DNA from: an uncultured bacterium
GTDB taxonomy: Bacteria > Cyanobacteriota > Vampirovibrionia > Gastranaerophilales > Gastranaerophilaceae
Direction: 5' to 3'
DNA: 64,000 nucleotides
Assembly: GCA_902777855.1 (NCBI GenBank)
Contig: CACYVN010000001.1
Location: 186,001 to 250,000 of the forward strand
In this document: in pieces, positions 1 through 64,000 of the stretch
How the letters are laid out: every line of letters starts with the position of its first letter
Numbering within the stretch: position 1 is the first letter of the stretch
Made by a program: the position numbers and the translations under genes
The notes under the pieces: generated by a model
What the model was told of the DNA's origin: nothing
What the model saw: only the letters and a program-made list of their open reading frames with translations
The model's database searches: none

Positions 1-69
1 GATGTTTCTGCGAACCAGAGTTATTCTGTGTATGCACCCTATTTTATTATTTTTAAAAGGAGATTAATT

Positions 70-525
70 ATGAAAAAACTCGCACTGGCACAAGATGCCT
101 TTAAACTCTATGCTGAAAAATTTATGTCGTTAGAAGATATCGCAAGGCAGCTTCATTTGAACGAAAGAACGCTTCGCCGGTGGAAAAAGTCTGATAACTG
201 GGAAACCAAAAGAGCTGAATATCTTCGGACTAAAACAACGTTACATTCGGATTTATATGATTTTACCCGCAGTTTAATAAATTCTATCGAGAAGGATATG
301 GAGAATAACGATAAAGTCGAGCCTGCAAGGTATTATGCCGTTACTAAAATGCTGAAATTGATTGGGCCGGTTAAATCTTATGAGGATGAAGTGATAAGTG
401 AAAAACAAAAGCTCCAAGAGGAAAAGCCGAAAGGTTTAACGCCTGATGTTATAAGAGAAATAGAAGAACGAATTCTCGGCATAACTCATGAAGAATTTTG
501 TGAACACGATTTGAACGCCGATTAA
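70..525 (+). CDS. Phage terminase small-subunit-like HTH protein
   Basis: The protein begins with a helix-turn-helix segment (about residues 15-35, with the stretch LEDIARQLHLNERTLRRWKK) followed by a charged helical body. This is the layout of DUF1804 / small-terminase-like phage proteins, which bind DNA and direct packaging by a large terminase. The ATG at 70 is chosen because AAAAGGAG lies at 55-62; an in-frame start at 28 has no ribosome site. No large terminase, portal or capsid gene follows, so it is either the edge of a prophage lying to the left of the window or an isolated remnant. The family assignment is by sequence style and is moderate. Confidence 0.55.
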   Translation: MKKLALAQDAFKLYAEKFMSLEDIARQLHLNERTLRRWKKSDNWETKRAEYLRTKTTLHSDLYDFTRSLINSIEKDMENNDKVEPARYYAVTKMLKLIGPVKSYEDEVISEKQKLQEEKPKGLTPDVIREIEERILGITHEEFCEHDLNAD

Positions 526-543
526 ACACCTTTTAAACGGCCT

Positions 544-765
544 TTAAACTTCGACATCTTTTTCATGGTCGATAAAGAATGCGTTTAGCACATCTGCATC
601 ATTTCGTAAATGTTTAACGACTGGCGCGAGATTATAGCATTCTTCAATCTCAGGTTGATTTGCAACAAAATAATCAATAACAACCGCTGTGTTATAAATA
701 TTTTCCGACCACTTACTTAATTGCTTAAATTCCTTTGGTGTAATATTCAATCCGACTTTTTCCAT
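544..765 (-). CDS. Small hypothetical protein
   Basis: A 73-residue acidic protein with no domain I recognise. The start at 765 is set by a strong AAAGGAGG site five bases upstream; a longer in-frame start at 789 has no such site. It converges on the terminase-like gene with 18 bases between stop codons. The C-terminal half is rich in Asp, Glu and hydrophobic residues (HLRNDADVLNAFFIDHEKD) and is probably helical. Small acidic proteins of this kind are common in phage-derived islands, but nothing in the sequence fixes a role. Confidence 0.5.
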   Translation of the reverse strand: MEKVGLNITPKEFKQLSKWSENIYNTAVVIDYFVANQPEIEECYNLAPVVKHLRNDADVLNAFFIDHEKDVEV

Positions 766-853
766 ACGACCTCCTTTATCGTGTCGCATTCATAACTCTT
801 ATGTGTACGGAAGTCAAGTTTTACACATAGTATTTTAATATTAGAATATATTT

Positions 854-1273
854 ATGACAGACAATCTAACAAAAGAACAACGTCATAAGAATATGACACA
901 TATTAGAAGTACGAATACACGGATAGAGAAAGATGTTACAAAAGCATTGTGGAATCTTGGTTATCGCTTTCGTAAGAATGTAAAAACTCTACCAGGCAAA
1001 CCTGATATTGCAATACAAAAGTATAAAATTGTTATATTTTTAGATTCTTGCTTTTGGCATAAATGTCCTGAACACTTCAAAAAACCAAAGTCTAATTTAG
1101 AGTATTGGGAGCCGAAAATAAAAAGAAATATTGAAAGAGATGCTGAAATCAACCAATATTATAAAGACAATAATTGGCATATATTAAGAATCTGGGAACA
1201 CGAAATTAAGAAAACAAATTTTCAAAATACAATTGAAAAGATTAAAAATTTTATTGAATTAAATAAACTATAA
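854..1273 (+). CDS. vsr: Very short patch repair endonuclease (Vsr)
   Basis: Vsr nicks DNA 5' of the T in T:G mismatches left when 5-methylcytosine deaminates, starting repair back to C:G. The 139 residues match the family in length and order: an N-terminal NMTHIRSTNTRIE segment, the catalytic region around GKPDIAIQKYKIVIFLDSCFWHKC with the metal-binding Asp and the Cys/His zinc ligands, then the family's FKKPKSN segment and a C-terminal WEHEIKK helix. No clear ribosome site precedes the ATG, but the N terminus aligns with the family. Its stop overlaps the stop of the convergent MazG-like gene by 6 bp. Vsr genes usually sit near a C5 cytosine methyltransferase, and one is encoded at 4022-5137. 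Confidence 0.95.
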   Translation: MTDNLTKEQRHKNMTHIRSTNTRIEKDVTKALWNLGYRFRKNVKTLPGKPDIAIQKYKIVIFLDSCFWHKCPEHFKKPKSNLEYWEPKIKRNIERDAEINQYYKDNNWHILRIWEHEIKKTNFQNTIEKIKNFIELNKL

Positions 1274-1615
1274 TTCGGTGTATTTCTTACAGGTCCCTTT
1301 GGATTTTTCTATTGGATATTTTCTTCTATTTTTACTTAATTTATCAATTACAGCATTAGATAAATCAATATTTAAAACATCCGCCATTGATAGCAGATAT
1401 ATTAAAATATCCGCCATTTCTTCCTGAAGATGCTCCCGTTTATTTATTGCTGTATCGAAAGAACTTTTGTTGTCATCCCAAAGAAATAATTCAGCTAATT
1501 CTGAGACCTCAACCGAAAGGGCCATTGCTAAATTCTTTGGTGTATGAAACTGTTTCCAATCTCTTTCATCTCTAAATTTTTTTACTTCATTTTGCAAATC
1601 GTTAATATTTTCCAT
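1268..1615 (-). CDS. MazG-like nucleotide pyrophosphohydrolase
   Basis: A 115-residue all-alpha NTP pyrophosphohydrolase of the MazG/DCTPP1 (RS21-C6-like) type, which hydrolyses (d)NTPs to monophosphates and pyrophosphate. The magnesium-binding motifs are visible: EVSELAE in the second helix (ExxE) and EEMADILIYLL in the third (ExxD). It starts two bases after the stop of the upstream restriction-nuclease-like gene (1617-2162) in the same direction, so the two are probably co-transcribed and translationally coupled. Similar enzymes occur in phages and defence islands as dNTP-pool cleaners; its role next to a nuclease here is not known. Confidence 0.85.
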   Translation of the reverse strand: MENINDLQNEVKKFRDERDWKQFHTPKNLAMALSVEVSELAELFLWDDNKSSFDTAINKREHLQEEMADILIYLLSMADVLNIDLSNAVIDKLSKNRRKYPIEKSKGTCKKYTEL

Positions 1616-1616
1616 T

Positions 1617-2162
1617 TTAATCCACCAATGATATTCTTTTTACAGGCTGTAAATGATCTGGAACAATTATACATGACTTCATTGAAAAACGTGGTCTTCT
1701 TCCTTGTTCTTGCTGCATTTTAAATGTTTCTTTTTTTGCTTGATTTAATACAAGCGAATACACATCACGGGTAATGTGATAAAAATCGACAATACCATCA
1801 ACGCTACCATTAGGTGCAAAATCCACAAACCATAGTTCATCCCAAGTTGATTTCGGCCCAAAGGAAGTACAATCATTTGGTATAGATGCAGATTTAATTT
1901 GAATTCCTGCGCCTGTACTTATGTCTACACAGTCATAGGAATGAGCCGTCCCATTTGTTCTTACTGCATTAAAGAATATACAAAAAAGAGCTTCACTAAA
2001 AACATCAGGAACATTTAATGTTCTCCCTTCCAAAGATTTTAAGTCTGTATTAATATCTTGCCACTTTTTAAATATATTTTTTAACTTTATAAAGTCCTCT
2101 TGGTCAAAAGCATCACCTATAACTTTTGTTCCGTCTTTTAGCTTAACTTCCATTTTTCTCAT
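1617..2162 (-). CDS. Type II restriction endonuclease, Bsp6I-like
   Basis: The 181-residue protein resembles the Bsp6I family of type II restriction enzymes (GC^NGC cutters): an N-terminal VKLKDGTKVIGDAF strand region, a VPDVFSEALFC helix, YDCVD, then IQIKSAS, which reads as the Asp and Q-x-K part of a PD-(D/E)XK active site, followed by CTSFGPKSTWDELWFVDF. The size fits the family. The ATG at 2162 lies 7 bases after an AAGGAG site. The MazG-like gene follows directly. The C5 methyltransferase at 4022-5137 is a plausible partner. Family recognition is from memory of conserved segments; the specificity cannot be read from sequence. Confidence 0.65.
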   Translation of the reverse strand: MRKMEVKLKDGTKVIGDAFDQEDFIKLKNIFKKWQDINTDLKSLEGRTLNVPDVFSEALFCIFFNAVRTNGTAHSYDCVDISTGAGIQIKSASIPNDCTSFGPKSTWDELWFVDFAPNGSVDGIVDFYHITRDVYSLVLNQAKKETFKMQQEQGRRPRFSMKSCIIVPDHLQPVKRISLVD

Positions 2163-2233
2163 GACATAACTCCTTGTATTTAATGGGAAAGATAATATTA
2201 GTGTATCACAATTTTTTGTGATATAAAAAATCT

Positions 2234-2977
2234 ATGGAAAAATTAAAAAAAGCAGACGAAGATAAATATTTTATTACGAAAAAAAAGGATTTTTTACCAC
2301 TTCCTGTCTTTTCTGAAGAAATCATAAGTGCTGTTTTTGATTTTGCTTACGATATGACCTACGGCAAAGAGGGTGAACATAGAGACCACAGAAGCGGGGG
2401 ACAGCATAAAAGAAGAAATGGTGAAATTTTTATAAACACATTCCAAGGAAAACTGTCTGAATTCGGTGTATATTATTACCTAAGAAAAAACAATATTGTT
2501 GATTTGGGGCGTCCAGACTTAGAAAAATGGGGACTGGGAAAGTGGGACGAAGCGGATTTTTCCTGCAATAATAAGAAAATTTCTATTAAATCAACCAAGC
2601 ACTTCGGTAACTTGATTCTTCTTGAAACAAAAGATTGGGATGAAGAAGGTAAATATAAACCAAATGACAGCTCTTACGATATAACTATTTTGGTAAGAAT
2701 TAAGCCTGACGGAGAAAATTTATTAAAGAAAAGCAGGTTATTATACACAGATACTTGCCCAAAAGAACAGTTAGAATCGATAATAAAAAGTGAAAAATGG
2801 CTGTGTGATATTCCGGGATTTTTAACAATAAAAATGCTGAAAGAAATTATAAACAATGATTTTATACTTCCGCAAAATAGCTATCTAAACGGTACAACAA
2901 GAATGGATGCAGAAAATTATTACATACAAGCAGGGGATTTAATTGATATTGCCCAAATTAAAAGTATTTTAAAATGA
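2234..2977 (+). CDS. PD-(D/E)XK restriction-endonuclease-like protein A
   Basis: A 247-residue protein with a recognisable PD-(D/E)XK core: helix residue E76 in GKLSE, D108, and the SIKSTK strand (S117, K119, K122), with E131 eleven residues further on. The usual (D/E)-x-K position is Ser here. Cfr10I/NgoMIV-type enzymes also use S-x-K with the acid moved downstream, so the active site may be permuted. It lies 10 bp upstream of a second nuclease (2988-4025) sharing the GKLxE and IKSTK signature, and the two probably form one operon. The named restriction family is not recognised. It may be one subunit of a two-subunit endonuclease. Confidence 0.65.
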   Translation: MEKLKKADEDKYFITKKKDFLPLPVFSEEIISAVFDFAYDMTYGKEGEHRDHRSGGQHKRRNGEIFINTFQGKLSEFGVYYYLRKNNIVDLGRPDLEKWGLGKWDEADFSCNNKKISIKSTKHFGNLILLETKDWDEEGKYKPNDSSYDITILVRIKPDGENLLKKSRLLYTDTCPKEQLESIIKSEKWLCDIPGFLTIKMLKEIINNDFILPQNSYLNGTTRMDAENYYIQAGDLIDIAQIKSILK

Positions 2978-2987
2978 GGAATCTATA

Positions 2988-4025
2988 ATGAGTGAAATAA
3001 TCGTATTAAATGAAAATATAGGAAAACCGAATCAGGTAGAAGATGATTTAAAAAATGTCATAGATTTTAATGATGAGAATATTTATACATTAGAACAATT
3101 TTCTCAGTTATTTTCTGGCGAATTTAGAGGTTTAATATGTTACTATAAAGAAAGAAATAAAGAAGCAAGTAAAAGAAGTGATTGGTATGAGGATGTAAAT
3201 TATAATTCAATTCCTTTTGAGCAAGTAAAAGTAGGGCGAAAAGACGGATACAAAATTACAGAAAAAGATTTATTAAATTGGTACAATGCTTCAATATTGC
3301 CTAATACGGTTTTAGTTACAGAGCAAGATTATTTATTTGCATTAAAATTTTCAATAGCCTGTTATATTAAAATGGGACAATCCCCGCATGGTTTAGCAGG
3401 AATGGATAGGGATATGAATCAAAGATTATCTAATGATGTTCTAGGCAAATTAGCTGAAATCGCGGTAATGAAGCATGCAAAGCAATATGGCTGTGAAATT
3501 GGTTTAGCATTTGATTTATGGGATTTAGAAAAACACGATTTTTCTTACTATCAATATGAAAAAGATATACGTTTAGTTAATGGACATATTCCACAAAAAA
3601 ATATTGAAATTAAATCAACTAAATATAGAAGCAGTATGCAAGATGTTCCTATGTATAAAACTCATGAAGAAGAACACCATAATTTTGATTGCTTAGTACA
3701 AGCAAAGCTTACGTTACCTAAAACGCATCTATTGAATTATCTAAATTTGAAAATACTAAAACAAGATATTTCAAACTCTATTGAATACTTGCAAGATTAT
3801 AAAAATGACGAGAATGAATATAATAAATTATTAAAAGAAACTGTTTGGAAAGATTTACCTGTATATATTAGCGGTATTATCAATAAGGATGATATGTTTA
3901 AAATTGGCGATGAAAAGAAAACAATACCCTGTTTAAACCAAAGTGTCAAAAATAAATATTTTACATTTTCTGCACTGTTGGATAATTCACAAGAAACTTT
4001 CAAAAAGTTTTACGCAAACCTCTAA
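2988..4025 (+). CDS. PD-(D/E)XK restriction-endonuclease-like protein B
   Basis: A 345-residue protein whose central part repeats the core seen in the gene before it: GKLAE with E157, D184, then EIKSTK with E207 and K209. Unlike protein A, it keeps the full D...E-x-K triad. The N-terminal ~100 residues are a separate, mostly helical segment with an Arg/Lys-rich stretch (YKERNKEASKRSDW) and could read DNA sequence. GAGGA precedes the ATG. Its stop overlaps the stop of the convergent methyltransferase by 4 bp. With protein A it looks like a two-component restriction enzyme, but no specific family is recognised. Confidence 0.65.
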   Translation: MSEIIVLNENIGKPNQVEDDLKNVIDFNDENIYTLEQFSQLFSGEFRGLICYYKERNKEASKRSDWYEDVNYNSIPFEQVKVGRKDGYKITEKDLLNWYNASILPNTVLVTEQDYLFALKFSIACYIKMGQSPHGLAGMDRDMNQRLSNDVLGKLAEIAVMKHAKQYGCEIGLAFDLWDLEKHDFSYYQYEKDIRLVNGHIPQKNIEIKSTKYRSSMQDVPMYKTHEEEHHNFDCLVQAKLTLPKTHLLNYLNLKILKQDISNSIEYLQDYKNDENEYNKLLKETVWKDLPVYISGIINKDDMFKIGDEKKTIPCLNQSVKNKYFTFSALLDNSQETFKKFYANL

Positions 4026-5137
4026 TCTAATATTTTTAAAATTTCTTCTGCTAACAATTGGATAACATCAACGGACACAGCATTTCCAGCCTGTTTGTAC
4101 AGGTGTGCGTTTGAATATGGTCTACCTTTGAACGATATTGGAAGTGTATAGCCGTGACCAACTGGGAACCCCTGGAGTCTAAAGGTTTCTGCTGGAGTTA
4201 ATTTTCTTACTCCGTCTGCAACTTTTATTAATGGTACATTGTGCCCTCCAGTTCCCATATTTGCTGTTAATGTAGGACAAACATTGCTCTGATTTTTTCT
4301 AACATACATTCCTCTGCGGCATTGATAAAATTGATATTTCTCATTAACTTCTTTTGCTAAATTAATACCATCTTCTAAAAAGTAGTGCGGATATTTTTCT
4401 TTTGTATAATAAAATTCTTTGTTATCTTGATAATTCACATTGTAGTTAATTACTTTTTCTACTTCTTTAGCTCTTTCTTTTGCTGACTTTTTAGTTTTAT
4501 AATTATCAGAATTATCAAAAAAGGTAAATTTATCAGCATCTTTTTTATTTAAAAACCCTACAATATATATTCTTTCCCTGTTTTGAGGTAATTCTGTAAA
4601 ATCCATTGTATTTAGGACTTTTTCTTTTATTGTATATCCACAATCTTCCAATTTGGATTTTATAATTTGATAAGTTCTGCCTGAATCATGCGACAATAAG
4701 TTTTTAACATTTTCCAAGAATAATATTCTCGGTTTTTGTGAATATTTATCCATTTGATTAATAAGTTCAACAATTTGTAAGAACAAATTTCCTCGTTCAT
4801 CAGCAAAGCCTCTTCTCTCCCCGGCAATACTAAAAGCTTGGCAGGGAAAGCCTCCGTTTAGAACATCAATTTTTGAATCAAAGAAATAGTGACGCTGACT
4901 TTCATAATATTCTTTTTCTTCTTCAGAAGTACATAATGATGGATTTAAGAATTTGTGTATATCTCCTTCTAACAATGGGTGATTGAAATTTTTTCGGTAC
5001 GTTTCGCAAGCATATTCATCAATTTCATTAGCAAATTTTATTTCATATTCTTTGTCTTCTAATTTAGCATTTTGAAAACCTAAACAAATTCCGCCAACAC
5101 CAGCAAATAAACTTCCAACATTATATTTCTTCTTCAT
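4022..5137 (-). CDS. DNA (cytosine-5-)-methyltransferase
   Basis: A complete C5 cytosine methyltransferase of 371 residues. It shows motif I (LFAGVGGICLGF, AdoMet binding), motif IV with the catalytic Cys99 (GGFPCQAFSIAGERRG), motif VI (ENVKN), motif VIII (QNRERIYIVGF), a target-recognition region of roughly 110 residues, motif IX (RKLTPAETFRLQGFP) and motif X (YKQAGNAV). The ATG at 5137 is preferred over the in-frame TTG at 5143 because GGAAGG sits six bases before the ATG. It is the modification enzyme of the local restriction island and shares a 79-bp divergent promoter region with the glycosylase at 5217. A GCNGC target is suggested only by the Bsp6I-like nuclease. Confidence 0.95.
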   Translation of the reverse strand: MKKKYNVGSLFAGVGGICLGFQNAKLEDKEYEIKFANEIDEYACETYRKNFNHPLLEGDIHKFLNPSLCTSEEEKEYYESQRHYFFDSKIDVLNGGFPCQAFSIAGERRGFADERGNLFLQIVELINQMDKYSQKPRILFLENVKNLLSHDSGRTYQIIKSKLEDCGYTIKEKVLNTMDFTELPQNRERIYIVGFLNKKDADKFTFFDNSDNYKTKKSAKERAKEVEKVINYNVNYQDNKEFYYTKEKYPHYFLEDGINLAKEVNEKYQFYQCRRGMYVRKNQSNVCPTLTANMGTGGHNVPLIKVADGVRKLTPAETFRLQGFPVGHGYTLPISFKGRPYSNAHLYKQAGNAVSVDVIQLLAEEILKILD

Positions 5138-5216
5138 TAGCAACCTTCCTTTATGCTTTTCATGCTAAAATAAAAGTGCTGTAAGTTCAAGAATGTAACA
5201 AAAGGAGCAACATATT

Positions 5217-5855
5217 TTGACACAATTGAGTACATACAAAGTTAAACTTATTGCGAATGATCAAATTATTGAATATCTAAAAAGCAAAGATTCTGTTTTT
5301 GAAATGTTATTTGATAAATATGGATATGCTCGCCTTGAAAGAGAATCTGATATATTTGAATCAATTGTTTCAAATATAATCGGCCAGCAGTTGTCTAATA
5401 AAGTCAAACAAGTGATCTATAATAGATTTTTAAATTTGGTAAAAACTGTAACACCTGAAAGCATTTTAAATATTGATACTGAATTAATTAGACAGTGTGG
5501 AATATCTTATTCTAAAATTAGTTATATTAAGGAATTGTCAGAGAATATTTTAAATAATAATTATAACTTTAATAATTTAGATAAACTAAATGATGATGAT
5601 TTGATAAAAGAATTATGCAAAATAAAGGGTGTTGGTAAATGGACAGCCGAAATGCTTGCTCTTTTTTCATTTGGACGTGAAAATATAATTAGCTATGATG
5701 ATGTTGCTTTACGCAATGGGATTATAAAAGCAAAGGGTTACAAAAGTCTTACAAAACAACGATTTGAGCAATTAAGAAAAAAATATAGTCCATATTGTTC
5801 ATATGCTTCATTATATTATTATGCACATAATGATGATGAATTAAGATGGAAATAA
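5217..5855 (+). CDS. HhH-GPD DNA glycosylase, AlkA-like
   Basis: A 212-residue base-excision glycosylase of the HhH-GPD superfamily, closest in style to AlkA / 3-methyladenine glycosylase II. The helix-hairpin-helix is IKGVGKWTAE (about 136-145), and the catalytic Asp lies in SYDDVAL (D161/D162). IIGQQLS near residue 54 is also typical. There is no FeS-cluster Cys motif at the C terminus, so it is not an Nth/MutY type. It starts with TTG, supported by AAAGGAG nine bases upstream. Placed head-to-head with a C5 methyltransferase and near Vsr, it could remove thymine from T:G mismatches or repair alkylated bases; the substrate is inferred only from context. Confidence 0.85.
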   Translation: MTQLSTYKVKLIANDQIIEYLKSKDSVFEMLFDKYGYARLERESDIFESIVSNIIGQQLSNKVKQVIYNRFLNLVKTVTPESILNIDTELIRQCGISYSKISYIKELSENILNNNYNFNNLDKLNDDDLIKELCKIKGVGKWTAEMLALFSFGRENIISYDDVALRNGIIKAKGYKSLTKQRFEQLRKKYSPYCSYASLYYYAHNDDELRWK

Positions 5856-5877
5856 ATATCAAAATATATTTAGAATT

Positions 5878-6085
5878 ATCACAAACTCTGAGAATGAATT
5901 ATCAGTAAGTTTTAGAATTTGTATCAGAGAGTTTTGAAGTATTTCCCTCAAAACTTAAAAAGTTTGAGAATTCTCTCAAACTTCCGGGGGTACTTTTCTC
6001 AATCTCTCTGATAATTTACATAAAAAGTTTGAGAATTCTCTCAAACTTCCGGGGGTACTTTTCACAATCTCTCTGATAATTTACA
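5878..6085 (+). repeat. Structured interspersed repeat, copy A
   Basis: First of four related elements. It carries direct repeats built on TATCAGAGAGTTTT, an outer inverted pair TATCAGAGAG / CTCTCTGATA, and an inner perfect hairpin at 5960-5983 (10-base arms AAGTTTGAGA / TCTCAAACTT, loop ATTC). The 3' half is duplicated in tandem: 5957-6021 is repeated at 6022-6086 almost without change. The element starts ~22 bp after the glycosylase stop and has the same orientation as the flanking genes. The other copies are at 7761, 9610 and 10203. Confidence 0.9.
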
Positions 6086-6108
6086 CCCACCCAGGAAGTA
6101 TCATGGGT

Positions 6109-6280
6109 ATCTATATACACAAACTCTTAAAACTGCCTGGGTTGGACCCGAACCTGTGAAGTCTTAAAACGCTTGCTATGTCACTATTCATCTTAACTCG
6201 TTTTTGCAACAAGTCAAGTCTATCAACCAATAATACCGCATATTTCAGACATATTTTTTAACATGAGCTGAAAACGAACC
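6109..6280 (+). repeat. 172-bp repeat, copy 1
   Basis: This block matches 8031-8202 over exactly 172 bases with seven mismatches by eye. Both copies lie between a structured repeat element (A or B) and the next accessory gene, in the same orientation. One strand contains GGTTCGGGTCC, reminiscent of a tRNA T-loop, but the T-stem does not pair and the invariant A58 is missing, so it is not a tRNA gene. On the minus strand a 26-codon open frame from ATGAATAGTGAC is preserved in both copies. Function unknown. Confidence 0.9.
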
Positions 6281-6291
6281 GATGACAAAAA

Positions 6292-6336
6292 CTATCTTGA
6301 TTATGTATTGACATAATCAAGATAGCGTGTTATTTT
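6292..6336 (+). promoter_or_regulatory. Palindromic operator over a candidate promoter
   Basis: A perfect 14-base inverted repeat (CTATCTTGATTATG / CATAATCAAGATAG, 6-base spacer, 6292-6325) covers a TTGACA at 6308-6313. Seventeen bases downstream is TATTTT (6331-6336), a usable -10 element, just before the RHH/NifX-like gene. The layout is that of an autoregulated promoter; the repressor could be the ribbon-helix-helix segment of the downstream protein. A terminator reading (stem followed by T-rich sequence) is the alternative. Confidence 0.5.
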
Positions 6337-6342
6337 TTTATT

Positions 6343-6957
6343 ATGAAATGTTGTCAAAAATCTAATTGGGGCGGGAAACGCGAGATGGCAGGAAGAAAGA
6401 AAACCTGTCTTATAAAAGTGCCGTTTAATAGAAGAATAAACGAAAACATTTTAAATATTCTGCGAGATTACGCAAAAAGGCATAATCTTACAGATACGCA
6501 AGCTCTTGAAAGTGCAATTTTATTACAGAGTAACATAGAAAAATTAAGAGGAGATATGGTTATGAAAATTTGTATTCCGACAAGTGAGGGAAAATTATGC
6601 GGACATTTCGGGCATTGTGATTCTTTCACTTTTGCTGAAATTAATCCTGAAACAAAAGAAATTTTAACTATAGAAGAAAAAATACCAGAAGAAGGAATTT
6701 CTTGCCAGAGTGCTGCCTGGATTTCAGAACAGGGAGTAAGCAAAGTTTTGGCAGGCGGAATGGGCGGACGTCCTATGATGATGTTTGCACAAAACGGAGT
6801 TGAAGTTGTTGCAGGATGTCCTGAATTGCCGATTAGAGAAGTTTTAGAAAAATATATGGCAAATTCTCTTGAGACTGGAGTAAACGCATGCGGCGGCGAA
6901 GGTCATGATCACGCGCACTGCCACCACCATGGCGAAGGACATCATTGCAACCATTAA
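6343..6957 (+). CDS. RHH-like segment plus NifX/NifB-type domain protein
   Basis: One open frame carries two parts. Residues ~15-65 (LIKVPFNRRINENILN...TDTQALESAILLQ) have the strand-helix-helix pattern of ribbon-helix-helix DNA-binding proteins. From residue 74 on, the frame reads as a dinitrogenase iron-molybdenum cofactor (NifX/NifB C-terminal) domain: ICIPTSEGKLCGHFGHCDSF, GGMGGRPMMMF, AGCPELPIREVLEKY. It ends in a metal-binding His/Cys tail (GHDHAHCHHHGEGHHCNH). A strong AAGAGGAG (6546-6553) stands before an internal ATG at 6562, so the NifX-like domain may also be made alone. Possible starts are 6343, 6385 and 6562. Such domains bind iron or mixed metal clusters. The MBL hydrolase gene follows after 11 bp. 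Confidence 0.75.
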   Translation: MKCCQKSNWGGKREMAGRKKTCLIKVPFNRRINENILNILRDYAKRHNLTDTQALESAILLQSNIEKLRGDMVMKICIPTSEGKLCGHFGHCDSFTFAEINPETKEILTIEEKIPEEGISCQSAAWISEQGVSKVLAGGMGGRPMMMFAQNGVEVVAGCPELPIREVLEKYMANSLETGVNACGGEGHDHAHCHHHGEGHHCNH

Positions 6958-6968
6958 GGAGTTATATT

Positions 6969-7751
6969 ATGAAAATTCATCAAATCAGAAACGCAACAAT
7001 AATTGTAATTTATAACGATAAAAGATTTTTAATTGACCCATGGCTAATGCCGAAGGACTTTATGCCGGGGTTTGAGGGTGCAATGAATAGTGAGGTTAGG
7101 CAGCCAAGAGTGGATTTACCAAAGGATTTCGATATAAATCATTTACCCCTGGATGCGGTTATTCTAACCCATTTTCATCCTGACCATTTTGATGAATTTG
7201 CAGTAAATGCATTGGATAAAAATATTCCGTTCTTTGTTCAGAATGAAACAGATTTGAATATAATTAAAAATTTTGGGTTTAATGATGTTCGTATTGTTTC
7301 TGAAAACGGAACAGATTTTGAGGGTGTAAAACTATTCAAAACACAATGTCAGCACGGCAGACGTGAAGTTGTAAAACCGATGTGTGAGCAAATCGGAATG
7401 CCTTATGACGCTATGGGAATAGCATTTAAATCTAACAAAGAAAAAACATTATATGTTGCAGGCGATACAATTTGGTGTGAAGAAGTAAAACAAGCTATTG
7501 ATAAATTCAATCCTGAAATAATAATTATAAATGCTTGCGGAGCTACTGTATTGGTTGGCAAGGGTGAAAGGTTGATTATGGATATTGAGGATACAAAAGC
7601 AATATCAAAATATGCTAAAAATTCAACTATTATTGCAAGCCATATGGACGCTGTAAGCCACTTAACAGTTACAAGAGAAGATATAAAATCTCTAAAACTA
7701 AATAATGTTGTTGTGCCTGAAGATAATGAGATTTTGGAATTTAATAATTAA
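6969..7751 (+). CDS. MBL-fold metallo-hydrolase (UlaG-like)
   Basis: A 260-residue metallo-beta-lactamase-fold hydrolase. The zinc motif HxHxDH is H68-F-H70-P-D72-H73; later ligand regions are YVAGDT (about 172) and IIASHMDAVSH. The short form without extra domains resembles UlaG-type lactonases and many uncharacterised MBL proteins. ATG 6969 has AAGGAG at 6956-6961; an earlier in-frame start at 6945 would overlap the upstream gene and lacks a ribosome site. It is co-directional with the NifX-like gene and probably co-transcribed. The substrate cannot be inferred. Confidence 0.85.
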   Translation: MKIHQIRNATIIVIYNDKRFLIDPWLMPKDFMPGFEGAMNSEVRQPRVDLPKDFDINHLPLDAVILTHFHPDHFDEFAVNALDKNIPFFVQNETDLNIIKNFGFNDVRIVSENGTDFEGVKLFKTQCQHGRREVVKPMCEQIGMPYDAMGIAFKSNKEKTLYVAGDTIWCEEVKQAIDKFNPEIIIINACGATVLVGKGERLIMDIEDTKAISKYAKNSTIIASHMDAVSHLTVTREDIKSLKLNNVVVPEDNEILEFNN

Positions 7752-7760
7752 ACATATTTC

Positions 7761-7926
7761 AACACAAAACATATCGAAAAAGTATCAGTAACTTTGAGAA
7801 TGAATTATCAGAGAGTTTTGGAATTTGTATCAGAGAGTTTTGAAATTCTTCCCCGAAAACTTAAAAAGTTTGAGAATTCTCTCAAACTTCCGGGGGTACT
7901 TTTCTCAAACTCTCTGATAATCTACA
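7761..7926 (+). repeat. Structured interspersed repeat, copy B
   Basis: Full-length copy starting 9 bp after the MBL gene stop. Its ends form a perfect 15-base inverted pair, ATTATCAGAGAGTTT at 7804-7818 with AAACTCTCTGATAAT at 7907-7921, enclosing the inner hairpin AAGTTTGAGA / TCTCAAACTT at 7866-7889 and the CCGGGGGTACTTTT segment. Three ~22-base direct repeats (TATCAG-N-GAGTTTT type) make up the 5' half. Short open frames inside it are not conserved between copies. Confidence 0.9.
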
Positions 7927-8024
7927 GTCTATTTATACCGAAAGTCGGCAGAAAAATATTTTTTCAAATGTCCCATTAAAATAAAAATATACAATAATAA
8001 TCTACACTGATAATCTACAGTCAT
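7914..8024 (+). repeat. Duplicated element end bracketing ~80 bp
   Basis: The 3' terminal core of element B, CTGATAATCTACAGTC (7914-7929), recurs at 8008-8023. Between the two copies lies about 80 bp of AT-rich sequence that has no gene and is not found in the other copies. It is either a small insertion with a duplicated end or an empty unit of a cassette-like array. Confidence 0.6.
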
Positions 8025-8030
8025 ATGAGC

Positions 8031-8202
8031 ATCTATATACACAAACTCTTAAAACTGCCTGGGTTGGACCCGAACCTGTTGAGTCTTAAAACGCTTGCTA
8101 TGTCACTATTCATCTTAACTCGTTTTTGCAACAAGTCAAGTCTATCAAGCAATAATAACGCATATTTCAGACACATTTTTTAACATGGGCTAAAAACGAA
8201 CC
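8031..8202 (+). repeat. 172-bp repeat, copy 2
   Basis: Second copy of the block at 6109-6280, about 96% identical by eye and the same length. It lies 76 bp upstream of the HEPN-protein gene. Differences are single substitutions without gaps, which suggests recent duplication or constraint on length. The remaining gap to 8279 holds AT-rich sequence, a short inverted pair GTAGCA / TGCTAC (about 8243-8266) and the GAAAGGA ribosome site. Confidence 0.9.
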
Positions 8203-8278
8203 AAATACAATCATATTACTATAATTGTGTTAAAATAAGCGTGTAGCACGACTTATATATGCTACGAAAGGAATAATA

Positions 8279-9604
8279 ATGAAAAGTACAGATATACCTG
8301 CAGATGGAATAATTAAATTAAATAATGATACACAAATAAAAGTAAGACTTAGAGAAGATGAAAACAACAAACTAAAATTAGAGATTTTAGATAAACCAAG
8401 CAACATAAACCATTTTCACGGAGATTTAAAAGGTCACTTTGAAATAAATGGGGACAGTCTCAATATCACATTTTTAAACTGTAATAATCATCACCCACAA
8501 CAATACGAAATTGAATTTAGTCATCACATTGAATATTGGGATTTTGGGAATCCTAATAATACGCAGTATATTGATCTACGCTCAAAACGCAAAGAACTCT
8601 GTTTTAGGATAGAAAATATAAAACTCTGGCTATATCCAAGAACTAGAAATATATATGATAATTTGTGGAGCTATGTTGATAATCATGGGAATAAGGTTAA
8701 ATCAAGGCAAGATGCTGATTTTATAAAAATAAAAGTTGGAAATAAATCCAATGAATATGAGTTTACATATCAAGACAATAAATTTATATTATCAATAATT
8801 GATGAATTTCAGAGTAATTTTTTGAAGTATCCGGATGTAAATCTTTATCCGAGTTGTTATTTAAAACTTTCATCTGAAAAAGAACTTCCTGTACTATATT
8901 TATATCGTATGATTTTGAAAATACAAAAACTGTTCTCTTTATTTTTTAATCAAGTTGCTAATTTAACCTCAATATCTGAAGTAAAAAAGTTTGATTATTT
9001 TATAAAGTATGATATTTTACGGCCCAATCATAAATCCGATATCTTTGTCCCCTATTTTAATATTGACTATGAGGCTGTAAGTCAAAATTTAGGATCTATA
9101 TTACAAAAATGGTTTGAAATATATGATGAATATGAAATGGTCATAGATTCAATATGTAGTTACGAAACATCAAATGTATTATCATATGAAATTTCCAAAA
9201 AAGCACAGTTACTCGAAACTTTTGGGAATATAATTAATAAAGGAGCAAGTACCAGAAGTGATATTAAAGTTGCATTATCTCAATTAAATACAAATACTTT
9301 TAATAAGATTTTTCAACAGAGCGAAATCAAGTTTGATTTTGATATAAACGAATTGGGCAATACCTCAGAACAACAAATTTCCATTTTAAGTGAACAAATA
9401 ATGAATCTGCGTAACCATTCTATTCATCCATATAAATCAGGAAAATTAAAAACTCCTGCAGATGACAAGATAATTAAACCATTTGCAAGCGGTGATGATT
9501 TAGATATTTATGCAATTGATACACTTACACAGTGTTTATCAAAAGTCTTTATTGCCCTTATCTTACAAAAATTAGATATTGATAATTTGTATAATATTCT
9601 TTAA
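8279..9604 (+). CDS. HEPN-domain protein, ApeA-like candidate defence RNase
   Basis: A 441-residue protein with a beta-rich N-terminal half (about 1-200) and a helical C-terminal half. Near the C terminus is R378-N-H-S-I-H383, the RX4-6H motif of HEPN ribonucleases, placed between long helices as in HEPN domains. The two-part layout resembles ApeA-type proteins, single-gene anti-phage abortive-infection effectors with a HEPN nuclease at the C terminus; this protein is shorter than typical ApeA. ATG 8279 has GAAAGGA upstream. It stands alone between two structured repeats. The HEPN motif is visible; the ApeA link and defence role are inference. Confidence 0.6.
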   Translation: MKSTDIPADGIIKLNNDTQIKVRLREDENNKLKLEILDKPSNINHFHGDLKGHFEINGDSLNITFLNCNNHHPQQYEIEFSHHIEYWDFGNPNNTQYIDLRSKRKELCFRIENIKLWLYPRTRNIYDNLWSYVDNHGNKVKSRQDADFIKIKVGNKSNEYEFTYQDNKFILSIIDEFQSNFLKYPDVNLYPSCYLKLSSEKELPVLYLYRMILKIQKLFSLFFNQVANLTSISEVKKFDYFIKYDILRPNHKSDIFVPYFNIDYEAVSQNLGSILQKWFEIYDEYEMVIDSICSYETSNVLSYEISKKAQLLETFGNIINKGASTRSDIKVALSQLNTNTFNKIFQQSEIKFDFDINELGNTSEQQISILSEQIMNLRNHSIHPYKSGKLKTPADDKIIKPFASGDDLDIYAIDTLTQCLSKVFIALILQKLDIDNLYNIL

Positions 9605-9609
9605 AGAAC

Positions 9610-9772
9610 ATAAAACTTATCAAAAAAGTATCAGTTAGTTTGAGAGTGAATTATCAGGGAGTTTAAGAATTTTTATCAGTTAGTTTTGAAAGATTTCCCT
9701 CAAAACTTAAAAAGTTTGAGAATTCTCTCAAACTTCCGGGGGTACTTTTCTCAATCTCTCTGATAATCTACA
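9610..9772 (+). repeat. Structured interspersed repeat, copy C
   Basis: Full-length copy beginning about 6 bp after the stop of the HEPN gene. It includes the inner hairpin AAGTTTGAGA / TCTCAAACTT (about 9712-9735), CCGGGGGTACTTTT and the terminal CTCTCTGATAATCTACA. Its last base is only 7 bp upstream of the first codon of a decapitated ABC permease, so the element lies exactly at a rearrangement breakpoint. Confidence 0.9.
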
Positions 9773-9779
9773 TATAGCT

Positions 9780-10196
9780 ATGGCTTTAACAATGATTATG
9801 ACAGGGATAATTATAGTCTTTTTTAAAATTCCTTTTGTAGGTTCAGTATCTTTATTCCTCCTTTCTATGACAATATCATTACTTGCAATTGTCGGTGTGG
9901 GCTTATATATTTCAGCTATTAGCAATACGCAGCAGCAAGCAATTCTATCTGCTATGACTTTTATGATGCCTGCGGTTTTGTTATCAGGATTTATTTCGCC
10001 TATTGAAGATATGCCGATTGGTTTGCAATATATAACATACTTAGACCCTGTAAGATTCTTCATGGTGCTATCACGTGGAATATTCTTAAAAGGAATGGGA
10101 ATAAGTGATGTAATTGCAAATATAATCCCGCTAATAATAATTGCCACAATAACATTAACACTTGCAAGCAGAACATTTAAAAGAAAATTAGGATAA
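9780..10196 (+). pseudogene. 3' fragment of an ABC-2 type transporter permease
   Basis: The 138 residues match only the C-terminal third of ABC-2 family membrane permeases (YhhJ/YbhS style, about 370 residues when whole). Visible hallmarks are SNTQQQAILSAMTFMMPAVLLSGFISPIE, the LQYITYLDPVRFF loop and RGIFLKGMG, with four hydrophobic segments. The N-terminal membrane helix and extracytoplasmic domain are absent, as is any ATPase partner. The frame stays open into the preceding repeat element, without a ribosome site for the ATG. It is read as a truncated, probably non-functional relic cut at the edge of repeat copy C. Confidence 0.8.
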
Positions 10197-10202
10197 ATGT
10201 TA

Positions 10203-10367
10203 AACACAAAACATCTCAAAAAGTATCAGTAACTTTAAGAATGAATTATCAGAGAATTTGAGAGTTTGTATCAGGGAGTTTTGAAATATTTCCCTCAGAA
10301 CTTAAAAAGTTTGAAAATTCTCTCAAACTTCCGGGGGTACTTTTTTCAATCTCTCTGATAATCTACA
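10203..10367 (+). repeat. Structured interspersed repeat, copy D
   Basis: Fourth copy, beginning about 7 bp after the permease-fragment stop and ending with CTCTCTGATAATCTACA. The inner hairpin has one change (TTTGAAAATTCTCTCAAA), so the arms are slightly less perfect than in copies A-C. After it, 10368-10650 contains only a weak 67-codon open frame from a TTG at 10373 with no ribosome site; I see no supportable gene there. Confidence 0.85.
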
Positions 10368-10650
10368 ATAATTTGACCCATAAATTTGTCAACAATCGAA
10401 CTCTGAAAAATGGCATTATAAAAGGGATTGAAACTAATTCAACCCCTTATTTAAGAAAAAACTCCCCATTCGGGACAAAACTAGAAACAAATTTGATTGA
10501 TTTATACGAAAAAATTATTGATATTAATAACCTGAAAACCTTTAGATTACTTGAAAATTTTAAAATGGTTGCTTAATATCATTGTCAGATTGATAAATCT
10601 AATTTACTTATTAAAATAGACCAAATTATATTTTAATATGGTATCCATCG

Positions 10651-11433
10651 TTAAAAATCTTTACCATAGAAGTTAATAAGGTAATTTTTTAAATTATTTG
10701 CTTGTTGCTTAAAAACGATATAAGTTGCACCGCCGTTAATAACCGCACCCACAAAAGGAATAACCTTATTAGCGCTTTTTTCAAGTCCTTTTTTTGTCAA
10801 ATTTTTACCAAGTTTTTTTGCTAAATCTTTAAGTAATGGATACCAAGTTGTTGTTTTTGTTAAACTTTGTCTTACTATATTTTTAGCCTGTTTTTGTAAA
10901 GCATCTTTTGCTAAATTCCCTATATTATTCGCACCATTATTTACACTTAACATTACACACATAAATTGAAGTAATTTGAATTTTGTTTCATCATCAACTT
11001 CATCTTCCACATTTTTAATTTCAGGAAAACCATATAAATATAGTAATTTTTGCATAATACGTAATAGAAAACCATAATATTGACTTATATCAGCAATTAA
11101 TATTCCTGCAAAAACAGGTGCAGACACTATTCCTGGTGCTCCTAAGACTGCTGCGGTTGCGGTTGTAATGCTTCTTTCATATTTTATGCAATTGTCCGCA
11201 ATTTTATTAATTATATCAATCGGAATACCTGCGGAATAAGGGTTTGTTTCTATAGCCTTTTTAATAATTTCATCCGAATAATATTTTCTTAGTTCTCTCT
11301 TTAGAAACTTTTTTCTGTCAATGTTTATTAAGGGTGTATTTGACACATTACTAGTAATGTTTAATATAGTATCTGGAAGATTTTCTTCAATGATTTTCTT
11401 AATTTTTTTTATAAATTCATTTTTATTTTCCAT
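10651..11433 (-). CDS. EcsC-family protein
   Basis: A 260-residue protein resembling the EcsC family (named after a gene of the Bacillus ecs locus; molecular function unknown). Features are an N-terminal lysine-rich helix, two short hydrophobic or glycine-rich stretches around residues 90-115 (TTATAAVLGAPGIVSAPVFAGILIADI), and the C-terminal signature NKVIPFVGAVINGGATYIVFKQQ, typical of the family. AGGAAGG precedes the ATG. It probably associates with the membrane. It converges on the repeat-array genes and marks the right end of the array. Confidence 0.7.
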   Translation of the reverse strand: MENKNEFIKKIKKIIEENLPDTILNITSNVSNTPLINIDRKKFLKRELRKYYSDEIIKKAIETNPYSAGIPIDIINKIADNCIKYERSITTATAAVLGAPGIVSAPVFAGILIADISQYYGFLLRIMQKLLYLYGFPEIKNVEDEVDDETKFKLLQFMCVMLSVNNGANNIGNLAKDALQKQAKNIVRQSLTKTTTWYPLLKDLAKKLGKNLTKKGLEKSANKVIPFVGAVINGGATYIVFKQQANNLKNYLINFYGKDF

Positions 11434-11578
11434 TCGAAATCCTTCCTAATAATATTATACATCAACAGAATATTTTATAATGGCAAATTATTACTGTTAG
11501 TATTATTATACTATAAATTTTTATGTCTAATTCAACTTAAGAGTGTTTTGTAGTAGCATTGGTAAAAGGAGCAAGTAA

Positions 11579-12649
11579 ATGAAAACAAAAGATATTGAAA
11601 AATCACCTATTTATAACATGTCAATGTGTTCATTAGAAAACTTTCACACTTGTTTTTTAAAATGGCTTGGAAATGTTTATCCCAAAGAAACTATGGAATT
11701 GTTTTTAAACAATATCAATGAAGAAAATATAAAATTTAAAGACCAAGAAAAAGAAAACGACAACCGATATGATTTATGTGCAATAAAAGATAACGGAGAA
11801 AAAATTTTAATTATCGAAAATAAAATAAAATCATATCCGACAGAAGAACAAATTAAAAAATATCAAGAAGCCAATAAAAAAGTGCCATTAATTCTTTTAT
11901 CATTAGTACCTGCAGATAATATAAATTTACCCGAAGAGTGCAAGTTGACTTATGATGAATTGGCAAAAAGGATGCATAAAAAATTTGATAATAAAAATTT
12001 TAGTACAGAAGAAAAATATAATGAATATTTGATAAAAGACTATATCAGTGTCATTGAATCTCTTGCAGGAAGTTTTCCAAAAATAGATAGTGAAAAATAC
12101 GATTTCAATAACGGAGATATCAAAATTCCTGATGACTTTAAAGATATTTATAAAAAATACAGAATGTCAAAATTAAAAGAATTCGTCAAACAAAAACTCA
12201 AATCACAAGGCATTGACTTAAAAGAAGGAGATGAAATTGCTACTGATTTTAGCCGAAAAACAGCAATTTTAAATGTTATAGCATGCAAAAAATTCCAATT
12301 AGGAGAAAAAGCACTGCTATTTAGAATTCAAATTCAGGGTAGACAATACCGATACAGCATTATTTATGGAAATGAAAACGATGATAAATTAAGGGTATCT
12401 ATTGCAAGCAAACTGGCAGAAAATAATCTTTGGTTTATCGAATGTAAAGAGAAATACCCTAATGCCAAAAATTATAAAGATAAAGGCTTCTGTGGATATA
12501 AACCAAGTATTATATATAGGTACAAATATAGACCTATAAATGAAACTTGGTCATACGAACAAGTAGCGGATGCAATAGCCACGGATATCAAAAAATTAAA
12601 TACTAACAGAAACAAAATAGAAGAAACTATAAGCGAATGCATTAATTAA
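11579..12649 (+). CDS. PD-(D/E)XK nuclease-superfamily protein
   Basis: A 356-residue protein whose N-terminal third has the signature of the PDDEXK_4-like nuclease superfamily: D(R)YDLCAI followed by ILIIENKIKSYPTEEQIKKYQ, where the Asp and the E-x-K make up the active-site motif and the Gln-rich helix follows. The C-terminal part (about 190-356) is Lys- and Tyr-rich and may bind nucleic acid. AAAAGGAG precedes the ATG. Such proteins are common in defence islands, often without assigned function. A bidirectional terminator follows 72 bp downstream. Confidence 0.75.
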   Translation: MKTKDIEKSPIYNMSMCSLENFHTCFLKWLGNVYPKETMELFLNNINEENIKFKDQEKENDNRYDLCAIKDNGEKILIIENKIKSYPTEEQIKKYQEANKKVPLILLSLVPADNINLPEECKLTYDELAKRMHKKFDNKNFSTEEKYNEYLIKDYISVIESLAGSFPKIDSEKYDFNNGDIKIPDDFKDIYKKYRMSKLKEFVKQKLKSQGIDLKEGDEIATDFSRKTAILNVIACKKFQLGEKALLFRIQIQGRQYRYSIIYGNENDDKLRVSIASKLAENNLWFIECKEKYPNAKNYKDKGFCGYKPSIIYRYKYRPINETWSYEQVADAIATDIKKLNTNRNKIEETISECIN

Positions 12650-12721
12650 ACTCTTCTAATTTAATTGTTCGATTTGTTTAATTTTAATGATTTCTTTATA
12701 GACATATGGAAAACAAAAAAT

Positions 12722-12749
12722 AAAAGTTGCAATAATTATTGCAACTTTT
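12722..12749. terminator. Bidirectional intrinsic terminator
   Basis: A perfect inverted repeat, AAAAGTTGCAAT / ATTGCAACTTTT with an AATT loop, with A and T runs on both sides. It can end transcripts from the PDDEXK gene (plus) and from tRNA-Asn (minus). Confidence 0.85.
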
Positions 12750-12762
12750 ATTGTAATAAAAA

Positions 12763-12834
12763 CTCCCCAGGCTGGACTCGAACCAGCAACCCTTCGATTA
12801 ACAGTCGAATGCTCCGCCATTGAGCTACTGAGGA
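12763..12834 (-). tRNA. tRNA-Asn (GTT)
   Basis: The 72-nt minus-strand sequence folds as a tRNA. The acceptor stem is TCCTCAG / CTGGGGA with discriminator G73, as expected for Asn. The D arm contains AGCTCAATGGCGGAGC, the anticodon loop CTGTTAA gives anticodon GTT, and the T arm is GCTGG TTCGAGT CCAGC. The 3' CCA is not encoded. It marks the boundary between the accessory island and the chromosomal backbone. Confidence 0.97.
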
Positions 12835-12987
12835 TTACTCATAACCGAATATCTCGGCTTGCTTTGTTATTATATCGTAAAAAAAAAATCTTGTAAAGTA
12901 CTTTTTATCTTTTTATAGTCCAATTGAGTTAATTTTACTTATATGCTATAATATCAGCGGAAATATCTGACAAAAGGAGATTATATT

Positions 12988-13737
12988 ATGCCAAATCCTA
13001 CACTGAGAGAAGAAGTTTTTAATAATCTTGATAATCGACCCGATTCACTCGGAATCGAAAAATCCATGACTGAAACAGGAACGCTTTTAAAAACACTCGT
13101 ACTCGGGGCTTTGCTCACTTTGAGCGCGTTTTATACATGGTATCTTGTAGGCTCGGGTTTTGCCGATAAAGCAAATCTACTTATGGGAACAGGTGCAATT
13201 GGCGGATTTATTACGGTTTTAGTCGTTTGCTTTGCACCAAAAAATAAATTCCTTGCATTAACAACTTCAATTTATGCACTTTTTGAAGGTTTATTCTTAG
13301 GCGGAATTTCTGCAATGTTTAATGCTGCATATCCGGGAATTGTTACCCAGGCTATGATTGGTACAATGCTTACAATTTTTGGCATGTACATAGCATATTC
13401 GACAAAACTTATCAGGATGACAGATACATTCAGGAAAACTATTTTTATCGCAACTTTTGCAGTTGCAGGAATTTATATTCTGCAATGGATCCTATCATTT
13501 TTCCATGCATCAATCCCGCAAATATTCTCTAACAGCCCGATAGGAATAGGATTTAGTGTGATTGTATGTGCCATTGCAGCATTTAATTTAATCGTTGATT
13601 TTGATTTTATTGAACGATTCAAGGGACAAGCTCCTGACTACATGGAATGGTACGGAGCATTCTCTCTGATGGTTACAATCGTCTGGTTGTACATCGAAAT
13701 CCTTAAATTACTGGCAAAATTAAACAGCAGAAGATAA
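12988..13737 (+). CDS. Bax inhibitor-1 / YccA-family membrane protein
   Basis: A 249-residue integral membrane protein with about seven hydrophobic segments beginning at residue ~33, matching the bacterial Bax-inhibitor-1-like (BaxI_1) family. Family members are pH-sensitive Ca2+ leak channels or protease regulators. Characteristic segments are ALFEGLFLGGISAMF, AFNLIVDFDFIERF and the last helix TIVWLYIEILKLLAKL. AAAGGAG precedes the ATG by 7 bases. It is a single-gene unit closed by a terminator at 13752. Confidence 0.88.
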   Translation: MPNPTLREEVFNNLDNRPDSLGIEKSMTETGTLLKTLVLGALLTLSAFYTWYLVGSGFADKANLLMGTGAIGGFITVLVVCFAPKNKFLALTTSIYALFEGLFLGGISAMFNAAYPGIVTQAMIGTMLTIFGMYIAYSTKLIRMTDTFRKTIFIATFAVAGIYILQWILSFFHASIPQIFSNSPIGIGFSVIVCAIAAFNLIVDFDFIERFKGQAPDYMEWYGAFSLMVTIVWLYIEILKLLAKLNSRR

Positions 13738-13751
13738 GAAGAAAAAATATT

Positions 13752-13783
13752 AAGGTGGACATATTTAATTTTGCCCACCTTTT
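13752..13783. terminator. Bidirectional terminator
   Basis: The arms AAGGTGG / CCACCTT lie about 16 bases apart and are followed by a T run. The hairpin stands between the convergent Bax-inhibitor-like and M49-like genes. Confidence 0.75.
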
Positions 13784-13811
13784 ATTTTGAAAAATTTTAA
13801 TTCCTGTTGTT

Positions 13812-15539
13812 CTATTCCGTTAACAGTTTATCTGCAAGTTCGGTTTCAAGGGTTCCATTTAGGGTTTTATTGACTTTTTGCAGTTTTTCGGCAATTAAAT
13901 TCATTTCCGGAGTCCAGATAAAATTATCCTGTACATATCTTTCCGCTTTTTCAAAATCCCCGTCAATCTGAATTCTGACAATTTCAGAAAGCATTTCTTT
14001 TGCTGTCGGAACAACTTTTTCTATATCAACGTGAATTTTGCCTTCAGGAGTAATTTGATAAACTCCTCTGTCAAAGAAATATTTATTCTGCATAACCGTT
14101 CTGACTCTGTGAGCCTGCGACATTGTCGGTTTTGATTTCGCAAACATATCAACAACTGCTGTCAAAAGAATCTGGTCTCGTTGTTCTTTTGTGTACATAC
14201 CAAGTTCGGTCAGCAAATCAACAAATGCTAATGCTCCCATATCAGCTTTGTTTTCTTCAATAATATTCCTGTATTTACCTAATTTTTCACTTCCTTCCTT
14301 TGGCCCGAGAGAATGTGCATTTTCATGCCCGATGGTAAACCAGTGGTCTGCTTCGTTGTTATAAAATTTTTGCTGTTCTTTGTCTAAAATTGCATCAAGG
14401 CGTTCCTGAAATTTTTTCATATCGCTGACAAAACGAATTTGTCTGTGATAGACATTTCTTCTGCCTCCTCCGATGGTCAAAGATAATTTATCAGAGTTAG
14501 GCAGATTTTCAGCAAGCGTAATACCTCCTCGATATGCACCGACATCGCCTGATGCCATTACCATATCAACATCAACCATTGTTTGTTTTGCATCTTCATC
14601 TGAAGAAATTGTCTGTTCATATTCATTATTATACGGCATATTATTTGCAAGTACAGGCAAAAATTGTTTAATCGCCATCAAAGCTTCCGTTCCCTTTTTA
14701 TTAACAATACCTACTCTGCCTCCCAAAAAATCTTTAGGAATTGGAGAAATACCGTGTTTATTGAGTAAATTGGACAATTCCTCATTTTCTACGATAGTTC
14801 CTGTCATTTCATCTTCGTAATTTTCTCTTGTAATGGTAAACTCAAGCGGAGTATCCTGCAAGGTAGCCCATTTTTTATCAGCATAAGCATCAAGCATAGG
14901 GTCAGCCGTTTTTAAAGCTTTAGCCTGCAAAAGCAAATACTCATTGAAATCCTCATTTGTGGAAGTTTTTGCAGCAAATTCAAGTTCATCTGCCATTTTA
15001 GAAAAATCTTCTTTGAAATAATCTATATAATCAATTCCTTTTAACTTGTCACCTTCACGAATGACCATTGAACGCTGATTGAGGATTCTTTTTACTTCTT
15101 CATCTTCTCCGTCATTTAACATACGAGTTAAAACAGAATGAAATTCCTCTTTAGATAAATCTTCAGGATAAACACCTTTGCCAAGTTTTTCATCAACACC
15201 TTTAGCAAGTCTTATAGGAGTGGTCATAGAGTCAATTGCATTTATACCTTTTTGGGCATCAAATAAAATCTTTGTAAGTTTAGCCTGTTCATTACCCTTT
15301 TTAATCTCTTCTTCCAAGTATTTTTTGAACGGCAAATTGTGTTTACAGTCAATTTGCATGTGAATATTTTCTAATATTGCAGCAGCTTTAACCAGATGTT
15401 TTAGCGCTTCCTTATCACCATCAGCAAGTTCTAAATATTCAGGCGCATCAGCTTTTAAGAATTTTTTAGTCACAAGGTAGTCTTTATGTGTGCGCTTTTT
15501 TAATTCGTCCAAAGACAAATTCAAATCGTAATTGCTCAT
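13812..15539 (-). CDS. M49-like zinc metallopeptidase (dipeptidyl-peptidase III type)
   Basis: A 575-residue cytosolic protein with a zinc site of the gluzincin kind: H405-E-N-A-H409 followed 19 residues later by E428-E-N-K-A-D433. Dipeptidyl peptidase III (family M49) has a longer HExxxH motif and EExRAD, so this protein keeps the spacing and the second motif but uses the five-residue HExxH. There is no signal peptide. AAAGGAG precedes the ATG. The long helical N-terminal region (1-280) is acidic. It probably removes peptides from N termini of oligopeptides; the specificity is not readable. Confidence 0.7.
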   Translation of the reverse strand: MSNYDLNLSLDELKKRTHKDYLVTKKFLKADAPEYLELADGDKEALKHLVKAAAILENIHMQIDCKHNLPFKKYLEEEIKKGNEQAKLTKILFDAQKGINAIDSMTTPIRLAKGVDEKLGKGVYPEDLSKEEFHSVLTRMLNDGEDEEVKRILNQRSMVIREGDKLKGIDYIDYFKEDFSKMADELEFAAKTSTNEDFNEYLLLQAKALKTADPMLDAYADKKWATLQDTPLEFTITRENYEDEMTGTIVENEELSNLLNKHGISPIPKDFLGGRVGIVNKKGTEALMAIKQFLPVLANNMPYNNEYEQTISSDEDAKQTMVDVDMVMASGDVGAYRGGITLAENLPNSDKLSLTIGGGRRNVYHRQIRFVSDMKKFQERLDAILDKEQQKFYNNEADHWFTIGHENAHSLGPKEGSEKLGKYRNIIEENKADMGALAFVDLLTELGMYTKEQRDQILLTAVVDMFAKSKPTMSQAHRVRTVMQNKYFFDRGVYQITPEGKIHVDIEKVVPTAKEMLSEIVRIQIDGDFEKAERYVQDNFIWTPEMNLIAEKLQKVNKTLNGTLETELADKLLTE

Positions 15540-15617
15540 TTTCTCTCCTTTTTTAACCGCTGTTAACGAGTAAATTATAACATATTTTTGCGGGTTCGTA
15601 AATGTCTGACTGATGCA

Positions 15618-16049
15618 TTATTTCCTCAGATTTTTAAAAAAATTTTTAAGCAAATCTTCACATTCCTGCTCACAAATACCACCATATATATTCGGTTTTG
15701 TTTCCGACAATTTTTCTAAATGAGCGACTGTATATGCCCCGTATTTATTATCATAGCTCCCGAAATAAATATTTTTAATCCTGGACTGCAAAACTGCCCA
15801 CCCGCACATAGGACAGGGTTCTAATGTTACATACATATCACATTCGTCAAGCCGCCAATTATTTAAAACTACAGAAGCCTTTTTGAGTGCAATAATTTCG
15901 GCGTGAGATGTAATGTTATTATCCTTTTCTTTTGTGTTAAAACCTGTTGAGATTATTTCACCGTCTTTGACAATTACAGCACCAACAGGTACATCATTTT
16001 GTACTTGTTTTGCCTGTTCTATTGCCAATTGCATAAATGTACTATTCAT
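15618..16049 (-). CDS. tadA: tRNA-specific adenosine deaminase TadA-like
   Basis: A 143-residue deaminase with the zinc and catalytic motif H-A-E (SHAEIIAL) and P-C-x2-C (EPCPMCGWAVLQSRI). TadA converts A34 to inosine in tRNA-Arg(ACG). The start ATG at 16049 lies inside ATGAATAG, overlapping the stop of the upstream histidine kinase by 8 bp, so it is translationally coupled; an ATG at 16055 is the alternative. A guanine- or cytosine-deaminase role is possible within this family, but the motif spacing and length fit TadA well. Confidence 0.85.
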   Translation of the reverse strand: MNSTFMQLAIEQAKQVQNDVPVGAVIVKDGEIISTGFNTKEKDNNITSHAEIIALKKASVVLNNWRLDECDMYVTLEPCPMCGWAVLQSRIKNIYFGSYDNKYGAYTVAHLEKLSETKPNIYGGICEQECEDLLKNFFKNLRK

Positions 16050-17730
16050 TAGCATTAACCGTATTTAGAGTAATCCTTGCTATAAACCCGTATTCATCGC
16101 TTGAATCAAGTTCAATCTTTCCATTCATTGCTTCAACAAGCCCCTTGACAATAAACAAACCCAAACCCGTGCCCCTTGTAGTTCTTGTCATTTCATCATC
16201 AAGACGAATAAACTTTTCAAATAAAGTATCGAGTTTTTCTTTTGAAATTTTGTCACATTTGTTTTTTATGGTAATTATGGCATTTTTATTGTTTACTTCC
16301 GTATCAACAATTATTTGAGATTCAGGATACGAATATTTTATTGCATTTTCATACAAATTTACAACAACCTGTTCTAACCGGCCTTTGTCTGCAATAACCT
16401 GCGGGAAATCAGAATTAAGATGTACAATAATCTCATGCCCGTCATGCTTTCTTAACAACAACTCTGCCTGCTCAAAAACCTGAGATAATTCAACTTCCGT
16501 ATTCACTGTTCTTAATCTCATCCCCTCAATATCAGGAATGGTCAAAAGATCATCAATCAGGCGTTTTAATCTTTCAGACTGTTCTTTTATTATACGCAGA
16601 GACTTTTGCTTTGTTTCCTCGTCAATAACAATATCATTTCTCATAAGTCTTGACGTATATCCCTGAATACTTGTGAGCGGAGTTCGGAGTTCGTGAGATA
16701 CCGTATCTATGAGATTTGAACGAAATTCATTTAACTCTTTAAGTTCCTTATTCTTATAAGCAAGTTCCGTGTATGATTTATGAATTTCTGATGCCATTTC
16801 ATTGAATTCATTTACCAAAAATACAATTTCAAACGGCGTAAACGAAGTTTTATACAACCTTATCTGATGCTCATAATTACCCTTTGAAAGGGCTATGATA
16901 GCTTTAAATAACTGTCTGATATTGATATACAAATAAAAAATATAAAATCCTATAACAACCATTGTTGAAAGAATGGCAACCAAAACAGACAGAATTATTT
17001 TAATTCTGTTTTCAATAATGGAATTTTTTGCCATTTTTTCTGTTGTTGTAACAATAATTGAATATTTTGGATCTTTAAATTTCAGATACGCAATAGGCTG
17101 ATTTTTTTCATCCCCGAAAATTATAGGCTTATCCTTTTCAATTTCACCTGTATTTTCAGGAAGCATTGCCATTGTTTCTTTAAAAACTTCAGAAGTATAA
17201 TTATGAGAAGCAACCAGATGCTTATTATCTCGCAAAATATAAATTTGTCGTTTATCATTTTCTAATGATTTAAAAAGGTTAATATCAATATCATTTGTAT
17301 TATAAGTAACTGCGAGAAAAGAACCGTCTTTAAGTTTGGTTGTCATAACAAATTTTTCATTTGCCTTTGAGTCCTGAACTATTTTATCAAGTTCGCTTTG
17401 TGTCTTTACGGTATTGATTTTTTCGCAGTGGGGATACTTTTTTGTAAATTCTTTTATAAAGGCTTGTTTTTGCGCATTAGTTGGTAAAAAATCAAGTGCA
17501 TCGGCAATTTGATTTAGCGTTGTATTATTTGAACGAATTATAAAATCCATTTCATCAGAAACCATAGAAGCAACAAGAGTCGCAGTTTCCCTTAACTGGT
17601 GCCTTACAGACTGCTGACTGATGTTGTTAATTATAAATCCGCTTATAGACATTGGGATTACAACCGCAAAGAAAAATACTATTGCGATTTGTTCAATTAT
17701 TTTTAATCTTTGAAATTTGAATTTAATCAT
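16042..17730 (-). CDS. Membrane sensor histidine kinase
   Basis: A 562-residue kinase. The N-terminal membrane helix (about 12-35, IAIVFFFAVVIPMSISGFII) precedes an extracytoplasmic sensor region to about residue 240. A second helix (ILSVLVAILSTMVVIGFYIFYLY), a HAMP-like linker, HisKA with SHELRTPLTSIQGY (phosphoaccepting His) and a HATPase_c domain follow, with the N box (NLYENAIKYSYP) and G box GTGLGLFIV. It phosphorylates the response regulator encoded 51 bp upstream. The signal is unknown. The sensor has Cache-like strand patterns, though this is not certain. No good ribosome site is seen before the ATG. Confidence 0.92.
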   Translation of the reverse strand: MIKFKFQRLKIIEQIAIVFFFAVVIPMSISGFIINNISQQSVRHQLRETATLVASMVSDEMDFIIRSNNTTLNQIADALDFLPTNAQKQAFIKEFTKKYPHCEKINTVKTQSELDKIVQDSKANEKFVMTTKLKDGSFLAVTYNTNDIDINLFKSLENDKRQIYILRDNKHLVASHNYTSEVFKETMAMLPENTGEIEKDKPIIFGDEKNQPIAYLKFKDPKYSIIVTTTEKMAKNSIIENRIKIILSVLVAILSTMVVIGFYIFYLYINIRQLFKAIIALSKGNYEHQIRLYKTSFTPFEIVFLVNEFNEMASEIHKSYTELAYKNKELKELNEFRSNLIDTVSHELRTPLTSIQGYTSRLMRNDIVIDEETKQKSLRIIKEQSERLKRLIDDLLTIPDIEGMRLRTVNTEVELSQVFEQAELLLRKHDGHEIIVHLNSDFPQVIADKGRLEQVVVNLYENAIKYSYPESQIIVDTEVNNKNAIITIKNKCDKISKEKLDTLFEKFIRLDDEMTRTTRGTGLGLFIVKGLVEAMNGKIELDSSDEYGFIARITLNTVNANE

Positions 17731-17780
17731 CTTTATGTAACGGTCTTATCGCCCTATTCACCTCTAACCTTAATGCATTT

Positions 17781-18491
17781 TTAACCAAACGGTGTTAATT
17801 TATAACCTACATTTGTTACGGTATGAAGATACTTTGGATTCTTTGCATCGGGCTCAATTTTATTTCTCAGACCGCCCACATGTACCCTGAGCATTCTAAC
17901 ATCCTCGTTGCTGTCATATCCCCAAACTTCATCAAGTAAAGTTGCAAGCGTAACCGGGTTGTTAAAGTGCTGTATAAGGCAGTATAAAATTTCAAATTCG
18001 GTAGGAGTTAATTTGACTTTTTTATTAACAATAACCGCTTCCAAAGATTCAGGAAATATTTCTATATCCCCGCTTCTTAAAACTTCATCTGACAAAGGTG
18101 ATTCATTTAATTCAACATTATTTCTGCGCAGCAAAACCCTTATTCTTAAAAGGACTTCCTGAACATCAAAAGGTTTTACAAGATAATCATCAGCTCCGCA
18201 ATCAAATCCGCTTGTTTTATCCTCAATTGTACCTTTTGCGGTCAGCATAAGAATCGGGATTGACAGTTTTGCATTTCTTATATTTTTACATACATCAAAA
18301 CCATTCATTTTTGGCATCATAACATCCAGCAGAATTAAATCATAAGAATTATTTAATGCTTTATTCAAGCCTTCAAGACCATCTTTTGCACTGTCGACAA
18401 AATACCCGCTTGAACGAATATCAAACTCTAAAAGTTCTCTGATTTCATCATCATCATCAACAATTAAAATCCTTTTCTGACTCTCAACCAT
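17781..18491 (-). CDS. OmpR/PhoB-family response regulator
   Basis: A 236-residue regulator. The receiver domain has RILIVDDDDEI, the phosphorylation site LLDVMMPKMNGFDV, LTAKGT and DDYLVKPF. The C-terminal winged helix has LTPTEFEILYCL and EVWGYDSNEDVRMLRVHVGGLRNKI. ATG 18491 is chosen because AAGGAG lies nine bases upstream; the frame is open much further but upstream codons read as non-coding. It forms a two-gene signalling unit with the kinase at 16042-17730 and drives that operon together with tadA. Confidence 0.95.
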   Translation of the reverse strand: MVESQKRILIVDDDDEIRELLEFDIRSSGYFVDSAKDGLEGLNKALNNSYDLILLDVMMPKMNGFDVCKNIRNAKLSIPILMLTAKGTIEDKTSGFDCGADDYLVKPFDVQEVLLRIRVLLRRNNVELNESPLSDEVLRSGDIEIFPESLEAVIVNKKVKLTPTEFEILYCLIQHFNNPVTLATLLDEVWGYDSNEDVRMLRVHVGGLRNKIEPDAKNPKYLHTVTNVGYKLTPFG

Positions 18492-18596
18492 ATAAAAATA
18501 CTCCTTGTATAAAGACATTTTACAAAACGCAATCGCATTTTGCAACAATAAATTTTCAGCATGGCAAATTATTTTTTCAGCGGTTTTGTAAAATAT

Positions 18597-19130
18597 ATGA
18601 GCATAAATTTTACAGGTATAAAAAATCTTGATATAAAAACGTTTAAAGCCGATGGCTACGGATTTTATCTGAATAATGCAAATCATATTGAACAGGGGGA
18701 TAAATTCTATACAATAGTTTCGTTAAAAGCAGATCTTGACGGCACGGTGATAAAAGGGGAAAATACTAAAGCTCCTGGTTTTCAGCCTCACATTACCCAT
18801 TATTTTGAAGCTCTGCAAAAAATGAAACATTTTGTCCTCGCACAAAAAATATTGGGAATAGAAAATCAGGATCAGGTTGAAATTATCATGAAACATTATC
18901 ACGCACCTGATAATCTCGGGGATGTAAATCAGGCAAGCTTTATGCTCAACGGACAAAGTGTTCCGCTTGTTCACCGGAATGTACTTCCGCTTTATTCATT
19001 CATGGCACGTGTAACAAGAGATATTTTGAAATTCTTCGACTTAAGTCCAAAAACAAGGGAATCCGTGCAGCTTATGAATAATTCAATTGCCAAAGAGGCT
19101 GAAGAATTTATTGAAAATATGAACTTGTAA
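18597..19130 (+). CDS. Hypothetical protein
   Basis: A 177-residue soluble protein without a domain I recognise. It begins MSINFTGIKNLDIKTF, a short N-terminal pattern resembling other lineage-restricted genes in this window, followed by a mixed alpha/beta body (FKADGYGFYLNN, TIVSLKADLDGTVIKG, QVEIIMKHYHAPDN). The C terminus is acidic and helical. An earlier in-frame ATG at 18561 is possible; neither start has a clear ribosome site. It is transcribed divergently from the response regulator and could share control with it. Confidence 0.7.
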   Translation: MSINFTGIKNLDIKTFKADGYGFYLNNANHIEQGDKFYTIVSLKADLDGTVIKGENTKAPGFQPHITHYFEALQKMKHFVLAQKILGIENQDQVEIIMKHYHAPDNLGDVNQASFMLNGQSVPLVHRNVLPLYSFMARVTRDILKFFDLSPKTRESVQLMNNSIAKEAEEFIENMNL

Positions 19131-19197
19131 CAATAAATTTATAATTTTAAAAAATATGCTTATTTTCTGCTAAAATATTTCTTAGTTGGGATAAGTT

Positions 19198-20565
19198 ATG
19201 AAAGAAAGAATTTTATTATTTTTAATTATTATAGGGCTGACCACATTTATTTATGTGTTTCAGAATTATACCACTTGGGGGCTTGCACTGCTTGTCTGCT
19301 TTATGGGAGCATATTTTATAACTGCATCCGTTGCAACAAAATTAAAAACAAGACAAGAATTAAAACAACCAAAAATCAAAGACGATTCATACAAACCTTT
19401 TGTATCTGTTATGATTCCTGCCCATAATGAAGAATCTGTCATATCGGAAACCATAGAAAGAGTATTTGAAATGGATTATCCGAACTATGAAGTAATCGTT
19501 ATTGATGACAGAAGTTCTGATAATACGGCATCCGTTATAAAAAATCTGGAAAAACAGTATAACGGCAGACTAAAAACTCTTATTCGTTCTAAAGATGCGT
19601 TCCCCGGGAAATCTGCCGTTTTAAACGATGCCCTTGTACTTGCGAAAGGCGAAGCTATTTTGGTCTTTGATGCAGATGCACAAATGGACAAAGATTTTTT
19701 GACAAATCTTGTATATGAACTTCAGCCTAAAGATGTAGGAGCTGTTCAGGCAAGAAAAGTTGTTAAAAATAAAGACATAAATCTCCTGACAAAATGTCAG
19801 AACAACGAAATGACAATTGATACCTCGTGTCAGGTTGCAAGAGATGCGGTTAAAGGCGCAGTTGAACTAAGGGGTAACGGAGAGCTCATTAAAAGAGAAG
19901 CATTAGAAGATATTGGGGGATGGAATAATTACACAATTACGGATGACCTTGATATGTCAACCAGACTACATATAAAAGGCTGGGACGTAAGATTCTGCAA
20001 AGATACGGTTGTCTATGAAGAAGGAATTATGTATCTTATGCCATTATACCGTCAGCGCAGGAGATGGCTTGAAGGAACAATAAGACGTTATCTTGAATAT
20101 TTCTGGGATATTATGACCTCAAAAAAGATGTCGCTTCGGGTAAGACTCGATACCATCGCATATATCTCCGAATTTATTATGCCTGCATGGTTTATTATTG
20201 AATTATTCATTCTTATTTCAAAAATAATTATAAAAGATGCCCCTGTTAATACATTAATGTCATCGGTTATTATGGGATGCATAATAGGTATCGGATTTAT
20301 GCTTTCGTGCAGATATTCGTTGAGAAAATATGACAATATGAACCGTGCGGATGCATTCACCCAGGCAGTCATTACAGCAGCATATCTCTTGATGATTTGG
20401 TTCCCGTTGGTATTATTTATCGGAGTAAAAATTTTATTTATGAAAAAAGATATGAAATGGGGTAAAACCACTCACGGACTTGTTGCTCATGAACACGCAA
20501 TACAAAAAGCAAAAGAAAAAATAAGACAGGCAAAAGAAGAATTGAAAAAATTATTAAAAATGTAA
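19198..20565 (+). CDS. Family 2 glycosyltransferase, PgaC/IcaA-like, membrane-bound
   Basis: A processive-type GT2 enzyme of 455 residues. Two N-terminal membrane segments lead into the catalytic domain with VMIPAHNEES, VIDDRSSD, the DxD motif FDADAQMD, the acceptor-site TDDLDMS and QRRRW, the motif of enzymes that extend and export polysaccharide. Three or four C-terminal membrane helices and a Lys-rich tail follow. The family makes poly-N-acetylglucosamine, cellulose or hyaluronan; the sugar used here cannot be told. The apt gene starts 13 bp downstream in the same operon. Confidence 0.9.
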   Translation: MKERILLFLIIIGLTTFIYVFQNYTTWGLALLVCFMGAYFITASVATKLKTRQELKQPKIKDDSYKPFVSVMIPAHNEESVISETIERVFEMDYPNYEVIVIDDRSSDNTASVIKNLEKQYNGRLKTLIRSKDAFPGKSAVLNDALVLAKGEAILVFDADAQMDKDFLTNLVYELQPKDVGAVQARKVVKNKDINLLTKCQNNEMTIDTSCQVARDAVKGAVELRGNGELIKREALEDIGGWNNYTITDDLDMSTRLHIKGWDVRFCKDTVVYEEGIMYLMPLYRQRRRWLEGTIRRYLEYFWDIMTSKKMSLRVRLDTIAYISEFIMPAWFIIELFILISKIIIKDAPVNTLMSSVIMGCIIGIGFMLSCRYSLRKYDNMNRADAFTQAVITAAYLLMIWFPLVLFIGVKILFMKKDMKWGKTTHGLVAHEHAIQKAKEKIRQAKEELKKLLKM

Positions 20566-20577
20566 GGAGAAATATAA

Positions 20578-21114
20578 ATGACAACAACATTATCAATAGA
20601 AGATGTAAAAGAAAAAATCAGAGCTGTACAAGATTTTCCTAAAAAAGGGATTGTCTTTCGTGATATAACAACAGGTATTAAAGACGGCGAAACCATGAGA
20701 TATATGATTGATTATCTTTGCGAACAGTATAAAGAATTCAAAATCGATTATATTGCAGGAATTGAGAGCAGAGGTTTCATTTTTGGAATGCCTATGGCAT
20801 ATAAACTCGGTTGCGGGTTTATACCAATCAGGAAACCAAATAAACTTCCGGCTGAAACAATCAGCGAGTCTTACGGACTTGAATATGGCACTGACACGAT
20901 TGAAATTCACAAAGATTCAATTGAAGAAGGTGCAAATGTTTTGGTCGTTGACGATTTACTTGCGACAGGCGGCACTGCGGTTGCGGCTTGCAATCTCGTC
21001 CGCAAAGTCGGAGGCAACCTGATAGGTGCCTGCTTTCTAATTGAATTAAATGAGCTTGGCGGAAGAAAAAAATTACAAGATTGCGGAAAAATTGTTTCCA
21101 TGCTACAATACTAA
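20578..21114 (+). CDS. apt: Adenine phosphoribosyltransferase
   Basis: Apt makes AMP from adenine and PRPP in purine salvage. The 178 residues match the usual length. Visible motifs are VQDFPKKGIVFRDITTG at the N terminus, GIESRGFIFG, FIPIRKPNKLP and the PRPP-binding loop VLVVDDLLATGGTA. AAGGAG precedes the ATG. It lies 13 bp after the glycosyltransferase, and a small secreted-protein gene follows after 28 bp. Confidence 0.97.
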   Translation: MTTTLSIEDVKEKIRAVQDFPKKGIVFRDITTGIKDGETMRYMIDYLCEQYKEFKIDYIAGIESRGFIFGMPMAYKLGCGFIPIRKPNKLPAETISESYGLEYGTDTIEIHKDSIEEGANVLVVDDLLATGGTAVAACNLVRKVGGNLIGACFLIELNELGGRKKLQDCGKIVSMLQY

Positions 21115-21141
21115 TAAATATATAACTTAGGAGATATATAG

Positions 21142-21396
21142 ATGAAAAAATTAGCACTTGTTTTAACGATTTTAATGGTAACTCCGCTTGTTGCGGCTGC
21201 AGACCAGCAAAAAGTAAATTATTATGCACCATACTATGCTCAAAACAATGTTGTTCCGGGTAAAAAAGTTCAATATGCGGAAAAAAATTCAAAAGTATAC
21301 AAAAGAGCATCTGGTAATGAATATATTTTGAAATATAACATTGACGATTTGGAATCCGCTCCTTGGATTAACGGCGGAAAAAGAAAATACAATTAA
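21142..21396 (+). CDS. Small secreted hypothetical protein
   Basis: An 84-residue protein with a clear signal peptide (MKKLALVLTILMVTPLVAAA), then a short Tyr- and Lys-rich mature part (YYAPYYAQNN, YKRASGNEYIL). TAGGAG precedes the ATG. No domain recognised. It ends the apt transcription unit before the terminator at 21421-21445. Confidence 0.75.
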   Translation: MKKLALVLTILMVTPLVAAADQQKVNYYAPYYAQNNVVPGKKVQYAEKNSKVYKRASGNEYILKYNIDDLESAPWINGGKRKYN

Positions 21397-21420
21397 TTTG
21401 TAATTTATAAATTTATTATA

Positions 21421-21445
21421 AAAGACCGGCATTTTGTCGGTCTTT
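21421..21445. terminator. Bidirectional terminator
   Basis: The arms AAAGACCG / CGGTCTTT with a 9-base loop and a T run lie between two convergent genes and overlap the stop region of the acyltransferase-like gene. Confidence 0.85.
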
Positions 21446-22575
21446 TATACTGTTAAAACTTCATCCGGACTAAATGGTGTTTGAATTCGTCTCTCGGCTT
21501 CTTTTGAACATATATCAAGATTTTCTGCCAAAATTCCTTTTATAAAAGCCGGTGCATCATCAGATTTTACAGGAACACCGTTTTCCGTAATAACAACATC
21601 TGTTTCGTTTTTGTGTTTTTCAAAGAAACTTTTAAAAGCATCCTTTCCAAATTCTGATTTTAATATAGAGCCTGAAGTTGAGGTTGTACTGTCACCGTTT
21701 CTTTTAAATATTACAGGGGCTCCTATTTGGATTCCTGTTAACTTATTTTTCCCTTTTCCGTAAGCAAAACCGAGAGGAATAACTTTTATTTCCTTTTTGA
21801 TATTTAATGCTTTATTTATAAGCTCTGCTATACCTATCTGAAAACGATTATCAAATTCCATGTCTTTAAATACAGAGAGTTTACCTTCGGGAAAAATAAA
21901 GATATTAACTTTGTCTTTAATAAAATCTTTTATTACGGGGAATAATGCCTGCGCATTAACCTTTTTATCGGCACAAAAAATACTTGCATCTATTCCGACA
22001 GCACCGCACGCTTCAAAAGCCTTTCTTTTTATCGGATTCATTGTTTTTAAAATATCCTGATTAAGAATAATTTTTGGAATAGGGAAATTGTTAGCTTTAC
22101 CTTCCTGTCTGTATGCCTTTGAAAGCAATGTACTTACGACAGCTAACATAGAAGGATCACGTCTTTGATTGGAGTGATTCATTATAAAAATATGTGAGTT
22201 GCCGTTTTGTGCGGCTTTTTCTAATATTCTATCTTCTATATTAACGTCAATAACTTTATCTTTGCAAAAAATACGACTGATTACTTCGCTTTGTAATAAA
22301 TATGTATCACTTGATTCAGGTTTAATTTCAGATATGTTTTTTGTTAATTCTTTTTGTTTTTTTGTTTCAAACAAATCCATAAAACGATTTGCAATTACTC
22401 TCATCAAATATTCAATTTTTTGATATCTTTTTTCAGTCTTCGCAAGATTAGCTCTGATTTTTGCTTCTTCTTTTGCTGTTTGGGGAAGAATTTCCCTTGC
22501 GGGGGTAATATTATTCGTATATCTTTTGCAGGTTATATTTGAAATGGAAAGTTTGCTTATATTCACTAAAATCAC
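21445..22575 (-). CDS. PlsC-like acyltransferase
   Basis: A 376-residue protein with the glycerolphosphate-acyltransferase motifs: MNHSNQRRD (block I; the usual HX4D spacing is HX5D here), the block III segment FIFPEGKLS and a following VIPLGFAYG. Family members add an acyl chain to lysophosphatidic acid or a related acceptor at the membrane. The ~110 residues before block I are lineage-specific. The start is a GTG at 22575 without a good ribosome site, so the true N terminus is uncertain. It may act on phospholipid or on a secreted lipid. Confidence 0.7.
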   Translation of the reverse strand: MILVNISKLSISNITCKRYTNNITPAREILPQTAKEEAKIRANLAKTEKRYQKIEYLMRVIANRFMDLFETKKQKELTKNISEIKPESSDTYLLQSEVISRIFCKDKVIDVNIEDRILEKAAQNGNSHIFIMNHSNQRRDPSMLAVVSTLLSKAYRQEGKANNFPIPKIILNQDILKTMNPIKRKAFEACGAVGIDASIFCADKKVNAQALFPVIKDFIKDKVNIFIFPEGKLSVFKDMEFDNRFQIGIAELINKALNIKKEIKVIPLGFAYGKGKNKLTGIQIGAPVIFKRNGDSTTSTSGSILKSEFGKDAFKSFFEKHKNETDVVITENGVPVKSDDAPAFIKGILAENLDICSKEAERRIQTPFSPDEVLTV

Positions 22576-22645
22576 CGTTTCTTTAAAATAAATGTACTAT
22601 TTATAAAAACGGTAATTTTATTTTTTGCTATATGTTTAATGGTTA

Positions 22646-23050
22646 TTATGTAGGGATTTTGCTTTTATAATTTTTTTCTATTCCTTTAATAATCGTATTC
22701 ATGCCCTGAGCGTATGTAATCGTACCACTGCCGGACAAAGAGGTAGAAAAGAATGATGCATCATACCCGTCATGCATATGAAAATTTTTGAGAAATTCAT
22801 CAGCCATTTTATGACCAAACTGAGCAAACTGATCAAATAAAGAAAAACTTTGCTGCATAAACGGTACCGCAGAATTTGAATTATGAACAATCATATCCGC
22901 TCCTGATGCGGTTCCTGACAGAGCAGTTGAACTGCCTCCTGCAACAGAAGAACTGCCTGCATTTTTTAGTATTTTACTTTCAAGTTTTGTTTTATTAATT
23001 TTTATTCTTGCCTCGAAAGACTGACAATTTTCTAATTTTGATATTCTCAT
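22646..23050 (-). CDS. Hypothetical protein with FxAR N-terminal motif
   Basis: A 134-residue protein. The N terminus NCQSFEARIKI resembles YNPNFQAKIIL of the gene at 23891. A Ser/Ala/Gly-rich low-complexity linker (about 32-55) and a helical part with FDQFAQFGHKMADEF follow. There is no signal peptide and no domain I recognise. The start has only a weak GAGACGG ribosome site. The composition suggests a structural or surface-associated lineage-specific protein. Confidence 0.6.
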   Translation of the reverse strand: MRISKLENCQSFEARIKINKTKLESKILKNAGSSSVAGGSSTALSGTASGADMIVHNSNSAVPFMQQSFSLFDQFAQFGHKMADEFLKNFHMHDGYDASFFSTSLSGSGTITYAQGMNTIIKGIEKNYKSKIPT

Positions 23051-23131
23051 ATTCCGTCTCTTAAATGTCTGATATTATTCTAAAAATTGTAAAAATATTT
23101 TTTGCTTTAAAAAAACTGATATTTACATTAC

Positions 23132-23611
23132 TTAATGACACCCGCCACAACCGTTACAGCCGTTTTTATGGCAAGGATTTGAAAACAGATAAGAAAAATC
23201 AAAAACTCTGTCATTTAATAACGCATCAATAACAGGAGGTACAAGTTTTTTTTCCACTTCAAGCATTTCATTCATAAATTCGTCAATATGTGTTTCAACA
23301 CCGATTAAAACAGGATACTGAGCAATAATTCTATCTTTTGAATGAATAGTTATACCGCTTACTTTCACTCCATCATTAAATGCTTTTATAACTGCATCCT
23401 TTTCGTTATAGGCAGGCAAAAGCGATGGATGAATGTTAATTACATTATCCTGTGACAAGATGAAATCATAGTCATCATAAACAACTATCAAATCATAATC
23501 AGAATTTGGTTCATTTTTGTCTGTCATAGAAATTTCAACATCCCTATCCGCAAAATATTGTTTTACGCTTTCAAAAATTTCAGGATAAGATATTGCAACT
23601 CTTTTAGTCAT
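23132..23611 (-). CDS. Formyltransferase-fold (PurN-like) protein with Cys-rich tail
   Basis: A 159-residue protein with the formyltransferase core (NIHPSLLPAYNEKDAVIKAFNDGVKVSGITIH), including the catalytic Asn and His of GAR transformylases. The loop that normally carries the third catalytic residue is shortened: HSKDRIIAQYPV replaces the longer segment with the family Asp. The N-terminal nucleotide-fold region is also shorter than PurN (~190-210 residues). The protein ends CHKNGCNGCGGCH, a metal-binding-type tail. Its ATG directly follows the TAA of the small gene upstream. Enzymatic activity as PurN is doubtful. Confidence 0.7.
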   Translation of the reverse strand: MTKRVAISYPEIFESVKQYFADRDVEISMTDKNEPNSDYDLIVVYDDYDFILSQDNVINIHPSLLPAYNEKDAVIKAFNDGVKVSGITIHSKDRIIAQYPVLIGVETHIDEFMNEMLEVEKKLVPPVIDALLNDRVFDFSYLFSNPCHKNGCNGCGGCH

Positions 23612-23785
23612 TTACCATTTTCTTCTGTTAACAGATTTTACACATTTTTTTTCACGAACAAATATATCAGTTTGTGAATTTTTAGTCAAATAAATTTTCG
23701 TTTTTCCCAAATCATTCCCAATTGTGTTTTTAAAAAGAGCATTCGCTGCTTTTTCCAATGGAGTAAGTATTTTATAAATTTTCAT
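23612..23785 (-). CDS. Small basic hypothetical protein
   Basis: A 57-residue protein rich in Lys and Asn (MKIYKILTPLEKAANALFKN at the N terminus). Its TAA is immediately followed by the ATG of the formyltransferase-like gene, so the two are translationally coupled. An upstream in-frame start at 23839 exists, but the shorter form is favoured. No domain recognised. Confidence 0.5.
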   Translation of the reverse strand: MKIYKILTPLEKAANALFKNTIGNDLGKTKIYLTKNSQTDIFVREKKCVKSVNRRKW

Positions 23786-23890
23786 AACATGATAATTGTA
23801 CCATGAACACTTTTTATTTTCAATAAATTTATGTAGCAAAAAATATTATTTTTGAGTTTATTATAAACAAATTTAAAAGGAGAATATAAA

Positions 23891-24238
23891 ATGGAATTAA
23901 ATAAAATTTCATATAATCCGAACTTTCAGGCAAAAATCATATTAGGAGATGACAGGATTCAAAAATTCGTTAAATCCTCTTTCATGTCCGGGTCAAAAGA
24001 TACATTCGCAACATTAGATAAATTTACCGCCATATATCCGGATACGATTATATCAATAGGAATTAAAAATATTAATGGAAACGATTATCTTATTGCAAAA
24101 AACGGAGTATCAGGAGTTATGGAAAAGAAATTTTTGCACGATACCAATTCCGTAAAACTTGAAGACCAAACCGCATTCATTGATCTGATAAAAAATGTGA
24201 TGAAAAAAAAGTCCTTTTGGCCTAAAAATAAGAGTTAA
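23891..24238 (+). CDS. Hypothetical protein with FxAK N-terminal motif
   Basis: A 115-residue soluble alpha/beta protein with an AAAAGGAG ribosome site. It begins MELNKISYNPNFQAKIIL, matching in pattern the N terminus of the gene at 22646. The rest (DTFATLDKFTAIYPDTIISIGI) has no recognisable domain. It ends before a bidirectional terminator at 24251-24280. Confidence 0.7.
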   Translation: MELNKISYNPNFQAKIILGDDRIQKFVKSSFMSGSKDTFATLDKFTAIYPDTIISIGIKNINGNDYLIAKNGVSGVMEKKFLHDTNSVKLEDQTAFIDLIKNVMKKKSFWPKNKS

Positions 24239-24250
24239 AATTAATATAAA

Positions 24251-24280
24251 AACAACCGTCTGAAAATTCAAACGGTTGTT
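24251..24280. terminator. Bidirectional terminator
   Basis: The arms AACAACCGT / ACGGTTGTT with a 12-base loop and T runs lie between the convergent hypothetical gene and the decarboxylase beta-subunit gene. Confidence 0.85.
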
Positions 24281-24293
24281 TTATTTCCTATTA

Positions 24294-25508
24294 TTATTTA
24301 CATAAAGCAAGCAAAATACCTGCAGCAACAGCTGAGCCGATTACGCCCGATACGTTCGGTCCCATTGCATGCATCAATAAGTAGTTTTGTGAATTATATT
24401 CCAAACCCACTTTATTCGATACTCTTGCTGCCATTGGGACAGCAGATACGCCTGCCGAACCGATTAATGGGTTAATCAATTTTGGCTCACGTCTGCTGAT
24501 TTTAGCCGCTATAATTTCGCACAAGTTCATAAGTTTTGCCATTAAAACTCCTGCTCCGGTTGCAAATGAGAATGCCAAAATACCAAGTACAAGAATAAAT
24601 AATGTCTGAACCGTTAAGAAATGATCCGCAGATAATTTTGAACCGACAGTTAAACCTAAAAAGATTGTAACAATGTTAATCAAAGCGTTTTGCATAGTAT
24701 CAGAAAGTCTTTCGACAACCCCGCATTCTTTACATAAGTTTCCGAAAGTGAACGCCCCAACCAAAGGACAAGCCGATGGTAAAAGAATTATACACATAAA
24801 CAAAACTATGAGAGGGAATACGATTTTTTCGCGCTTTGAAACAGGTCTTAACTGCTCCATTTGAATAACACGTTCCTCTTTTGTGGTAAATAATTTCATA
24901 ATAGGCGGTTGAATAACAGGAACAAGCGCCATATATGAATAAGCCGCAACTGCAATTGCACCCAAAAGCTCAGGAGCTAAAGAACGGGTAACATAAATTG
25001 ATGTCGGACCGTCGGCACCACCGATGATACCGATAGCTCCCGCCTGCGGCAAAGTAAATCCAAACAGACACAATGCCATAAGCAAAGCCCCGAATATACC
25101 AAACTGAGCCGCACCACCTAAAAGCGCAGTTTTAGGATTCGCAATTAACGGACCGAAATCTGTCATTGCGCCAACACCCATAAAGATAATCAACGGGAAT
25201 AAGCCTTTATCAATCCCAAAATTAAATATTATACCCAAAAATCCGTTAGGACCTGCGATTGCTTCATTCGGGTCTAAAAACGCAATGTTTGATAAAATAC
25301 CGCCAAAAGCGATAGGAACCATCAATAGCGGTTCATACTGCTTTTTGATGCCTAACCATAAAAGGAATAAGCATATCAAAAGCATTATCGGGTGACCGAA
25401 AACATGCAAAAATTGTTCTGCACCGTGCAGTTTTGGGTCAGGTGACAATATCAGGTTGTAAATCCCCGTATTTTGCCACAGATTTATTAAACCATCTGTA
25501 ATTTCCAT
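24294..25508 (-). CDS. oadB: Na+-pumping decarboxylase beta subunit
   Basis: The 404-residue membrane subunit of biotin-dependent Na+-translocating decarboxylases (OadB/MmdB/GcdB family). It decarboxylates carboxybiotin and couples this to Na+ export. It has around nine hydrophobic segments. The conserved [17 protein letters not shown] segment with the essential Asp is present, as are [18 protein letters not shown] and the C-terminal [18 protein letters not shown]. It is the last gene of birA-oadG-oadA-oadB, 10 bp after oadA. The substrate (oxaloacetate or another acyl-CoA) is set by the alpha subunit. Confidence 0.95.
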
Positions 25509-25518
25509 CCAAAACCCC

Positions 25519-27309
25519 CTAACCGATTGTTACCAATACTTGTCCGTTTTGGACTTTATTACCTACTTCAATTTCGACCGATTTAACAGTACCTGATACA
25601 GGTGATTTGATTTCTGTTTCCATCTTCATTGCTTCAACTACTGCAATTACATCACCTTCTGAAATGCTGTCGCCTTCCGATACAAGAACTTTTAATACAT
25701 TCCCCGGAAGTGCAGCCTTAACAGGAGTACCTTCACCGCCAACATTTGCCTTAGCCTCAATACCTTCTTTTACGCTAAAATCATACAATTTGCCGTTAAC
25801 AGTAGCCTTATCGCCTTCCAAAGCGACTGCATATTTTTTACCGTTTACGGTAACGGTATAACCATTTGTATCGTTGCCTGCATCTGATTTAGGTTCTGAT
25901 GATTTTTCATTCTTACGAACACCGATTGTACCTTTGCCCTGCAAGAACAAAATACCTTTTTCTTTACAAGCGGCAGAGATAAATAAGTTTTCGTCATTAA
26001 CTTCCAATCCTGCATCTTCAAGACGCTTTTTAGCAACTTCCAAACCTTTATTCGGGTCTTTGTCGTTCAAATCAACAACAGTTTCAGTTGTCGGTTCAAG
26101 CCCTAATTGTTCGTGAGCAATTTTTACAACTTCAGGATCCGGAGTGCAAGGTGTCTTACCAAAATATCCCAAAACCATTTTGCCGTAACCTTCGGCAATT
26201 TTCTTCCACGCTCCGAACATTACATTATTAAATGCCTGTTGGAAATAAAATTGAGAAACAGGAGTAACAGATGTACCGAAACCGCCTTTTTCTACAACTT
26301 CTTTCATTGCCGCAACAACTTCAGGATATTTATCCATCAGGTTGTTATCACGAAGCATTTGAGTATTTGCGGTCAAAGCACCACCCGGCAATGGTGATTG
26401 AATAATCATTGGATTGACTGCCATTGCTTCAGGAGGTAAAAAGTAATCTTTCATACATTCTTTAAAGATTTCTTCTGTTTCCAAAATCTTTTCTACATCA
26501 ATACCCAAATCGTATTCTGTGCCTTTTAGTGCGTGCCACATAGAAACGATATCAGGCTGAGCAGTACCGCCTGAAACAGGTTTCATTGATAAGTCGATGC
26601 AATTTGCACCGCCTTCTAATGCTGCCAGATATGCAGCCAAGCCTGTCCCTGCTGTTTCGTGTGAATGGAAACGAATATCTGCTCCTTCACCTAAAATTTC
26701 TCTTGTTCTTTTTACTGTTTCAAATACTTTTCTCGGAGCAGATGTACCTGAGGCATCTTTAAATGCTAATGAATCAAATTCAATACCCGCATCCAAAATT
26801 GAACGTAAGACTCGTTCATAAAATTTTACATCATGCGCACCCTGACAACCGATAGGAAGTTCCATCATTGTAATTGTAACTTCATGTTTCAAACCGTGTT
26901 TTTTAATACATTGGCTTGAATATAATAAGTTGTTTACATCGTTGAGGGCATCAAAGTTTCTGACTGTTGTAACACCGTGTTTTGCAAACATTTTTGCATG
27001 CAAATCAATGACATCTCGCGGCTGAGAATCAAGCCCTACAACATTAACCCCTCTTGAAAGAGATTGTAAGTTAATATCAGGACCGACAGCAGCTCTGATT
27101 TTGTCCATTGTTTCAAATGCGTTTTCGTTACAATAGAAAATCGGTGACTGAAATCTTGCCCCGCCCGCAACTTCAAAGTGTTTTAAGCCCGCTTTTACGG
27201 CAGACTGCAGAGCAGGAATAAAGTCATCGACAAAAACTCTTGCTCCGTAAACAGACTGGAACCCGTCTCTGAATGACGTATCCATTACTTTAATAAGTTT
27301 TTTACTCAT
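25519..27309 (-). CDS. oadA: Decarboxylase alpha subunit: carboxyltransferase plus biotin carrier
   Basis: A 596-residue protein. It has an N-terminal TIM-barrel carboxyltransferase domain ([10 protein letters not shown]; metal-binding RFHSHETAG), a conserved carboxylase domain, a Gly/Asp linker and a C-terminal biotinyl domain with [15 protein letters not shown], where the Lys is biotinylated. This matches OadA and the PycB half of pyruvate carboxylase. The barrel's active-site phrase RDGFQS differs from the common RDAHQS, so the substrate may not be oxaloacetate. GAAAGGA precedes the ATG. It lies between oadG and oadB, with birA upstream to attach biotin. Confidence 0.93.
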
Positions 27310-27337
27310 ATATATATCCTTTCATTATAAATTAAAA

Positions 27338-27571
27338 TTAACTTCTTTTGGCCATAATCGCCGCAATAGCAACGGCAATTGCTTCATCAATATTTGAAGA
27401 AACTTTTTTTGCTGTTGATTTTATTTCTTCAACTGCTTCAGGGAAAATTTTATTCAACCATCCCACAATTTTTGACATTATACCCATCGCAAATATAAGC
27501 ACCGTAAGGAATGCCAAAACAGTACCCATTCCGATAAGCAATAATGCCAACCCGTTTTCAAAATTGTTCAT
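27338..27571 (-). CDS. oadG: Na+-pumping decarboxylase gamma subunit
   Basis: A 77-residue protein with one N-terminal membrane helix (GLALLLIGMGTVLAFLTVLIFAMGIM) and a soluble tail, the layout of OadG, which assembles the alpha and beta subunits. Its ATG overlaps the birA stop as ATGA. It is recognised mainly from topology, size and operon position. Confidence 0.88.
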   Translation of the reverse strand: MNNFENGLALLLIGMGTVLAFLTVLIFAMGIMSKIVGWLNKIFPEAVEEIKSTAKKVSSNIDEAIAVAIAAIMAKRS

Positions 27572-28293
27572 AATATATCTCCTATGTTTAATATCAAATC
27601 TTTATTATCTTCGGTCTGCAAAATAAGTTCGCCGTTATTATTTATTCCTTTTGCATAGCCGGATTTTACGCTGTTTAGCACCTGAACATTCAAATCTTTT
27701 TCAAGAAAACAATTTCTTTTAAGGTAATCGTTCATTATATATTCAAAACCTTTTGATAAAAATTCATCATAAGATTTGAAAAATTCTGTTAAAAATTCAT
27801 CTAAAAATGCTTCAGAATTAACGCTTTTACCTATTTCGAGGTTAAGAGAGGTAACAACTCTGTCAGGTATATTTTCAACATCTTCTTTTGAGGCATTTAG
27901 ATTAATACCTATTCCCAAAATTATTCCTTTGAGTTCGTTATTTTCTATAACTGTTTCACATAAAATTCCGCAAATCTTACGCAATCCGTCAATCATAACA
28001 TCATTTGGCCATTTGACTTTCGGGTTTAGACCGTAATTTTCAAAAATTTTGCATAAAATAACTGATGCGTACTGAGTTAGATTTGAATAAACAGGACAAA
28101 ACGCACCTGACGGTTTTAAGACTATAGAGAAGAACAAATTATTATCTCCTAAATCAACCCAGGTACGGTTTAGTCTCCCTCTGCCGCTCGTCTGCCGCAG
28201 AGCATGCACAACTGTCTTGTCCTCAAGCAGGGTAAGATGCTCTTTTGAGTAAGTATTTGTAGATTTGGTCTCCTCAAGTTTTATAACTCTCAT
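27568..28293 (-). CDS. birA: Biotin-[acetyl-CoA-carboxylase] ligase
   Basis: A 241-residue biotin protein ligase with SGRGRLNRTW (biotinyl-AMP-binding loop), NNLFFSIVLKP, KWPNDVM and GILCETVIEN...GIGINLN. There is no N-terminal helix-turn-helix, so it is a ligase without the repressor function. It attaches biotin to carrier domains. It overlaps oadG by 4 bp, so it is made together with the biotin-dependent decarboxylase. Confidence 0.95.
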   Translation of the reverse strand: MRVIKLEETKSTNTYSKEHLTLLEDKTVVHALRQTSGRGRLNRTWVDLGDNNLFFSIVLKPSGAFCPVYSNLTQYASVILCKIFENYGLNPKVKWPNDVMIDGLRKICGILCETVIENNELKGIILGIGINLNASKEDVENIPDRVVTSLNLEIGKSVNSEAFLDEFLTEFFKSYDEFLSKGFEYIMNDYLKRNCFLEKDLNVQVLNSVKSGYAKGINNNGELILQTEDNKDLILNIGDIL

Positions 28294-28357
28294 AAAATCC
28301 TCTAATCAGAAGTTTCCAATTAGTATAATTATACAACAAACAAAATAAATATATTAA

Positions 28358-28387
28358 AACCCCGAAACTTTTAAAAGTTTCGGGGTT
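28358..28387. terminator. Long palindromic terminator
   Basis: A perfect 30-bp palindrome with 15-base arms (AACCCCGAAACTTTT and its complement) lies downstream of the small gene at 28402 on the minus strand, insulating it from birA. Confidence 0.85.
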
Positions 28388-28401
28388 AAGTTTTTCATTA
28401 T

Positions 28402-28614
28402 TTAGAATAATCTGTGAAGATAGAACGGATTATTCGGATCGTAAATACTTGTCTGTTTAATAAATTCTGCGTGATTTTGTATTGGAATATTTGCCTTTTT
28501 TACTACTTTTGGTGCAACTTTTTGGGCAGCTTTTTCTCCTGCTTTTACAACTGTTTTTGCCCCTTTCCCGAATAAGTACCTCAATCCGCTAAACGCAATT
28601 TTACCAATTCCCAT
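28402..28614 (-). CDS. Small basic hypothetical protein
   Basis: A 70-residue protein with a strongly basic, Ala/Lys-rich N-terminal half (GKGAKTVVKAGEKAAQKVAPKVVKKA) and a C-terminal YDPNNPFYLHRLF. The composition recalls DNA- or membrane-binding small proteins. GGGGAAAA precedes the ATG. No domain recognised. It is divergent from the ATP synthase operon. Confidence 0.6.
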   Translation of the reverse strand: MGIGKIAFSGLRYLFGKGAKTVVKAGEKAAQKVAPKVVKKANIPIQNHAEFIKQTSIYDPNNPFYLHRLF

Positions 28615-28788
28615 AATTTTCCCCTTTCATACTTTCTGAAATTATTTCCCCATATTTTAATAAAGTATTTTTGTAGGACTGAATTGCTTTTTGCGAATAT
28701 ATAGTTTAACAATACTTAATAAACCATATTAAATTTACAGTTTGCTAAATATTTGTTTCAATGGTATTATAAAAACGAAGGGAGTAAT

Positions 28789-29475
28789 ATGGAACACTGG
28801 GTTTGCAAAGCATCATTATTCGGACACGGTTTTTCGTTCAATGTTGATACCGTTATAACAATGTGGCTTGCAATGGCTGTATTACTTCTTCTTGCATTTT
28901 TTGCAACCAGGAAAATTTCTGTTTTCCCGTCAAAATTACAGGTTGCTTTTGAAAATATTCTCGGATTCTTCTGGGGAATGTCAGATTCTTTAATGGGGAA
29001 AGAGGGCAGAAAACATATTCCTCTTATCGCATCTTTGTTTTTCTTTATTATTGTAGCAAATCTTATGGGGCAAATACCTTTCCGAGTTATGGAATTAAAA
29101 AGCGGAGAGCTTGCATCTCCGACAAACGATATAAATGTCACGGCTGCACTTGCAATTATAGTTTTAATTTACTATATTGCAGCAGGTTTAAAGAAGAAAA
29201 AACTTAAATTCTTATTAAGTAACTTGTCGCCAATAAGCATATTTACATGTCTTATTGATATATTAGAAATGTTTACAAGACCATTGACACTTGCACTTCG
29301 ACTTTTCGGGAACATACTTGCTGGCGAAATACTTATTTCCGCTATGCTCGGGCTTTGTGCATACTTTTTGCCGCTGCCGTTTATGTTTTTTGAGGTTTTG
29401 GTTGCATGTGTTCAGGCACTGGTATTTGCAATGCTGACGATGGTTTATGTATCAACGGCTGTACAGGAAGAATAA
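28789..29475 (+). CDS. atpB: ATP synthase F0 subunit a
   Basis: The 228-residue membrane subunit a forms the ion path next to the c ring. The essential Arg lies in MFTRPLTLALRLFGNILAGEI, and the C-terminal helix is PFMFFEVLVACVQALVFAMLTMVYVSTA. ATG 28789 follows AAGGGAG; an in-frame ATG 12 codons earlier has no site. It opens the seven-gene operon a-c-b'-b-delta-alpha-gamma. No atpI is present upstream. Confidence 0.96.
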   Translation: MEHWVCKASLFGHGFSFNVDTVITMWLAMAVLLLLAFFATRKISVFPSKLQVAFENILGFFWGMSDSLMGKEGRKHIPLIASLFFFIIVANLMGQIPFRVMELKSGELASPTNDINVTAALAIIVLIYYIAAGLKKKKLKFLLSNLSPISIFTCLIDILEMFTRPLTLALRLFGNILAGEILISAMLGLCAYFLPLPFMFFEVLVACVQALVFAMLTMVYVSTAVQEE

Positions 29476-29503
29476 AATTAAGGTAATAAAAAGGAGAAAA
29501 ATT

Positions 29504-29734
29504 ATGGTAGCAGAATTAGCACAATTAGGAGCAGGTATTGCAATAGGTTTTGGCGCAGTCGGTGCAGGTTTAGGTATCGGTGTAGCAACAAAAGGTTTAA
29601 TGGAAGCAATGTCAAGACAGCCGGAAGTGGCAACAAAAGCTTTAGTCTTTTTCTTAATCGGTGCTGCAATGGCTGAAGCCTGCGCAATATACGCATTGAT
29701 TATTGCATTAAAATTAGCAGGTATGATGGGATAA
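29504..29734 (+). CDS. atpE: ATP synthase F0 subunit c
   Basis: A 76-residue two-helix proteolipid with a Gly/Ala-rich first helix (GAVGAGLGIGVATKGLMEAMSRQPE) and the carboxylate in the second helix (AAMAEACAIYALIIAL). The Na+-type ligands seen in Ilyobacter (Gln in helix 1, Ser-Thr after the Glu) are replaced by Ile and Ala-Cys, so proton coupling is likely. The ATG at 29504 has AAAAGGAG; the frame is open further upstream but overlaps atpB. Confidence 0.96.
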   Translation: MVAELAQLGAGIAIGFGAVGAGLGIGVATKGLMEAMSRQPEVATKALVFFLIGAAMAEACAIYALIIALKLAGMMG

Positions 29735-29738
29735 CCAA

Positions 29739-30167
29739 ATGGAATTCAACGCAACTTTTCTTATAACGGCAATAAGTTTTATAACATTCACCATTTTAAT
29801 GAATGCTATACTTTATCGTCCGCTGGAAAAAATCGTTGAAGAAAGAAAAGAACTAATAGAAAAAAATTATTCAGATAGCGAAAAAGCAAAGCTTGAAACA
29901 AAATCCATTTTAGAGAAAAAAGCGCAGGAGCTTGCTCAGGCAAAAGCTGAGGCAAAAGATTCCGTAACTTCAAAACTGAAAAATGATTCTGATGAGAGTT
30001 CACAAAAACTGCGTGATGAAAAAATCAAAAGTGTTCAATACATATCCGAGCAGAAAGAAAAACTCAGAAATGAAAGTGAAATGACAGAAGCTAATTTAAG
30101 CGAAAATATTAAACAATATGCACAGATGATTAAAGACAAGTTATTTGGAGGACAGGCAAATGGCTGA
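29739..30167 (+). CDS. ATP synthase F0 subunit b'
   Basis: A 142-residue stalk subunit with an N-terminal membrane helix (FLITAISFITFTILMNAILYRPLEKIVEERK) and a long charged coiled coil. It is the first of two b-type subunits in tandem, the b' position typical of cyanobacteria and chloroplast-like operons. It starts 4 bp after atpE, and its stop overlaps the next ATG by 8 bp. Confidence 0.92.
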   Translation: MEFNATFLITAISFITFTILMNAILYRPLEKIVEERKELIEKNYSDSEKAKLETKSILEKKAQELAQAKAEAKDSVTSKLKNDSDESSQKLRDEKIKSVQYISEQKEKLRNESEMTEANLSENIKQYAQMIKDKLFGGQANG

Positions 30168-30660
30168 TGTTTTTAATCTGATTTTACACTCAAATCTTTT
30201 TAATTTTACAATCTTTTTGCTCATAATTATTGTAATTTGCGCAAAAGTTGATATCAACGCAGCTCTATGCAAAATGAAGGACAAAGTAGTTTCGGAAATC
30301 AATAATTCAAGAACGGAAAAAGACAATTCTTTAACAAGTTTGGCTGATGCTAAAAACGAGTATTCAAAACTATCAGAGGAACTTAAAAATATATCTGATA
30401 TGGCAAAACTCAAAGCAGACTCCCTGTCAAAACAAGTTGCACTTGATACCAAGCAAAAAATCGCAAACATAGAGAAAAATGCAGAAAATATTTTAAGTGC
30501 TGAGCAAAAAAATCTTACATCTGCGCTGATTTCAAAACTCGGAGTTAAATCTGTGGAATTTGCGAAATATAGTATTATTGAAGAACTTACAAAGAACCCG
30601 CAATTACACAACAAATTTATAGAAGAAAGTATTGCAAAACTTGATGAGGTGGTACTATGA
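30160..30660 (+). CDS. atpF: ATP synthase F0 subunit b
   Basis: A 166-residue stalk subunit with an N-terminal membrane helix (LFNFTIFLLIIIVICAKVDI) and a long alpha-helical part that contacts delta. ATG 30160 has TTGGAGG 7 bases upstream and overlaps the b' stop; its own stop overlaps atpH as ATGA. With b', it forms a heterodimeric peripheral stalk. Confidence 0.93.
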   Translation: MADVFNLILHSNLFNFTIFLLIIIVICAKVDINAALCKMKDKVVSEINNSRTEKDNSLTSLADAKNEYSKLSEELKNISDMAKLKADSLSKQVALDTKQKIANIEKNAENILSAEQKNLTSALISKLGVKSVEFAKYSIIEELTKNPQLHNKFIEESIAKLDEVVL

Positions 30661-31187
30661 CGGAATTTATATCACAGGCATCAAAAATTTATGCAAGTGC
30701 ACTTGTCGGTCTTGATATTGATAAAAATGTCATCATTAATGATTTGTCGCAGGTGCTTGAAGTATTTGGACAATCAGAGGATTTAAGGTCAATACTTTCA
30801 AATTCTTCTGTTAATTTTGGCAAGAAAAAAGAGATTTTATCGGAAATCTTTAGCGGGAAAATTGATGAAAAAATTGTAAATTTTCTGTTTATTCTAACAG
30901 AAAAAAATAAAATCAACCTGCTTGCTCAAATTCTTGAATCATTTGAGCAGGTATCTGCGGAAAACTCCGGTATAAGTGTTGTTGAAATAATTTCGGCAAT
31001 AGAATTAAACGAAAGTTATAAACAAAGAATTATTCAAAAACTTGAGGCGAAGTTAAGTAAAAAAGTAGAACCTGTATGGGACATTGAACCCGAAATAATC
31101 GGAGGTCTGATTTTCAAAATAGGTGATACGGTAATTGACACGAGTTTAAAAAACAAGATAGAAAATTTTAGCAAAGTAATGAAATAG
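30657..31187 (+). CDS. atpH: ATP synthase F1 subunit delta
   Basis: A 176-residue peripheral-stalk subunit (OSCP type). It has the N-terminal helical domain (ISQASKIYASALVGLAL-like start) and the C-terminal signature EPVWDIEPEIIGGLIFKIGDTVIDTSLKNKI. It joins F1 alpha to the b stalk and is translationally coupled to atpF. Confidence 0.93.
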   Translation: MTEFISQASKIYASALVGLDIDKNVIINDLSQVLEVFGQSEDLRSILSNSSVNFGKKKEILSEIFSGKIDEKIVNFLFILTEKNKINLLAQILESFEQVSAENSGISVVEIISAIELNESYKQRIIQKLEAKLSKKVEPVWDIEPEIIGGLIFKIGDTVIDTSLKNKIENFSKVMK

Positions 31188-31196
31188 GAGCAGATA

Positions 31197-32708
31197 ATGG
31201 CACTAATACAACCTGATGAAATCAGTTCAATTATTAAAAGCAAAATAGAAAATTACGAATTACAAACCGAAGTTTCAAACACCGGTACGGTTTTGGAAGT
31301 CGGCGACGGAATTTCAAGAGTTTACGGATTACGTAATGTTATGGCAAACGAACTTGTTCAATTTGAAGACGGACACGGTACTTTGGGAATGGCAATGAAT
31401 CTTGAAGAAGATAATGTCGGGGTCGTAATATTAGGTGAATACACGGATATTAAAGAAGGAACAATAGTTAAGACAACAGGCAGAATTGCATCAGTTCCTG
31501 TCGGTGACGGTTTAATAGGACGAATTATTGACCCGACTGGTGCTGTTCTTGATGGTAAAGGAGATTATCCTTACGAAAAAACAAGACCGATTGAAAGGGT
31601 TGCCCCCGGTATCGTTACAAGACGTTCTGTTTGTCAGCCTTTACAGACAGGCTTGACAGCTATTGATGCTCTGACTCCTATCGGCAGAGGGCAAAGAGAA
31701 CTTATTATCGGGGACCGTCAGACGGGTAAAACCGCTATTGCGATTGATACAATTATCAACCAAAAGGGTAAAGATGTAATTTGCATCTATGTAGCTATCG
31801 GGCAAAAAGCTTCTACCGTTGCACATTTAGCAAAGACGTTAGAAGAATACGGCGCCATGGCTTATACAATTATTGTATCTTCAACCGCAGATGAATCGGC
31901 ACCGTTACAATATATTGCACCGTTTGCGGGTGTTACTATCGGTGAAGAATTTATGGAACAGGGTAAAGATGTTTTGATAGTCTATGATGACCTTTCAAAA
32001 CATGCTCAGGCATACCGTGCAATGAGTTTGCTTCTTAAAAGACCGCCGGGACGTGAAGCGTACCCCGGGGATGTATTTTATCTTCATTCAAGATTATTGG
32101 AACGTGCCGTTAAACTCAATGACGAACTCGGCGGCGGAAGTATTACGGCTCTGCCTATCATTGAAACACAGGCGGGCGATGTTTCCGCATACATTCCGAC
32201 AAACGTAATTTCTATCACTGACGGGCAGATTTTCCTTGAAACAGATACATTTAATGCAGGTCAAAGACCTGCTATCAACGCAGGTATCTCTGTTTCCCGT
32301 GTCGGCGGTGCGGCACAGACAAAAGGCATCAAACAGGTTGCAGGAACTTTAAGACTTGCACTTGCTCAGTATCGTGAACTTGAAGCATTTGCTCAGTTTG
32401 CATCAGACCTTGATGCTTCTACCAAAAAACAATTATTAAGAGGTGAGAAACTGACAGAAGTTCTTAAACAACTGCAATATAACCCTTTGAGTGTCGCTCA
32501 GCAGATTTCTATTCTGTTTGCCGCAAATGAAGGTATTTTAGATGATATTGAAAATTCAAGAATCCAGAAATTCAAAAAAGACTGGTTCATTTATTTTGAT
32601 GCCAATATGTCTGAATTGTCTGAAAGACTGAATGCCGGCGCTGCATTGTCTGATGAAGATAAAATCGCCCTCAAAGCGGCGTTGGAATCATTTAAGGCAA
32701 CATTCTAA
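31197..32708 (+). CDS. atpA: ATP synthase F1 subunit alpha
   Basis: The 503-residue alpha subunit of F1, with Walker [12 protein letters not shown], the [24 protein letters not shown] region, [29 protein letters not shown] and the arginine-finger region [17 protein letters not shown]. Length and motifs are complete. A 63-bp spacer separates it from atpG, with no gene in between. Confidence 0.98.
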
Positions 32709-32771
32709 TCAATATCGGTCATTCGCTGCGGGTACTTCCCTCTAAAAGGGCAGAAAGTTTAAAGGAACAAT

Positions 32772-33704
32772 ATGGCAAGTTTAAAAAGCATAAAAAAGAG
32801 AATAAACAGCGTTCAAAGCACAAAAAAGATTACAAGGGCAATGAAAATGGTTGCTTCTGCAAAAGTGCGGGCATCTGAAACTGCCGTAAAGGCTTCACGT
32901 CCTTATGCTATGGAGCTTTACCACATGTTTGAAAGACTTTTAAACTCTGTCGGGACATTCAGCTCTGATACACTCAAAATTAAACGTGCCGTTGATAATT
33001 ACCCAAAACTTCTTGAAAAAAGAGAATTTAAAACAGTCGGTTTGTTTGCTATCACTTCCAACAAAGGACTTGCAGGGGCTTACAGTTCAAATGTTGTAAA
33101 AGCGACCGTTAAACGAATAAAAGAGTTAAAAGAACAAGGTATCGGGGTTAAAGTTTTTGTTGCTGGGCAAAAAGGTGTTTCTATGCTGCAAAGACGTTTA
33201 GCCACACTGAATTGTTCACTGGAGAAAAAGTATTTTTCTGTTGTTGATACCCCTGATGCTATGGGAGCAAGAGAGATAGCTGAAGATATGGCGGAATACT
33301 ATGTTGACGGTCGTATTGATAAAATTGAGATTATAACAACAAGATTTCGCAACATGGTTAGTTACAGTGTTGACAAATGGCCAATTTTGCCACTTGATGG
33401 GATAAAAGATAATCACGAAAAAATAACTGATAACATTATTGAACCGCTAATGGAATTTACCCCGGACAAGCACCATATTTTGCAAAAAGTTGTCCCGATG
33501 TATATTACGGATATAATTTATCAGGCACTTTTAGAAGCTAAAGCAAGCGAACTTGCTTCCCGTATGACCGCTATGTCAGCGGCAACATCTAATGCCGAAA
33601 AAATTATTCACGATTTATCCATTCAATATAACAAACTCCGTCAGGCTGCGATAACCAATGAAATTATTGAAGTTATAAGCGGTGCAAATTCACAACGAAA
33701 ATAA
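32772..33704 (+). CDS. atpG: ATP synthase F1 subunit gamma
   Basis: A 310-residue rotor subunit starting MASLKSIKKRINSVQSTKKITRAMKMVA, with the conserved C-terminal helix (EAKASELASRMTAMSAATSNAEKIIHDLSIQYNKLRQAAITNEIIEV). It ends the operon. Genes for beta and epsilon are absent from the window and must lie elsewhere, as in cyanobacteria where they form a separate operon. Confidence 0.97.
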   Translation: MASLKSIKKRINSVQSTKKITRAMKMVASAKVRASETAVKASRPYAMELYHMFERLLNSVGTFSSDTLKIKRAVDNYPKLLEKREFKTVGLFAITSNKGLAGAYSSNVVKATVKRIKELKEQGIGVKVFVAGQKGVSMLQRRLATLNCSLEKKYFSVVDTPDAMGAREIAEDMAEYYVDGRIDKIEIITTRFRNMVSYSVDKWPILPLDGIKDNHEKITDNIIEPLMEFTPDKHHILQKVVPMYITDIIYQALLEAKASELASRMTAMSAATSNAEKIIHDLSIQYNKLRQAAITNEIIEVISGANSQRK

Positions 33705-33713
33705 AACAAATTA

Positions 33714-35375
33714 TTATACTATATTTCTGCTTTGCCAGAAATATATATCATTTCCTTTTATCCCGCCTTCAATATCCTGTGGGGCACCAAATTCTTTTTC
33801 TACAATGAGCGCATTTTGTGCGACTTTTTTTAACTGTTCAAATAATTGCGTATTATCGGACAAATCATTTTCAATTGGTTCGATTTTTTCTAATTCCTGA
33901 TTTTCATTAAATTCCCCGACAGGATTTTCCAATTGTATTGAATCATAAGTTAAAATTCCGCTATCTTTATTGTATGTGAATACATGCGGATTAACAGTAT
34001 TATCGTATAAAAAATTGGAATATAAATCTATTTTCAGATTTCCTTTTTCATCATCTGTATATAAAGTAAACTTATAATCAGGTTGTATTCTACGCTGTAA
34101 TAATACCCCATACTGAATATTTTCATCCGGTACACTGTGCATTTCTCTTGAAAACCGTGCATCAGAACTCCATTTTGACCTGACAACCTGCATTATTGCC
34201 TTATATAAGTCTTTCCTGTTCTCGGGCATTGCAGCTGTAGAAACGTAAATTCCTGCAGCCGAATAGTTGGGTAAATCTTCACCATTAAATGATGAGCGCA
34301 CCATTATATCCTCATCTTCATTTTTGATAATATCGTTATCCAATAATTTTTGGGTCAAATTGTCCATTCTTTCCTTACAAAATTCTTCTTTATATGGAAT
34401 ATCAGCTTGCTCTTTACAAATATAATAACGATCAAGCTTATTGTAATTTTGTTCCTGTAACGGATTTTCATCAAACATATCCAAAATATAACCATGTGGA
34501 AGTGCTAAAGATTCAGGTATATTTATATCAATTTTACCCTGCTCTTTAAGTTTTTCCAAACGCCTTAAATTAACTGCTTTCGCTCCTATAATATCGGAAT
34601 TGTATTCTTTGGAAGTCAAAATTTTATTACAAAATCTTAGCTTTGGCACACGAATTGTAGGGTAAAGCATTGGTTGTCCTGCTTTATCAGTTTCATTAAA
34701 TCTTATATTTCCGTCTTTAATTTCGAGTTCGACATTTTTGCCGTTAAGAGAAATAAGTTTATCAATAATTTCAGGTTCAAATATTGCCCCGCAAACATTT
34801 GTTGCCTGGCGAAGTTGGGTTGTTATATGAGAAAAAGCCCCGCAATCATATGCTGTGTATATTATCCCGACAATATTCGGATCTTTTGCAGTTTGTTCAA
34901 ATTTTGGAGTTATAAGTATTGTCGGCTCTGAAACATTTAATGGCTTTTCGCTGAAAACACCTAATCCGTCACTATCATACATTATTTTCCCTATTGCTTT
35001 ACCTTCTTTTATTCCACAAATCGTATGTTGTCTGTGCATAACATGACAGTCGTGTGCAAGCTTTTGTATCATTTTTTTCGGATTAATTTCATATTCCTTG
35101 CCATTATTTAAATCAACATTCCCGGTATCCTTATATAAAATATGATATTTAAAATCAGGTACTATCGTATAAACCGATGCAGTATAAAAATCACCCTCTT
35201 TTCTCATTTTCGCATGCTTTTCTTCACCCCAAGGTTGATGATAAATAAGATAAGGTTCTTGTCCTAAATTCTTTTCATTATCAGTCCGGATAACAATATG
35301 GGTGTTTTTATGCTCAACTTCATAAGAATGAGCTTTAAATACAGGCTGATAACTGTTTAATCCGTATATACGCAT
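33714..35375 (-). CDS. Dikinase-like protein (phosphohistidine plus PPDK ATP-binding domain)
   Basis: A 553-residue protein. Residues 20-80 are beta-rich and carbohydrate-binding-like (VIRTDNEKN...YLIYHQPWGEE...YTIVPDFKYHILY). A phosphohistidine domain follows with DCGAFSH183ITTQLRQ, and then a C-terminal PEP-synthase/PPDK ATP-binding domain: GAKAVNLRRL, VRSSFNGEDLPNYSAAG, VLLQRRIQPDYKF, EGGIKGNDIYFWQSR. The order binding domain-His domain-ATP domain is that of alpha-glucan, water dikinases rather than PEP synthase (ATP domain first). It may phosphorylate storage glucan. ATG 35375 lacks a strong ribosome site. Function inferred from architecture. Confidence 0.65.
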   Translation of the reverse strand: MRIYGLNSYQPVFKAHSYEVEHKNTHIVIRTDNEKNLGQEPYLIYHQPWGEEKHAKMRKEGDFYTASVYTIVPDFKYHILYKDTGNVDLNNGKEYEINPKKMIQKLAHDCHVMHRQHTICGIKEGKAIGKIMYDSDGLGVFSEKPLNVSEPTILITPKFEQTAKDPNIVGIIYTAYDCGAFSHITTQLRQATNVCGAIFEPEIIDKLISLNGKNVELEIKDGNIRFNETDKAGQPMLYPTIRVPKLRFCNKILTSKEYNSDIIGAKAVNLRRLEKLKEQGKIDINIPESLALPHGYILDMFDENPLQEQNYNKLDRYYICKEQADIPYKEEFCKERMDNLTQKLLDNDIIKNEDEDIMVRSSFNGEDLPNYSAAGIYVSTAAMPENRKDLYKAIMQVVRSKWSSDARFSREMHSVPDENIQYGVLLQRRIQPDYKFTLYTDDEKGNLKIDLYSNFLYDNTVNPHVFTYNKDSGILTYDSIQLENPVGEFNENQELEKIEPIENDLSDNTQLFEQLKKVAQNALIVEKEFGAPQDIEGGIKGNDIYFWQSRNIV

Positions 35376-35433
35376 AATCTTATAATACCTGTAAATATTT
35401 TTTTTTGCTATTTCGATTATAATTTGTGCATTT

Positions 35434-35810
35434 TGCCGGTGGTCGGGGACTGTCTTGAGTTGCTCGCAATAAACGGCATTCCGCATTTTGGCTTTTGCGC
35501 CACAAGGCACAGCTAAAATCTGCTCCAGCCTCTGCTCGGCGCTCGCCGAACCGAGAGTTCTGTTCTCCCAGCTTGACCACTACACTAAAAAACAGACCTC
35601 AAAAGAAGTCTGTTTTTTAGTATGCCGGTGGTCGGGGTCTGTCTTGAGTCGCTCGCAGTAAACGGCATTTCGCATTTTGTCTTTTGTGCCTATTGGCACA
35701 AGCCAAAATCTGCTCCAGCCTCTGCTCGCTCCTCGTGAACCGACAAAAGGTCGGTTCTCCCCATAACCACTTATAAAAAACAGACTTCGTCTGAAGTCTG
35801 TTTTTTTATA
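35434..35810 (-). repeat. Two tandem ~189-bp units, each with a tRNA-Leu 3' end
   Basis: Units at 35434-35622 and 35623-35810 each begin (plus strand) with TGCCGGTGGTCGGGG, the complement of the last 15 bases of the adjacent tRNA-Leu, and end with an AAAAAACAGAC-type hairpin. The units are more GC-rich than their surroundings. Open frames within them look spurious. The whole 35376-36019 interval holds only these units, the tRNA and its upstream region. The layout suggests repeated recombination or slippage at the tRNA 3' end. Confidence 0.85.
35775..35806 (-). terminator. Terminator of tRNA-Leu
   Basis: The hairpin AAAAAACAGACTTC / GAAGTCTGTTTTTT with a GTCT loop stands just after the tRNA on the minus strand. 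A near copy with one mismatch is at 35587-35618. Confidence 0.85.
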
Positions 35811-35896
35811 TGCCGGTGGTCGGGGTCGAACCGACACGGGGCGTGAACCCCACCAGATTTTGAGTCTGGCACGTCTACCAATTCCATCACACCGGC
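35811..35896 (-). tRNA. tRNA-Leu (CAA)
   Basis: An 86-nt class II tRNA on the minus strand. The acceptor is GCCGGTG / CACCGGC with discriminator A73. The anticodon arm CAGACTCAAAATCTG gives anticodon CAA. A long variable arm (GGGGTTCACGCCCC) and a T arm GGTTCGACCCC are present. CCA is not encoded. Two extra copies of its last 15 bases follow at ~189-bp spacing. Confidence 0.97.
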
Positions 35897-36019
35897 GTGT
35901 GGTATCCGTATATCAATATTATCAAAAAAATATTATTTTTCAACAAGAAATTATAATTACTCTTTTGAATTTCCTCTATGGGAATATTTTTTATTGATTA
36001 TTTTATTCATAACTTTACT

Positions 36020-36811
36020 ATGCGTAAACTAAAAATTTTAATTCTGTTTTTAATATATTTATCATTGCCTGTCAGCGCTACAACTTATTCGGGCGGGGTT
36101 ACAAAAATCGGGCAGCAGGAAAGCAACAAAATTATTGATTCCAAAACAAAACAGCCTGTTGAATTTGCAAAAATATCTGTTCCTCAGCAAAAATTTCGTA
36201 CATATTCGGATATGAACGGCAATTTTGAACTCCCTGATATTCAAATTAAACAGCCGACTATCATTAATGTCGAAAAAGAAGGTTACAGACCATTTTCACT
36301 CACAATAAACAATAACCAAAGCCTGAATACCCCTATGCAGATTGAAATTGCACGTTCTGAGCCCTTTGACATAAACCTTGATTCAGAAATAATTCACCTC
36401 GGGGATAACAGTTTTTCCAAAAACTCCGCTTCCGCAAATGATTTTAAACTCAAATCCTCCGGGGCAAGCTATTCTAAGGATTTTATTATGACAGAAAATG
36501 CAAAGAAAAGCACAAATTATCTTTGTATCGGTTCAATCTGCGGTCTTGATACATTGCTTGCAAAAAAAATGGGACAAAATAAAATCCGTACATCTGCCTA
36601 CTCAACTCCGACTGAAGTCTTTTTCAATAATCAAAAAATCGGGGAAATTAAAATCAACGGCGACGGTCAAAGAATAAAAATCCCAAATTCTCTCATAAAG
36701 GCTGATTCAAAAAATCAAATTACCATAAAAACCGGACATAACACCTACGCAAGTAACCACCTTGATTATGACGATATTGAAATGATGAATATCTCCATTT
36801 TGAGCGAATAA
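36020..36811 (+). CDS. Secreted protein with carboxypeptidase-regulatory-like domain
   Basis: A 263-residue exported protein with signal peptide MRKLKILILFLIYLSLPVSA. Residues ~30-90 form a CarboxypepD_reg-like beta-sandwich (IIDSKTKQPVEFAKISVPQ...YSDMNGNFELPDI...VEKEGYRPFSLTI), common in surface and outer-membrane proteins. The rest is beta-rich without known motifs. No strong ribosome site is seen; an in-frame ATG at 35978 would place extra hydrophobic residues before the signal. It is likely a cell-surface or periplasmic protein. Confidence 0.7.
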   Translation: MRKLKILILFLIYLSLPVSATTYSGGVTKIGQQESNKIIDSKTKQPVEFAKISVPQQKFRTYSDMNGNFELPDIQIKQPTIINVEKEGYRPFSLTINNNQSLNTPMQIEIARSEPFDINLDSEIIHLGDNSFSKNSASANDFKLKSSGASYSKDFIMTENAKKSTNYLCIGSICGLDTLLAKKMGQNKIRTSAYSTPTEVFFNNQKIGEIKINGDGQRIKIPNSLIKADSKNQITIKTGHNTYASNHLDYDDIEMMNISILSE

Positions 36812-36815
36812 AAAA

Positions 36816-36837
36816 GGGCAGAATTATAATTCTGCCC
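36816..36837. terminator. Bidirectional terminator
   Basis: A perfect palindrome with arms GGGCAGAATTA / TAATTCTGCCC, A-rich before it, between the convergent secreted-protein gene and ftsZ. Confidence 0.8.
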
Positions 36838-36860
36838 ACTAAATTTATTTTATGTGATTA

Positions 36861-38063
36861 TTATCTTTTCAAGAAATCCGGAATTTCAATATTAGTGAAG
36901 TTTTTATTTGAACTTCCGCTATCCATAACTGATTTTGGCTGAGTATTGAATGCACCTGAAAAATAATCAGCTGCGTTTAATTTTGAAATATCACCATCAA
37001 ATGTCTTATTTGAAGAACCAAAAGTTGTAATATTCAAAGCTGAAGAATTGTTTCTCAATTCAAAACCGGTTGCAATAACCGTAATTTGGATAGAACCGTC
37101 TTTTATTGTGTCACTGATTGCAGTACCGATAATAACTGTTGCGTCTTCTAAAACAGCATCGTGGATAATAGATGCTGCATCACTGATTTCGTGAATACCG
37201 ATATCCGGTCCGCCTGTGATGTTAACGATAACACCTGAAGCTCCATTAATATCAGATTCCAGCAATTGGGAATTAATAGCCATCTGAGCAGCTTTTACCG
37301 CTCTGCCTTCACCCTGAGATCTTCCGATACCCATTAATGCTGAGCCGGAAGATAACATTACAGATTTGACATCGGCAAAGTCAACGTTAATGATGCCCGG
37401 GATAGTAATAATATCAGTTAAACCCTGAACACCTTTCAGTAAAACATCGTCAACAATTCCGAATGATTCCATAAGTGCACATTGTCTGTCAACAACCTGA
37501 AGCAATTTATCGTTCGGTATAACAATAACAGAATCGACATATTCTTTTAATTTGTCAAGACCGGCATTAGCTTGATTTTGTCTTTTTTTGCCTTCCCAGG
37601 TAAAAGGTTTGGTAACAACACCGACAGTTAAAATCCCAAGTTCTTTTGCGATTTTTGCAACAACAGGAGCCGCACCGGTACCGGTTCCGCCGCCCATGCC
37701 TGCAGTGATAAATACCATATCTGCACCATCAAGAGCCTGAGTAATTTCCTGATGTGCTTCTTCTGCAGCTCTTTCACCAACAGACGGATCATTTCCGGCA
37801 CCAAGACCCTGAGTTGAGGATGAACCGAGTTGAATTCTGTTTTTGGTTTGACCCTGAGTCAACGCCTGCAAATCAGTATTCAACAACCAAAATTCCACAC
37901 CGGATAATCCAGCTCTAATCATACGGTTAACAGCATTGCCGCCGCCACCGCCGACACCAACGACCTTGATATTCGCAGGGTTTACATTTGATCTGAAATT
38001 TGTTCCGTCACTCGGACTTGTACTTTCTTTTGCCGCAAATAAGTCTGCTACGATATTTTCCAC
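36861..38063 (-). CDS. ftsZ: Cell division protein FtsZ
   Basis: A 400-residue tubulin homologue that forms the division ring. The GTP-binding region has [15 protein letters not shown] and the tubulin signature [10 protein letters not shown]. The T7/synergy-loop region [11 protein letters not shown] follows. A variable linker leads to the C-terminal peptide EIPDFLKR, which binds FtsA/ZipA-type partners. The start is GTG, with AGAGGT upstream. It stands alone, not in a dcw cluster. Confidence 0.98.
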
Positions 38064-38200
38064 TTTTATTTACCTCTTATACCTTAATCCTAAAACATTT
38101 AATTACACAATAAGCGTAATCTTAACAATATACTATTTTAAAAAGATTAAAAGTACAAGAAATTTAACAAAATTATGAACAAAAATTAAGTTATTGATTT

Positions 38201-39127
38201 TTAAGCCAAGAATGTATTATCAGATACATATTTTTTATCAATTCTTGTAGCCATTTCAGCTTTTGTTATTTTACCATCGTGGTTATAATCCAATGCAGAA
38301 TTGCTTTCGTAATATTTTAAAAGTTTTCCGTCTCTGCCTTTTTCACCTTTTGTACAAAGAACTTCACTGTTAGCTCTTGCAGGTAAAAATACCAACGCAT
38401 ATAAATCACCTTTGCTTAATTTTGCATCAGCAGCGAAGCCTCTTGTAACCTTTGATTCTTTAAGCGTTTTTTCAACCAAATCAAGCTGTTCCATCGGAGA
38501 CATTTTTCTGATTTTTGCGACATCAAAAAATTGTGGCATGAAGCAGATTAATCCACTTGCACCATTTCTTCCGACGACTTGTGCATTGAGGCTTGATTCT
38601 GAATTCATTACGGCAAGTAAATCTCTGTAGTTGCAGTTAAGATTTTTAGCAATTTGTTTTACTCTTTTTAAAAATTCAGGGCCATATTGAGTTCCTCTGC
38701 CTTTACCTTTTAAAGTCATACCCTGCGGACGGGATTCTGAATCACTTGCTTCATCTTCTGTAACTTCTTTTGAAGGAGTTGCAGAAGTTGAAGCAGCAGA
38801 AGTTTTATTTGCAGCAGTTGCAGGTGCAGCTGTTGCAAACGGATTTGATGTAGCCTGCGGATTGTATGTGAAGGTTTGCGGAGCCTGATAAGAATATCCA
38901 CCAAAACCACCCATAGCATAAGGATTCGCATAAATCATCGGCATATAAGAATTAAAAATTGAGCAAGTGCACATCGGCATTACCGGCATCATTGGCATAA
39001 ATGGTTGTAATCCGGCAGTTTGAGCAGCTAAACCCATAAAGAAATTCATGCGTGGATTAAAACAACCCATCATAAACGGATTGCATCCGCCAAATCTGAT
39101 ATTCTGTTGAAAACTCATCATAAACAT
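38201..39127 (-). CDS. Lytic-transglycosylase-like protein with EF-hand
   Basis: A 308-residue protein. The Met/Pro/Gly-rich N-terminal ~100 residues (NPFMMGCFNPRMNFFMGLAAQ) and an Ala/Thr/Ser linker precede a transglycosylase-like fold: CNYRDLLAVMNSESSLNAQVVGRNGASGLICFMPQ, where the Glu in NSESS is the likely catalytic acid. A calcium-binding EF-hand loop (DYNHDGKITKAE) lies near the C terminus. No signal peptide is visible, so export would need another route. It may remodel peptidoglycan or be a surface protein of this lineage. Confidence 0.7.
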   Translation of the reverse strand: MFMMSFQQNIRFGGCNPFMMGCFNPRMNFFMGLAAQTAGLQPFMPMMPVMPMCTCSIFNSYMPMIYANPYAMGGFGGYSYQAPQTFTYNPQATSNPFATAAPATAANKTSAASTSATPSKEVTEDEASDSESRPQGMTLKGKGRGTQYGPEFLKRVKQIAKNLNCNYRDLLAVMNSESSLNAQVVGRNGASGLICFMPQFFDVAKIRKMSPMEQLDLVEKTLKESKVTRGFAADAKLSKGDLYALVFLPARANSEVLCTKGEKGRDGKLLKYYESNSALDYNHDGKITKAEMATRIDKKYVSDNTFLA

Positions 39128-39286
39128 CCCGTATAATCCCCTTGTATATATATAAAGTATATTCGCATGAAATAATTGCCTAAATTTTATATTTATGTAA
39201 ATAAATGTTAAGTCAGTTTACAAATTGATTAATTTTAAATTCCATGTTTATTATATTATTTATAGTGGTAGAGGATAGATTTAGTA

Positions 39287-39967
39287 ATGGTAAACGAAAC
39301 AAAAACACACGAAATTACTGTCGATGTCGTTATCTTAACTATTAAAAACAATGCGTTGCAGGTATTGCTTGTAAAACGTACAAATGAACCGTTTAAAGAC
39401 AAATGGGCAATTCCGGGAGGTTATGTCAGATTGTCGGAAAATCTTGACGATGCGGCACTGAGAATTTTGAAAGAAAAAACAGCGGTAGATAATATTTATC
39501 TTGAGCAGTTATATACATTCGGGGATCCTTTAAGACACCCTGACGGACGTGTAATTACCTGTGCATATTTTGCACTTGTAAGGTCTGAGGATATGAAAAT
39601 TGTCCCGACAGCAGAGCTTGGCTGGCATAAGGTTATAGACCTTCCGCCTTTGGCATTTGACCACAAAGAAATTATCCAATACTCACTCAAACGTACAAGA
39701 GAAAGACTTGAAATTTGTCCTGTTGCATATCAGTTATTACCTGAAAAATTTACATTAACCGAAATGCAAAAAGCATATGAGCTTATTATGCAGAAAAAAC
39801 TGGACAAACGTAATTTCAGAAAGAAAGCGCTTTCAACAGACGGGCTTGTTGAACTTGAAGAATATACAAAATCATCTTCAAAACGTCCTGCAAGACTTTA
39901 CACTTTCGAAAGAATTGAACTCAATTCAAAAAGAGCTCACTTCATTAAAAAAGGAGACAAAAAATAA
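39287..39967 (+). CDS. NrtR-like Nudix-domain transcriptional regulator
   Basis: A 226-residue protein with an N-terminal Nudix domain (VDVVILTI, KWAIPGGYVRLSENLDDAA) and a C-terminal winged helix (LPEKFTLTEMQKAYELIM...RNFRKKALSTDGLVE) as in NrtR, the ADP-ribose-responsive repressor of NAD genes. The Nudix box is degenerate: the expected REUxEE reads RILKEK, so hydrolase activity is probably lost and ligand sensing kept, as in many NrtR proteins. GAGGATAG precedes the ATG. secG follows. Confidence 0.85.
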   Translation: MVNETKTHEITVDVVILTIKNNALQVLLVKRTNEPFKDKWAIPGGYVRLSENLDDAALRILKEKTAVDNIYLEQLYTFGDPLRHPDGRVITCAYFALVRSEDMKIVPTAELGWHKVIDLPPLAFDHKEIIQYSLKRTRERLEICPVAYQLLPEKFTLTEMQKAYELIMQKKLDKRNFRKKALSTDGLVELEEYTKSSSKRPARLYTFERIELNSKRAHFIKKGDKK

Positions 39968-40192
39968 ATGGCAAATACATTATGGTATATAGCAACCGGT
40001 TGCGCAGTATTTTTAATTTTGTTAATTTTAATGCATTCCCCAAAAGGTGACGGCATCGGCGGAATCGGCGGAGCTTCACACATTTTTGCATCCCAAAAGA
40101 GTGCAGAAAAAGGTTTGAATAAAATCACCGGAATTTTCTGTGCAATCTTTATTGTTTGCTCGTTCCTCATTGGTTTGGGAATTGTAAAATAA
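39968..40192 (+). CDS. secG: Preprotein translocase subunit SecG
   Basis: A 74-residue protein with two membrane helices (YIATGCAVFLILLILM and IFCAIFIVCSFLIGLGIV) around a Gly-rich loop (GDGIGGIGGAS), the standard SecG layout; it stimulates the SecYEG channel. AAAAGGAG precedes the ATG. It follows the NrtR-like gene immediately. Confidence 0.93.
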   Translation: MANTLWYIATGCAVFLILLILMHSPKGDGIGGIGGASHIFASQKSAEKGLNKITGIFCAIFIVCSFLIGLGIVK

Positions 40193-40250
40193 TCTTATAT
40201 ATTATTTCATATTTTGTGGATAATATTTTGATACTATAGTAGGGTAGACT

Positions 40251-40321
40251 GTAGGGTGGACTTTAGTCTACCATTAGATTGTAGATTGTAGGGTAGATTG
40301 TAGGGTAGACTTTAGTCTACC
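40251..40321 (+). repeat. REP palindromes, right-facing pair
   Basis: Two GTAG-headed palindromes, GTAG + GGTGGACTTTAGTCTACC (40251-40272) and GTAG + GGTAGACTTTAGTCTACC (40300-40321), plus partial repeats of GTAGGGTAGA between them. A GTAG foot next to a hairpin is the recognition feature of REP-associated tyrosine transposases; one lies next to them. Confidence 0.85.
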
Positions 40322-40333
40322 ATTATCTGTTTT

Positions 40334-40855
40334 TTATTCTAAATCTAAACCGATTATATTATTTTTATCACCGAAATTACACCAATTCATTTCGTAATAT
40401 CCGTTTTTTACAAATAATTTGAATGTTGAATATTCCCAATCACAAGGATTAATATTTTGGTGTTTCACAGAATTGTAATGGATATAATCAACGTGCCTGT
40501 TAAAATCATTTTCATCCCTGATTATATGGTCATAATACTTCCTTTGCCAAATTCCTTTTTCACCTCTTTTTATTTGAGCCAATGTTTGATTATAATTTTT
40601 GGGTAGATTCCTTGAAAAATGTGATTTAAAAGATGCAACAATTTTAGGATATTCACTTGAATTTTCGGCATTTATAAGTAAATGTAAATGGTCAGGCATA
40701 ACAATACCTGCAATAATTTTAAATTTATATTTAACAAATTTTAAAGACTCCCTCAATAATTTAATATATTTAATCAAAATAGGATTACGATTATATGTGA
40801 CAATAGTCAAAAATACAATATTGTTTTCGGAATAATATCTTTTGAAATTTGACAT
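40334..40855 (-). CDS. REP-associated tyrosine transposase (RAYT)
   Basis: A 173-residue Y1 transposase of the TnpA_REP kind. The metal-binding HxH is in MPDHLHLLI, and the catalytic-Tyr region is KYYDHIIRDENDFNRHVDYIHYNSVKH; FLTIVTYNRNP at the N terminus is typical. Such enzymes cut single-stranded DNA at GTAG-hairpin REP sites. The gene is flanked by REP palindromes in opposite orientations (40251-40321 and 40886-40907). It appears intact. ATG 40855 is preferred to the ATG at 40873. Confidence 0.93.
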   Translation of the reverse strand: MSNFKRYYSENNIVFLTIVTYNRNPILIKYIKLLRESLKFVKYKFKIIAGIVMPDHLHLLINAENSSEYPKIVASFKSHFSRNLPKNYNQTLAQIKRGEKGIWQRKYYDHIIRDENDFNRHVDYIHYNSVKHQNINPCDWEYSTFKLFVKNGYYEMNWCNFGDKNNIIGLDLE

Positions 40856-40885
40856 AGAATAATAATAACACAAAAGCCTTAATAT

Positions 40886-40907
40886 GGTAGACTAAAGTCT
40901 ACCCTAC
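40886..40907 (-). repeat. REP palindrome, inverted
   Basis: GGTAGACTAAAGTCTACC followed by CTAC; on the minus strand this reads GTAG + hairpin, so it faces opposite to the pair at 40251-40321 and closes the RAYT unit. Confidence 0.85.
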
Positions 40908-40974
40908 TGACTGACTCTCATACAATAAATGAGAAAAAAGAAGTTGTAAAAATGACAGTAACAAAATATGAACG

Positions 40975-41256
40975 CTAATTACTCACTATAGGTAATTCGT
41001 CGTAAGATTTACTGTTTAAATCATAAGGGACTGTCACTTCATAATAATATGCGTTCATAGGGCATATATCAATGTAATGAGTATCATCAATTTTTTTATT
41101 ACATTTTTTATGGTAATTATCCTCAAGTTGTTTTCTTAGTTGAATATTATAAGATGTATCGTAAACTGTCGGTTTTTTACCTGTATAATTCGGAGCAGAA
41201 AAGGCAACATTTGCAGTTAATAAAACTATTAAAGATGTAATCAATATGCGTTTCAT
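40975..41256 (-). CDS. Small secreted hypothetical protein
   Basis: A 93-residue protein with signal peptide MKRILITSLIVLLTANVAFS and a short mature part containing two Cys (KKCNKKIDDTHYIDIC), perhaps one disulfide. AAGGAG precedes ATG 41256. No domain recognised. Similar small exported proteins occur elsewhere in the window (21142). Confidence 0.75.
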   Translation of the reverse strand: MKRILITSLIVLLTANVAFSAPNYTGKKPTVYDTSYNIQLRKQLEDNYHKKCNKKIDDTHYIDICPMNAYYYEVTVPYDLNSKSYDELPIVSN

Positions 41257-41339
41257 AAAAAACTCCTTACACATATTATAACGCATATTGAACAGAAATT
41301 GTTCATTCTATCGTATAAACATGAAGAAATATTAAAATT

Positions 41340-41666
41340 ATGCAAAATGGAATTGATTTAACAAATGTTCTTAAAGGTGCACTAAAATCTCGGAACAATC
41401 CAACGGATTTAAAGGCAATAAATATTGCCAAAGTCGTCAAACTTGAACCTTTGACGGTTTCCTTGTATGAGGGCAAAGTTCTTTTAAGAGAAGATAACGA
41501 ACTCTATATCTCCGAGTGGTTTCGGTTTCGGTGCAATATTGACAAAGAAAAAACTTTGAGCGAAACCGTACCGTCAAACCTCGGCAGTGCAAAAAATTGC
41601 CCCCTACAATTTAACTATTGCGTAATTGGTTTATTCACTTTACAATACTTCTATGGCAAAAGTTAA
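41340..41666 (+). CDS. Hypothetical protein, phage DUF2577-like
   Basis: A 108-residue protein with a pattern (VVKLEPLTVSLYEGKVLLREDNELYISEWF) resembling small phage tail-assembly proteins of the DUF2577 kind. The last ~20 residues run into the radA start region and look non-conserved, so the reading frame may be eroded at its end. No strong ribosome site is seen. It is uncertain whether this is a live gene or a leader segment before radA. Confidence 0.35.
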   Translation: MQNGIDLTNVLKGALKSRNNPTDLKAINIAKVVKLEPLTVSLYEGKVLLREDNELYISEWFRFRCNIDKEKTLSETVPSNLGSAKNCPLQFNYCVIGLFTLQYFYGKS

Positions 41667-43029
41667 ATCAAAATGGGTATGTCAAAATTGCGGGTATGAA
41701 AGCGCAGGATATTTGGGCAAGTGCCCTGAGTGTTCATCCTGGGGAAGTTTTGTCGAAGAAGTCCAAAGCGAACGACCCATTAATATTTCACCGCAGGGAA
41801 TTGTAAACGACTGCAAACCGTCACTAATAAATGATATTCATGTAGGGAAAGAAATCAGAGTAAGCACGGGCATATCGGAATTTGACAGAATTTTGGGCGG
41901 AGGACTTGTTCAGGGTTCCATTGTTCTAATAGCAGGTGACCCGGGTATAGGGAAATCCACAATACTTTTGCAGACAAGCGGAGGACTTGCAAATTTAGGC
42001 AAAAAAGTTCTGTATGTTTCAGCAGAAGAGTCTGCAGGACAGTTGAAATTAAGGGCAGACAGATTAGGGGTAAAAAGTGACTCTATCTATATTTACCCCC
42101 AAACAAATCTTGAAAGCATAAAATCGCAGATTGAAGAACTTTCGCCAGATATGGTTGTTATAGACAGTATTCAGGCTATTTATTCGCAGACTATCCAAAG
42201 CAGTGCGGGAAGTGTTTCTCAAATTCGTGAGTGCTGTAATATTCTTATGCAGATAGCAAAAACAAAAAATATAACAGTGCTTGTTATCGGGCACGTTACA
42301 AAAGACGGCAATATCGCAGGCCCGAAGGTTTTGGAGCATATGGTTGACACCGTTATATCTTTTGAAGGGGATAAATATAAATCCTACAGAATGTTACGCT
42401 CAATGAAAAACCGTTTCGGCAACACAAGTGAAGTCGGGATTTTTGAAATGGGTTCAAACGGATTAAAGGAAGTTATTAACCCGAATCAGTTGTTTTTGAA
42501 TGAGCGTTCGCAGGAAAACATTCCGGGAACGGCAATAATTGTTACAAATGAAGGCACAAGACCTTTGCTTGTGGAAATTCAGGCACTTGTCGGTGCTACT
42601 CCATACCCGTCACCAAGACGTGTTGCAAACGGTGTTGATTTTGGCAGACTGCTTCAAATCCTTGCAGTACTCGAAAAAAGAGTTGGGTTGAATTTATCTA
42701 AACAGGATGTTTATGTCAACGTTATGGGCGGAATTGAGGTTGATGAACCGAGTGCTGATTTAGGAATTGCGCTTGCTATTGCAACCTGTGCAAGAGATGT
42801 TGTTGTGGACTCTCAAACGGTTATCATCGGTGAAATCGGGCTGTCAGGCGAAATTCACCCCGTCAATAATCTTGAAAAAATGCTCAATGAAGCCTCAATG
42901 ACAGGGTTTAAAAAGGCGATTATTCCATATGCAAATAAAGATATAACGCATCCGAAAATCAAAACGGTTCCTGTCAAACGATTAATTGATGCTATTGGTG
43001 CGTGTATCAGTCCCGAAGGGAATAAATAA
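41653..43029 (+). CDS. radA: DNA repair protein RadA
   Basis: A 458-residue RecA-like branch-migration helicase. It has an N-terminal zinc finger (CQNCGYESAGYLGKCPEC), Walker A GDPGIGKST, the RadA-specific KNRFG motif (MKNRFGNTSEVG) and a C-terminal Lon-like domain (DVYVNVMGGIEVDEPSADLGIALAI). Its TAA overlaps the pncC ATG by one base. Confidence 0.97.
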   Translation: MAKVKSKWVCQNCGYESAGYLGKCPECSSWGSFVEEVQSERPINISPQGIVNDCKPSLINDIHVGKEIRVSTGISEFDRILGGGLVQGSIVLIAGDPGIGKSTILLQTSGGLANLGKKVLYVSAEESAGQLKLRADRLGVKSDSIYIYPQTNLESIKSQIEELSPDMVVIDSIQAIYSQTIQSSAGSVSQIRECCNILMQIAKTKNITVLVIGHVTKDGNIAGPKVLEHMVDTVISFEGDKYKSYRMLRSMKNRFGNTSEVGIFEMGSNGLKEVINPNQLFLNERSQENIPGTAIIVTNEGTRPLLVEIQALVGATPYPSPRRVANGVDFGRLLQILAVLEKRVGLNLSKQDVYVNVMGGIEVDEPSADLGIALAIATCARDVVVDSQTVIIGEIGLSGEIHPVNNLEKMLNEASMTGFKKAIIPYANKDITHPKIKTVPVKRLIDAIGACISPEGNK

Positions 43030-43517
43030 TGACATTAGAAGAAGAATTAGGACAGATTTTAAGAGAGAAGAAATTGACAATAGCAACCGCCGAATCCTGC
43101 ACGGGCGGGCTTGTAAGTTCAAGGCTGACTGATATTTCAGGCAGTTCCGATTACGTTATGCTAAATTTTGTAACCTATGCAAATGAAGCCAAAAATAAAG
43201 TTTTGGGTGTAAGTTGGGATATTTTAAATAATTACGGTGCGGTAAGCGAACAATGCGCAAAAGAAATGGCAAACGGTCTAAACAGAGTAACAAACTGTGA
43301 TGTTGCACTCTGCACCACAGGAATTGCAGGCCCGACAGGAGGTACCAAGGACAAACCCGTCGGTTTGATGTTTACGTCTGTCAGATATAACGGAATTACG
43401 ACAGTAAAAGAAATACATTTGCCCCCAGATTTACCCCGAATTGAAATAAAACAAAAATTCTCTGACGAAGCGCTAAAACTTGCTTTGTCGGTCTTAAAAG
43501 ATAACCGTATTGCTTAA
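43029..43517 (+). CDS. pncC: Nicotinamide-nucleotide amidohydrolase (CinA C-terminal family)
   Basis: A 162-residue PncC-type enzyme that deamidates NMN to nicotinate mononucleotide in NAD recycling. Motifs are TIATAESCTGGLVSSRLTDISGSSDY and LCTTGIAGPTGGTKDKPVG. Only the C-terminal CinA domain is present. It is translationally coupled to radA (TAATG). The NrtR-like regulator nearby at 39287 may link to NAD metabolism. Confidence 0.92.
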   Translation: MTLEEELGQILREKKLTIATAESCTGGLVSSRLTDISGSSDYVMLNFVTYANEAKNKVLGVSWDILNNYGAVSEQCAKEMANGLNRVTNCDVALCTTGIAGPTGGTKDKPVGLMFTSVRYNGITTVKEIHLPPDLPRIEIKQKFSDEALKLALSVLKDNRIA

Positions 43518-43520
43518 ATT

Positions 43521-43564
43521 TTAACCGGCAATTAATTTTGCAAGTAATTCCGGGAATTTTGTAA
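43521..43564 (-). pseudogene. Fossil 3' end of a paralogue of the gene at 44365
   Basis: On the minus strand this segment reads TKFPELLAKLIAG followed by a stop, identical in protein to the C terminus of the gene at 44365-45273. At the DNA level 5 of 44 bases differ, and all five are synonymous (including TAA versus TAG). The remainder of the copy is missing; the palindromes and ParDE genes begin directly after it. Confidence 0.8.
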
Positions 43565-43571
43565 TCAATAA

Positions 43572-43656
43572 GTAAGTTGGGGTTTCTACCCCAACATTTT
43601 ATTTGTTGGGTTAGAAGTACAACTTACATATTTCGGTAGACTAAAGTCTACCCTAC
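43572..43656. repeat. Nested palindrome and REP element
   Basis: At 43572-43627 an outer pair GTAAGTTG / CAACTTAC encloses the hairpin GTTGGGGT-TTCT-ACCCCAAC (43576-43595). At 43635-43656 lies a REP palindrome GGTAGACTAAAGTCTACC + CTAC, identical to the one at 40886. The interval 43518-43753 has no other feature. Confidence 0.8.
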
Positions 43657-43753
43657 AAACTTTCAAAAATTGCCCTTTTGTTACAAAAATAAAAAATTAC
43701 AATTGAAGTTTTGCAACGCATCTTGTATAATGAGGGTAATAAAGGAGTATATT

Positions 43754-43999
43754 ATGGATATATCTTTATCACCTGATAACGAAAAATTTTTACAAAGTCA
43801 AATTGCGGCAGGAATTTATAATTCAATAAATGAGGCAATAAATGCAACAATAAGTATTGCTATATCTCAAGTTGAAATATCTCCTGAAAACATAACGAAT
43901 TTAAGAAAAGATATTGCCAAAGGTTTGGATGATATTAAAAACGGCAGAACACATGATTGCATCGAATTTATGGACGGATTAATTGCAAAATATGACTAA
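43754..43999 (+). CDS. ParD-like antitoxin
   Basis: An 81-residue antitoxin of the ParD/CC2985 type: an N-terminal short strand and helix pair (ISLSPDNEKFLQSQIAAGIYNSINEAINATI) for DNA binding and dimerisation, then an acidic, flexible C terminus that wraps the toxin. AAAGGAG lies 7 bp before ATG 43754. Its stop overlaps the toxin ATG by 8 bp (ATGACTAA), the usual coupling of toxin-antitoxin pairs. Confidence 0.85.
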   Translation: MDISLSPDNEKFLQSQIAAGIYNSINEAINATISIAISQVEISPENITNLRKDIAKGLDDIKNGRTHDCIEFMDGLIAKYD

Positions 44000-44294
44000 T
44001 CGCAAAATTATAATAACTGTTGAAGCTGAAAATGATATTCGTAATATTGAAGAATATATTGTTCAAGATAATGTAAATGCCGCAAAAGATTTTGTTATTA
44101 AACTGAAAAAATCTTTTATTAATTTATCCCTTTATCCTCGGCTTGGCAAAAATCGACCTGAATTTTCAGGGAATGATAAAATTTTATTTTTGCCTGTTAT
44201 GACGAATTATTTAATTGTATATACAATTATTGATAATGATTTATACATAGTTAGAATTCTAACAAAATATCAAAATATTTGTGCTATTTTATAA
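43992..44294 (+). CDS. ParE-like toxin
   Basis: A 100-residue RelE/ParE-fold toxin: EAENDIRNIEEYIVQDNVNAAKDFV, the SLYPRLGKNRPEF loop and NYLIVYTIIDNDLYIVRILTKYQN. ParE toxins poison DNA gyrase, while RelE toxins cleave mRNA on ribosomes; the ParD-type partner supports ParE. The pair sits between a gene (44365) and a fossil copy of that gene's end (43521). Confidence 0.85.
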   Translation: MTNRKIIITVEAENDIRNIEEYIVQDNVNAAKDFVIKLKKSFINLSLYPRLGKNRPEFSGNDKILFLPVMTNYLIVYTIIDNDLYIVRILTKYQNICAIL

Positions 44295-44364
44295 CCGCTT
44301 GTAGGTCGGTTTCACTAATCCGACAAATTTTGTTGGTTAAAGCAACAACCCACACAACTAAAAA

Positions 44365-45273
44365 CTAACCTGCGATTAATTTTGCAAGCAATTCAGGGAA
44401 TTTTGTAACAAGTGAATCCGCAAGTTTTTCGGTATCAATTTGGGTGCATACGACCTGCAACAAATCAGGCGGCAGCTGAGTGAGCATTTTTTCAAGATAT
44501 TCAGGCTTCATAACACCCATTGCCTTGACGGTATCCTCTTTTTCTCTGTCTCTTGCTATCATGTGAGTATAGGCATCCGCATCAAAATTCAGATAATATT
44601 TGTTATCCGTACTTGTAATAAGTAAGGTTAATTTTCTTTTCTGCGTAACATCAAGATTTCTCAATGCGTTTTTGTAATCCAAATCACCAAACTGAGCAAT
44701 AGTATTAACAAGTTCAGCCGCATTATTTTCTTCTGTCTCCTGCCCTGTAATACTTTCAATCATTTGGCGCAGATAAGTTTCAGGAATTGATTTAAGATTT
44801 TTTAGTACAAGACCTTTATCCATATCGACACCTGTCAAAACTTTATCAAGTTGTTTTTCCGGCATACGCTCAATAACCTGACGCTCTGAAAACAACTGAA
44901 ATACCACTTTTAACAGTTCTTCTTTTGGCACTTTTTCAAGCATCTTCATAAGACTGTCCATGGTAAAGTACCTCAATCCCTGTACTAAATCATCTTTTTC
45001 AAGCATTGGTAAAACTTTTTCAAGCTGGGCAGAAGTCATTTGCTGCATAATAATAAGCTTATTCTTCGGATCTGCTAACTGAAACAGTTCAATAAGAATT
45101 GTAGGATTAGAAAACATATCTGCAGCAAGCTGTATTGCTGCCTGATTTCCCTGCGCCGCCTCGGCATCAATTATCTCTTTGATGCTTTTGTTTTCATACT
45201 CAAGTATCTTAGCAAGACTAAGACCGAGTTTTGAACGCAAATATTCTTGTGTAGCATCAATTGATAAAGACAT
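44365..45273 (-). CDS. Helical repeat protein (MgtE-N/FliG-like superhelix)
   Basis: A 302-residue all-helical protein built of short repeats (MTSAQLEKVLPMLEKDDLVQGLRYF, MPEKQLDKVLTGVD, LPPDLLQVVCTQIDTEKL) like the MgtE N-terminal / FliG superhelical fold. There are no membrane segments or catalytic residues. GAGG precedes the ATG. It is probably a protein-interaction scaffold; no flagellar or Mg2+-transport genes are nearby. A paralogue existed, as its 3' end remains at 43521. Confidence 0.6.
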   Translation of the reverse strand: MSLSIDATQEYLRSKLGLSLAKILEYENKSIKEIIDAEAAQGNQAAIQLAADMFSNPTILIELFQLADPKNKLIIMQQMTSAQLEKVLPMLEKDDLVQGLRYFTMDSLMKMLEKVPKEELLKVVFQLFSERQVIERMPEKQLDKVLTGVDMDKGLVLKNLKSIPETYLRQMIESITGQETEENNAAELVNTIAQFGDLDYKNALRNLDVTQKRKLTLLITSTDNKYYLNFDADAYTHMIARDREKEDTVKAMGVMKPEYLEKMLTQLPPDLLQVVCTQIDTEKLADSLVTKFPELLAKLIAG

Positions 45274-45502
45274 TTAAAAACCTCATGAGTATCCTTATTA
45301 TATATAACGGTATTTTTTGCCTCAAATTTAACAAATTAAGATAATTGTTACAATAATTAATAAACCGGAGAATAATGATTTAGTACCGAGAATACACCAA
45401 ATTAATTGTAAATTTTTCTTAACAATAACTGTATTTGTAACAAAAATTTACTAAAAAAATACTTTATATAAATGTAAGGGAACAACCAAGGGGATTAAAA
45501 CA

Positions 45503-45757
45503 ATGAGTTTTGATGTAAATATCGGAAGTGCAAAACCGGTTATCAAAGCAGCAGCTAACACCAATAACGATGGCGGAAGCGGTGGTAATCTCGGCTATAT
45601 GATGAGCGGGGGAGGTCAAAACAAAAAAGAACATCAGGGTAGCCTGTTTTCTTCAAAACCCGATACTTTTGAATTATCATCAAAATTACCGGAGGACAAT
45701 TTTGAATTGCCTGAATCAGACTCTTGGTTTAATAAATTATTGAAGAAATTAGGTTAA
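45503..45757 (+). CDS. Small hypothetical protein
   Basis: An 84-residue Gly/Ser/Asn-rich protein with a low-complexity middle (NTNNDGGSGGNLGYMMSGGGQNKK) and a hydrophobic-basic C-terminal end (SWFNKLLKKLG). AAGGGG precedes the ATG. Its stop overlaps the stop of the convergent metalloprotease by 4 bp. No domain recognised. The upstream interval 45274-45502 holds only AT-rich promoter-like sequence. Confidence 0.6.
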   Translation: MSFDVNIGSAKPVIKAAANTNNDGGSGGNLGYMMSGGGQNKKEHQGSLFSSKPDTFELSSKLPEDNFELPESDSWFNKLLKKLG

Positions 45758-46554
45758 TCCCTTTTCATAGAGCTGTCACGGTAGTGTTTTTTGATTTGTT
45801 CCTGCAAATCTGCTGAAATTTGCACATTTTGAAGCGACATATTGTATTTTTTTAAATCTCCGATGTTTTGAGTTTCATCAAGCAGATTCTTTTCGGGCAA
45901 AATTTCCACAGAGCCTTTTACTTTTTCAAAATCTGTTTTTGCTTTTTTGGCAATAATATTTGCCACAACTTCGTCTAAATCACTTCCGCCTGTTGAATAT
46001 TTTGATGCAATTTCATTTACAGTTTTACCTTGCGGGAAAGTATAAAGCCAATTGACTGAAAGCCTGTCCCCAGGGCCTACATGAATAACACCTTTTTGAT
46101 GCGGGGTATACATTATATCGTTTTTAAACGGACTATGCCCAAGTCCTATTGCGTGACCAATTTCATGTAGTATAGTGTGATAAGTTTCGCCTTCGTCATT
46201 GTAATCAGCGTGAACAAGACCTTCTGTTAAACCGATTGTAACTTCTGCGCTGTATAATCTGTTATTTCTGTCATACTGAAAAATGCAATGTCCTAAGGCC
46301 TGCCTTTGCACCCTTTTCCATTCAATATTGACATTAGAGCTAAGTAAATTATCAACAATAACAAAAGAAACCTTACCATTAGAAACCCTGTGCCATTCAT
46401 CAAGCGCCTGCCTTACCATTTGGCGATACTTCAAATCCTGCCCCTGTTTTGAATAAAATTTCATCGGTTCAATAAACACTTTTAAAGGCATCGTATTCCA
46501 GCGCATCAAACGCCCGCCTTTTATTGATTCTTGTAAATATGTTTTCTTTTGCAT
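45754..46554 (-). CDS. Matrixin-like zinc metalloprotease
   Basis: A 266-residue metzincin. The zinc site is HEIGHAIGLGH (HExxHxxGxxH), followed by the Met-turn DIMYTP; upstream sequence (MPLKVFIEP...VRQALDEWHRVSNGKVSFVIV) fits the M10-type catalytic domain. There is no signal peptide and no inhibitory propeptide Cys switch, so export or activation is unclear. The ~90 residues after the catalytic domain are charged and helical. Confidence 0.85.
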   Translation of the reverse strand: MQKKTYLQESIKGGRLMRWNTMPLKVFIEPMKFYSKQGQDLKYRQMVRQALDEWHRVSNGKVSFVIVDNLLSSNVNIEWKRVQRQALGHCIFQYDRNNRLYSAEVTIGLTEGLVHADYNDEGETYHTILHEIGHAIGLGHSPFKNDIMYTPHQKGVIHVGPGDRLSVNWLYTFPQGKTVNEIASKYSTGGSDLDEVVANIIAKKAKTDFEKVKGSVEILPEKNLLDETQNIGDLKKYNMSLQNVQISADLQEQIKKHYRDSSMKRD

Positions 46555-46612
46555 ACCTTTATAGTATAATAGAAATCATATAAAAGTAAAACAGACTTTA
46601 AGGAGAGAAAAT

Positions 46613-46954
46613 ATGGGTTTAAATTTAGGCAACCTTATGAAACAGGTTCAAAATGTTCAGAAAAAAGCATCTGAAGCACAAGCAAGACTTGCATCTATGG
46701 AGCTTGTCGGAGAAAGCGCAAACGGGGGAGTTAAAGTAACTTTAGACGGACAAGGGAAATTCAAATCTATTAAGCTTTCAGCAGAAGTAATTAATCCTGA
46801 AAATCCGTCAGCAATTGATGCTGACACAGTTGAAATGCTTGAAGATGTTATTTCTGCCGCAATGAGAGATGCAACGGAAAAAGCAGCAAAAGAAATGGAA
46901 GCATCAATGAAAGATGTTACCGGCGGAATGAAAATTCCGGGGTTAAATTTTTAA
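46613..46954 (+). CDS. YbaB/EbfC-family nucleoid-associated protein
   Basis: A 113-residue DNA-binding protein: NLMKQVQNVQKKASEAQARLASMELVGESANGGVKVTLDGQGKFKSI is the family core. AAGGAG precedes the ATG. It lies 3 bp before recR, the standard conserved pair. Confidence 0.95.
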   Translation: MGLNLGNLMKQVQNVQKKASEAQARLASMELVGESANGGVKVTLDGQGKFKSIKLSAEVINPENPSAIDADTVEMLEDVISAAMRDATEKAAKEMEASMKDVTGGMKIPGLNF

Positions 46955-46957
46955 AAA

Positions 46958-47554
46958 ATGATTTACCCTAAATCTATTGCAGCATTAATAGAGCAGTTTC
47001 AGAAGTTTCCGTCTGTCGGACCAAAATCTGCACAGAGAATGGCATTCTTTTTGTTAAGAATGCCTAAGGGTGATGTGGAAAATTTTGCAAAGACAGTTAT
47101 TGAAGCAAAAGAAAACACCAAAACCTGTGAAGTTTGTTATAATTTATCAACCTCAAGTCCATGTGAGATTTGTTCATCGACTTCCAGAGATAAATCAACA
47201 ATTTGTGTCGTATCAGAATCAAAAGATCTTATTGCAATCGAAAAAACAAACGAATACAAAGGAATGTATCATGTTTTGCAGGGATTGATTTCGCCTATGG
47301 ACGGAATTGGAGCTGAAGATATCAGAATAAAAGAATTATTAAATCGTTTAACCGATGAAGGCGTAAAAGAGGTTATTCTTGCATTAAGTCCGTCTGTTGA
47401 AGGTGAAGCAACAAGTTTATATCTGACAAAACTTATCAAACCTTTCGGGATAAAGGTTTCAAGAATAGCTTTTGGTCTGCCTGTCGGTGCGGATTTAGAG
47501 TACGCAGATGAAATTACTATCGCAAAAGCCATAGAAGGCAGACACGAGATATAA
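46958..47554 (+). CDS. recR: Recombination protein RecR
   Basis: A 198-residue protein that acts with RecO/RecF to load RecA at gaps. It has an N-terminal HhH (FQKFPSVGPKSAQRMAF), the zinc finger CEVCYNLSTSSPCEIC, and a Toprim domain (ICVVSESKDLIAIEKTNEYKGMYHVLQG...ALSPSVEGEATSLYL). It is probably translated together with ybaB. Confidence 0.97.
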   Translation: MIYPKSIAALIEQFQKFPSVGPKSAQRMAFFLLRMPKGDVENFAKTVIEAKENTKTCEVCYNLSTSSPCEICSSTSRDKSTICVVSESKDLIAIEKTNEYKGMYHVLQGLISPMDGIGAEDIRIKELLNRLTDEGVKEVILALSPSVEGEATSLYLTKLIKPFGIKVSRIAFGLPVGADLEYADEITIAKAIEGRHEI

Positions 47555-47621
47555 GTCATATTATAAAATATCCACTTTTTGTATAATTGCCCCTTATATG
47601 AAAATCTTTTAAAATAATCAT

Positions 47622-48584
47622 ATGTCACTATTAGAAACAGATGAATTATATGTGGAATACAAAACCCAAAAAGGTTTGACGGGGCGCGAAGAAATCGTAC
47701 GTGCCGTAAACGGGGTTAATCTCGATATCAGACGGGGTGAAGTTCTTTCAATCGCAGGGGAATCAGGCTGCGGGAAATCTACGCTTGCAAAAGCCATAAT
47801 GAAACTGACAGAAGTCAAAAGTGGTGAAATATTTTTTGGGGGTAAAAATGTTATTACTCTGAAAAGTAAAAACGAACTTCAAGACTTCTACAAAAAAATC
47901 CAGATGATTTTTCAAAATCCGTATTCCTCGCTAAACCCCAAAATGAAAATCGGTCAGATTTTGTCTGAACCGCTTGAAATAAACACCAATTATTCAAAAA
48001 AAGAAATAGAAAGAATTGTAGAAGAAAAAATATCTCAGGTGGGTTTGGATAAATCTGCACTAAATCTTTACCCTCATGAGTTTTCCGGCGGACAAAGGCA
48101 GAGAATTGCAATAGCAAGGGCTTTGGTGCTTGAGCCCGAACTGATTATAGCTGATGAGCCTGTCAGCGCACTTGATGTGAGTATTCAGGCGCAGATTATT
48201 AACTTGATTAAATACTTAAAAGACAATTTTAATCTGACCTTTTTATTTATCTCGCACGATTTGAGTGTTATTCGTTATATTTCCGATAGAATTGCAGTTA
48301 TGTATCTTGGCGAAATCGTTGAACTTGGCTTGACCGAAGAAATTTTCCAAAATCCCAAACATCCTTATACGGCAGCGCTATTAAGTTCAGTCCCTCAATT
48401 AAATCAAGAAAATAAAATTACGCAGATAAAATTAAACGGAGAATTACCATCACCTCAAAATCTGCCTCAGGGCTGCAAATTTCATACCAGATGTCCTTAT
48501 GCGATGGATAAGTGCAAAACTCAGGTGCCTGAAGAAAAAATATTTTCCGATTTCCACACCTGCAAATGTTTTCTTTATCCGTGA
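47622..48584 (+). CDS. Peptide ABC transporter ATP-binding protein, OppF/DppF-like
   Basis: A 320-residue ATPase with Walker A GESGCGKST, Q-loop MIFQNPYSSLNP, signature FSGGQRQRIAIARAL and Walker B LIIADEPVSALD. The C-terminal oligopeptide/dipeptide-type extension carries Cys (PQGCKFHTRCPYAMDKCKTQ), typical of OppF/DppF. No permease or binding protein is nearby, so its partners must be encoded elsewhere. No clear ribosome site precedes ATG 47622. Confidence 0.92.
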   Translation: MSLLETDELYVEYKTQKGLTGREEIVRAVNGVNLDIRRGEVLSIAGESGCGKSTLAKAIMKLTEVKSGEIFFGGKNVITLKSKNELQDFYKKIQMIFQNPYSSLNPKMKIGQILSEPLEINTNYSKKEIERIVEEKISQVGLDKSALNLYPHEFSGGQRQRIAIARALVLEPELIIADEPVSALDVSIQAQIINLIKYLKDNFNLTFLFISHDLSVIRYISDRIAVMYLGEIVELGLTEEIFQNPKHPYTAALLSSVPQLNQENKITQIKLNGELPSPQNLPQGCKFHTRCPYAMDKCKTQVPEEKIFSDFHTCKCFLYP

Positions 48585-48596
48585 TATAATCGTTTT

Positions 48597-49049
48597 ATGG
48601 ACAGAAAAATTGTTACAACAAACCGAAAAGCCTTTCACGACTACAATATTTTTGAAAAGTTTGTAGCCGGAATTGTACTGACCGGAACGGAAATAAAATC
48701 TATTCGTAACAATGCAATCAATTTAAAAGACAGTTTTTGTAAAATTGATGAAGGTGAACTGTTTTTGTACAACTGCCACATTTCTCATTACGACAAAGGA
48801 AACCGATATAACCACGAAGAGAAACGCACACGAAAACTGCTTTTAACCAAAAAAGAAATTTTAAAAATCAGCCAGAAAATAAAAAAAGACGGTTACACCG
48901 TCATTCCGCTTGAAGTGTTTTTTGTGAAAGGTCTTGCAAAGGTTGAAATCGGTTTGGCTAAAGGTAAAAAACTTTATGACAAACGTGAAGATATGGTCAA
49001 AAAAGAACAAAAACGTGATATTGAACGTTTAACAAAGAATAAATACTAA
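48597..49049 (+). CDS. smpB: SsrA-binding protein SmpB
   Basis: A 150-residue tmRNA partner in ribosome rescue: NRKAFHDYNIFEKFVAGIVLTGTEIKSIR, HISHYDKGN, KRTRKLLLTKKEI and the C-terminal basic tail (YDKREDMVKKEQKRDIERL) with family hallmarks. No ribosome site is seen. It ends next to the stop of the convergent U32-like gene. Confidence 0.97.
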   Translation: MDRKIVTTNRKAFHDYNIFEKFVAGIVLTGTEIKSIRNNAINLKDSFCKIDEGELFLYNCHISHYDKGNRYNHEEKRTRKLLLTKKEILKISQKIKKDGYTVIPLEVFFVKGLAKVEIGLAKGKKLYDKREDMVKKEQKRDIERLTKNKY

Positions 49050-50690
49050 TCACTTTGCTACGGCAAGGAAAAAATTATTTAATAAAAGCGGAATATATTT
49101 TGGCGGGAGTGCCGAAAAATCAAATACAAATTCATTTATTCCCGCATTATAAAGATCTTCGATATTATCAAAGTCCTGCAAAACAGTATCTTCAAACATG
49201 TGCATACGGCAGAAGCCGTCACAGGTGAATGGGAAAACCTTGTCTAAAGAAGGATCTTTGAGTGCATATGTTCCGTTGTGGCAAGGTGCTTTGCACGAAA
49301 GTCTTGAAACAACTGCGCTATCGTTATTTAACGGGCACAAACCCATACTTGAGACTCTTTTATTACCCCCAATTGTATATTTTTTATTTGGAATTTCATT
49401 TTTAATCTTTTTAAGTGTTCTGATTGCAGACTGTACATCCGGGAATGACGAAAAATCAACCGTTTCAATCCTTGCGAGGTTATTAAGGCACTTAATTGAC
49501 ATACTGTTTAACAAATTTATACCCTGACCTATTTCAAACGGGATATCATTTATATCACTATCATTTATAAACGACCAGAAATACCCGATGTTATTGATAA
49601 TCAGCGAATCAGGATGAGGATTTGTCAGCAAAAGTTCTTTTTCATACTCATAAGTCCTGTCAAAATCACGTTCTATAAGGATTTTTGGAGTAGAAAGCTG
49701 GAATATTATTCCGTATTTTGAACAGAATTTTTTAACCTTTGTAATGACCTGCGGAAAACTGTTTTTCGAAAGGTCACAGGTCGAAACAATTTCACCGTAT
49801 TCAATTGAGTAAATCGGATTATGCCCGATTTTTTTGATATAATTTTCAAGTTCTTTAATCTGCGCTAAGCCTGTCAGGCGCAAATTTAAACGGTATTTGC
49901 TTGTGAATTTTAAGTCTTTGGGAGTCTGAACACGCTTAACATCCCAGTCAAAGTTTTTGATATTGCGACTGAATTTGAAATCTTTACCTTCAGCACTCAC
50001 AACATCACCCGAAAAATGATTTGTCTGGTATATACATTGTCTTGTGTGCTTAAACGGTAATTTTTGTTTTTTGAACATTTTTGGCTTTTCAAGAATTTTT
50101 TCGATAAGTTCAATGCCCTCTAAAATATCTTCAGATTCTTTGAATTTACCTTTAATGACAACATAATCTATCGCATTGAGTTTGATTATATCTTCGGCGC
50201 ACCAAGGCAGATTATCAGAATCAATCGCAAGCGAAAGGTCGGTGAATTTTTTAATTTTCTGAATATTTTTAAGATAAATTTCTTCGGTGATGATTATGCC
50301 GTGGACTTTGTGGAAACTGTTTATAAAGTCAATTCCTGCAAGATTATGGATGTCAAAATAGGAATCTGCCATGACTTTAAAGGGCAGATTGAAAACCTTT
50401 ATGGCTTCGAGCACCGCAAAACTATTGATATAAATTCCTGTTATATCGGTAGTTTTCAAAAACCTGAGAAATTTTTTAATCTCCGGCAGTTCTTCTTCTG
50501 TTATATCGTGTTTAAAATTAATAAAGAATTTCGCCCCGCAACTTTTCGCAGTCTGCAAAAATACATTCACAAGCTCAAAATTACCATTCATAAATCTGTC
50601 ATAATAGCAATAAAACCTTCGGCAATGAGTATTTTTGCAGAAAACCGGAATATCTTCAGGTTGTTTAACAGGCGAAATAATTTTAATCAT
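49050..50690 (-). CDS. U32-peptidase-like protein with Cys cluster
   Basis: A 546-residue protein resembling the peptidase U32 family (UbiU/UbiV, RlhA, TrhP type), with two TIM-barrel-like halves. The second half ends with a Cys-rich region (MGLCPLN, RLSCKAPC, FTCDGFC) that can hold an iron-sulfur cluster, as UbiU/UbiV do. Family members hydroxylate quinones or RNA bases, and some degrade collagen. The match is by general pattern, not by signature. It stands alone on the minus strand. Confidence 0.6.
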   Translation of the reverse strand: MIKIISPVKQPEDIPVFCKNTHCRRFYCYYDRFMNGNFELVNVFLQTAKSCGAKFFINFKHDITEEELPEIKKFLRFLKTTDITGIYINSFAVLEAIKVFNLPFKVMADSYFDIHNLAGIDFINSFHKVHGIIITEEIYLKNIQKIKKFTDLSLAIDSDNLPWCAEDIIKLNAIDYVVIKGKFKESEDILEGIELIEKILEKPKMFKKQKLPFKHTRQCIYQTNHFSGDVVSAEGKDFKFSRNIKNFDWDVKRVQTPKDLKFTSKYRLNLRLTGLAQIKELENYIKKIGHNPIYSIEYGEIVSTCDLSKNSFPQVITKVKKFCSKYGIIFQLSTPKILIERDFDRTYEYEKELLLTNPHPDSLIINNIGYFWSFINDSDINDIPFEIGQGINLLNSMSIKCLNNLARIETVDFSSFPDVQSAIRTLKKIKNEIPNKKYTIGGNKRVSSMGLCPLNNDSAVVSRLSCKAPCHNGTYALKDPSLDKVFPFTCDGFCRMHMFEDTVLQDFDNIEDLYNAGINEFVFDFSALPPKYIPLLLNNFFLAVAK

Positions 50691-50886
50691 AGATAAATTA
50701 TATCTTTTAAACGGTTTTTATAAAATCTATTTTAACATTTCTTAATATTCTAAATAAAAAAGGCAATTTTTTATTAATGAAATACTTTTTATATATATAG
50801 GAAATACCTGGGATATTAATTTTCAGGGATAGGATGATTCAAAATACAATAGGATAACAGTCAAAATCTAAGGGAGGATGCTCTAT

Positions 50887-51126
50887 ATGGGTATAGGCGC
50901 AGAAGATTACATCGATAGGATGTTGGTACAAAAATATCAGGAAGAAAAAGTTGACAATCACGATAATGTCGAATCAATGGTTGATCCTGAAAAAATGCTC
51001 GGTGCAATGAATGATTATGCATCGACATTAAGAAATATGGTTGAACTAAGACAAAGACTCAATATTGCCTGTTACGCAATTAACGCAAGAACAGCAAGAT
51101 ATCAGAGATCTTTAGGGCAGAGATAA
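50887..51126 (+). CDS. Small hypothetical protein
   Basis: A 79-residue helical, charged protein (IDRMLVQKYQEEKVDNHDNV...MNDYASTLRNMVELRQRLNIA). GGGAGG at 50872-50877 fixes ATG 50887; an ATG at 50878 touches the ribosome site and is unlikely. The pattern suggests a short coiled coil. No domain recognised. Confidence 0.7.
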   Translation: MGIGAEDYIDRMLVQKYQEEKVDNHDNVESMVDPEKMLGAMNDYASTLRNMVELRQRLNIACYAINARTARYQRSLGQR

Positions 51127-51188
51127 AAGTTTCCTCTCTTTAAATTTTTTGATAAAATGAATTTATTAAAAAATTTAAGGAGAAACAA

Positions 51189-51761
51189 ATGGGAAAAATC
51201 ATCCTTGGCTCTTCATCTCCAAGAAGGGCAGGCATTTTGAAAACAATGAAATTGGATTTTGACGTAATACCGTCTGAATATGATGAACCTCATAACCAGA
51301 CGGTTTTCTCTTACGCATTTGTCGAAAATCTTGCTTATAACAAGGCGCTTGATGTTGCCAAAAAACTTCACGAAAAAGGGCTAAATTATCCCGTTTTAGG
51401 CGCAGATACCATTGTTGTTATTGATGATAAAATATTAGGAAAACCAAAAGATTACCAAGATGCATTTGTCACTTTAAAAATGCTCTCAGGGAGAACTCAT
51501 TTTGTCGTAACCGCAGTTGCGGTTGTAAATTCTGCGACCTTAGAATATAAAATTAAGTCTGACACAACTTATGTAACTTTTGAAGATTTAACCGAAACGC
51601 AAATAAAATTTTATCTTGATAACTTTAAACCATTTGACAAAGCGGGCAGTTATGGTATTCAGGAATTGCCTGAGGGGTATGTAAAATCGGTTGACGGGCA
51701 AATCGATAATGTAATCGGTTTGCCGTCGAAAGTTGTAGAAGAACTTTTGGCACAGGAGTAA
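51189..51761 (+). CDS. maf: Maf-family nucleoside triphosphate pyrophosphatase
   Basis: A 190-residue Maf/YhdE-type enzyme that removes dTTP/UTP-like or modified nucleotides by cleaving to monophosphate. Motifs are ILGSSSPRRAGILK, VIPSEYDEP, LGADTIVVIDDKILGKP, MLSGRTHFVVTAVAV and DKAGSYGIQ. AAGGAG precedes the ATG. A terminator overlaps its end. Confidence 0.95.
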   Translation: MGKIILGSSSPRRAGILKTMKLDFDVIPSEYDEPHNQTVFSYAFVENLAYNKALDVAKKLHEKGLNYPVLGADTIVVIDDKILGKPKDYQDAFVTLKMLSGRTHFVVTAVAVVNSATLEYKIKSDTTYVTFEDLTETQIKFYLDNFKPFDKAGSYGIQELPEGYVKSVDGQIDNVIGLPSKVVEELLAQE

Positions 51762-51787
51762 ATAAACCTGTACCAAAGTTCTTTTTT
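51741..51787 (+). terminator. Terminator of maf
   Basis: The imperfect hairpin GAACTTTTGGCACAGG ... CCTGTACCAAAGTTC is followed by a T run. It begins inside the last codons of maf. Confidence 0.7.
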
Positions 51788-51801
51788 ATATAGATGCAGT
51801 A

Positions 51802-52476
51802 TCAGACCATACCTTCTTTTACTGCTTTAACAGCAGCCTGTACTCTGTCATTTACACACATTTTTTGCAGAATTGAGCAAACATGTGCTTTTGCCGTATG
51901 AACACTTACAATAAGTTCTTTTGCAATTTCTGTATTACTTTTACCATCGACAAGGTGTTTCAGAACTTCTTGTTCTCTCTCAGTTAAGGGAACTTTAACC
52001 TGTGAAGCCATACTTTCTCCAATAATTGAAGTATCATCAATTTTAGGCATCGATTTTAATGCGATTTGAGCAACTACAGGATCTATCCAGCAAACACCTT
52101 CATATACGTCACGGATGACATTTGCAAGTTTGTCAGGGTCAATATCTTTAAGGCAATACGCATTTGCGCCGGAACTTAAGGCTCCGGTTACTTCCTGCTG
52201 CCTGTCATGAGAAGTAAGAGCTATGATTTTTACATCTTTGTTAAACTCTCTGATTTTTAATATCGCTTCAATACCATTCATCCCGGGTAATCCCAAATCC
52301 ATAAGAACTACATCAGGATTTATTTTTTCAATTTGTTTTAAACCAACTAATGCATCTTCGGCTTCAGCGACAACATCAATATCCTCGTTTGAATTAAGAG
52401 CACAGCGTAGTCCCACTCTTGTTAATTTAAAATCTTCAACAATAACTACTTTAATACATTTTTCTTTAATCATCAT
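51802..52476 (-). CDS. NarL/FixJ-family response regulator
   Basis: A 224-residue regulator. The receiver domain has VVIVEDFKLTR, the phosphorylation site VLMDLGLPGMNG, LTSHDR and CLKD. The LuxR-type HTH has LTEREQEVLKHLVDGKSNTEIAKELIVSVHTAKAHV. GGGAG precedes the ATG by 6 bases. No kinase is adjacent, so it is an orphan regulator. Confidence 0.95.
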   Translation of the reverse strand: MMIKEKCIKVVIVEDFKLTRVGLRCALNSNEDIDVVAEAEDALVGLKQIEKINPDVVLMDLGLPGMNGIEAILKIREFNKDVKIIALTSHDRQQEVTGALSSGANAYCLKDIDPDKLANVIRDVYEGVCWIDPVVAQIALKSMPKIDDTSIIGESMASQVKVPLTEREQEVLKHLVDGKSNTEIAKELIVSVHTAKAHVCSILQKMCVNDRVQAAVKAVKEGMV

Positions 52477-52661
52477 GTCTTTCTCCCTTAAAATAATTAG
52501 TGTATCTTATACGTTTAACGACTTACTTCTAATGTATAACTTAACACTGCAAAAACTATTAGCCGACAGGATAATAGTTGATAATTATAAAATTTAAATT
52601 GTATTTTTATGTTTTGATATTAAAATAATCATAATGGTTTATTAAATAAGAAAGGGAAATT

Positions 52662-53723
52662 ATGAAAAAGGGAATAATTACAGGATTGATTCTATTGATA
52701 ATGGGAACATTTATATCAGTATCATTCGCATCCGAACAAGCCTCAAATAACACAATAATCATTTCAAATAAATATTTTTCGATATCATTACCAAGCAATG
52801 TAAAAAAAGAATTTAGCGTAAAAAAGAAAAAAAACGGTATTTTTATATACGATAAAACATCTGCAAAAGCAGGATTCGGCGGATTCGCCTTCGGGGTAAA
52901 ACCTTATGAAAAACCTTCAGAACACTCAATGATGCCGGGAGGGAGAAAAATCGGCGAGCTTGTTGATAAAAAAGGAACAATATATGATATGGTTCTCATA
53001 CAGCCAACAGATGTGCAGTATGACTATGTAAACGGGATGTCCGAATCTTACGGCATACTTTATAATGCGGGAGAAACGATAAATAAAACCATAAGTGGTA
53101 CAAAAAATGCTAAATACTATAATGCCAGAGGAATGAAAGGTAATGATTTATACAAAAAAGTTTTGGATAAACATATTAAAGCCATAAAAGAAAAATGGGC
53201 TTCCGAAAAACTTGAGCAGGAAAACATGAGTTATATGTACAATGTTTTGGCACAAAGTAATGAGAATATTTTGGATAAAATTGGCTATGCCTATTATGAT
53301 TCTAACGGTGACGGAATAGAAGAACTTTTCATCGGTGAAATAGCTCAGGGACAATGGAAAGGAGTAGCTTACGACATTTATACAATGGTTGACAGAAAAC
53401 CTGTCCATGTTGTAAGCGGAGGTGCAAGAGACAGATATTTTGCCTGCGACAATGCATTTATATGTAACGAATATTCCGGCGGGGCAAATGAAAGCGGAAC
53501 ACTTGTTTATATATTGGTTGAAAATTCTACAGAGCTGTACCCTCAGGTCGGATTTAAATACGACGGATACGAAAATCCTAAAAATCCGTATTTCTTATCC
53601 TATAATTTTACAAAAAATGTTTGGGAGAATGTTCCGCTTTCAACATTCAATGAAAGAAAGTCCGTATTTGAAAAATATGAAAGATTTGAATATACTCCAT
53701 TTAGTACCTTGGTCAAAGAATAA
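52662..53723 (+). CDS. Secreted hypothetical protein
   Basis: A 353-residue exported protein: signal peptide (MKKGIITGLILLIMGTFISV...), then an N-terminal segment like surface-exposed repeats (ISNKYFSISLPSNVKKEFSV). An EF-hand/FG-GAP-like metal site lies in YYDSNGDGIEELFIGEI, common in secreted proteins of Firmicutes and related gut bacteria. AAAGGGAAA precedes the ATG. Function unknown. Confidence 0.7.
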   Translation: MKKGIITGLILLIMGTFISVSFASEQASNNTIIISNKYFSISLPSNVKKEFSVKKKKNGIFIYDKTSAKAGFGGFAFGVKPYEKPSEHSMMPGGRKIGELVDKKGTIYDMVLIQPTDVQYDYVNGMSESYGILYNAGETINKTISGTKNAKYYNARGMKGNDLYKKVLDKHIKAIKEKWASEKLEQENMSYMYNVLAQSNENILDKIGYAYYDSNGDGIEELFIGEIAQGQWKGVAYDIYTMVDRKPVHVVSGGARDRYFACDNAFICNEYSGGANESGTLVYILVENSTELYPQVGFKYDGYENPKNPYFLSYNFTKNVWENVPLSTFNERKSVFEKYERFEYTPFSTLVKE

Positions 53724-53799
53724 AATTCCACTTAACAATTGATGTAAAATCTCAATAATTATGTATAATCACATTGGAAGTAAAATTTGAGAAATAAAA

Positions 53800-55104
53800 G
53801 TGGAAAATAACAGACCTGTCTGGACATCAAAATATGCGTTTATTATAACCGCAATAGGTTCTGCCGTCGGCTTAGGGAACATCTGGCGTTTCCCGTATGT
53901 TATGGGACAAAACGGCGGAGCAATATTTTTGGTTACATACATTCTGCTAATCTGTACAATATGTTTTATACCACTTTTAAATGAACTTTATGTCGGTAAA
54001 CTCACCAAGAAAGAATGTGTCGGTGCATATGAAGCAATTAATCCAAAATTTAAATATTTTGGAGCATTAAACCCGATTACGGGAATCCTTATTTCTGCAT
54101 TTTACTTTATTGTCGGAGGGTGGATAATAAATTATATTTGCAAATGGAAACTTTTATCCCAAATAAGTGATTACGGGGAATATTTTTCCAAGTTTATTGC
54201 AGAACCGGTTTATCCGTGTCTTTTAACGCTTCTATTCATTTTTATATGCGTATATTTTACTGCAAGAGGATTGAAAAACGGTATTGAAAAGGCAAATAAA
54301 ATTTTTATGCCGATGCTTGCCATTCTTTTAATTTTTCTTGTCATAATTTCATTAAATCTGCCTGATGCTCAAAAAGGTTTGGAATACATGTTTAAGCCGG
54401 ATTTTTCAAAACTAAATTTTCATATGGTTTTAGCAGCTTTAGGACAGGCATTTTTTACGTTGAGTATCGGTATGGGGGCACTTTTAACCTACGGGAGCTA
54501 TATAAAAGAAGATAAAACTCTTGTAAAATCTGTTTATACAATAATTTTATCAGACACTACATTTGCACTTCTTGCCGGAATTATGATTTTTCCTGCAGTA
54601 TTTTCGTTCGGGATGGAACCAAATTCAGGGGCAGGACTTGTATTTGTCACATTACCGAAAATATTTTCTCAAATCCCGTTTGGGGATTTAATATCTTTTG
54701 CATTTTTTGTACTGCTCTTCTGTGCAGCAGTAACTTCAGGTATAAGCATTGTTGAAGGACCTTGTGCTACACTTACCGAAAGATTTAATATGTCAAGACA
54801 AAAAGCCTGTGCGTTGTTGTTTGTCATAATTTCACTGATTGCAATTCCTACAACATTATCATTCGGAATTTTAGGAGATTTTAAAGTATTTGGCAAAACC
54901 TTGTTTGATTTTCTGGATTATCTGACCTCAAACCTGATGCTCCCTTCAAATACATTGATTTTATGTTTAATATCAGGCTGGTACCTTAAAATTAAAGGAT
55001 ATAAAATTCTGAAAAACAAATTTTCAGAAAGTTTATTTGACATCGGATTAAAATTTATTGTTCCAATAGCACTAATATTCCTGATTATTGCAGGATTAAA
55101 ATAA
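53800..55104 (+). CDS. Sodium-dependent (NSS-family) transporter
   Basis: A 434-residue, ~11-helix membrane protein of the neurotransmitter:sodium symporter family (LeuT/TnaT type). The Na+/substrate site in helix 1 is GSAVGLGNIWRFPYV. It starts with GTG and has only a weak ribosome site. Such transporters import amino acids with Na+, consistent with the Na+-pumping decarboxylase in this genome. Confidence 0.93.
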   Translation: MENNRPVWTSKYAFIITAIGSAVGLGNIWRFPYVMGQNGGAIFLVTYILLICTICFIPLLNELYVGKLTKKECVGAYEAINPKFKYFGALNPITGILISAFYFIVGGWIINYICKWKLLSQISDYGEYFSKFIAEPVYPCLLTLLFIFICVYFTARGLKNGIEKANKIFMPMLAILLIFLVIISLNLPDAQKGLEYMFKPDFSKLNFHMVLAALGQAFFTLSIGMGALLTYGSYIKEDKTLVKSVYTIILSDTTFALLAGIMIFPAVFSFGMEPNSGAGLVFVTLPKIFSQIPFGDLISFAFFVLLFCAAVTSGISIVEGPCATLTERFNMSRQKACALLFVIISLIAIPTTLSFGILGDFKVFGKTLFDFLDYLTSNLMLPSNTLILCLISGWYLKIKGYKILKNKFSESLFDIGLKFIVPIALIFLIIAGLK

Positions 55105-55137
55105 TTCAGGGATTAATTCAGTGATTACATATAAAAT

Positions 55138-55995
55138 CTATTTTGCATAAACTTTCAAAATTTCAGGGACTATATTAATAACTATTTCATCTTTTAATTT
55201 TGTCTTTTCGCCATCTATATGACAAGCAGTCCAGTTATTTACCATCCTCAGCTTCTTAGCTTTGAGATAATATGTTCGTGAATTATTCATTTTAATCCCA
55301 AAAATAATTCGTAAAAATTCATAAAAAAACGTAATTGGATTTTTTGCCTTGAGTATAAAAATATCAAAATATCCGTCATTAATTTGTGAATCTTGCCCGA
55401 CTGATATAAAGTTTTGGTACATATTAGATGCATTCGCAATAATTATGCAGGTAGCTTTTGTTTTAATCCTTTTGCTTTCCGTAACCATTTCATAAGTCTT
55501 GGGAGACAATCTTAACGCAAAAATTATTCCCGCTACAAAATATGCAAAATATCCGAACTTATTTTTTAAAGATTGCGGGGTTTTACAAATTATATCTGAA
55601 TCATATCCTATTCCGCAGCGTAAAAAACAAGGCATATTGTTTATATTTAAAGCATCAATACTTATTACATTATTTTTATCAATAACTTCAAGTGCCTTTT
55701 TAAGATTAGCCGGGATTCCGAGTTTTGCAGCAAGGAGGTTTGCTGTTCCTGTTGGAATAATTGCAAGTGTTTTATTTTGTCCGGCAATGTATTTTGCAAC
55801 TTTATTAACCGTGCCATCCCCGCCAACAGCAAAAATCGTATCATATTCCGTCAAATCAGTCTGTTCAAATTCGTCTATTGATACAAATTTGAATTTAGAG
55901 CAACGTCTGAATAGAAACCGGTGGATGTTTTTTTTATGGATAATTGCTTGTTTTCTGCCGGCATTGTAATTAAAAACAACTAAGGCATTTCTCAT
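55138..55995 (-). CDS. Diacylglycerol/sphingosine-kinase-like lipid kinase
   Basis: A 285-residue protein with the DagK catalytic fold: NYNAGRK, VGGDGTVNKVAKYI, IIPTGTANLLAAKLGIP. It is of the YegS/BmrU type and phosphorylates diacylglycerol or a related lipid at the membrane. It starts immediately after the PAP2 gene stop (same strand), and the two form a lipid-phosphate operon. Confidence 0.9.
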   Translation of the reverse strand: MRNALVVFNYNAGRKQAIIHKKNIHRFLFRRCSKFKFVSIDEFEQTDLTEYDTIFAVGGDGTVNKVAKYIAGQNKTLAIIPTGTANLLAAKLGIPANLKKALEVIDKNNVISIDALNINNMPCFLRCGIGYDSDIICKTPQSLKNKFGYFAYFVAGIIFALRLSPKTYEMVTESKRIKTKATCIIIANASNMYQNFISVGQDSQINDGYFDIFILKAKNPITFFYEFLRIIFGIKMNNSRTYYLKAKKLRMVNNWTACHIDGEKTKLKDEIVINIVPEILKVYAK

Positions 55996-56607
55996 TTAGC
56001 ACTTACCTCCGATAAGTCTTATCAGTTTTATATACACCAAAATAAATATCAGTGCAAGAAAATATCCGCCTATAACATCAGTCGGATTATGAACACCTAA
56101 CCAAATTCGGCTGAAACCTTCAAAAATAATCCAAGAACCTGCAAAAATTATTCCGCAAACTTTAAGAGCTTTATTTTTACAATATTTTATCAGGTAATAT
56201 ATAACAAGCCCCCACAATGTAGAGGTTATAACCGTATGATTTGACACAAAACTGAATGTCGGTTTATGAACAATCAGCTGCATCTCAATCGGCGGGCGAG
56301 GTCTTTGAACTATATTTTTTAATATTTTATTAAAGATATATGCAATTGCAGGAGCAGATGAAAAAAGTACAATATCAATAAGCAGATATTTTCTGAAAAA
56401 ATAAACAATGCCTATTATAATTGGTACATAAATTCCTAAGGTGTAAAGCCATGTCCCTGCAATATCAGGAATTGTGACAGGAACATCTTTCAGCATATGC
56501 TGAACAGCCAAAACAACACTACTGTCCCATTGGGTTACAATGGGACAAGTGTTTACAATAATTGTGTAAATTATAAATAATATAATCAGAAAGATTATTT
56601 TTTTCAC
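55996..56607 (-). CDS. PAP2-family lipid phosphatase
   Basis: A 203-residue membrane protein with about six hydrophobic segments and the PAP2 signature KNIVQRPRP, FVSNHTV and SRIWLGVHNPTDV. It removes phosphate from lipid phosphates such as undecaprenyl pyrophosphate or phosphatidic acid. It starts with GTG. Adjacent to the DagK-like gene, it may counterbalance that kinase. Confidence 0.92.
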   Translation of the reverse strand: MKKIIFLIILFIIYTIIVNTCPIVTQWDSSVVLAVQHMLKDVPVTIPDIAGTWLYTLGIYVPIIIGIVYFFRKYLLIDIVLFSSAPAIAYIFNKILKNIVQRPRPPIEMQLIVHKPTFSFVSNHTVITSTLWGLVIYYLIKYCKNKALKVCGIIFAGSWIIFEGFSRIWLGVHNPTDVIGGYFLALIFILVYIKLIRLIGGKC

Positions 56608-56617
56608 ATTTTAATCC

Positions 56618-58135
56618 TTAATGACATCCGCAACCGGCACAATGACCGTCACATGAATGTTCCGGTTTTGTTGTTGAACAGAAATTATCTCTGTCAATGT
56701 AGTATTCGCCTTCAAGCGGGAATATTGTCATCCATAGATTTTCTCTCCAGTCTTTGTCGAGAATTTCTTTAACTTCTGAGGAATATTTGTCTATTTCAGC
56801 TTTAATTTGCGGATTGGTTAAATAATCAGCAGCGCCCTTATGAGTTTCATAAGGCTTAAATTCTTCATAGTATTTTCTTAGCACATCAGGTCTGTCAACT
56901 ATCATACAAGGTCTGAGCATATTGCCGTCTTCATAAGGAATACCGTTTCTGATAGCAGTCATAAACGGCGAAGCTAAAGCTTCCGTTAATGTGCAATCAT
57001 TTAAATTATGCGTCGCCAAATGAACAAATGTACAAGGTTCAACATCCCCTCTCGGATTAACGTGAATATATTGACGTCCACCCGCAATACATCCCATCAT
57101 TTCCGGTCCGTCACCCCAGAAATCAACAGTCATCATAGGCAGAGTGTTTCTTGCATTATAGACGGCTTTTAATATTTGACGTCTTTGCTGAGCGTTTGGA
57201 GTCATACTTACATCAGGACTGTCGCCGACCGGTACATAGTGGAAAAACCAAGTCCACAGGCAGCCTTTATCCGATAACATCTTCATAAAATCATCAGATG
57301 TAACTTCATCGCAGTTTTGACTTGTTGCAGTAACCGAAGCACCAAAGAAAACTCCTGCATCACGAAGCATATCCATTTTCTGCATAACCATATCAAAACA
57401 ACCTTCACCTCTTATAGCGTCCGTATTTTCTTTTAAACCGCCCAAAGAGAACATAGGCTGAACATTACCAAGTCTTTGAAGTTCTTTGACTGTTTTCTCG
57501 GTAATCAAAGAACCGTTTGTAAAAGTTATAAATGTACAATCGTTAAATTCTTCACACAATTCCAAAAATTCTTTTCTTGCAAAAGGTTCTCCACCTACGA
57601 TTGGGAAAATATGAATACCCATCACATCTCTTGCTTCGGTAAATATTTCTCTCCATTTATCTTTTGTTAAATCTTCTTTTACATCATATTCGTGAGCCCA
57701 ACACCCTTTACAGTTGAAATTGCATCTTTTTGTAATGCTTGCAAGCAAAACTGTTGGCGGGAAAAATCCATTTTTCTCATTAAATTCTGAACGTTTTCTT
57801 AAATTATCTCCATAGTATCCATTCACAAAAAAGTTTTTTATCCATTTGTTTCTGCAATTGGGGTGAAGTTCTGTTAAAATTCTTTTCCACCAGAAAAGAT
57901 GCGCATGTTCACTTTCAAAAAGCCATTGCATTCTTTTGGCATGATTGATTCCACCTTTTGAACCGGATATTTTTTCAAATATTTTTGCAAGGTTTATAAG
58001 TTTTTCTTTGCTAAAATTGTGCCCAAGATAATTTATTGCCGAATCTATTGCTAAATTGCTTAATTGTAACTTTATTCTGTCAAATGCACCCATTGAATTG
58101 GATTGCCAAACTGTTGATTGTTTTTGTACTCTCAT
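56618..58135 (-). CDS. Radical SAM protein with Cys-rich tail
   Basis: A 505-residue enzyme. The 4Fe-4S/SAM motif CNFNCKGCW (CxxxCxxC) lies near residue 140. The barrel continues with GGEPFARKEF, and a SPASM-like C-terminal region (CIAGGRQYIHVNPRGDVEPCTFVH...CMIVDRP) follows. The protein ends HSCDGHCAGCGCH. The ~115-residue helical N terminus is unusual for the family. AAAGGAG precedes the ATG. The substrate is unknown; a peptide or cofactor maturation role is possible. Confidence 0.85.
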   Translation of the reverse strand: MRVQKQSTVWQSNSMGAFDRIKLQLSNLAIDSAINYLGHNFSKEKLINLAKIFEKISGSKGGINHAKRMQWLFESEHAHLFWWKRILTELHPNCRNKWIKNFFVNGYYGDNLRKRSEFNEKNGFFPPTVLLASITKRCNFNCKGCWAHEYDVKEDLTKDKWREIFTEARDVMGIHIFPIVGGEPFARKEFLELCEEFNDCTFITFTNGSLITEKTVKELQRLGNVQPMFSLGGLKENTDAIRGEGCFDMVMQKMDMLRDAGVFFGASVTATSQNCDEVTSDDFMKMLSDKGCLWTWFFHYVPVGDSPDVSMTPNAQQRRQILKAVYNARNTLPMMTVDFWGDGPEMMGCIAGGRQYIHVNPRGDVEPCTFVHLATHNLNDCTLTEALASPFMTAIRNGIPYEDGNMLRPCMIVDRPDVLRKYYEEFKPYETHKGAADYLTNPQIKAEIDKYSSEVKEILDKDWRENLWMTIFPLEGEYYIDRDNFCSTTKPEHSCDGHCAGCGCH

Positions 58136-58167
58136 TGTATCTCCTTTTATTTTCTCGCTATAAAAAA

Positions 58168-58205
58168 TTATACTACAAAAATATTTAAAAACTTTTGTAG
58201 TATAA
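58168..58205 (-). terminator. Terminator of the SLBB gene
   Basis: The hairpin TTATACTACAAAA / TTTTGTAGTATAA has perfect 13-base arms and a 12-base loop, and is followed on the minus strand by a T run. It stands between the SLBB gene and the radical SAM gene. Confidence 0.8.
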
Positions 58206-58232
58206 TCGTTTGGTCTAAATTATCCTTTGGTA

Positions 58233-60608
58233 TTACCATTTATGAACGGCAAATGCCATCAAGAATACCTGGCTGAATGCCTGAAGGGCTGCTGAAATCG
58301 GTGTAATCCAATCATTTCCTGCAATTCTTCTTGGCACAACAATTGTATCTCCGGCATAAACTTTTGTACTTTTGTGTGCTTTTACTGCTCTGCCGTTTAC
58401 TCCGACTTTATATACCCTGAATCTGTTTGCATTAGGAGTATATCCGCCAACTTCTCTTATGTAATCTCTGACTCTTGTTCCGTTTTTATAAATGAATGAC
58501 TGTTCATTATAAACTTCACCTATAACGCTGACATGATTAGACATTCTTGGAATATAAATATCATCTCCGTCCTGAATTTCTATATTGTCAACTTTATCGA
58601 TTTTATTTATATCATCAGTTTTGATATTAAGAGCAATTTGACCGGTATATCTTTCGGATAATTTTCCTTGGGAAATTTGCAATTGCGCTATTGTTTCTAA
58701 TTTAGTTTGTTGGTCTTGTTCGGATTGTTTATATCCGCTTGCAAGTTTTCCTTGAATCAACTGGATATCACGTTCGTTGTTCTTTTCCGCAATATCAGTC
58801 TGTTTAGCCTTCAAGTTTGTTCTCTTGAATACTATCCCTCTTAAATTTGCATCTTCTGTCAATCCACCGGCCATTTCAATTACATCTTTAAGTTTTTGCC
58901 CCTTAACAAATGAAAACACCCCAGGTTCTTTTACGAATCCTGAAACTTTAACGGTTTTAATTACTTCATTTCCTCGCAAAGTTCTGAAAAATACTTTTGA
59001 CTCAGGAGCAATACTGATTGATTTAATTCTGTCATAACTTACCATTAAATCATACATATAATAAATACTTGTATGTCCCCCGGGAGGCGTAATTTCAACG
59101 GCAACATTTTCGGTAGGAATCAATTGATTAGAGTTTTCTGTTCCGACTTTAAGCCTTAAATTGCCGTCATTTTTTGATGTTTTATATTCATTATCGTCAG
59201 TCTTTATGTCAGATTCCATAAATTTCAGATCCGATAAAACATCAGCAAGGTTCATTCCACTCATATAAGGCATATGCTTGGGAGTGTTAATGCATCCGTA
59301 TACATCAACAAATGAAGAATTTGTGCTTTTGTAAATTGTTATAACATCTCGGGGCTGTAAAAGCGGGTCATTCATTCCCGAGAAAAACTCTCTTAAAAAT
59401 ACAGGAATAATTTCAACATTTTTCCCATCACCTGAAATTCTTCTTATTACAGCCTGATTAGTAAATGTTTCTTCCAGAAATTCATCTTCATTTTTCAGAA
59501 TTTCTGAAAGGCGCATACCCTCGTGATATACATAAGTAGCAGGATGTTTAATATTACCCTGAATTGCAATGGTATTTTCGTAGTTATTATATGTTTCTTT
59601 AAATTCAACGGATTCGCCGTTTACAAGTTTTGTATTTTGTGCATTTTCCCATTTAACCGTTCTTGCAATTTTTTGGTTTGCATTTTTGTCAAAACCGACC
59701 ATAATTACATCTTCCTGACGGGTAGTAAGAAGCAATCCGCCTGCATACTTAATCAAATCTTTAAGTGTTTCTCCGGTTTTTAATTCATAAATACCGGGTT
59801 CTTTTACTCCGTTTTTAAGCGCCGCAACACTTCCAATTTTTCCTACAAAAATTGTATCGTTAGGTTTTACCATCATGCCCGTATTTTGGCCTAAGAAAAT
59901 AGGATAATAAAGGTCAGTACTCTTTTTATTATACATTACGTTTCTTAATGTCCCTGATTTTTTAATTCCGCCTGCGGCTCCTAAAGCATCTAAAAGTGTA
60001 GAATTATTTCCGATTAAAACTTTACCCGGTCGGCCAACTTCACCATAAACATATATAGGGAATTGACTTCCTGACACAACAGTTAAACTAATACGCATAT
60101 TGTTGTATTTGCTCTGAGCAATAGAATTAACATCTCTTTCAACTTCACTTAATGTTCTGTTTTCTGCTTTTATAAAACCAATACCTGCGATAAATATGGC
60201 GCCGTTTGAAGATACTTCTGTCTGGCTTGTTGGGGAAACAATATTTGCCCCTGTCATCCCCATCATATCAACAGATTCTCCGTATGAATTAACATTCAGC
60301 CTTGTCCCGATAGTTAATCTGTAACTTCCGTCATATTTGCCGGTTGCAGCTGATGAATCAACAGGATTATTGATTTTGTCATAACCTTTTTGACGAAGTA
60401 TTGTTCCGGATACTGCATTTTCTTTACCGTTAAACATTTCTTCTATCTGACTTCCCGAGACAAAGTGAGCCTCGTCAATACTTTGATGATTATCTTCAAA
60501 TACATCTCCGAGTCTCAAAGCATCTGATTCTGTTACCGCAAATGCTATCTGCATATTGCAAAATACCAAAACAAGTAATAATGCCAATATCTTTCTAATG
60601 ATTTTCAT
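58233..60608 (-). CDS. Polysaccharide export protein with multiple SLBB domains
   Basis: A 791-residue exported protein: signal peptide MKIIRKILALLLVLVFCNMQ..., an N-terminal Poly_export-like domain (YRLTIGTRLNVNSYG...), then several soluble-ligand-binding beta-grasp (SLBB) repeats (VYGEVGRPGKVLIG, GVKEPGIYELKTGETL, QGNIKHPATYVYHEGMRL, SGFVKEPGVFSFVKGQKL, IGEVYNEQSFIYKNGTRV). It resembles Wza-type outer-membrane polysaccharide exporters. The GT2 enzyme at 19198 could feed such a system. AAAGGA precedes the ATG. Confidence 0.92.
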   Translation of the reverse strand: MKIIRKILALLLVLVFCNMQIAFAVTESDALRLGDVFEDNHQSIDEAHFVSGSQIEEMFNGKENAVSGTILRQKGYDKINNPVDSSAATGKYDGSYRLTIGTRLNVNSYGESVDMMGMTGANIVSPTSQTEVSSNGAIFIAGIGFIKAENRTLSEVERDVNSIAQSKYNNMRISLTVVSGSQFPIYVYGEVGRPGKVLIGNNSTLLDALGAAGGIKKSGTLRNVMYNKKSTDLYYPIFLGQNTGMMVKPNDTIFVGKIGSVAALKNGVKEPGIYELKTGETLKDLIKYAGGLLLTTRQEDVIMVGFDKNANQKIARTVKWENAQNTKLVNGESVEFKETYNNYENTIAIQGNIKHPATYVYHEGMRLSEILKNEDEFLEETFTNQAVIRRISGDGKNVEIIPVFLREFFSGMNDPLLQPRDVITIYKSTNSSFVDVYGCINTPKHMPYMSGMNLADVLSDLKFMESDIKTDDNEYKTSKNDGNLRLKVGTENSNQLIPTENVAVEITPPGGHTSIYYMYDLMVSYDRIKSISIAPESKVFFRTLRGNEVIKTVKVSGFVKEPGVFSFVKGQKLKDVIEMAGGLTEDANLRGIVFKRTNLKAKQTDIAEKNNERDIQLIQGKLASGYKQSEQDQQTKLETIAQLQISQGKLSERYTGQIALNIKTDDINKIDKVDNIEIQDGDDIYIPRMSNHVSVIGEVYNEQSFIYKNGTRVRDYIREVGGYTPNANRFRVYKVGVNGRAVKAHKSTKVYAGDTIVVPRRIAGNDWITPISAALQAFSQVFLMAFAVHKW

Positions 60609-60682
60609 TTTATATATCCTTTATTATATCTTTTACTATATACACATAGCAATAATATTCAAAAAAAATATTATTTGCTATA

Positions 60683-61738
60683 TTAAGTAATAGCAATTTC
60701 CATTAATGATTTTATCGCAGGCCACTCTAATTTCCATAAACCAGATGCATCAAGCGCATAGTTGCCTACACATGCAAGTTTACAATCTTTACATTTGTTA
60801 ACAGTTTCTATAAATACAGGATCACTGATAACATCTTTTAAAGAACGACCTTTTACGCTAATAAACGGTTTTCTGTCGTAGCAGCGAAGCATATCACCGT
60901 TAGAATAGATTACGGTTGCAATTCTTGGCCAATGACATTCATAGTAGTTTTTCTTTGCAATAATGTAATCCATAAAGTAATAAGAGTTTCTTATCGGATA
61001 ACCTTGTTTTTTGAGTTCTTTTATTTTTATAAACATTTCCGATAATTGTTCGTTTTCGAGTTCTGTATTTATGACATTTTCTGCTTCATCCGGTACAGAA
61101 TCAGCCTTATTTACCGTAAAATAAAGCAAAATATCGGCATCTTTACAGTACTGCGCAACTTCTTTTATCTGTTCAAAATTTGTTTGGGTCGAAACAGTAC
61201 AGCAAACATATATTCTCATTTTCGGGGAATGAACTTTGTGATATTCAACTCCGCTCATTACTCTGTCGCAAATGCCGGGCATATGCCGAATATCATCGTG
61301 CGCCTTTCCGACGGCATCTAACGATACAAACATCAAATCCGTATATTGTCCAAATCCGGGGTTTTCTTCCAAAAACCAGCCGTTTGTCGCAATTTTTGTG
61401 TATAAACCTGCATCGTGAGATGCTTTGCAGATCTCTGTAAAATCTTTTCTCAATAATGGTTCTCCACCCCAAAGAATACTGTCCATATATCCGATTTGTC
61501 CTGCTTCTGTTAATAATCTTACGATTTCTTCGGTTGGCAAATCGTCCTGTCCTTTTTTAGATTTCCAATAGCAAAAATCGCAGTCACAATTGCAGGCGCT
61601 CGTAACCATTAATGAAAAACATAACGGTTTAGGGTTCTTTGACAGTCTGCTCTGGATACACTCTAAAGCTCCGCCAAATAAGTGTCTGTAATATTTAATT
61701 CGTTCTAATGTCATTTCATTTCTAGATTTTACTGTCAT
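60683..61738 (-). CDS. Radical SAM/SPASM protein
   Basis: A 351-residue enzyme. The CxxxCxxC motif is CNCDCDFCYW (near residue 50), followed by LWGGEPLLRKDFTEI and KIATNGWF. C-terminal SPASM-type cysteines are ECHWPRIATVIYSNGDMLRCYDRK, CKDCKLACVGNY. Such proteins modify peptides or act in cofactor biosynthesis. GGAG precedes the ATG. It is 70 bp downstream of the XRE regulator gene. Confidence 0.88.
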   Translation of the reverse strand: MTVKSRNEMTLERIKYYRHLFGGALECIQSRLSKNPKPLCFSLMVTSACNCDCDFCYWKSKKGQDDLPTEEIVRLLTEAGQIGYMDSILWGGEPLLRKDFTEICKASHDAGLYTKIATNGWFLEENPGFGQYTDLMFVSLDAVGKAHDDIRHMPGICDRVMSGVEYHKVHSPKMRIYVCCTVSTQTNFEQIKEVAQYCKDADILLYFTVNKADSVPDEAENVINTELENEQLSEMFIKIKELKKQGYPIRNSYYFMDYIIAKKNYYECHWPRIATVIYSNGDMLRCYDRKPFISVKGRSLKDVISDPVFIETVNKCKDCKLACVGNYALDASGLWKLEWPAIKSLMEIAIT

Positions 61739-61768
61739 TTTAATTCTCCAATTACTTTTCGAGATTTT

Positions 61769-61981
61769 TTAATCAAAAAAATCCTTTATGCTAATTTCGA
61801 AGTATTTGGCAAAATTAAGCAAGGTTTCTATTGAGGGCAGGTATTTCCCTCTTTCAATGCAAGAAATGTGTTCTCGGGATAAATTAACGTACTCGGCAAG
61901 TTTTTCTTGCGACAAGCCCTTTTGAGAACGAAGTGTACGAATTTTCTCTCCTATGCTTTCTTTTAGTTCGCCAATACCCAT
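61769..61981 (-). CDS. XRE-family transcriptional regulator
   Basis: A 70-residue Cro/C1-type helix-turn-helix protein: IRTLRSQKGLSQEKLAEYVNLSREHISCIERGKYLPSIETLLNFAKYF. It is almost only the DNA-binding domain, with a short C-terminal end (EISIKDFFD). An operator-like palindrome lies 29-54 bp upstream of its start. It probably controls itself and the radical SAM gene downstream. Confidence 0.92.
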   Translation of the reverse strand: MGIGELKESIGEKIRTLRSQKGLSQEKLAEYVNLSREHISCIERGKYLPSIETLLNFAKYFEISIKDFFD

Positions 61982-62009
61982 AAAAAAATTCTGACATATA
62001 AAACTATTT

Positions 62010-62035
62010 TTTCTGTAATGTATATATTACAGAAA
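62010..62035. promoter_or_regulatory. Candidate operator of the XRE regulator
   Basis: A perfect inverted repeat, TTTCTGTAAT / ATTACAGAAA with a GTATAT spacer, lies upstream of the XRE gene in AT-rich promoter sequence, the usual place for an autoregulatory operator. Confidence 0.6.
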
Positions 62036-62102
62036 TATAACATTATACCTATGTGGGTAAAGTTTGGGGTATAAAATGTAATATGTGGGAATTAAAATCA
62101 AA

Positions 62103-63275
62103 TTATAATTTGGAATTTACAATTTTTCTTCTCTTAATTAAGTCTGCAAAGGCTTCAATTCTTGTGATGTTCCCGGCTTTACCCGTTTGTTCATCAAGCA
62201 CAAGTTCAAGTATGGGGATGTTTTCCTGTCTGCTGACTTTCGGCAAAATATTTTGAGCCACGATTTCCGGCATACAGGAAAATGGCATTATATGTATTAT
62301 ACCATCAATACCGTTTTTTGCAGCAAATACGCTGTCGCCTACTGTTTCCAAGCATTCCCCGCCTATTGCGCGTTTCATATAATCTTTTGCAAAGCGTACG
62401 CAGCGTTGACGATGAGATTCTTTTTTATAAAATATTGATGGCTGTAATACATGTTCTAACCAATCGGAGAAAAATATTTGCCTTTGGACTTCTATTCCGA
62501 GTTCGCCCAATGTTTTTTCTATTTCCTGATTGGTATAAGGGTCTAATAAGACAAAAAATTCTCCCAAAAGATACACTGTCGGTACAATTTTATCTTTATC
62601 TATCGGAATTTTTGCAAAATCTTCAATTACCCGTTGTTTCAGTTTTTTACATTCTCGAACGGATGTTGTTTCTCTTATGATTTCGTACCATTTTTTATAG
62701 CATTTTTCGGCATCGCCTTTATTCAGTTCTCTCGGTCTTGTATAGAACATCAGTTTTTCGGCTTTATCTATTGCAAATGCCTTGTTAAATCCCGTACTAA
62801 AGCCCTTGTAATATCTGTAAGGATTTAGGCATCTTGTAACATGCCAAAATGCTTCAAGTGTTTGTTTCATTTTACTCTGGTACATATCAAATACGCACAT
62901 ATCAAATTTGTAACCGAGTTTTTTTAGAGTTTTTTGAGCCATTTTGGTATAATTGCCAAACCTGCAAGACCCCGGAGCCTGAAACATCATCAGAGTATTT
63001 GCACCATTTTCAAGCGCCATTATGTAGTTGGCAAGATTAAGTTTATACGGTAAACAAATTCCTTCAATACTGTTTTTAACTCCGATTTCAAGCGCTTTGT
63101 TTGTGTTTTGCGGAGGCATAACAATTTTTGCCCCCAAAGAACTGACTAATGCGCCCATAGACAAATCGATATTGCCCATTCTCGGCCAGGCTACAACTCT
63201 GTCTTTTGTCGCTATAGAGTGGTCTTGTTGAGCATAACGCTCTTTATAAAATTGTTTTTCTTTTGAATTCTTCAA
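62103..63275 (-). CDS. 2-hydroxyacyl-CoA dehydratase / activase-related protein
   Basis: A 390-residue protein resembling the HgdB/activase-associated family (DUF2229 and 2-hydroxyglutaryl-CoA dehydratase D-component): VAWPRMGN, CLPYKLNLANYI, MMFQAPGSCRFGNY and the C-terminal IMPFSCMPEIVAQNILPKV...IPILELVLDEQTGKAGNITRIEAFADL. Conserved Cys may bind a 4Fe-4S cluster. The BadF/HgdC-type ATPase partner is not in the window. The start is TTG with GGAAG 8 bases upstream, 3 bp after the upstream stop. Confidence 0.75.
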   Translation of the reverse strand: MKNSKEKQFYKERYAQQDHSIATKDRVVAWPRMGNIDLSMGALVSSLGAKIVMPPQNTNKALEIGVKNSIEGICLPYKLNLANYIMALENGANTLMMFQAPGSCRFGNYTKMAQKTLKKLGYKFDMCVFDMYQSKMKQTLEAFWHVTRCLNPYRYYKGFSTGFNKAFAIDKAEKLMFYTRPRELNKGDAEKCYKKWYEIIRETTSVRECKKLKQRVIEDFAKIPIDKDKIVPTVYLLGEFFVLLDPYTNQEIEKTLGELGIEVQRQIFFSDWLEHVLQPSIFYKKESHRQRCVRFAKDYMKRAIGGECLETVGDSVFAAKNGIDGIIHIMPFSCMPEIVAQNILPKVSRQENIPILELVLDEQTGKAGNITRIEAFADLIKRRKIVNSKL

Positions 63276-63278
63276 TGT

Positions 63279-64000
63279 TTAATCTTCCACTATTATCGGG
63301 TTTGAATAGGCAAAACCTTTGCCGTTTAATTCCGTTTCAACTCTGTACTTCCCGCTTTCGGAGAGTTTAAGTTTCAAATTTTTGGAATTTGTCGTGTTTA
63401 TTTTTGTACCGTCTTTAACTACTGTTATTTTTATTTTTCTTTTACATTCTACATTAATATATGTATCATTGTCCAATTTTAAAGTTTCTCCGCATTGTAC
63501 TTTTGAATTATTATTCAAAATGTAAATATTTGGGATTTTTTTGCACAGGGACAGATTTACAATAATGTTATTTCCGTTTTTTACCGCATTCAATATCTGT
63601 TCTTTTGCCTGTTTAAAATCTTTACTTAATGGTTTATTTAAATGAATTTGATTTAGTATGGTTTTAAAAGAATATGCATAAGACAGAATTTTTACGGGAA
63701 TTATATATTTTGTAATTTTTAATTCGTGGGCATCGCTTCCTGCTATTGCGGGAACAATTTTTGAGTTTTTGTTATTAAGCTCATCCCACCAATCCAGCGT
63801 CTTTTTGTATGGTTTAGTAATAAGATTTTGTTTAAACAAGTACGAATATGCAATTGTAAAAATATTACTATCGTTGTAATTATCGCCCCATTGCGAAAAC
63901 AAATTCCATATTTCCACACCGTCAGGAATGACATTCTTATCAGTCCATTTAAGAGGGCTGAATGAGTTATTACGAATCTCTGATTCGTCAGGATGCGCTG
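63279..64000 (-). CDS. PHP-domain metallohydrolase, CehA-like, 5' end cut by window
   Basis: The frame stays open to the window edge: upstream of a GTG at 63917 it reads AHPDE, NSFSPLKWTD and IPDGVEIWN in frame, so the gene starts outside the window. AHP, GVEIWN and GSDAHELK are metal-site phrases of PHP-domain/CehA-type phosphoesterases. The C-terminal ~110 residues are beta-rich (VKDGTKINTTNSKNLKLKL...YRVETEL). It is directly upstream of the dehydratase-like gene and probably in one operon. Confidence 0.75.
   Translation of the reverse strand, partial: AHPDESEIRNNSFSPLKWTDKNVIPDGVEIWNLFSQWGDNYNDSNIFTIAYSYLFKQNLITKPYKKTLDWWDELNNKNSKIVPAIAGSDAHELKITKYIIPVKILSYAYSFKTILNQIHLNKPLSKDFKQAKEQILNAVKNGNNIIVNLSLCKKIPNIYILNNNSKVQCGETLKLDNDTYINVECKRKIKITVVKDGTKINTTNSKNLKLKLSESGKYRVETELNGKGFAYSNPIIVED

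What the first reader, a model, noticed from the sequence alone, without database searches (positions are those of the whole stretch)
2234..4025. Tandem PD-(D/E)XK pair, one with a permuted active site
Two adjacent proteins of different size share GKL-x-E and IKSTK. B keeps D...E-I-K. A has S-I-K with a downstream Glu, reminiscent of Cfr10I/NgoMIV active sites. With one methyltransferase and a third nuclease nearby, this could be an unrecognised two-subunit restriction enzyme or a modification-dependent one.
Basis: partly seen in the sequence, partly recalled or inferred. Interest (0 to 1): 0.65.

Follow-up and report, generated by a model that had tools for sequence, protein, structure and literature searches.

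The report
Unlisted restriction enzyme family, GCNGC systems
The two neighbouring genes are real and distantly related DNA-cutting enzymes, but they are two separate restriction enzymes (one from a widespread family absent from the family libraries searched) gathered with a third one around a single protective methyltransferase that probably marks GCNGC, not two halves of one enzyme.

Summary
A (2234-2977) and B (2988-4025) are adjacent, share GKLxE and IKSTK, and their profiles match (hhalign 95%, E 3e-8). A has no acid in the (D/E)xK slot in any of 48 homologues, but E76, D108, K119 and E131 are invariant. AlphaFold gives a confident A model (pLDDT 94) with weak PD-(D/E)XK resemblance.
The interpretation mostly fails. 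A lies with B only in the window and two close relatives (3 of 51 A loci). B-type proteins occur elsewhere without A, next to other C5 methyltransferases. Genomes argue against modification-dependence: 45 of 51 A carriers have a C5 methyltransferase with one near-identical target-recognition segment, 36 on the same fetched stretch and 9 elsewhere in the genome (background 4 of 200 Flavobacteriaceae). That segment also accompanies Bsp6I-family (GCNGC) and Cac824I-type (GCNGC) endonucleases.
Best reading: A is a Type II endonuclease family missing from Pfam, NCBIfam and PADLOC, cutting GCNGC-class sites. The window stacks three endonucleases (Bsp6I-type, A, B) on one methyltransferase. No enzyme activity is shown.

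The parts
2234..2977 (+). A: 247-aa PD-(D/E)XK-type restriction endonuclease of an unlisted family (E76, D108, K119, E131 invariant)
2988..4025 (+). B: 345-aa Type II REase, PADLOC REase_II PDLC03411; distant relative of A
1617..2162 (-). R: Bsp6I-family Type II REase (GCNGC prototype), divergent from A
4022..5143 (-). M: C5-cytosine DNA methyltransferase with 'class-1' target-recognition segment (YQCRRGMYVRKNQSNVCPTLTANMGTGGHNVPLI); tail-to-tail with B
854..1273 (+). Vsr: very-short-patch repair endonuclease, usual companion of C5 methyltransferases
1268..1615 (-). MazG-like nucleotide pyrophosphohydrolase, kept beside R in L010 and L011
5217..5855 (+). HhH-GPD (AlkA-like) DNA glycosylase, divergent from M; role in the system uncertain
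2204..2223 (.). Palindrome TATCACAATTTTTTGTGATA in the divergent R/A intergenic region; possible operator
   Evidence: identical in L011, absent in L010

Best explanation
A is the restriction endonuclease of a Type II restriction-modification system. It recognises a GCNGC-class site, cuts unmethylated DNA with a PD-(D/E)XK active site whose metal ligands are probably E76, D108 and E131 with K119 as the catalytic lysine, and is blocked by the C5 methyltransferase M. B is a second, distantly related Type II endonuclease, normally the partner of a different C5 methyltransferase, and R (Bsp6I family) is a third. In this genome and two relatives all three sit around one M, which must protect the sites of all three. 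Shown: homology, residue conservation, a confident A model, gene linkage, genome-wide co-occurrence with one methyltransferase recognition segment. Inferred: cleavage, the site GCNGC or a subset of it, the role of E131, and that each enzyme acts alone.
For: 51 A loci from the window's phylum, Bacteroidota, Bacillota, Campylobacterota and others. A C5 MTase lies within 3 kb in 39 of the 50 non-window loci. The MTase's recognition segment is nearly the same in 36 of 51 loci (31 by strict motif; 5 more with one inserted residue). Loci lacking a nearby class-1 M have one elsewhere in the genome: L020, L021, L023, L036, L040, L044, L056, L032, L053. Background is 4 of 200 other Flavobacteriaceae for the segment; A was in 1 of those 200, beside its M. 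A and M distance matrices correlate (Mantel r 0.64, p 2e-4; 0.28, p 0.002 without Flavobacteria). In about 20 loci A is the only REase candidate recognised beside M. Site: the same segment accompanies Bsp6I-family REases, incl. two-gene plasmid systems in Lactococcus and Streptococcus, and the 'NgoFVII-family' neighbours, whose conserved peptides at residues ~22 and ~84 match those encoded by the CAC1502 primers; CAC1502 is Cac824I, shown by knockout to be a GCNGC enzyme (PMC2817722). Fold: pLDDT 94.2; PDB matches weak but led by Hjc, EcoRV, BglI, ThaI, SwaI.
Against: No enzyme activity, methylome or solved relative. PDB fold matches have E > 0.5. GCNGC is only slightly under-represented in the host (O/E 0.87 against 0.95-1.01 in three relatives). 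Three loci (L014-L016) pair A with an MTase of another recognition class, and L027, L051, L011 show no C5 MTase (L011 and L051 are cut by the contig end or partial). Some loci carry A beside other REases, and two fuse A to helicases, which leaves room for an accessory role.
Confidence: 0.72

Rival explanations
1. A and B are two obligate subunits of one heteromeric restriction enzyme, as in BbvCI or BslI.
For: Adjacent, same strand, 10 bp apart, distant homologues; the arrangement is kept in L010 and, as far as its contig reaches, L011.
Against: 48 of 51 A loci lack B. B-type genes sit beside C5 MTases without A in G094, G228, G466 and Thermus plasmids, and with R but no A in G548.
Confidence: 0.06
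2. A or the pair is a modification-dependent enzyme (like BisI, which cuts methylated GCNGC).
For: BisI uses the same GCNGC context, lies next to a C5 MTase gene (inactive) and has an E...D...QxK active site (PMC4926085, PMC11347163).
Against: A carriers nearly always keep an apparently intact C5 MTase with one recognition segment; an enzyme cutting that mark would kill them. A lacks the Gln of BisI's QxK (S/N/A/G instead), and solved BisI-family structures are not among the matches listed for A's model.
Confidence: 0.04
3. A is not the restriction enzyme but an accessory nuclease of GCNGC systems, for repair at methylated sites (like Vsr) or for processing broken DNA with a helicase.
For: A often accompanies another REase of the same system, and is fused to UvrD and DEAD/RecQ-like plus UvrD helicase domains in two Lachnospiraceae.
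Against: In about 20 loci A is the only REase candidate recognised beside M, and Vsr or glycosylases are often also present.
Confidence: 0.13

Closest known systems
Bsp6I / LlaDII (Type IIP, GCNGC; PF09504)
   Same: Same presumed site and same MTase recognition segment; a member (R) sits in the window
   Different: A has no detectable Pfam match to this family; Bsp6I-type R has E...D...QIK, A has E...D...(S/N)xK plus E131
Cac824I / 'NgoFVII-family' REases with C-terminal B3-like domain
   Same: Same MTase class; co-occurs with A in about 10 loci
   Different: About 390 aa with a B3 DNA-binding domain (PF20731, shown for L018); A matches no such domain
BisI family (Type IIM, methylated GCNGC)
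   Same: PD-(D/E)XK, GCNGC context, helix Glu, no acid in the (D/E)xK slot
   Different: BisI needs 5mC and has QxK; A goes with an apparently intact protective MTase
Cfr10I / NgoMIV active-site variant (PD...SxK...E)
   Same: S-x-K with a downstream invariant Glu
   Different: A also has an invariant helix Glu (E76); its downstream Glu is at the end of the next strand; no sequence or top structural match
PADLOC REase_II PDLC03411
   Same: B matches (E 8e-9), all aligned B homologues match
   Different: B in the window has E in the ExK slot where most relatives have S/G/T; no A member matches this model

Membership tests
PD-(D/E)XK nuclease superfamily (A) | Alpha-beta core with D and (D/E)xK-type residues at fixed places | tested here: inconclusive
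   Confident model with helix 62-85 (E76), strands 109-111 (D108 beside it), 114-122 (K119), 127-131 (E131); top PDB matches are mostly PD-(D/E)XK enzymes but none significant; phage proteins, two named restriction endonuclease, match at E below 1e-3
PD-(D/E)XK nuclease superfamily (A) | Acidic residue two before the catalytic Lys | tested here: not met
   Position 117 never D/E in 48 homologues; E131 invariant instead
Type II restriction endonuclease with cognate MTase (A) | Genetic linkage to a DNA methyltransferase of consistent specificity class | tested here: met
   36 of 51 on the same stretch, 9 in trans
Type II restriction endonuclease with cognate MTase (A) | Site-specific cleavage blocked by the MTase | not testable with these tools
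   needs enzyme assay
Heteromeric two-subunit REase (A+B) | Both subunit genes co-occur | tested here: not met
BisI-type modification-dependent REase (A) | E...D...QxK active site, no active cognate MTase | tested here: not met
Cfr10I/NgoMIV-type active site (A) | Downstream Glu occupies the metal site in three dimensions | not testable with these tools
   model coordinates not available; only conservation shown
PADLOC REase_II PDLC03411 (B) | Profile match over most of the model | tested here: met
   68-327 against 27-279 of 350, E 8e-9; all 7 B homologues match
Bsp6I REase (R) | PF09504 above gathering cut-off | tested here: met
   55.6 bits against cut-off 25

The most novel reading that the evidence does not exclude
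A single GCNGC methyltransferase type serves as the shared shield for several interchangeable, independently acquired endonucleases (Bsp6I, Cac824I/B3, A and B types), and lineages stack two or three of them; A is an unlisted family with a relocated active-site Glu that has also been built into nuclease-helicase fusions.
Probability: 0.4. Interest if true: 0.55.

Novelty: new member of a known kind. Interest (0 to 1): 0.42.

Why it matters
It would add a widespread restriction enzyme family absent from Pfam, NCBIfam and PADLOC, with a predicted target that makes it testable at once. It also shows that one methyltransferase specificity recruits several endonuclease families, sometimes together, which bears on why cells keep redundant restriction enzymes. 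Whether REBASE already holds an A member (Fsp4HI from Flavobacterium sp. 4H, GCNGC, is a candidate) could not be checked.

Tried and rejected
Site avoidance: a first script had a cache error and was redone; the signal is weak. SPbeta region fetched for a known GCNGC recognition domain did not contain the methylase and was not pursued. Thermus plasmid gene after B's MTase looked like a possible A but reads as a MutY/Nth-like glycosylase by inspection. BisI membership considered and rejected for A.

Full report
OBSERVATION. Both ORFs exist at the stated coordinates: A 2234-2977 and B 2988-4025, same strand, 10 bp apart. Around them are Vsr (854-1273), a MazG-like gene, a Bsp6I-family endonuclease R (1617-2162, minus strand, PF09504, 55.6 bits against a cut-off of 25), a C5 methyltransferase M (4022-5143, minus strand) and an HhH-GPD glycosylase (5217-5855). 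A matches nothing in Pfam, NCBIfam, PADLOC or PDB sequences; no A homologue matches PADLOC, and in Pfam only a zinc ribbon in two members. B matches PADLOC REase_II PDLC03411 at 8e-9. A and B are remote homologues: BLASTP E 0.064, but profile-profile probability 95.1 and E 3.4e-8.

ACTIVE SITE. In 48 A homologues E76, D108, K119 and E131 never vary, and position 117, where the acid of (D/E)xK should be, is S/N/A/G/I/C. The A model (39 sequences) has pLDDT 94.2 and pTM 0.91 and puts E76 in a long helix, K119 in a strand and E131 at the end of the next strand. Against the PDB there is no significant match, but most of the best-ranked ones are PD-(D/E)XK enzymes (Hjc, EcoRV, BglI, ThaI, SwaI). 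Against viral models, 28 matches pass E 1e-3, mostly unnamed phage proteins of 150-200 aa, two of them named restriction endonuclease. B's E207 is not typical of its family, where S, G or T is usual.

PAIR OR NOT. A scan of one genome per species gave 49 A loci; with the Priestia plasmid and the window there are 51. B lies next to A only in the window, L010 and L011, whose A proteins are 78-80% identical to the window's. B-type genes are found next to C5 methyltransferases without A in G094, Thermus plasmids, two genomes of the window's own phylum, and with R and M in one Flavobacteriaceae genome (G548). The two-subunit idea is therefore unlikely.

PARTNER METHYLTRANSFERASE. The A-linked methyltransferases share one target-recognition segment, YQ[FW]RRxYVRENKSNVCPTLTANMGTGGHNVPLI or close to it (strict count 31 loci, plus five loci with one extra residue, among them the window). 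Seven loci without a nearby methyltransferase (L020, L021, L023, L036, L040, L044, L056) all carry one with this segment elsewhere in the genome, as do L032 and L053, whose nearby one is of another type. L014-L016 have a second recognition class, the one also seen beside B in other genomes; L011 and L051 are cut off and L027 shows none. In 200 other Flavobacteriaceae the segment occurs in 4 and A in 1, next to its methyltransferase; of the other three, two have a Cac824I-type and one a Bsp6I-type endonuclease beside it. A and M divergence correlate (Mantel r 0.64, p 2e-4). This pattern is what a toxic endonuclease and its antidote should show, and it argues against cutting of methylated DNA.

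SITE. Two lines give GCNGC. Bsp6I-family endonucleases, whose prototype recognises GCNGC (own knowledge), form two-gene plasmid systems with the same class of methyltransferase. The 'NgoFVII-family' proteins beside A carry, at residues ~22 and ~84, peptides close to those encoded by the published primers of CAC1502 (GSLSGLFK, QKVAEFNK), the gene whose disruption removes the GCNGC enzyme Cac824I (PMC2817722). The related CglI and BceSIV systems read GCCGC and GCWGC (PMC4267653, PMC5737866). Whether A reads GCNGC or a subset is unknown. Host avoidance of GCNGC is weak (O/E 0.87 against 0.95, 1.01 and 0.97).

MECHANISM. Most likely A cuts unmethylated GCNGC-class sites in incoming DNA by metal-dependent hydrolysis, and M protects the host. 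B and R do likewise, so the window has three endonucleases behind one shield. Why stack them is open: different sub-specificities, back-up against phage inhibitors, or decay in progress are all possible. Two Lachnospiraceae proteins fuse A to UvrD, or to DEAD/RecQ-like and UvrD, helicase domains, so some A relatives may cut in an ATP-dependent way.

LIMITS. No activity data; REBASE not available, so A might already be known there (Fsp4HI from Flavobacterium sp. 4H cuts GCNGC, PMC4926085); B could not be modelled; the genome scan saw only relatives matching short patterns, so counts are a sample.

Noticed in passing
L049:7956-11120 and L054:7950-13508: A fused to a UvrD helicase (1054 aa) and to DEAD/RecQ-like plus UvrD helicase domains (1852 aa), beside Vsr, a Cac824I-type endonuclease and a C5 methyltransferase in Lachnospiraceae.
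   Followed up: partly
window 2204-2223: Palindrome TATCACAATTTTTTGTGATA in the divergent R/A intergenic region, identical in L011 but absent in L010; may be an operator.
   Followed up: partly
L081-L092 (relatives G009, G036): GCGC is absent from 120 kb of G009 (93 expected) and nearly so in G036 (7 against 63), but normal in G000 and G023; GGCC is strongly depleted in all four.
   Followed up: no
L026:3965-5712: Two tandem A copies (258 and 314 aa) in one Clostridia locus.
   Followed up: no
L007:6227-6940 and L008:4258-4965: Thermus plasmids have a MutY/Nth-like glycosylase (by inspection) right after B and its C5 methyltransferase, in line with repair of deaminated 5mC; the window has an HhH-GPD glycosylase beside M.
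   Followed up: no
window 8279-9604: 441-aa protein with a weak, below cut-off match to the ApeA N-terminal domain (PF18862), a defence-related family.
   Followed up: no
L025:452-14306: Large island with what look like a MORC-type ATPase, Z1 and McrBC-like genes (read by eye) around A, a Cac824I-type endonuclease and a C5 methyltransferase.
   Followed up: no

Follow-up and report, generated by a model that had tools for sequence, protein, structure and literature searches.

The locus raises the question of whether a run of unrelated genes, each followed by a copy of the same folded repeat, is an array of mobile gene cassettes and, if so, of what kind. In the window, the whole 64,000-nucleotide stretch of DNA analysed here, the repeat is a 166-bp element (RE) with final bases CTACA or TTACA, and the next gene block is opened by a second conserved element (LE) that was absent from the preliminary description. 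Our comparisons support the conclusion that gene-RE blocks, some of them opened by LE, are mobile gene cassettes, and the whole looks like a gene-cassette system of gut bacteria that is not an integron. RE represents one of three end families (T1, with T2 and T3), which have their segments and scraps in common locations, either directly to the left of an LE or downstream of tRNA-Asn. The features concerned are the following.

5860-6020, plus strand: RE copy A, near-full (query positions 5-166; blastn 88% to copy B; also in the repeat search), ending ..GATAATTTACA
6021-6085, plus strand: 5'-truncated RE stub of 65 nt with 2 mismatches, directly 3' of copy A and with the same fixed end
6103-6288, plus strand: LE, left-end element of the next unit, with a core like the 3' end of tRNA-Asn; minus-strand promoter-like site at 6217-6190
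6343-6957, plus strand: cargo, protein with dinitrogenase FeMo-cofactor domain (PF02579; Pfam 1.3e-18), also near RE in other genomes
6945-7751, plus strand: cargo, metallo-beta-lactamase-fold hydrolase (PF12706; Pfam 5.2e-10), 9 bp before RE at 7/7 sites
7761-7926, plus strand: RE copy B, the reference, with three direct ~22-bp repeats and one inverted terminal repeat
7927-7937, plus strand: 11-nt stub of end family T3 (GTCTATTTATA)
7939-7981, plus strand: partial copy of end family T2 (positions 1-43 of the 47-nt query, 100%)
7997-8019, plus strand: two RE end-stubs of 10 and 13 nt (ATAATCTACA, CTGATAATCTACA), read from the sequence
8025-8210, plus strand: second copy of LE; minus-strand promoter-like site at 8139-8112
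8279-9604, plus strand: cargo, 441-aa protein without a Pfam match
9607-9772, plus strand: RE copy C, from matches to copy B in the own-genome search
9773-10196, plus strand: 3' fragment of an ABC-2 permease gene, its 5' side truncated at the end of copy C (Pfam, BLAST, tblastn)
10203-10367, plus strand: RE copy D, its start resembling the RE after the full-length permease in L098 (..AAACATCTCAAAAAGTATCAG)
10368-10459, plus strand: 3' remnant of a large serine recombinase (LSR) gene with a terminator-like inverted repeat, formerly beside tRNA-Asn (sequence match)
12763-12834, minus strand: tRNA-Asn(GTT), the hot-spot anchor (ARAGORN, Rfam tRNA)

The four repeat copies first reported are real: B, C and D match end to end, A resolves into a near-full copy plus the 65-bp stub, and all four share the terminus CTCTCTGATAATYTACA. 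Chance is excluded because the own-genome E-values of copies A, C and D range from 1.3e-53 to 1.2e-59. Other particulars of that account change. The copies had been placed 6-25 bp past a stop codon, whereas the matches begin 2-9 bp after the stops, which end at 5855, 7751, 9604 and 10196. At E 1e-3 the window indeed holds no other copy, but it does hold the two short end-stubs, and the unrelated sequence said to follow each copy is, after copies A and B, the second repeat LE. Copies share the orientation of the genes in the window, but this is local: where a near-full copy has an ORF of 100 aa or more no farther than 300 bp away (n = 59), the two are on the same strand in 29 cases and on opposite strands in 30. 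Nor is the inner hairpin universal, its left arm being replaced in L043 and in one copy each of L049 and L030.

A search of the Gastranaerophilales found RE in 69 of the 383 genomes of the order, and the genome of origin has further strong matches in a partial copy (C1:171679-171762) and an insert-split copy (C1:316610-316899). RE found no match in phage and plasmid collections; scanning IMG/VR with the 17-base RE end returned six contigs. No Rfam family was reached by RE or LE at gathering scores, four weak matches by E-value being regarded as chance, and we found no description of these repeats in the literature, mainly open-access. Copy B has a predicted fold of -45.4 kcal/mol (z -6.6), and on the minus strand of copies A, B and C there is a terminator-like hairpin with a T run. 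The RE structure is without covariation support and one arm is missing in a subtype; because RNAalifold gave no meaningful consensus for 53 copies on either strand, we treat the RE repeats as protein-binding sites and not as conserved RNA.

The two window copies of LE are 94% identical, and the likeness to the 3' end of tRNA-Asn was matched by 1 of 2000 shuffles for LE and by 0 of 2000 for LE2. Since promoter-like matches are frequent here (39 in 4.7 kb vs 25.3 in shuffles), calling a promoter in LE leans on conservation. Alignments of LE and RE compared by eye reveal no common terminal repeat. Of 30 LE copies, 26 have a family end at a distance of 27-68 bp to the left of the core, and a 27th has one at 116 bp. 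Such ends also lie 28-182 bp from tRNA-Asn in 27 of 48 copies, a count that is enriched because the loci were mostly fetched for holding RE and in which three cases are the 6-mer TCTACA alone, at about chance level. None of the 30 LE or 48 tRNA-Asn copies had a longer end in reverse orientation, the reverse pattern omitting the 6-mer that the forward pattern included.

What most directly bears on mobility is the behaviour of the same block in different genomes. The right flank differs in 39 of 39 rows of recurrent gene-RE blocks from eight gene groups (14, 7, 3, 5, 4, 2, 2 and 2 rows), including 14/14 rows of UDG-type genes and 7/7 of the metallo-hydrolase, although these are draft genomes in which RE often stands at a contig end, and short-read repeat misjoins could counterfeit some right flanks. 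Whole LE-cargo-RE blocks are likewise common to different genomes. Near-identical loci are collinear up to the RE end and different beyond it in L107 and L108 (8,322 bp at 95.6%), L206 and L196 (2,579 bp at 99.7%), and L181 and L156 (1,479 bp at 99.3%). Gene-RE spacing is constant in several groups; UDG-type genes stand at -29 six times, -75 four times and -78 twice, with two outliers, and HxlR is inconsistent. The cassette idea of the preliminary description thus holds, because gene-RE blocks recur with new flanks and three pairs part exactly at the RE end. Neither random placement nor a conserved gene order without gain or loss, the two outcomes that it had set against the idea, was seen in the fetched loci. 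Neither the neighbour gene in L109 nor the pair L107 and L108 yielded a clean empty site: G261 has a right flank 95.8% identical to that of L109 that begins 16 bp past RE, but its left side is different, and the flank after the RE of L108 was not found in L107.

The fixed boundary in these comparisons is the last base of RE (CTACA), whereas the left limit of the shared segment varies and may fall at LE, within a gene or within another end. Next to that base comes either LE or the DNA that closely follows tRNA-Asn, in many cases the 3' remnant of an LSR gene, and the flanking bases vary freely with no fixed target tetranucleotide. Directly after RE, 33 of 97 distinct RE ends have an end-stub of at least 6 nt and 24 one of at least 12 nt, where 0.38 and 0.01 are expected from Markov shuffles. 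A control with flanks shifted by 37 nt (19/97 at 6 nt, 10 at 20 nt) was set aside as invalid because a shift inside a long stub still yields a suffix. Several short stubs of different families stand in a row in L109 (left of LE), L030 and L052. A candidate further family, 'T5', turned out to be the 3' end of a serine recombinase gene.

Genes next to RE can be cut at the same boundary. The window permease regains BLAST identity from base 2 after copy C, matching the full-length gene of L098 at 93% across 398 bp, and tblastn aligns it at 92% to residues 245-370 of the 370-aa protein. Past copy D, 10390-10446 matches its derived query at 95% in L031, L045 and L055, where this is the LSR C-terminus, and the ORF at 10373-10576 resembles an LSR C-terminus when compared by eye. 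In G028, G034 and G040 nothing of the LSR but its 3' remnant matches, so DNA has been lost as well as gained.

Searches for RVT_1, integron integrase, TniQ and rve gave no candidate enzyme. No integron integrase exceeded the TIGR02249 cut-off in any of 60 genomes, including the genome of origin, and TniQ profiles gave 0/60 with controls likewise at 0. RVT_1, a model that may miss divergent reverse transcriptases, was without match in G013, G016, G017, G034 and G035, the last two being 99% and 98% complete and RE-rich with 7 and 8 RE matches, respectively. The rve domain occurred in 3 of 20 RE-bearing genomes, once over the cut-off, and among RE-adjacent proteins (n = 38) no recombinase appeared in the 25 of 72 Pfam families listed. 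LSR relatives do not track RE, being present in 6/19 RE-bearing and 11/27 RE-free genomes of the genus.

Our best reading, held tentatively and at somewhat less than an even chance, is that the units are non-autonomous cassettes whose RE end is joined beside tRNA-Asn or its LE mimic by an enzyme acting in trans. A protein would bind the RE repeats (TATCAGNNANTTTGAGA; putative site), as at a transposon end, and, acting in trans, would attach the fixed end of RE to the DNA that comes just after tRNA-Asn or the mimic, with a variable length of upstream DNA copied or transferred along with it. Aborted or eroded events may leave the end scraps. With a tRNA mimic of their own, many units would in turn offer the next one a place to land, which would let arrays grow. 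On a bolder reading, the leftward promoter-like site of LE and the minus-strand terminator-like hairpin of RE could together have every cassette junction transcribed, and the resulting RNA might play a part in joining. We regard as possible, if on the doubtful side, a distinct cassette system in the full sense, with a left tRNA mimic, a right fixed repeat-bearing end, self-built landing sites, gene capture through an open left end, scraps recording aborted events and perhaps the cross-junction RNA in the reaction.

The main rival, unlikely in our judgement though it deserves serious weight, is tandem accretion like that of CIMEs, in which LSRs move the units, LE is an att site derived from tRNA-Asn with the crossover in its core, and RE is mere cargo such as an origin or an old recombinase-binding region. 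PMC5704250 describes such accretion at att sites for IMEs and CIMEs. At our loci the LE core resembles a tRNA and LSR genes terminate within or close to various tRNA genes: in 19 of 28 loci (L209-L236) a tRNA lies between 200 bp upstream and 500 bp downstream of the LSR gene end, L073 and L081 each have an intact LSR gene whose end falls within tRNA-Asn (LSR domains confirmed for L073), and RE or T2 ends adjoin LSR 3' remnants in L031, L045, L055, L075, L076 and L115. Yet a crossover in the LE core accounts neither for the precise boundary at CTACA, nor for the locus pairs that diverge at that point, nor for the end-stubs; no hybrid LE/tRNA site was seen among 11 aligned LE copies, and the presence of LSRs does not follow that of RE. 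Pairs parting at the RE end would also result if a one-ended recombinase at RE deleted rightward until an essential tRNA or LE, the stubs being leftovers of deleted units. The lone LSR remnants in three genomes and the truncated flanking genes (the window permease and, by eye, a tyrosine-recombinase-like C-terminus in L106) speak for such deletion. We nevertheless find it decidedly improbable, since the multi-family stub strings would need many deletions, each stopping a few bases from an end, and the same gene-RE unit at many places would go unexplained.

Homologous recombination could instead have spread RE with its neighbour gene as a regulatory or terminator repeat, with no dedicated enzyme and with misjoins among the right flanks, as the minus-strand hairpins, the constant spacing in several groups and the draft state of the genomes might suggest. 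We give this little credence, as homologous exchange would not make new flanks begin precisely after the final base of RE, as they do at 97 distinct junctions, and leaves the suffix stubs of three families unexplained. Target-primed reverse transcription of an RNA with a CUACA end, copied downstream of tRNA-like genes, would account for the fixed 3' end, the variable 5' end with its truncations, the very short copies as abortive products and the position downstream of a tRNA gene or tRNA-like sequence. With RVT_1 unmatched in five genomes, the nearest gene on the RE strand in only 29/59 cases, and a structure not kept by covariation and lacking one arm in a subtype, retrotransposition has a very slim chance. 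A true integron cassette array is suggested by genes with a downstream folded site, by the stable fold of copy B and by the arrays, and the preliminary description had pointed to this geometry. The likeness breaks down at the integrase, none passing the cut-off in 60 genomes, the 5' truncation and variable 5' ends, the additional left element and the frequent placement of RE beside opposite-strand genes. The boundary, too, is without a visible attC core, no RYYYAAC or GTTRRRY (motifs taken from general knowledge) being seen by eye in the first or last 30 bases of copy B, and we consider an integron array extremely improbable.

If true, our reading of trans-mobilised cassettes would describe a route by which integron-less bacteria collect and shuffle defence and accessory genes, a gene traffic tied to one tRNA locus via a tRNA mimic. 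The cassette genes include restriction-modification parts, HipA, Fic, KAP NTPases, DNA glycosylases and efflux pumps, several of them related to phage defence. The end-scraps could serve as a sequence record for working out the joining reaction, and the conserved ends as probes for finding the enzyme.

These findings invite a broader comparison with known mobile systems. Integron gene cassettes (attC, IntI) are small gene units in head-to-tail arrays with a ~150-bp conserved site at one end. RE units share these traits, the mobility of gene and site as a unit, and defence and toxin-antitoxin-like genes, but differ in their separate left element, variable 5' truncation, end scraps and anchoring at tRNA-Asn or its mimic; we know of no integron cassettes with 5' truncation. 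One-ended transposition (Tn3/Tn21, IS91/ISCR) has one exact and one variable end and captures adjacent genes, as RE does, but RE lies beside tRNA-like sites, no transposase was found, and its fixed side lacks the fixed target tetranucleotide that marks HUH elements (IS91, Helitron-like). Tn7-like elements have several ~22-bp repeats in an end, a TGT..ACA terminus and a right end next to the target gene. RE resembles them in all three respects, but no matching left end was seen, the rve domain is rare in RE-bearing genomes, and LE and RE, compared by eye, do not have the matching terminal repeats of DDE transposons (Tn7/Mu/Tn3-like). Strand-biased circularizing integrative elements are similar as a class of integrative elements with unusual recombination; as far as the accessible part of PMC10214605 describes them, they have a median length of 15.7 kb, their own int genes and hosts among Gammaproteobacteria, and RE units differ in size, int genes and host group. 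As in CIMEs, within what the accessible part of PMC5704250 covers, integrase-less RE blocks accumulate at one tRNA with an att-like sequence between blocks, and the integrase gene of other elements (LSR) ends in the same tRNA. In contrast to CIMEs as described there, the changing RE junction lies at CTACA, outside the att-like LE core, and is accompanied by several end families and by stubs down to a few nucleotides.

The comparisons show that the units of this array are mobile, with a fixed right end and a variable left limit, and that they are stacked at tRNA-Asn and its mimic. The right end is a 166-bp element (RE), which occurs four times in the window as the preliminary description had it; all copies close on ..CTCTCTGATAATYTACA, the common terminus it had claimed, and in an alignment of 22 RE copies taken from many genomes the last bases are near-invariant. 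The next gene block opens with a left-end element (LE), a 186-bp repeat (94% identity, repeat search of the window).

5860-6020: RE copy A (identity to copy B, 88-90% for A, C and D)
6021-6085: truncated RE copy, 65 bp
6103-6288: LE
7761-7926: RE copy B, reference for identities
8025-8210: LE
9607-9772: RE copy C
10203-10367: RE copy D
12763-12834, minus strand: tRNA-Asn(GTT)

RE carries three TATCAGNNANTTTGAGA-type direct repeats, spaced ~22 bp, plus an inverted copy at the fixed end. In the 22-copy alignment the left arm of the inner hairpin described earlier is replaced in an RE subtype, and RNAalifold found no useful consensus for 53 RE copies; we therefore read the repeats as putative binding sites. 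Strong folding of the strand first described was confirmed for copy B (-45.4 kcal/mol, z -6.6), as is expected of inverted repeats. On the minus strand, copies A, B and C contain a terminator-like hairpin with a T run, a type of site found 11 times in the stretch vs 1.5 in shuffles. Some RE copies have a ~110-117 bp insert at position 73-82 (L029 9701-9819; L041 8502-8615, with complementary ends GGATTTGC..GCAAATCC), starts of which also occur in L054 and L067.

Once rows that resembled one another in both the final 60 nt of RE and the first 30 nt of flank had been dropped, 103 RE rows were left, of which some are stubs (5'-truncated ends) at one place and a few are persisting duplicates of one locus. 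The cassette idea was supported when right flanks were compared: the first 12 nt of the right flank were distinct in 39/39 rows of eight neighbour groups (UDG, 14/14; metallo-hydrolase, 7/7; HsdR-like, 5/5; HxlR, 4/4; ABC permease, 3/3; FMN reductase, D12 methylase and KAP NTPase, 2/2 each), a ninth group (C19), outside the 39, having 3 rows with one duplicate locus. The distance from gene to RE position 1 was -9 in 7/7 hydrolases, -5/-6 in 3/3 permeases, -224 in 4/5 HsdR-like rows, -53, -63 and -68/-69 twice each in further cases and, by class, -29 (six), -75 (four) or -78 (two) with two outliers for UDG genes; it was inconsistent among HxlR rows. Homology begins on the left at differing points, so that only the right end is fixed. 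LE-FeMoco-hydrolase-RE is common to the window and L177 from the LE edge (-1824), the alignment with L193 also takes in the RE copy ahead of it, and other hydrolase loci are homologous only from about -1630 or -957; in L205 and L109 the common LE-HipA-MGMT/UDG-RE segment starts about 26 bp to the left of LE, and the segment shared by L185 and L109 starts inside an end of another family, T3. Copy D is the window's clear example: the permease gene ahead of it is cut at the 5' side and, together with this RE, adjoins copy C, while G171 holds the full permease gene with an RE whose start resembles that of copy D.

RE was found in 22/98 relatives and, in a search of Gastranaerophilales that scored the best two candidates per genome, in 69/383 genomes of the order and 18/52 genera. 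A pattern scan of an 84,980-species collection gave 57 stretches; titles naming a taxon read Gastranaerophilales, Melainabacteria or Cyanobacteria bacterium, and the rest are MAGs, mostly with ruminant-gut or RUG labels. RE had no match in the phage and plasmid collections.

LE lies after the stubs behind RE copies A and B, before the next gene. It was matched in 11/98 genomes, and its left 110 bp have a mean column identity of 92% (21 copies). Its core, AAAACTGCCTGGGTTGGACCCGAACC, resembles the tRNA-Asn 3' end read from the same side (score 27; equalled by 1/2000 shuffles), and the likeness is stronger for its relative LE2 (score 33; 0/2000). The LE minus strand has promoter-like TTGACT-16-TAAGAT at 8139-8112 and 6217-6190, with both hexamers conserved and the spacer not, in a stretch where promoter-like matches are frequent (39 vs 25.3 in shuffles). 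Together with the terminator-like hairpin on the same strand of RE, this site makes an RNA spanning the cassette junction a possible prediction. A 26-codon open frame (MNSDIASVLRLNRFGSNPGSFKSLCI) on that strand, about 8114-8033, recurs in LE copies compared by eye and may merely reflect the conserved tRNA-like sequence. An ~85-125 bp insert (TCTTGCTGCGCTCGCATTAAACG..) in the T-loop-like core of LE (L041 13075-13199, L068 5700-5786, L109 6428-6514), with similar sequence behind a partial tRNA-Asn copy in L086, is perhaps a miniature element aiming at T-loop sequences.

Family ends gather at both kinds of site. One lies within 160 bp left of the core in 27/30 distinct LE copies (26 at 27-68 bp), and within 200 bp (28-182 bp), fixed end facing the tRNA, at 27/48 distinct tRNA-Asn copies, three of these having TCTACA alone; the loci were mostly picked for carrying RE, and so these fractions are not frequencies. 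Longer reverse-oriented ends were absent among these 30 LE and 48 tRNA-Asn copies. In 5/31 compared loci the left side of tRNA-Asn is marked by members of one gene family (window 28-525), with varying gene sets between them and the tRNA. In the window, a 2.3-kb insert at about 10469-12756 (an EcsC-like gene and a 356-aa gene), flanked by two copies of AAAAACTCCCCA, the tRNA-Asn 3' end, is apparently a separate tRNA-site integration. Another ~210-bp repeat family (..AAGTGTCCGAAAAAC..) occurs near arrays and tRNA-Asn (L028 7762-7972, L049 7604-7814, L114, L068, L263).

End scraps were counted directly after 97 distinct RE ends, each with a flank of 60 nt or more, allowing at most 10% mismatches to families T1 (RE), T2 (..GTCCCATTAAAACCCA) and T3 (..AACTGTCTATTTATA), with expectations from 200 Markov-1 shuffles. 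A family-end suffix of at least 6 nt followed 33/97 ends (0.38 expected), with 28 at 10 nt (0.09), 24 at 12 nt (0.01) and 17 at 20 nt (0.00). Stubs also form strings (e.g., L030, L035, L109), and a scrap may be unlike the full copy at its own locus (L045, L046), so not all are local duplications.

We suggest that a trans-acting, end-binding enzyme would join the RE end at tRNA-Asn or its mimic, and that the carried LE would offer a further landing place. A large serine recombinase (LSR) moving units at a tRNA-derived site would account for the site. In L073 (Resolvase, Recombinase and zinc-ribbon domains) and L081, where RE is not listed, an LSR gene adjoins tRNA-Asn and its frame terminates within the tRNA; L031, L045, L055, L104 and L115 match only the last 40-58 codons, about 20 of them within the tRNA, with an RE end or stub ahead of the remnant, and window 10368-10459 looks the same. 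Such remnants are the sole LSR match (E 1e-20) in G028 (73% complete), G034 and G040. Among LSR relatives (L209-L236), a tRNA lies between 200 bp before and 500 bp after the 3' end in 19/28 loci; the kinds are Asn, Glu, Gly, His, Asp, Leu, Gln, Val and Ser, and several frames extend into the tRNA. LSR action leaves the CTACA boundary and the scraps unexplained, however. LSR relatives occur in 49/98 genomes, with no association with RE within the genus (6/19 RE-bearing vs 11/27 RE-free genomes, the three remnant-only genomes not counting as LSR-bearing).

Adjacent deletion at the RE end explains how the recombinase gene was lost and might also explain locus pairs that diverge there. L107 and L108 (in L108 the RE end reads CCACA) are collinear for 8,322 bp (95.6%) until 4 bases beyond the RE end; the collinear stretch is 2,579 bp (99.7%) in L206 and L196 and 1,479 bp (99.3%) in L181 and L156. 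All three pairs have unlike flanks beyond the RE end, the genomes being drafts in which a misjoin at the repeat is possible in any single pair. Deletion explains neither the scraps nor the spread of units, and DNA is gained as well as lost at the junction; joining, serine-recombinase action and adjacent deletion may be jointly at work. As to further enzymes, the integron integrase that a cassette array brings to mind exceeded the cut-off in 0/60 genomes, rve occurred in 3/20 RE-bearing genomes, and TniQ matched neither the genomes nor the controls. RVT_1 was found in 33/98 genomes, with no match in RE-rich G034 and G035; in the genome of the window a reverse transcriptase match (G000:C1:166428-166964, L028), with a 284-aa open frame, is located about 5 kb away from a partial RE (C1:171679).

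The cargo is varied. For 38 RE-adjacent proteins (38/40 clusters), Pfam families among the 25 of 72 listed include helicase and restriction domains, KAP NTPases, DNA methylases, transporters, repair enzymes and DUF families. PADLOC matches among the 25 of 217 listed include type I REase, type II MTase, DpdF, QatA, PifA, PsyrT and PD-Lambda-5, as single genes that do not imply a complete system. Units also contain HipA, Fic and HNH proteins, and UDG-type DNA repair genes stand upstream of RE in 24/103 rows. Such UDG-superfamily genes are the commonest neighbours, divergent from RE (e.g., L105, L107, L108, L109, L205), and some are fused to alkylguanine methyltransferase.

We found no description of the ends, the tRNA mimic or the scraps in the literature searched, which covered few subscription journals. 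That the RE system is a kind of its own is nonetheless only a tentative proposal, because its outline is already familiar from known systems in which small gene units form arrays and accrete at a tRNA.
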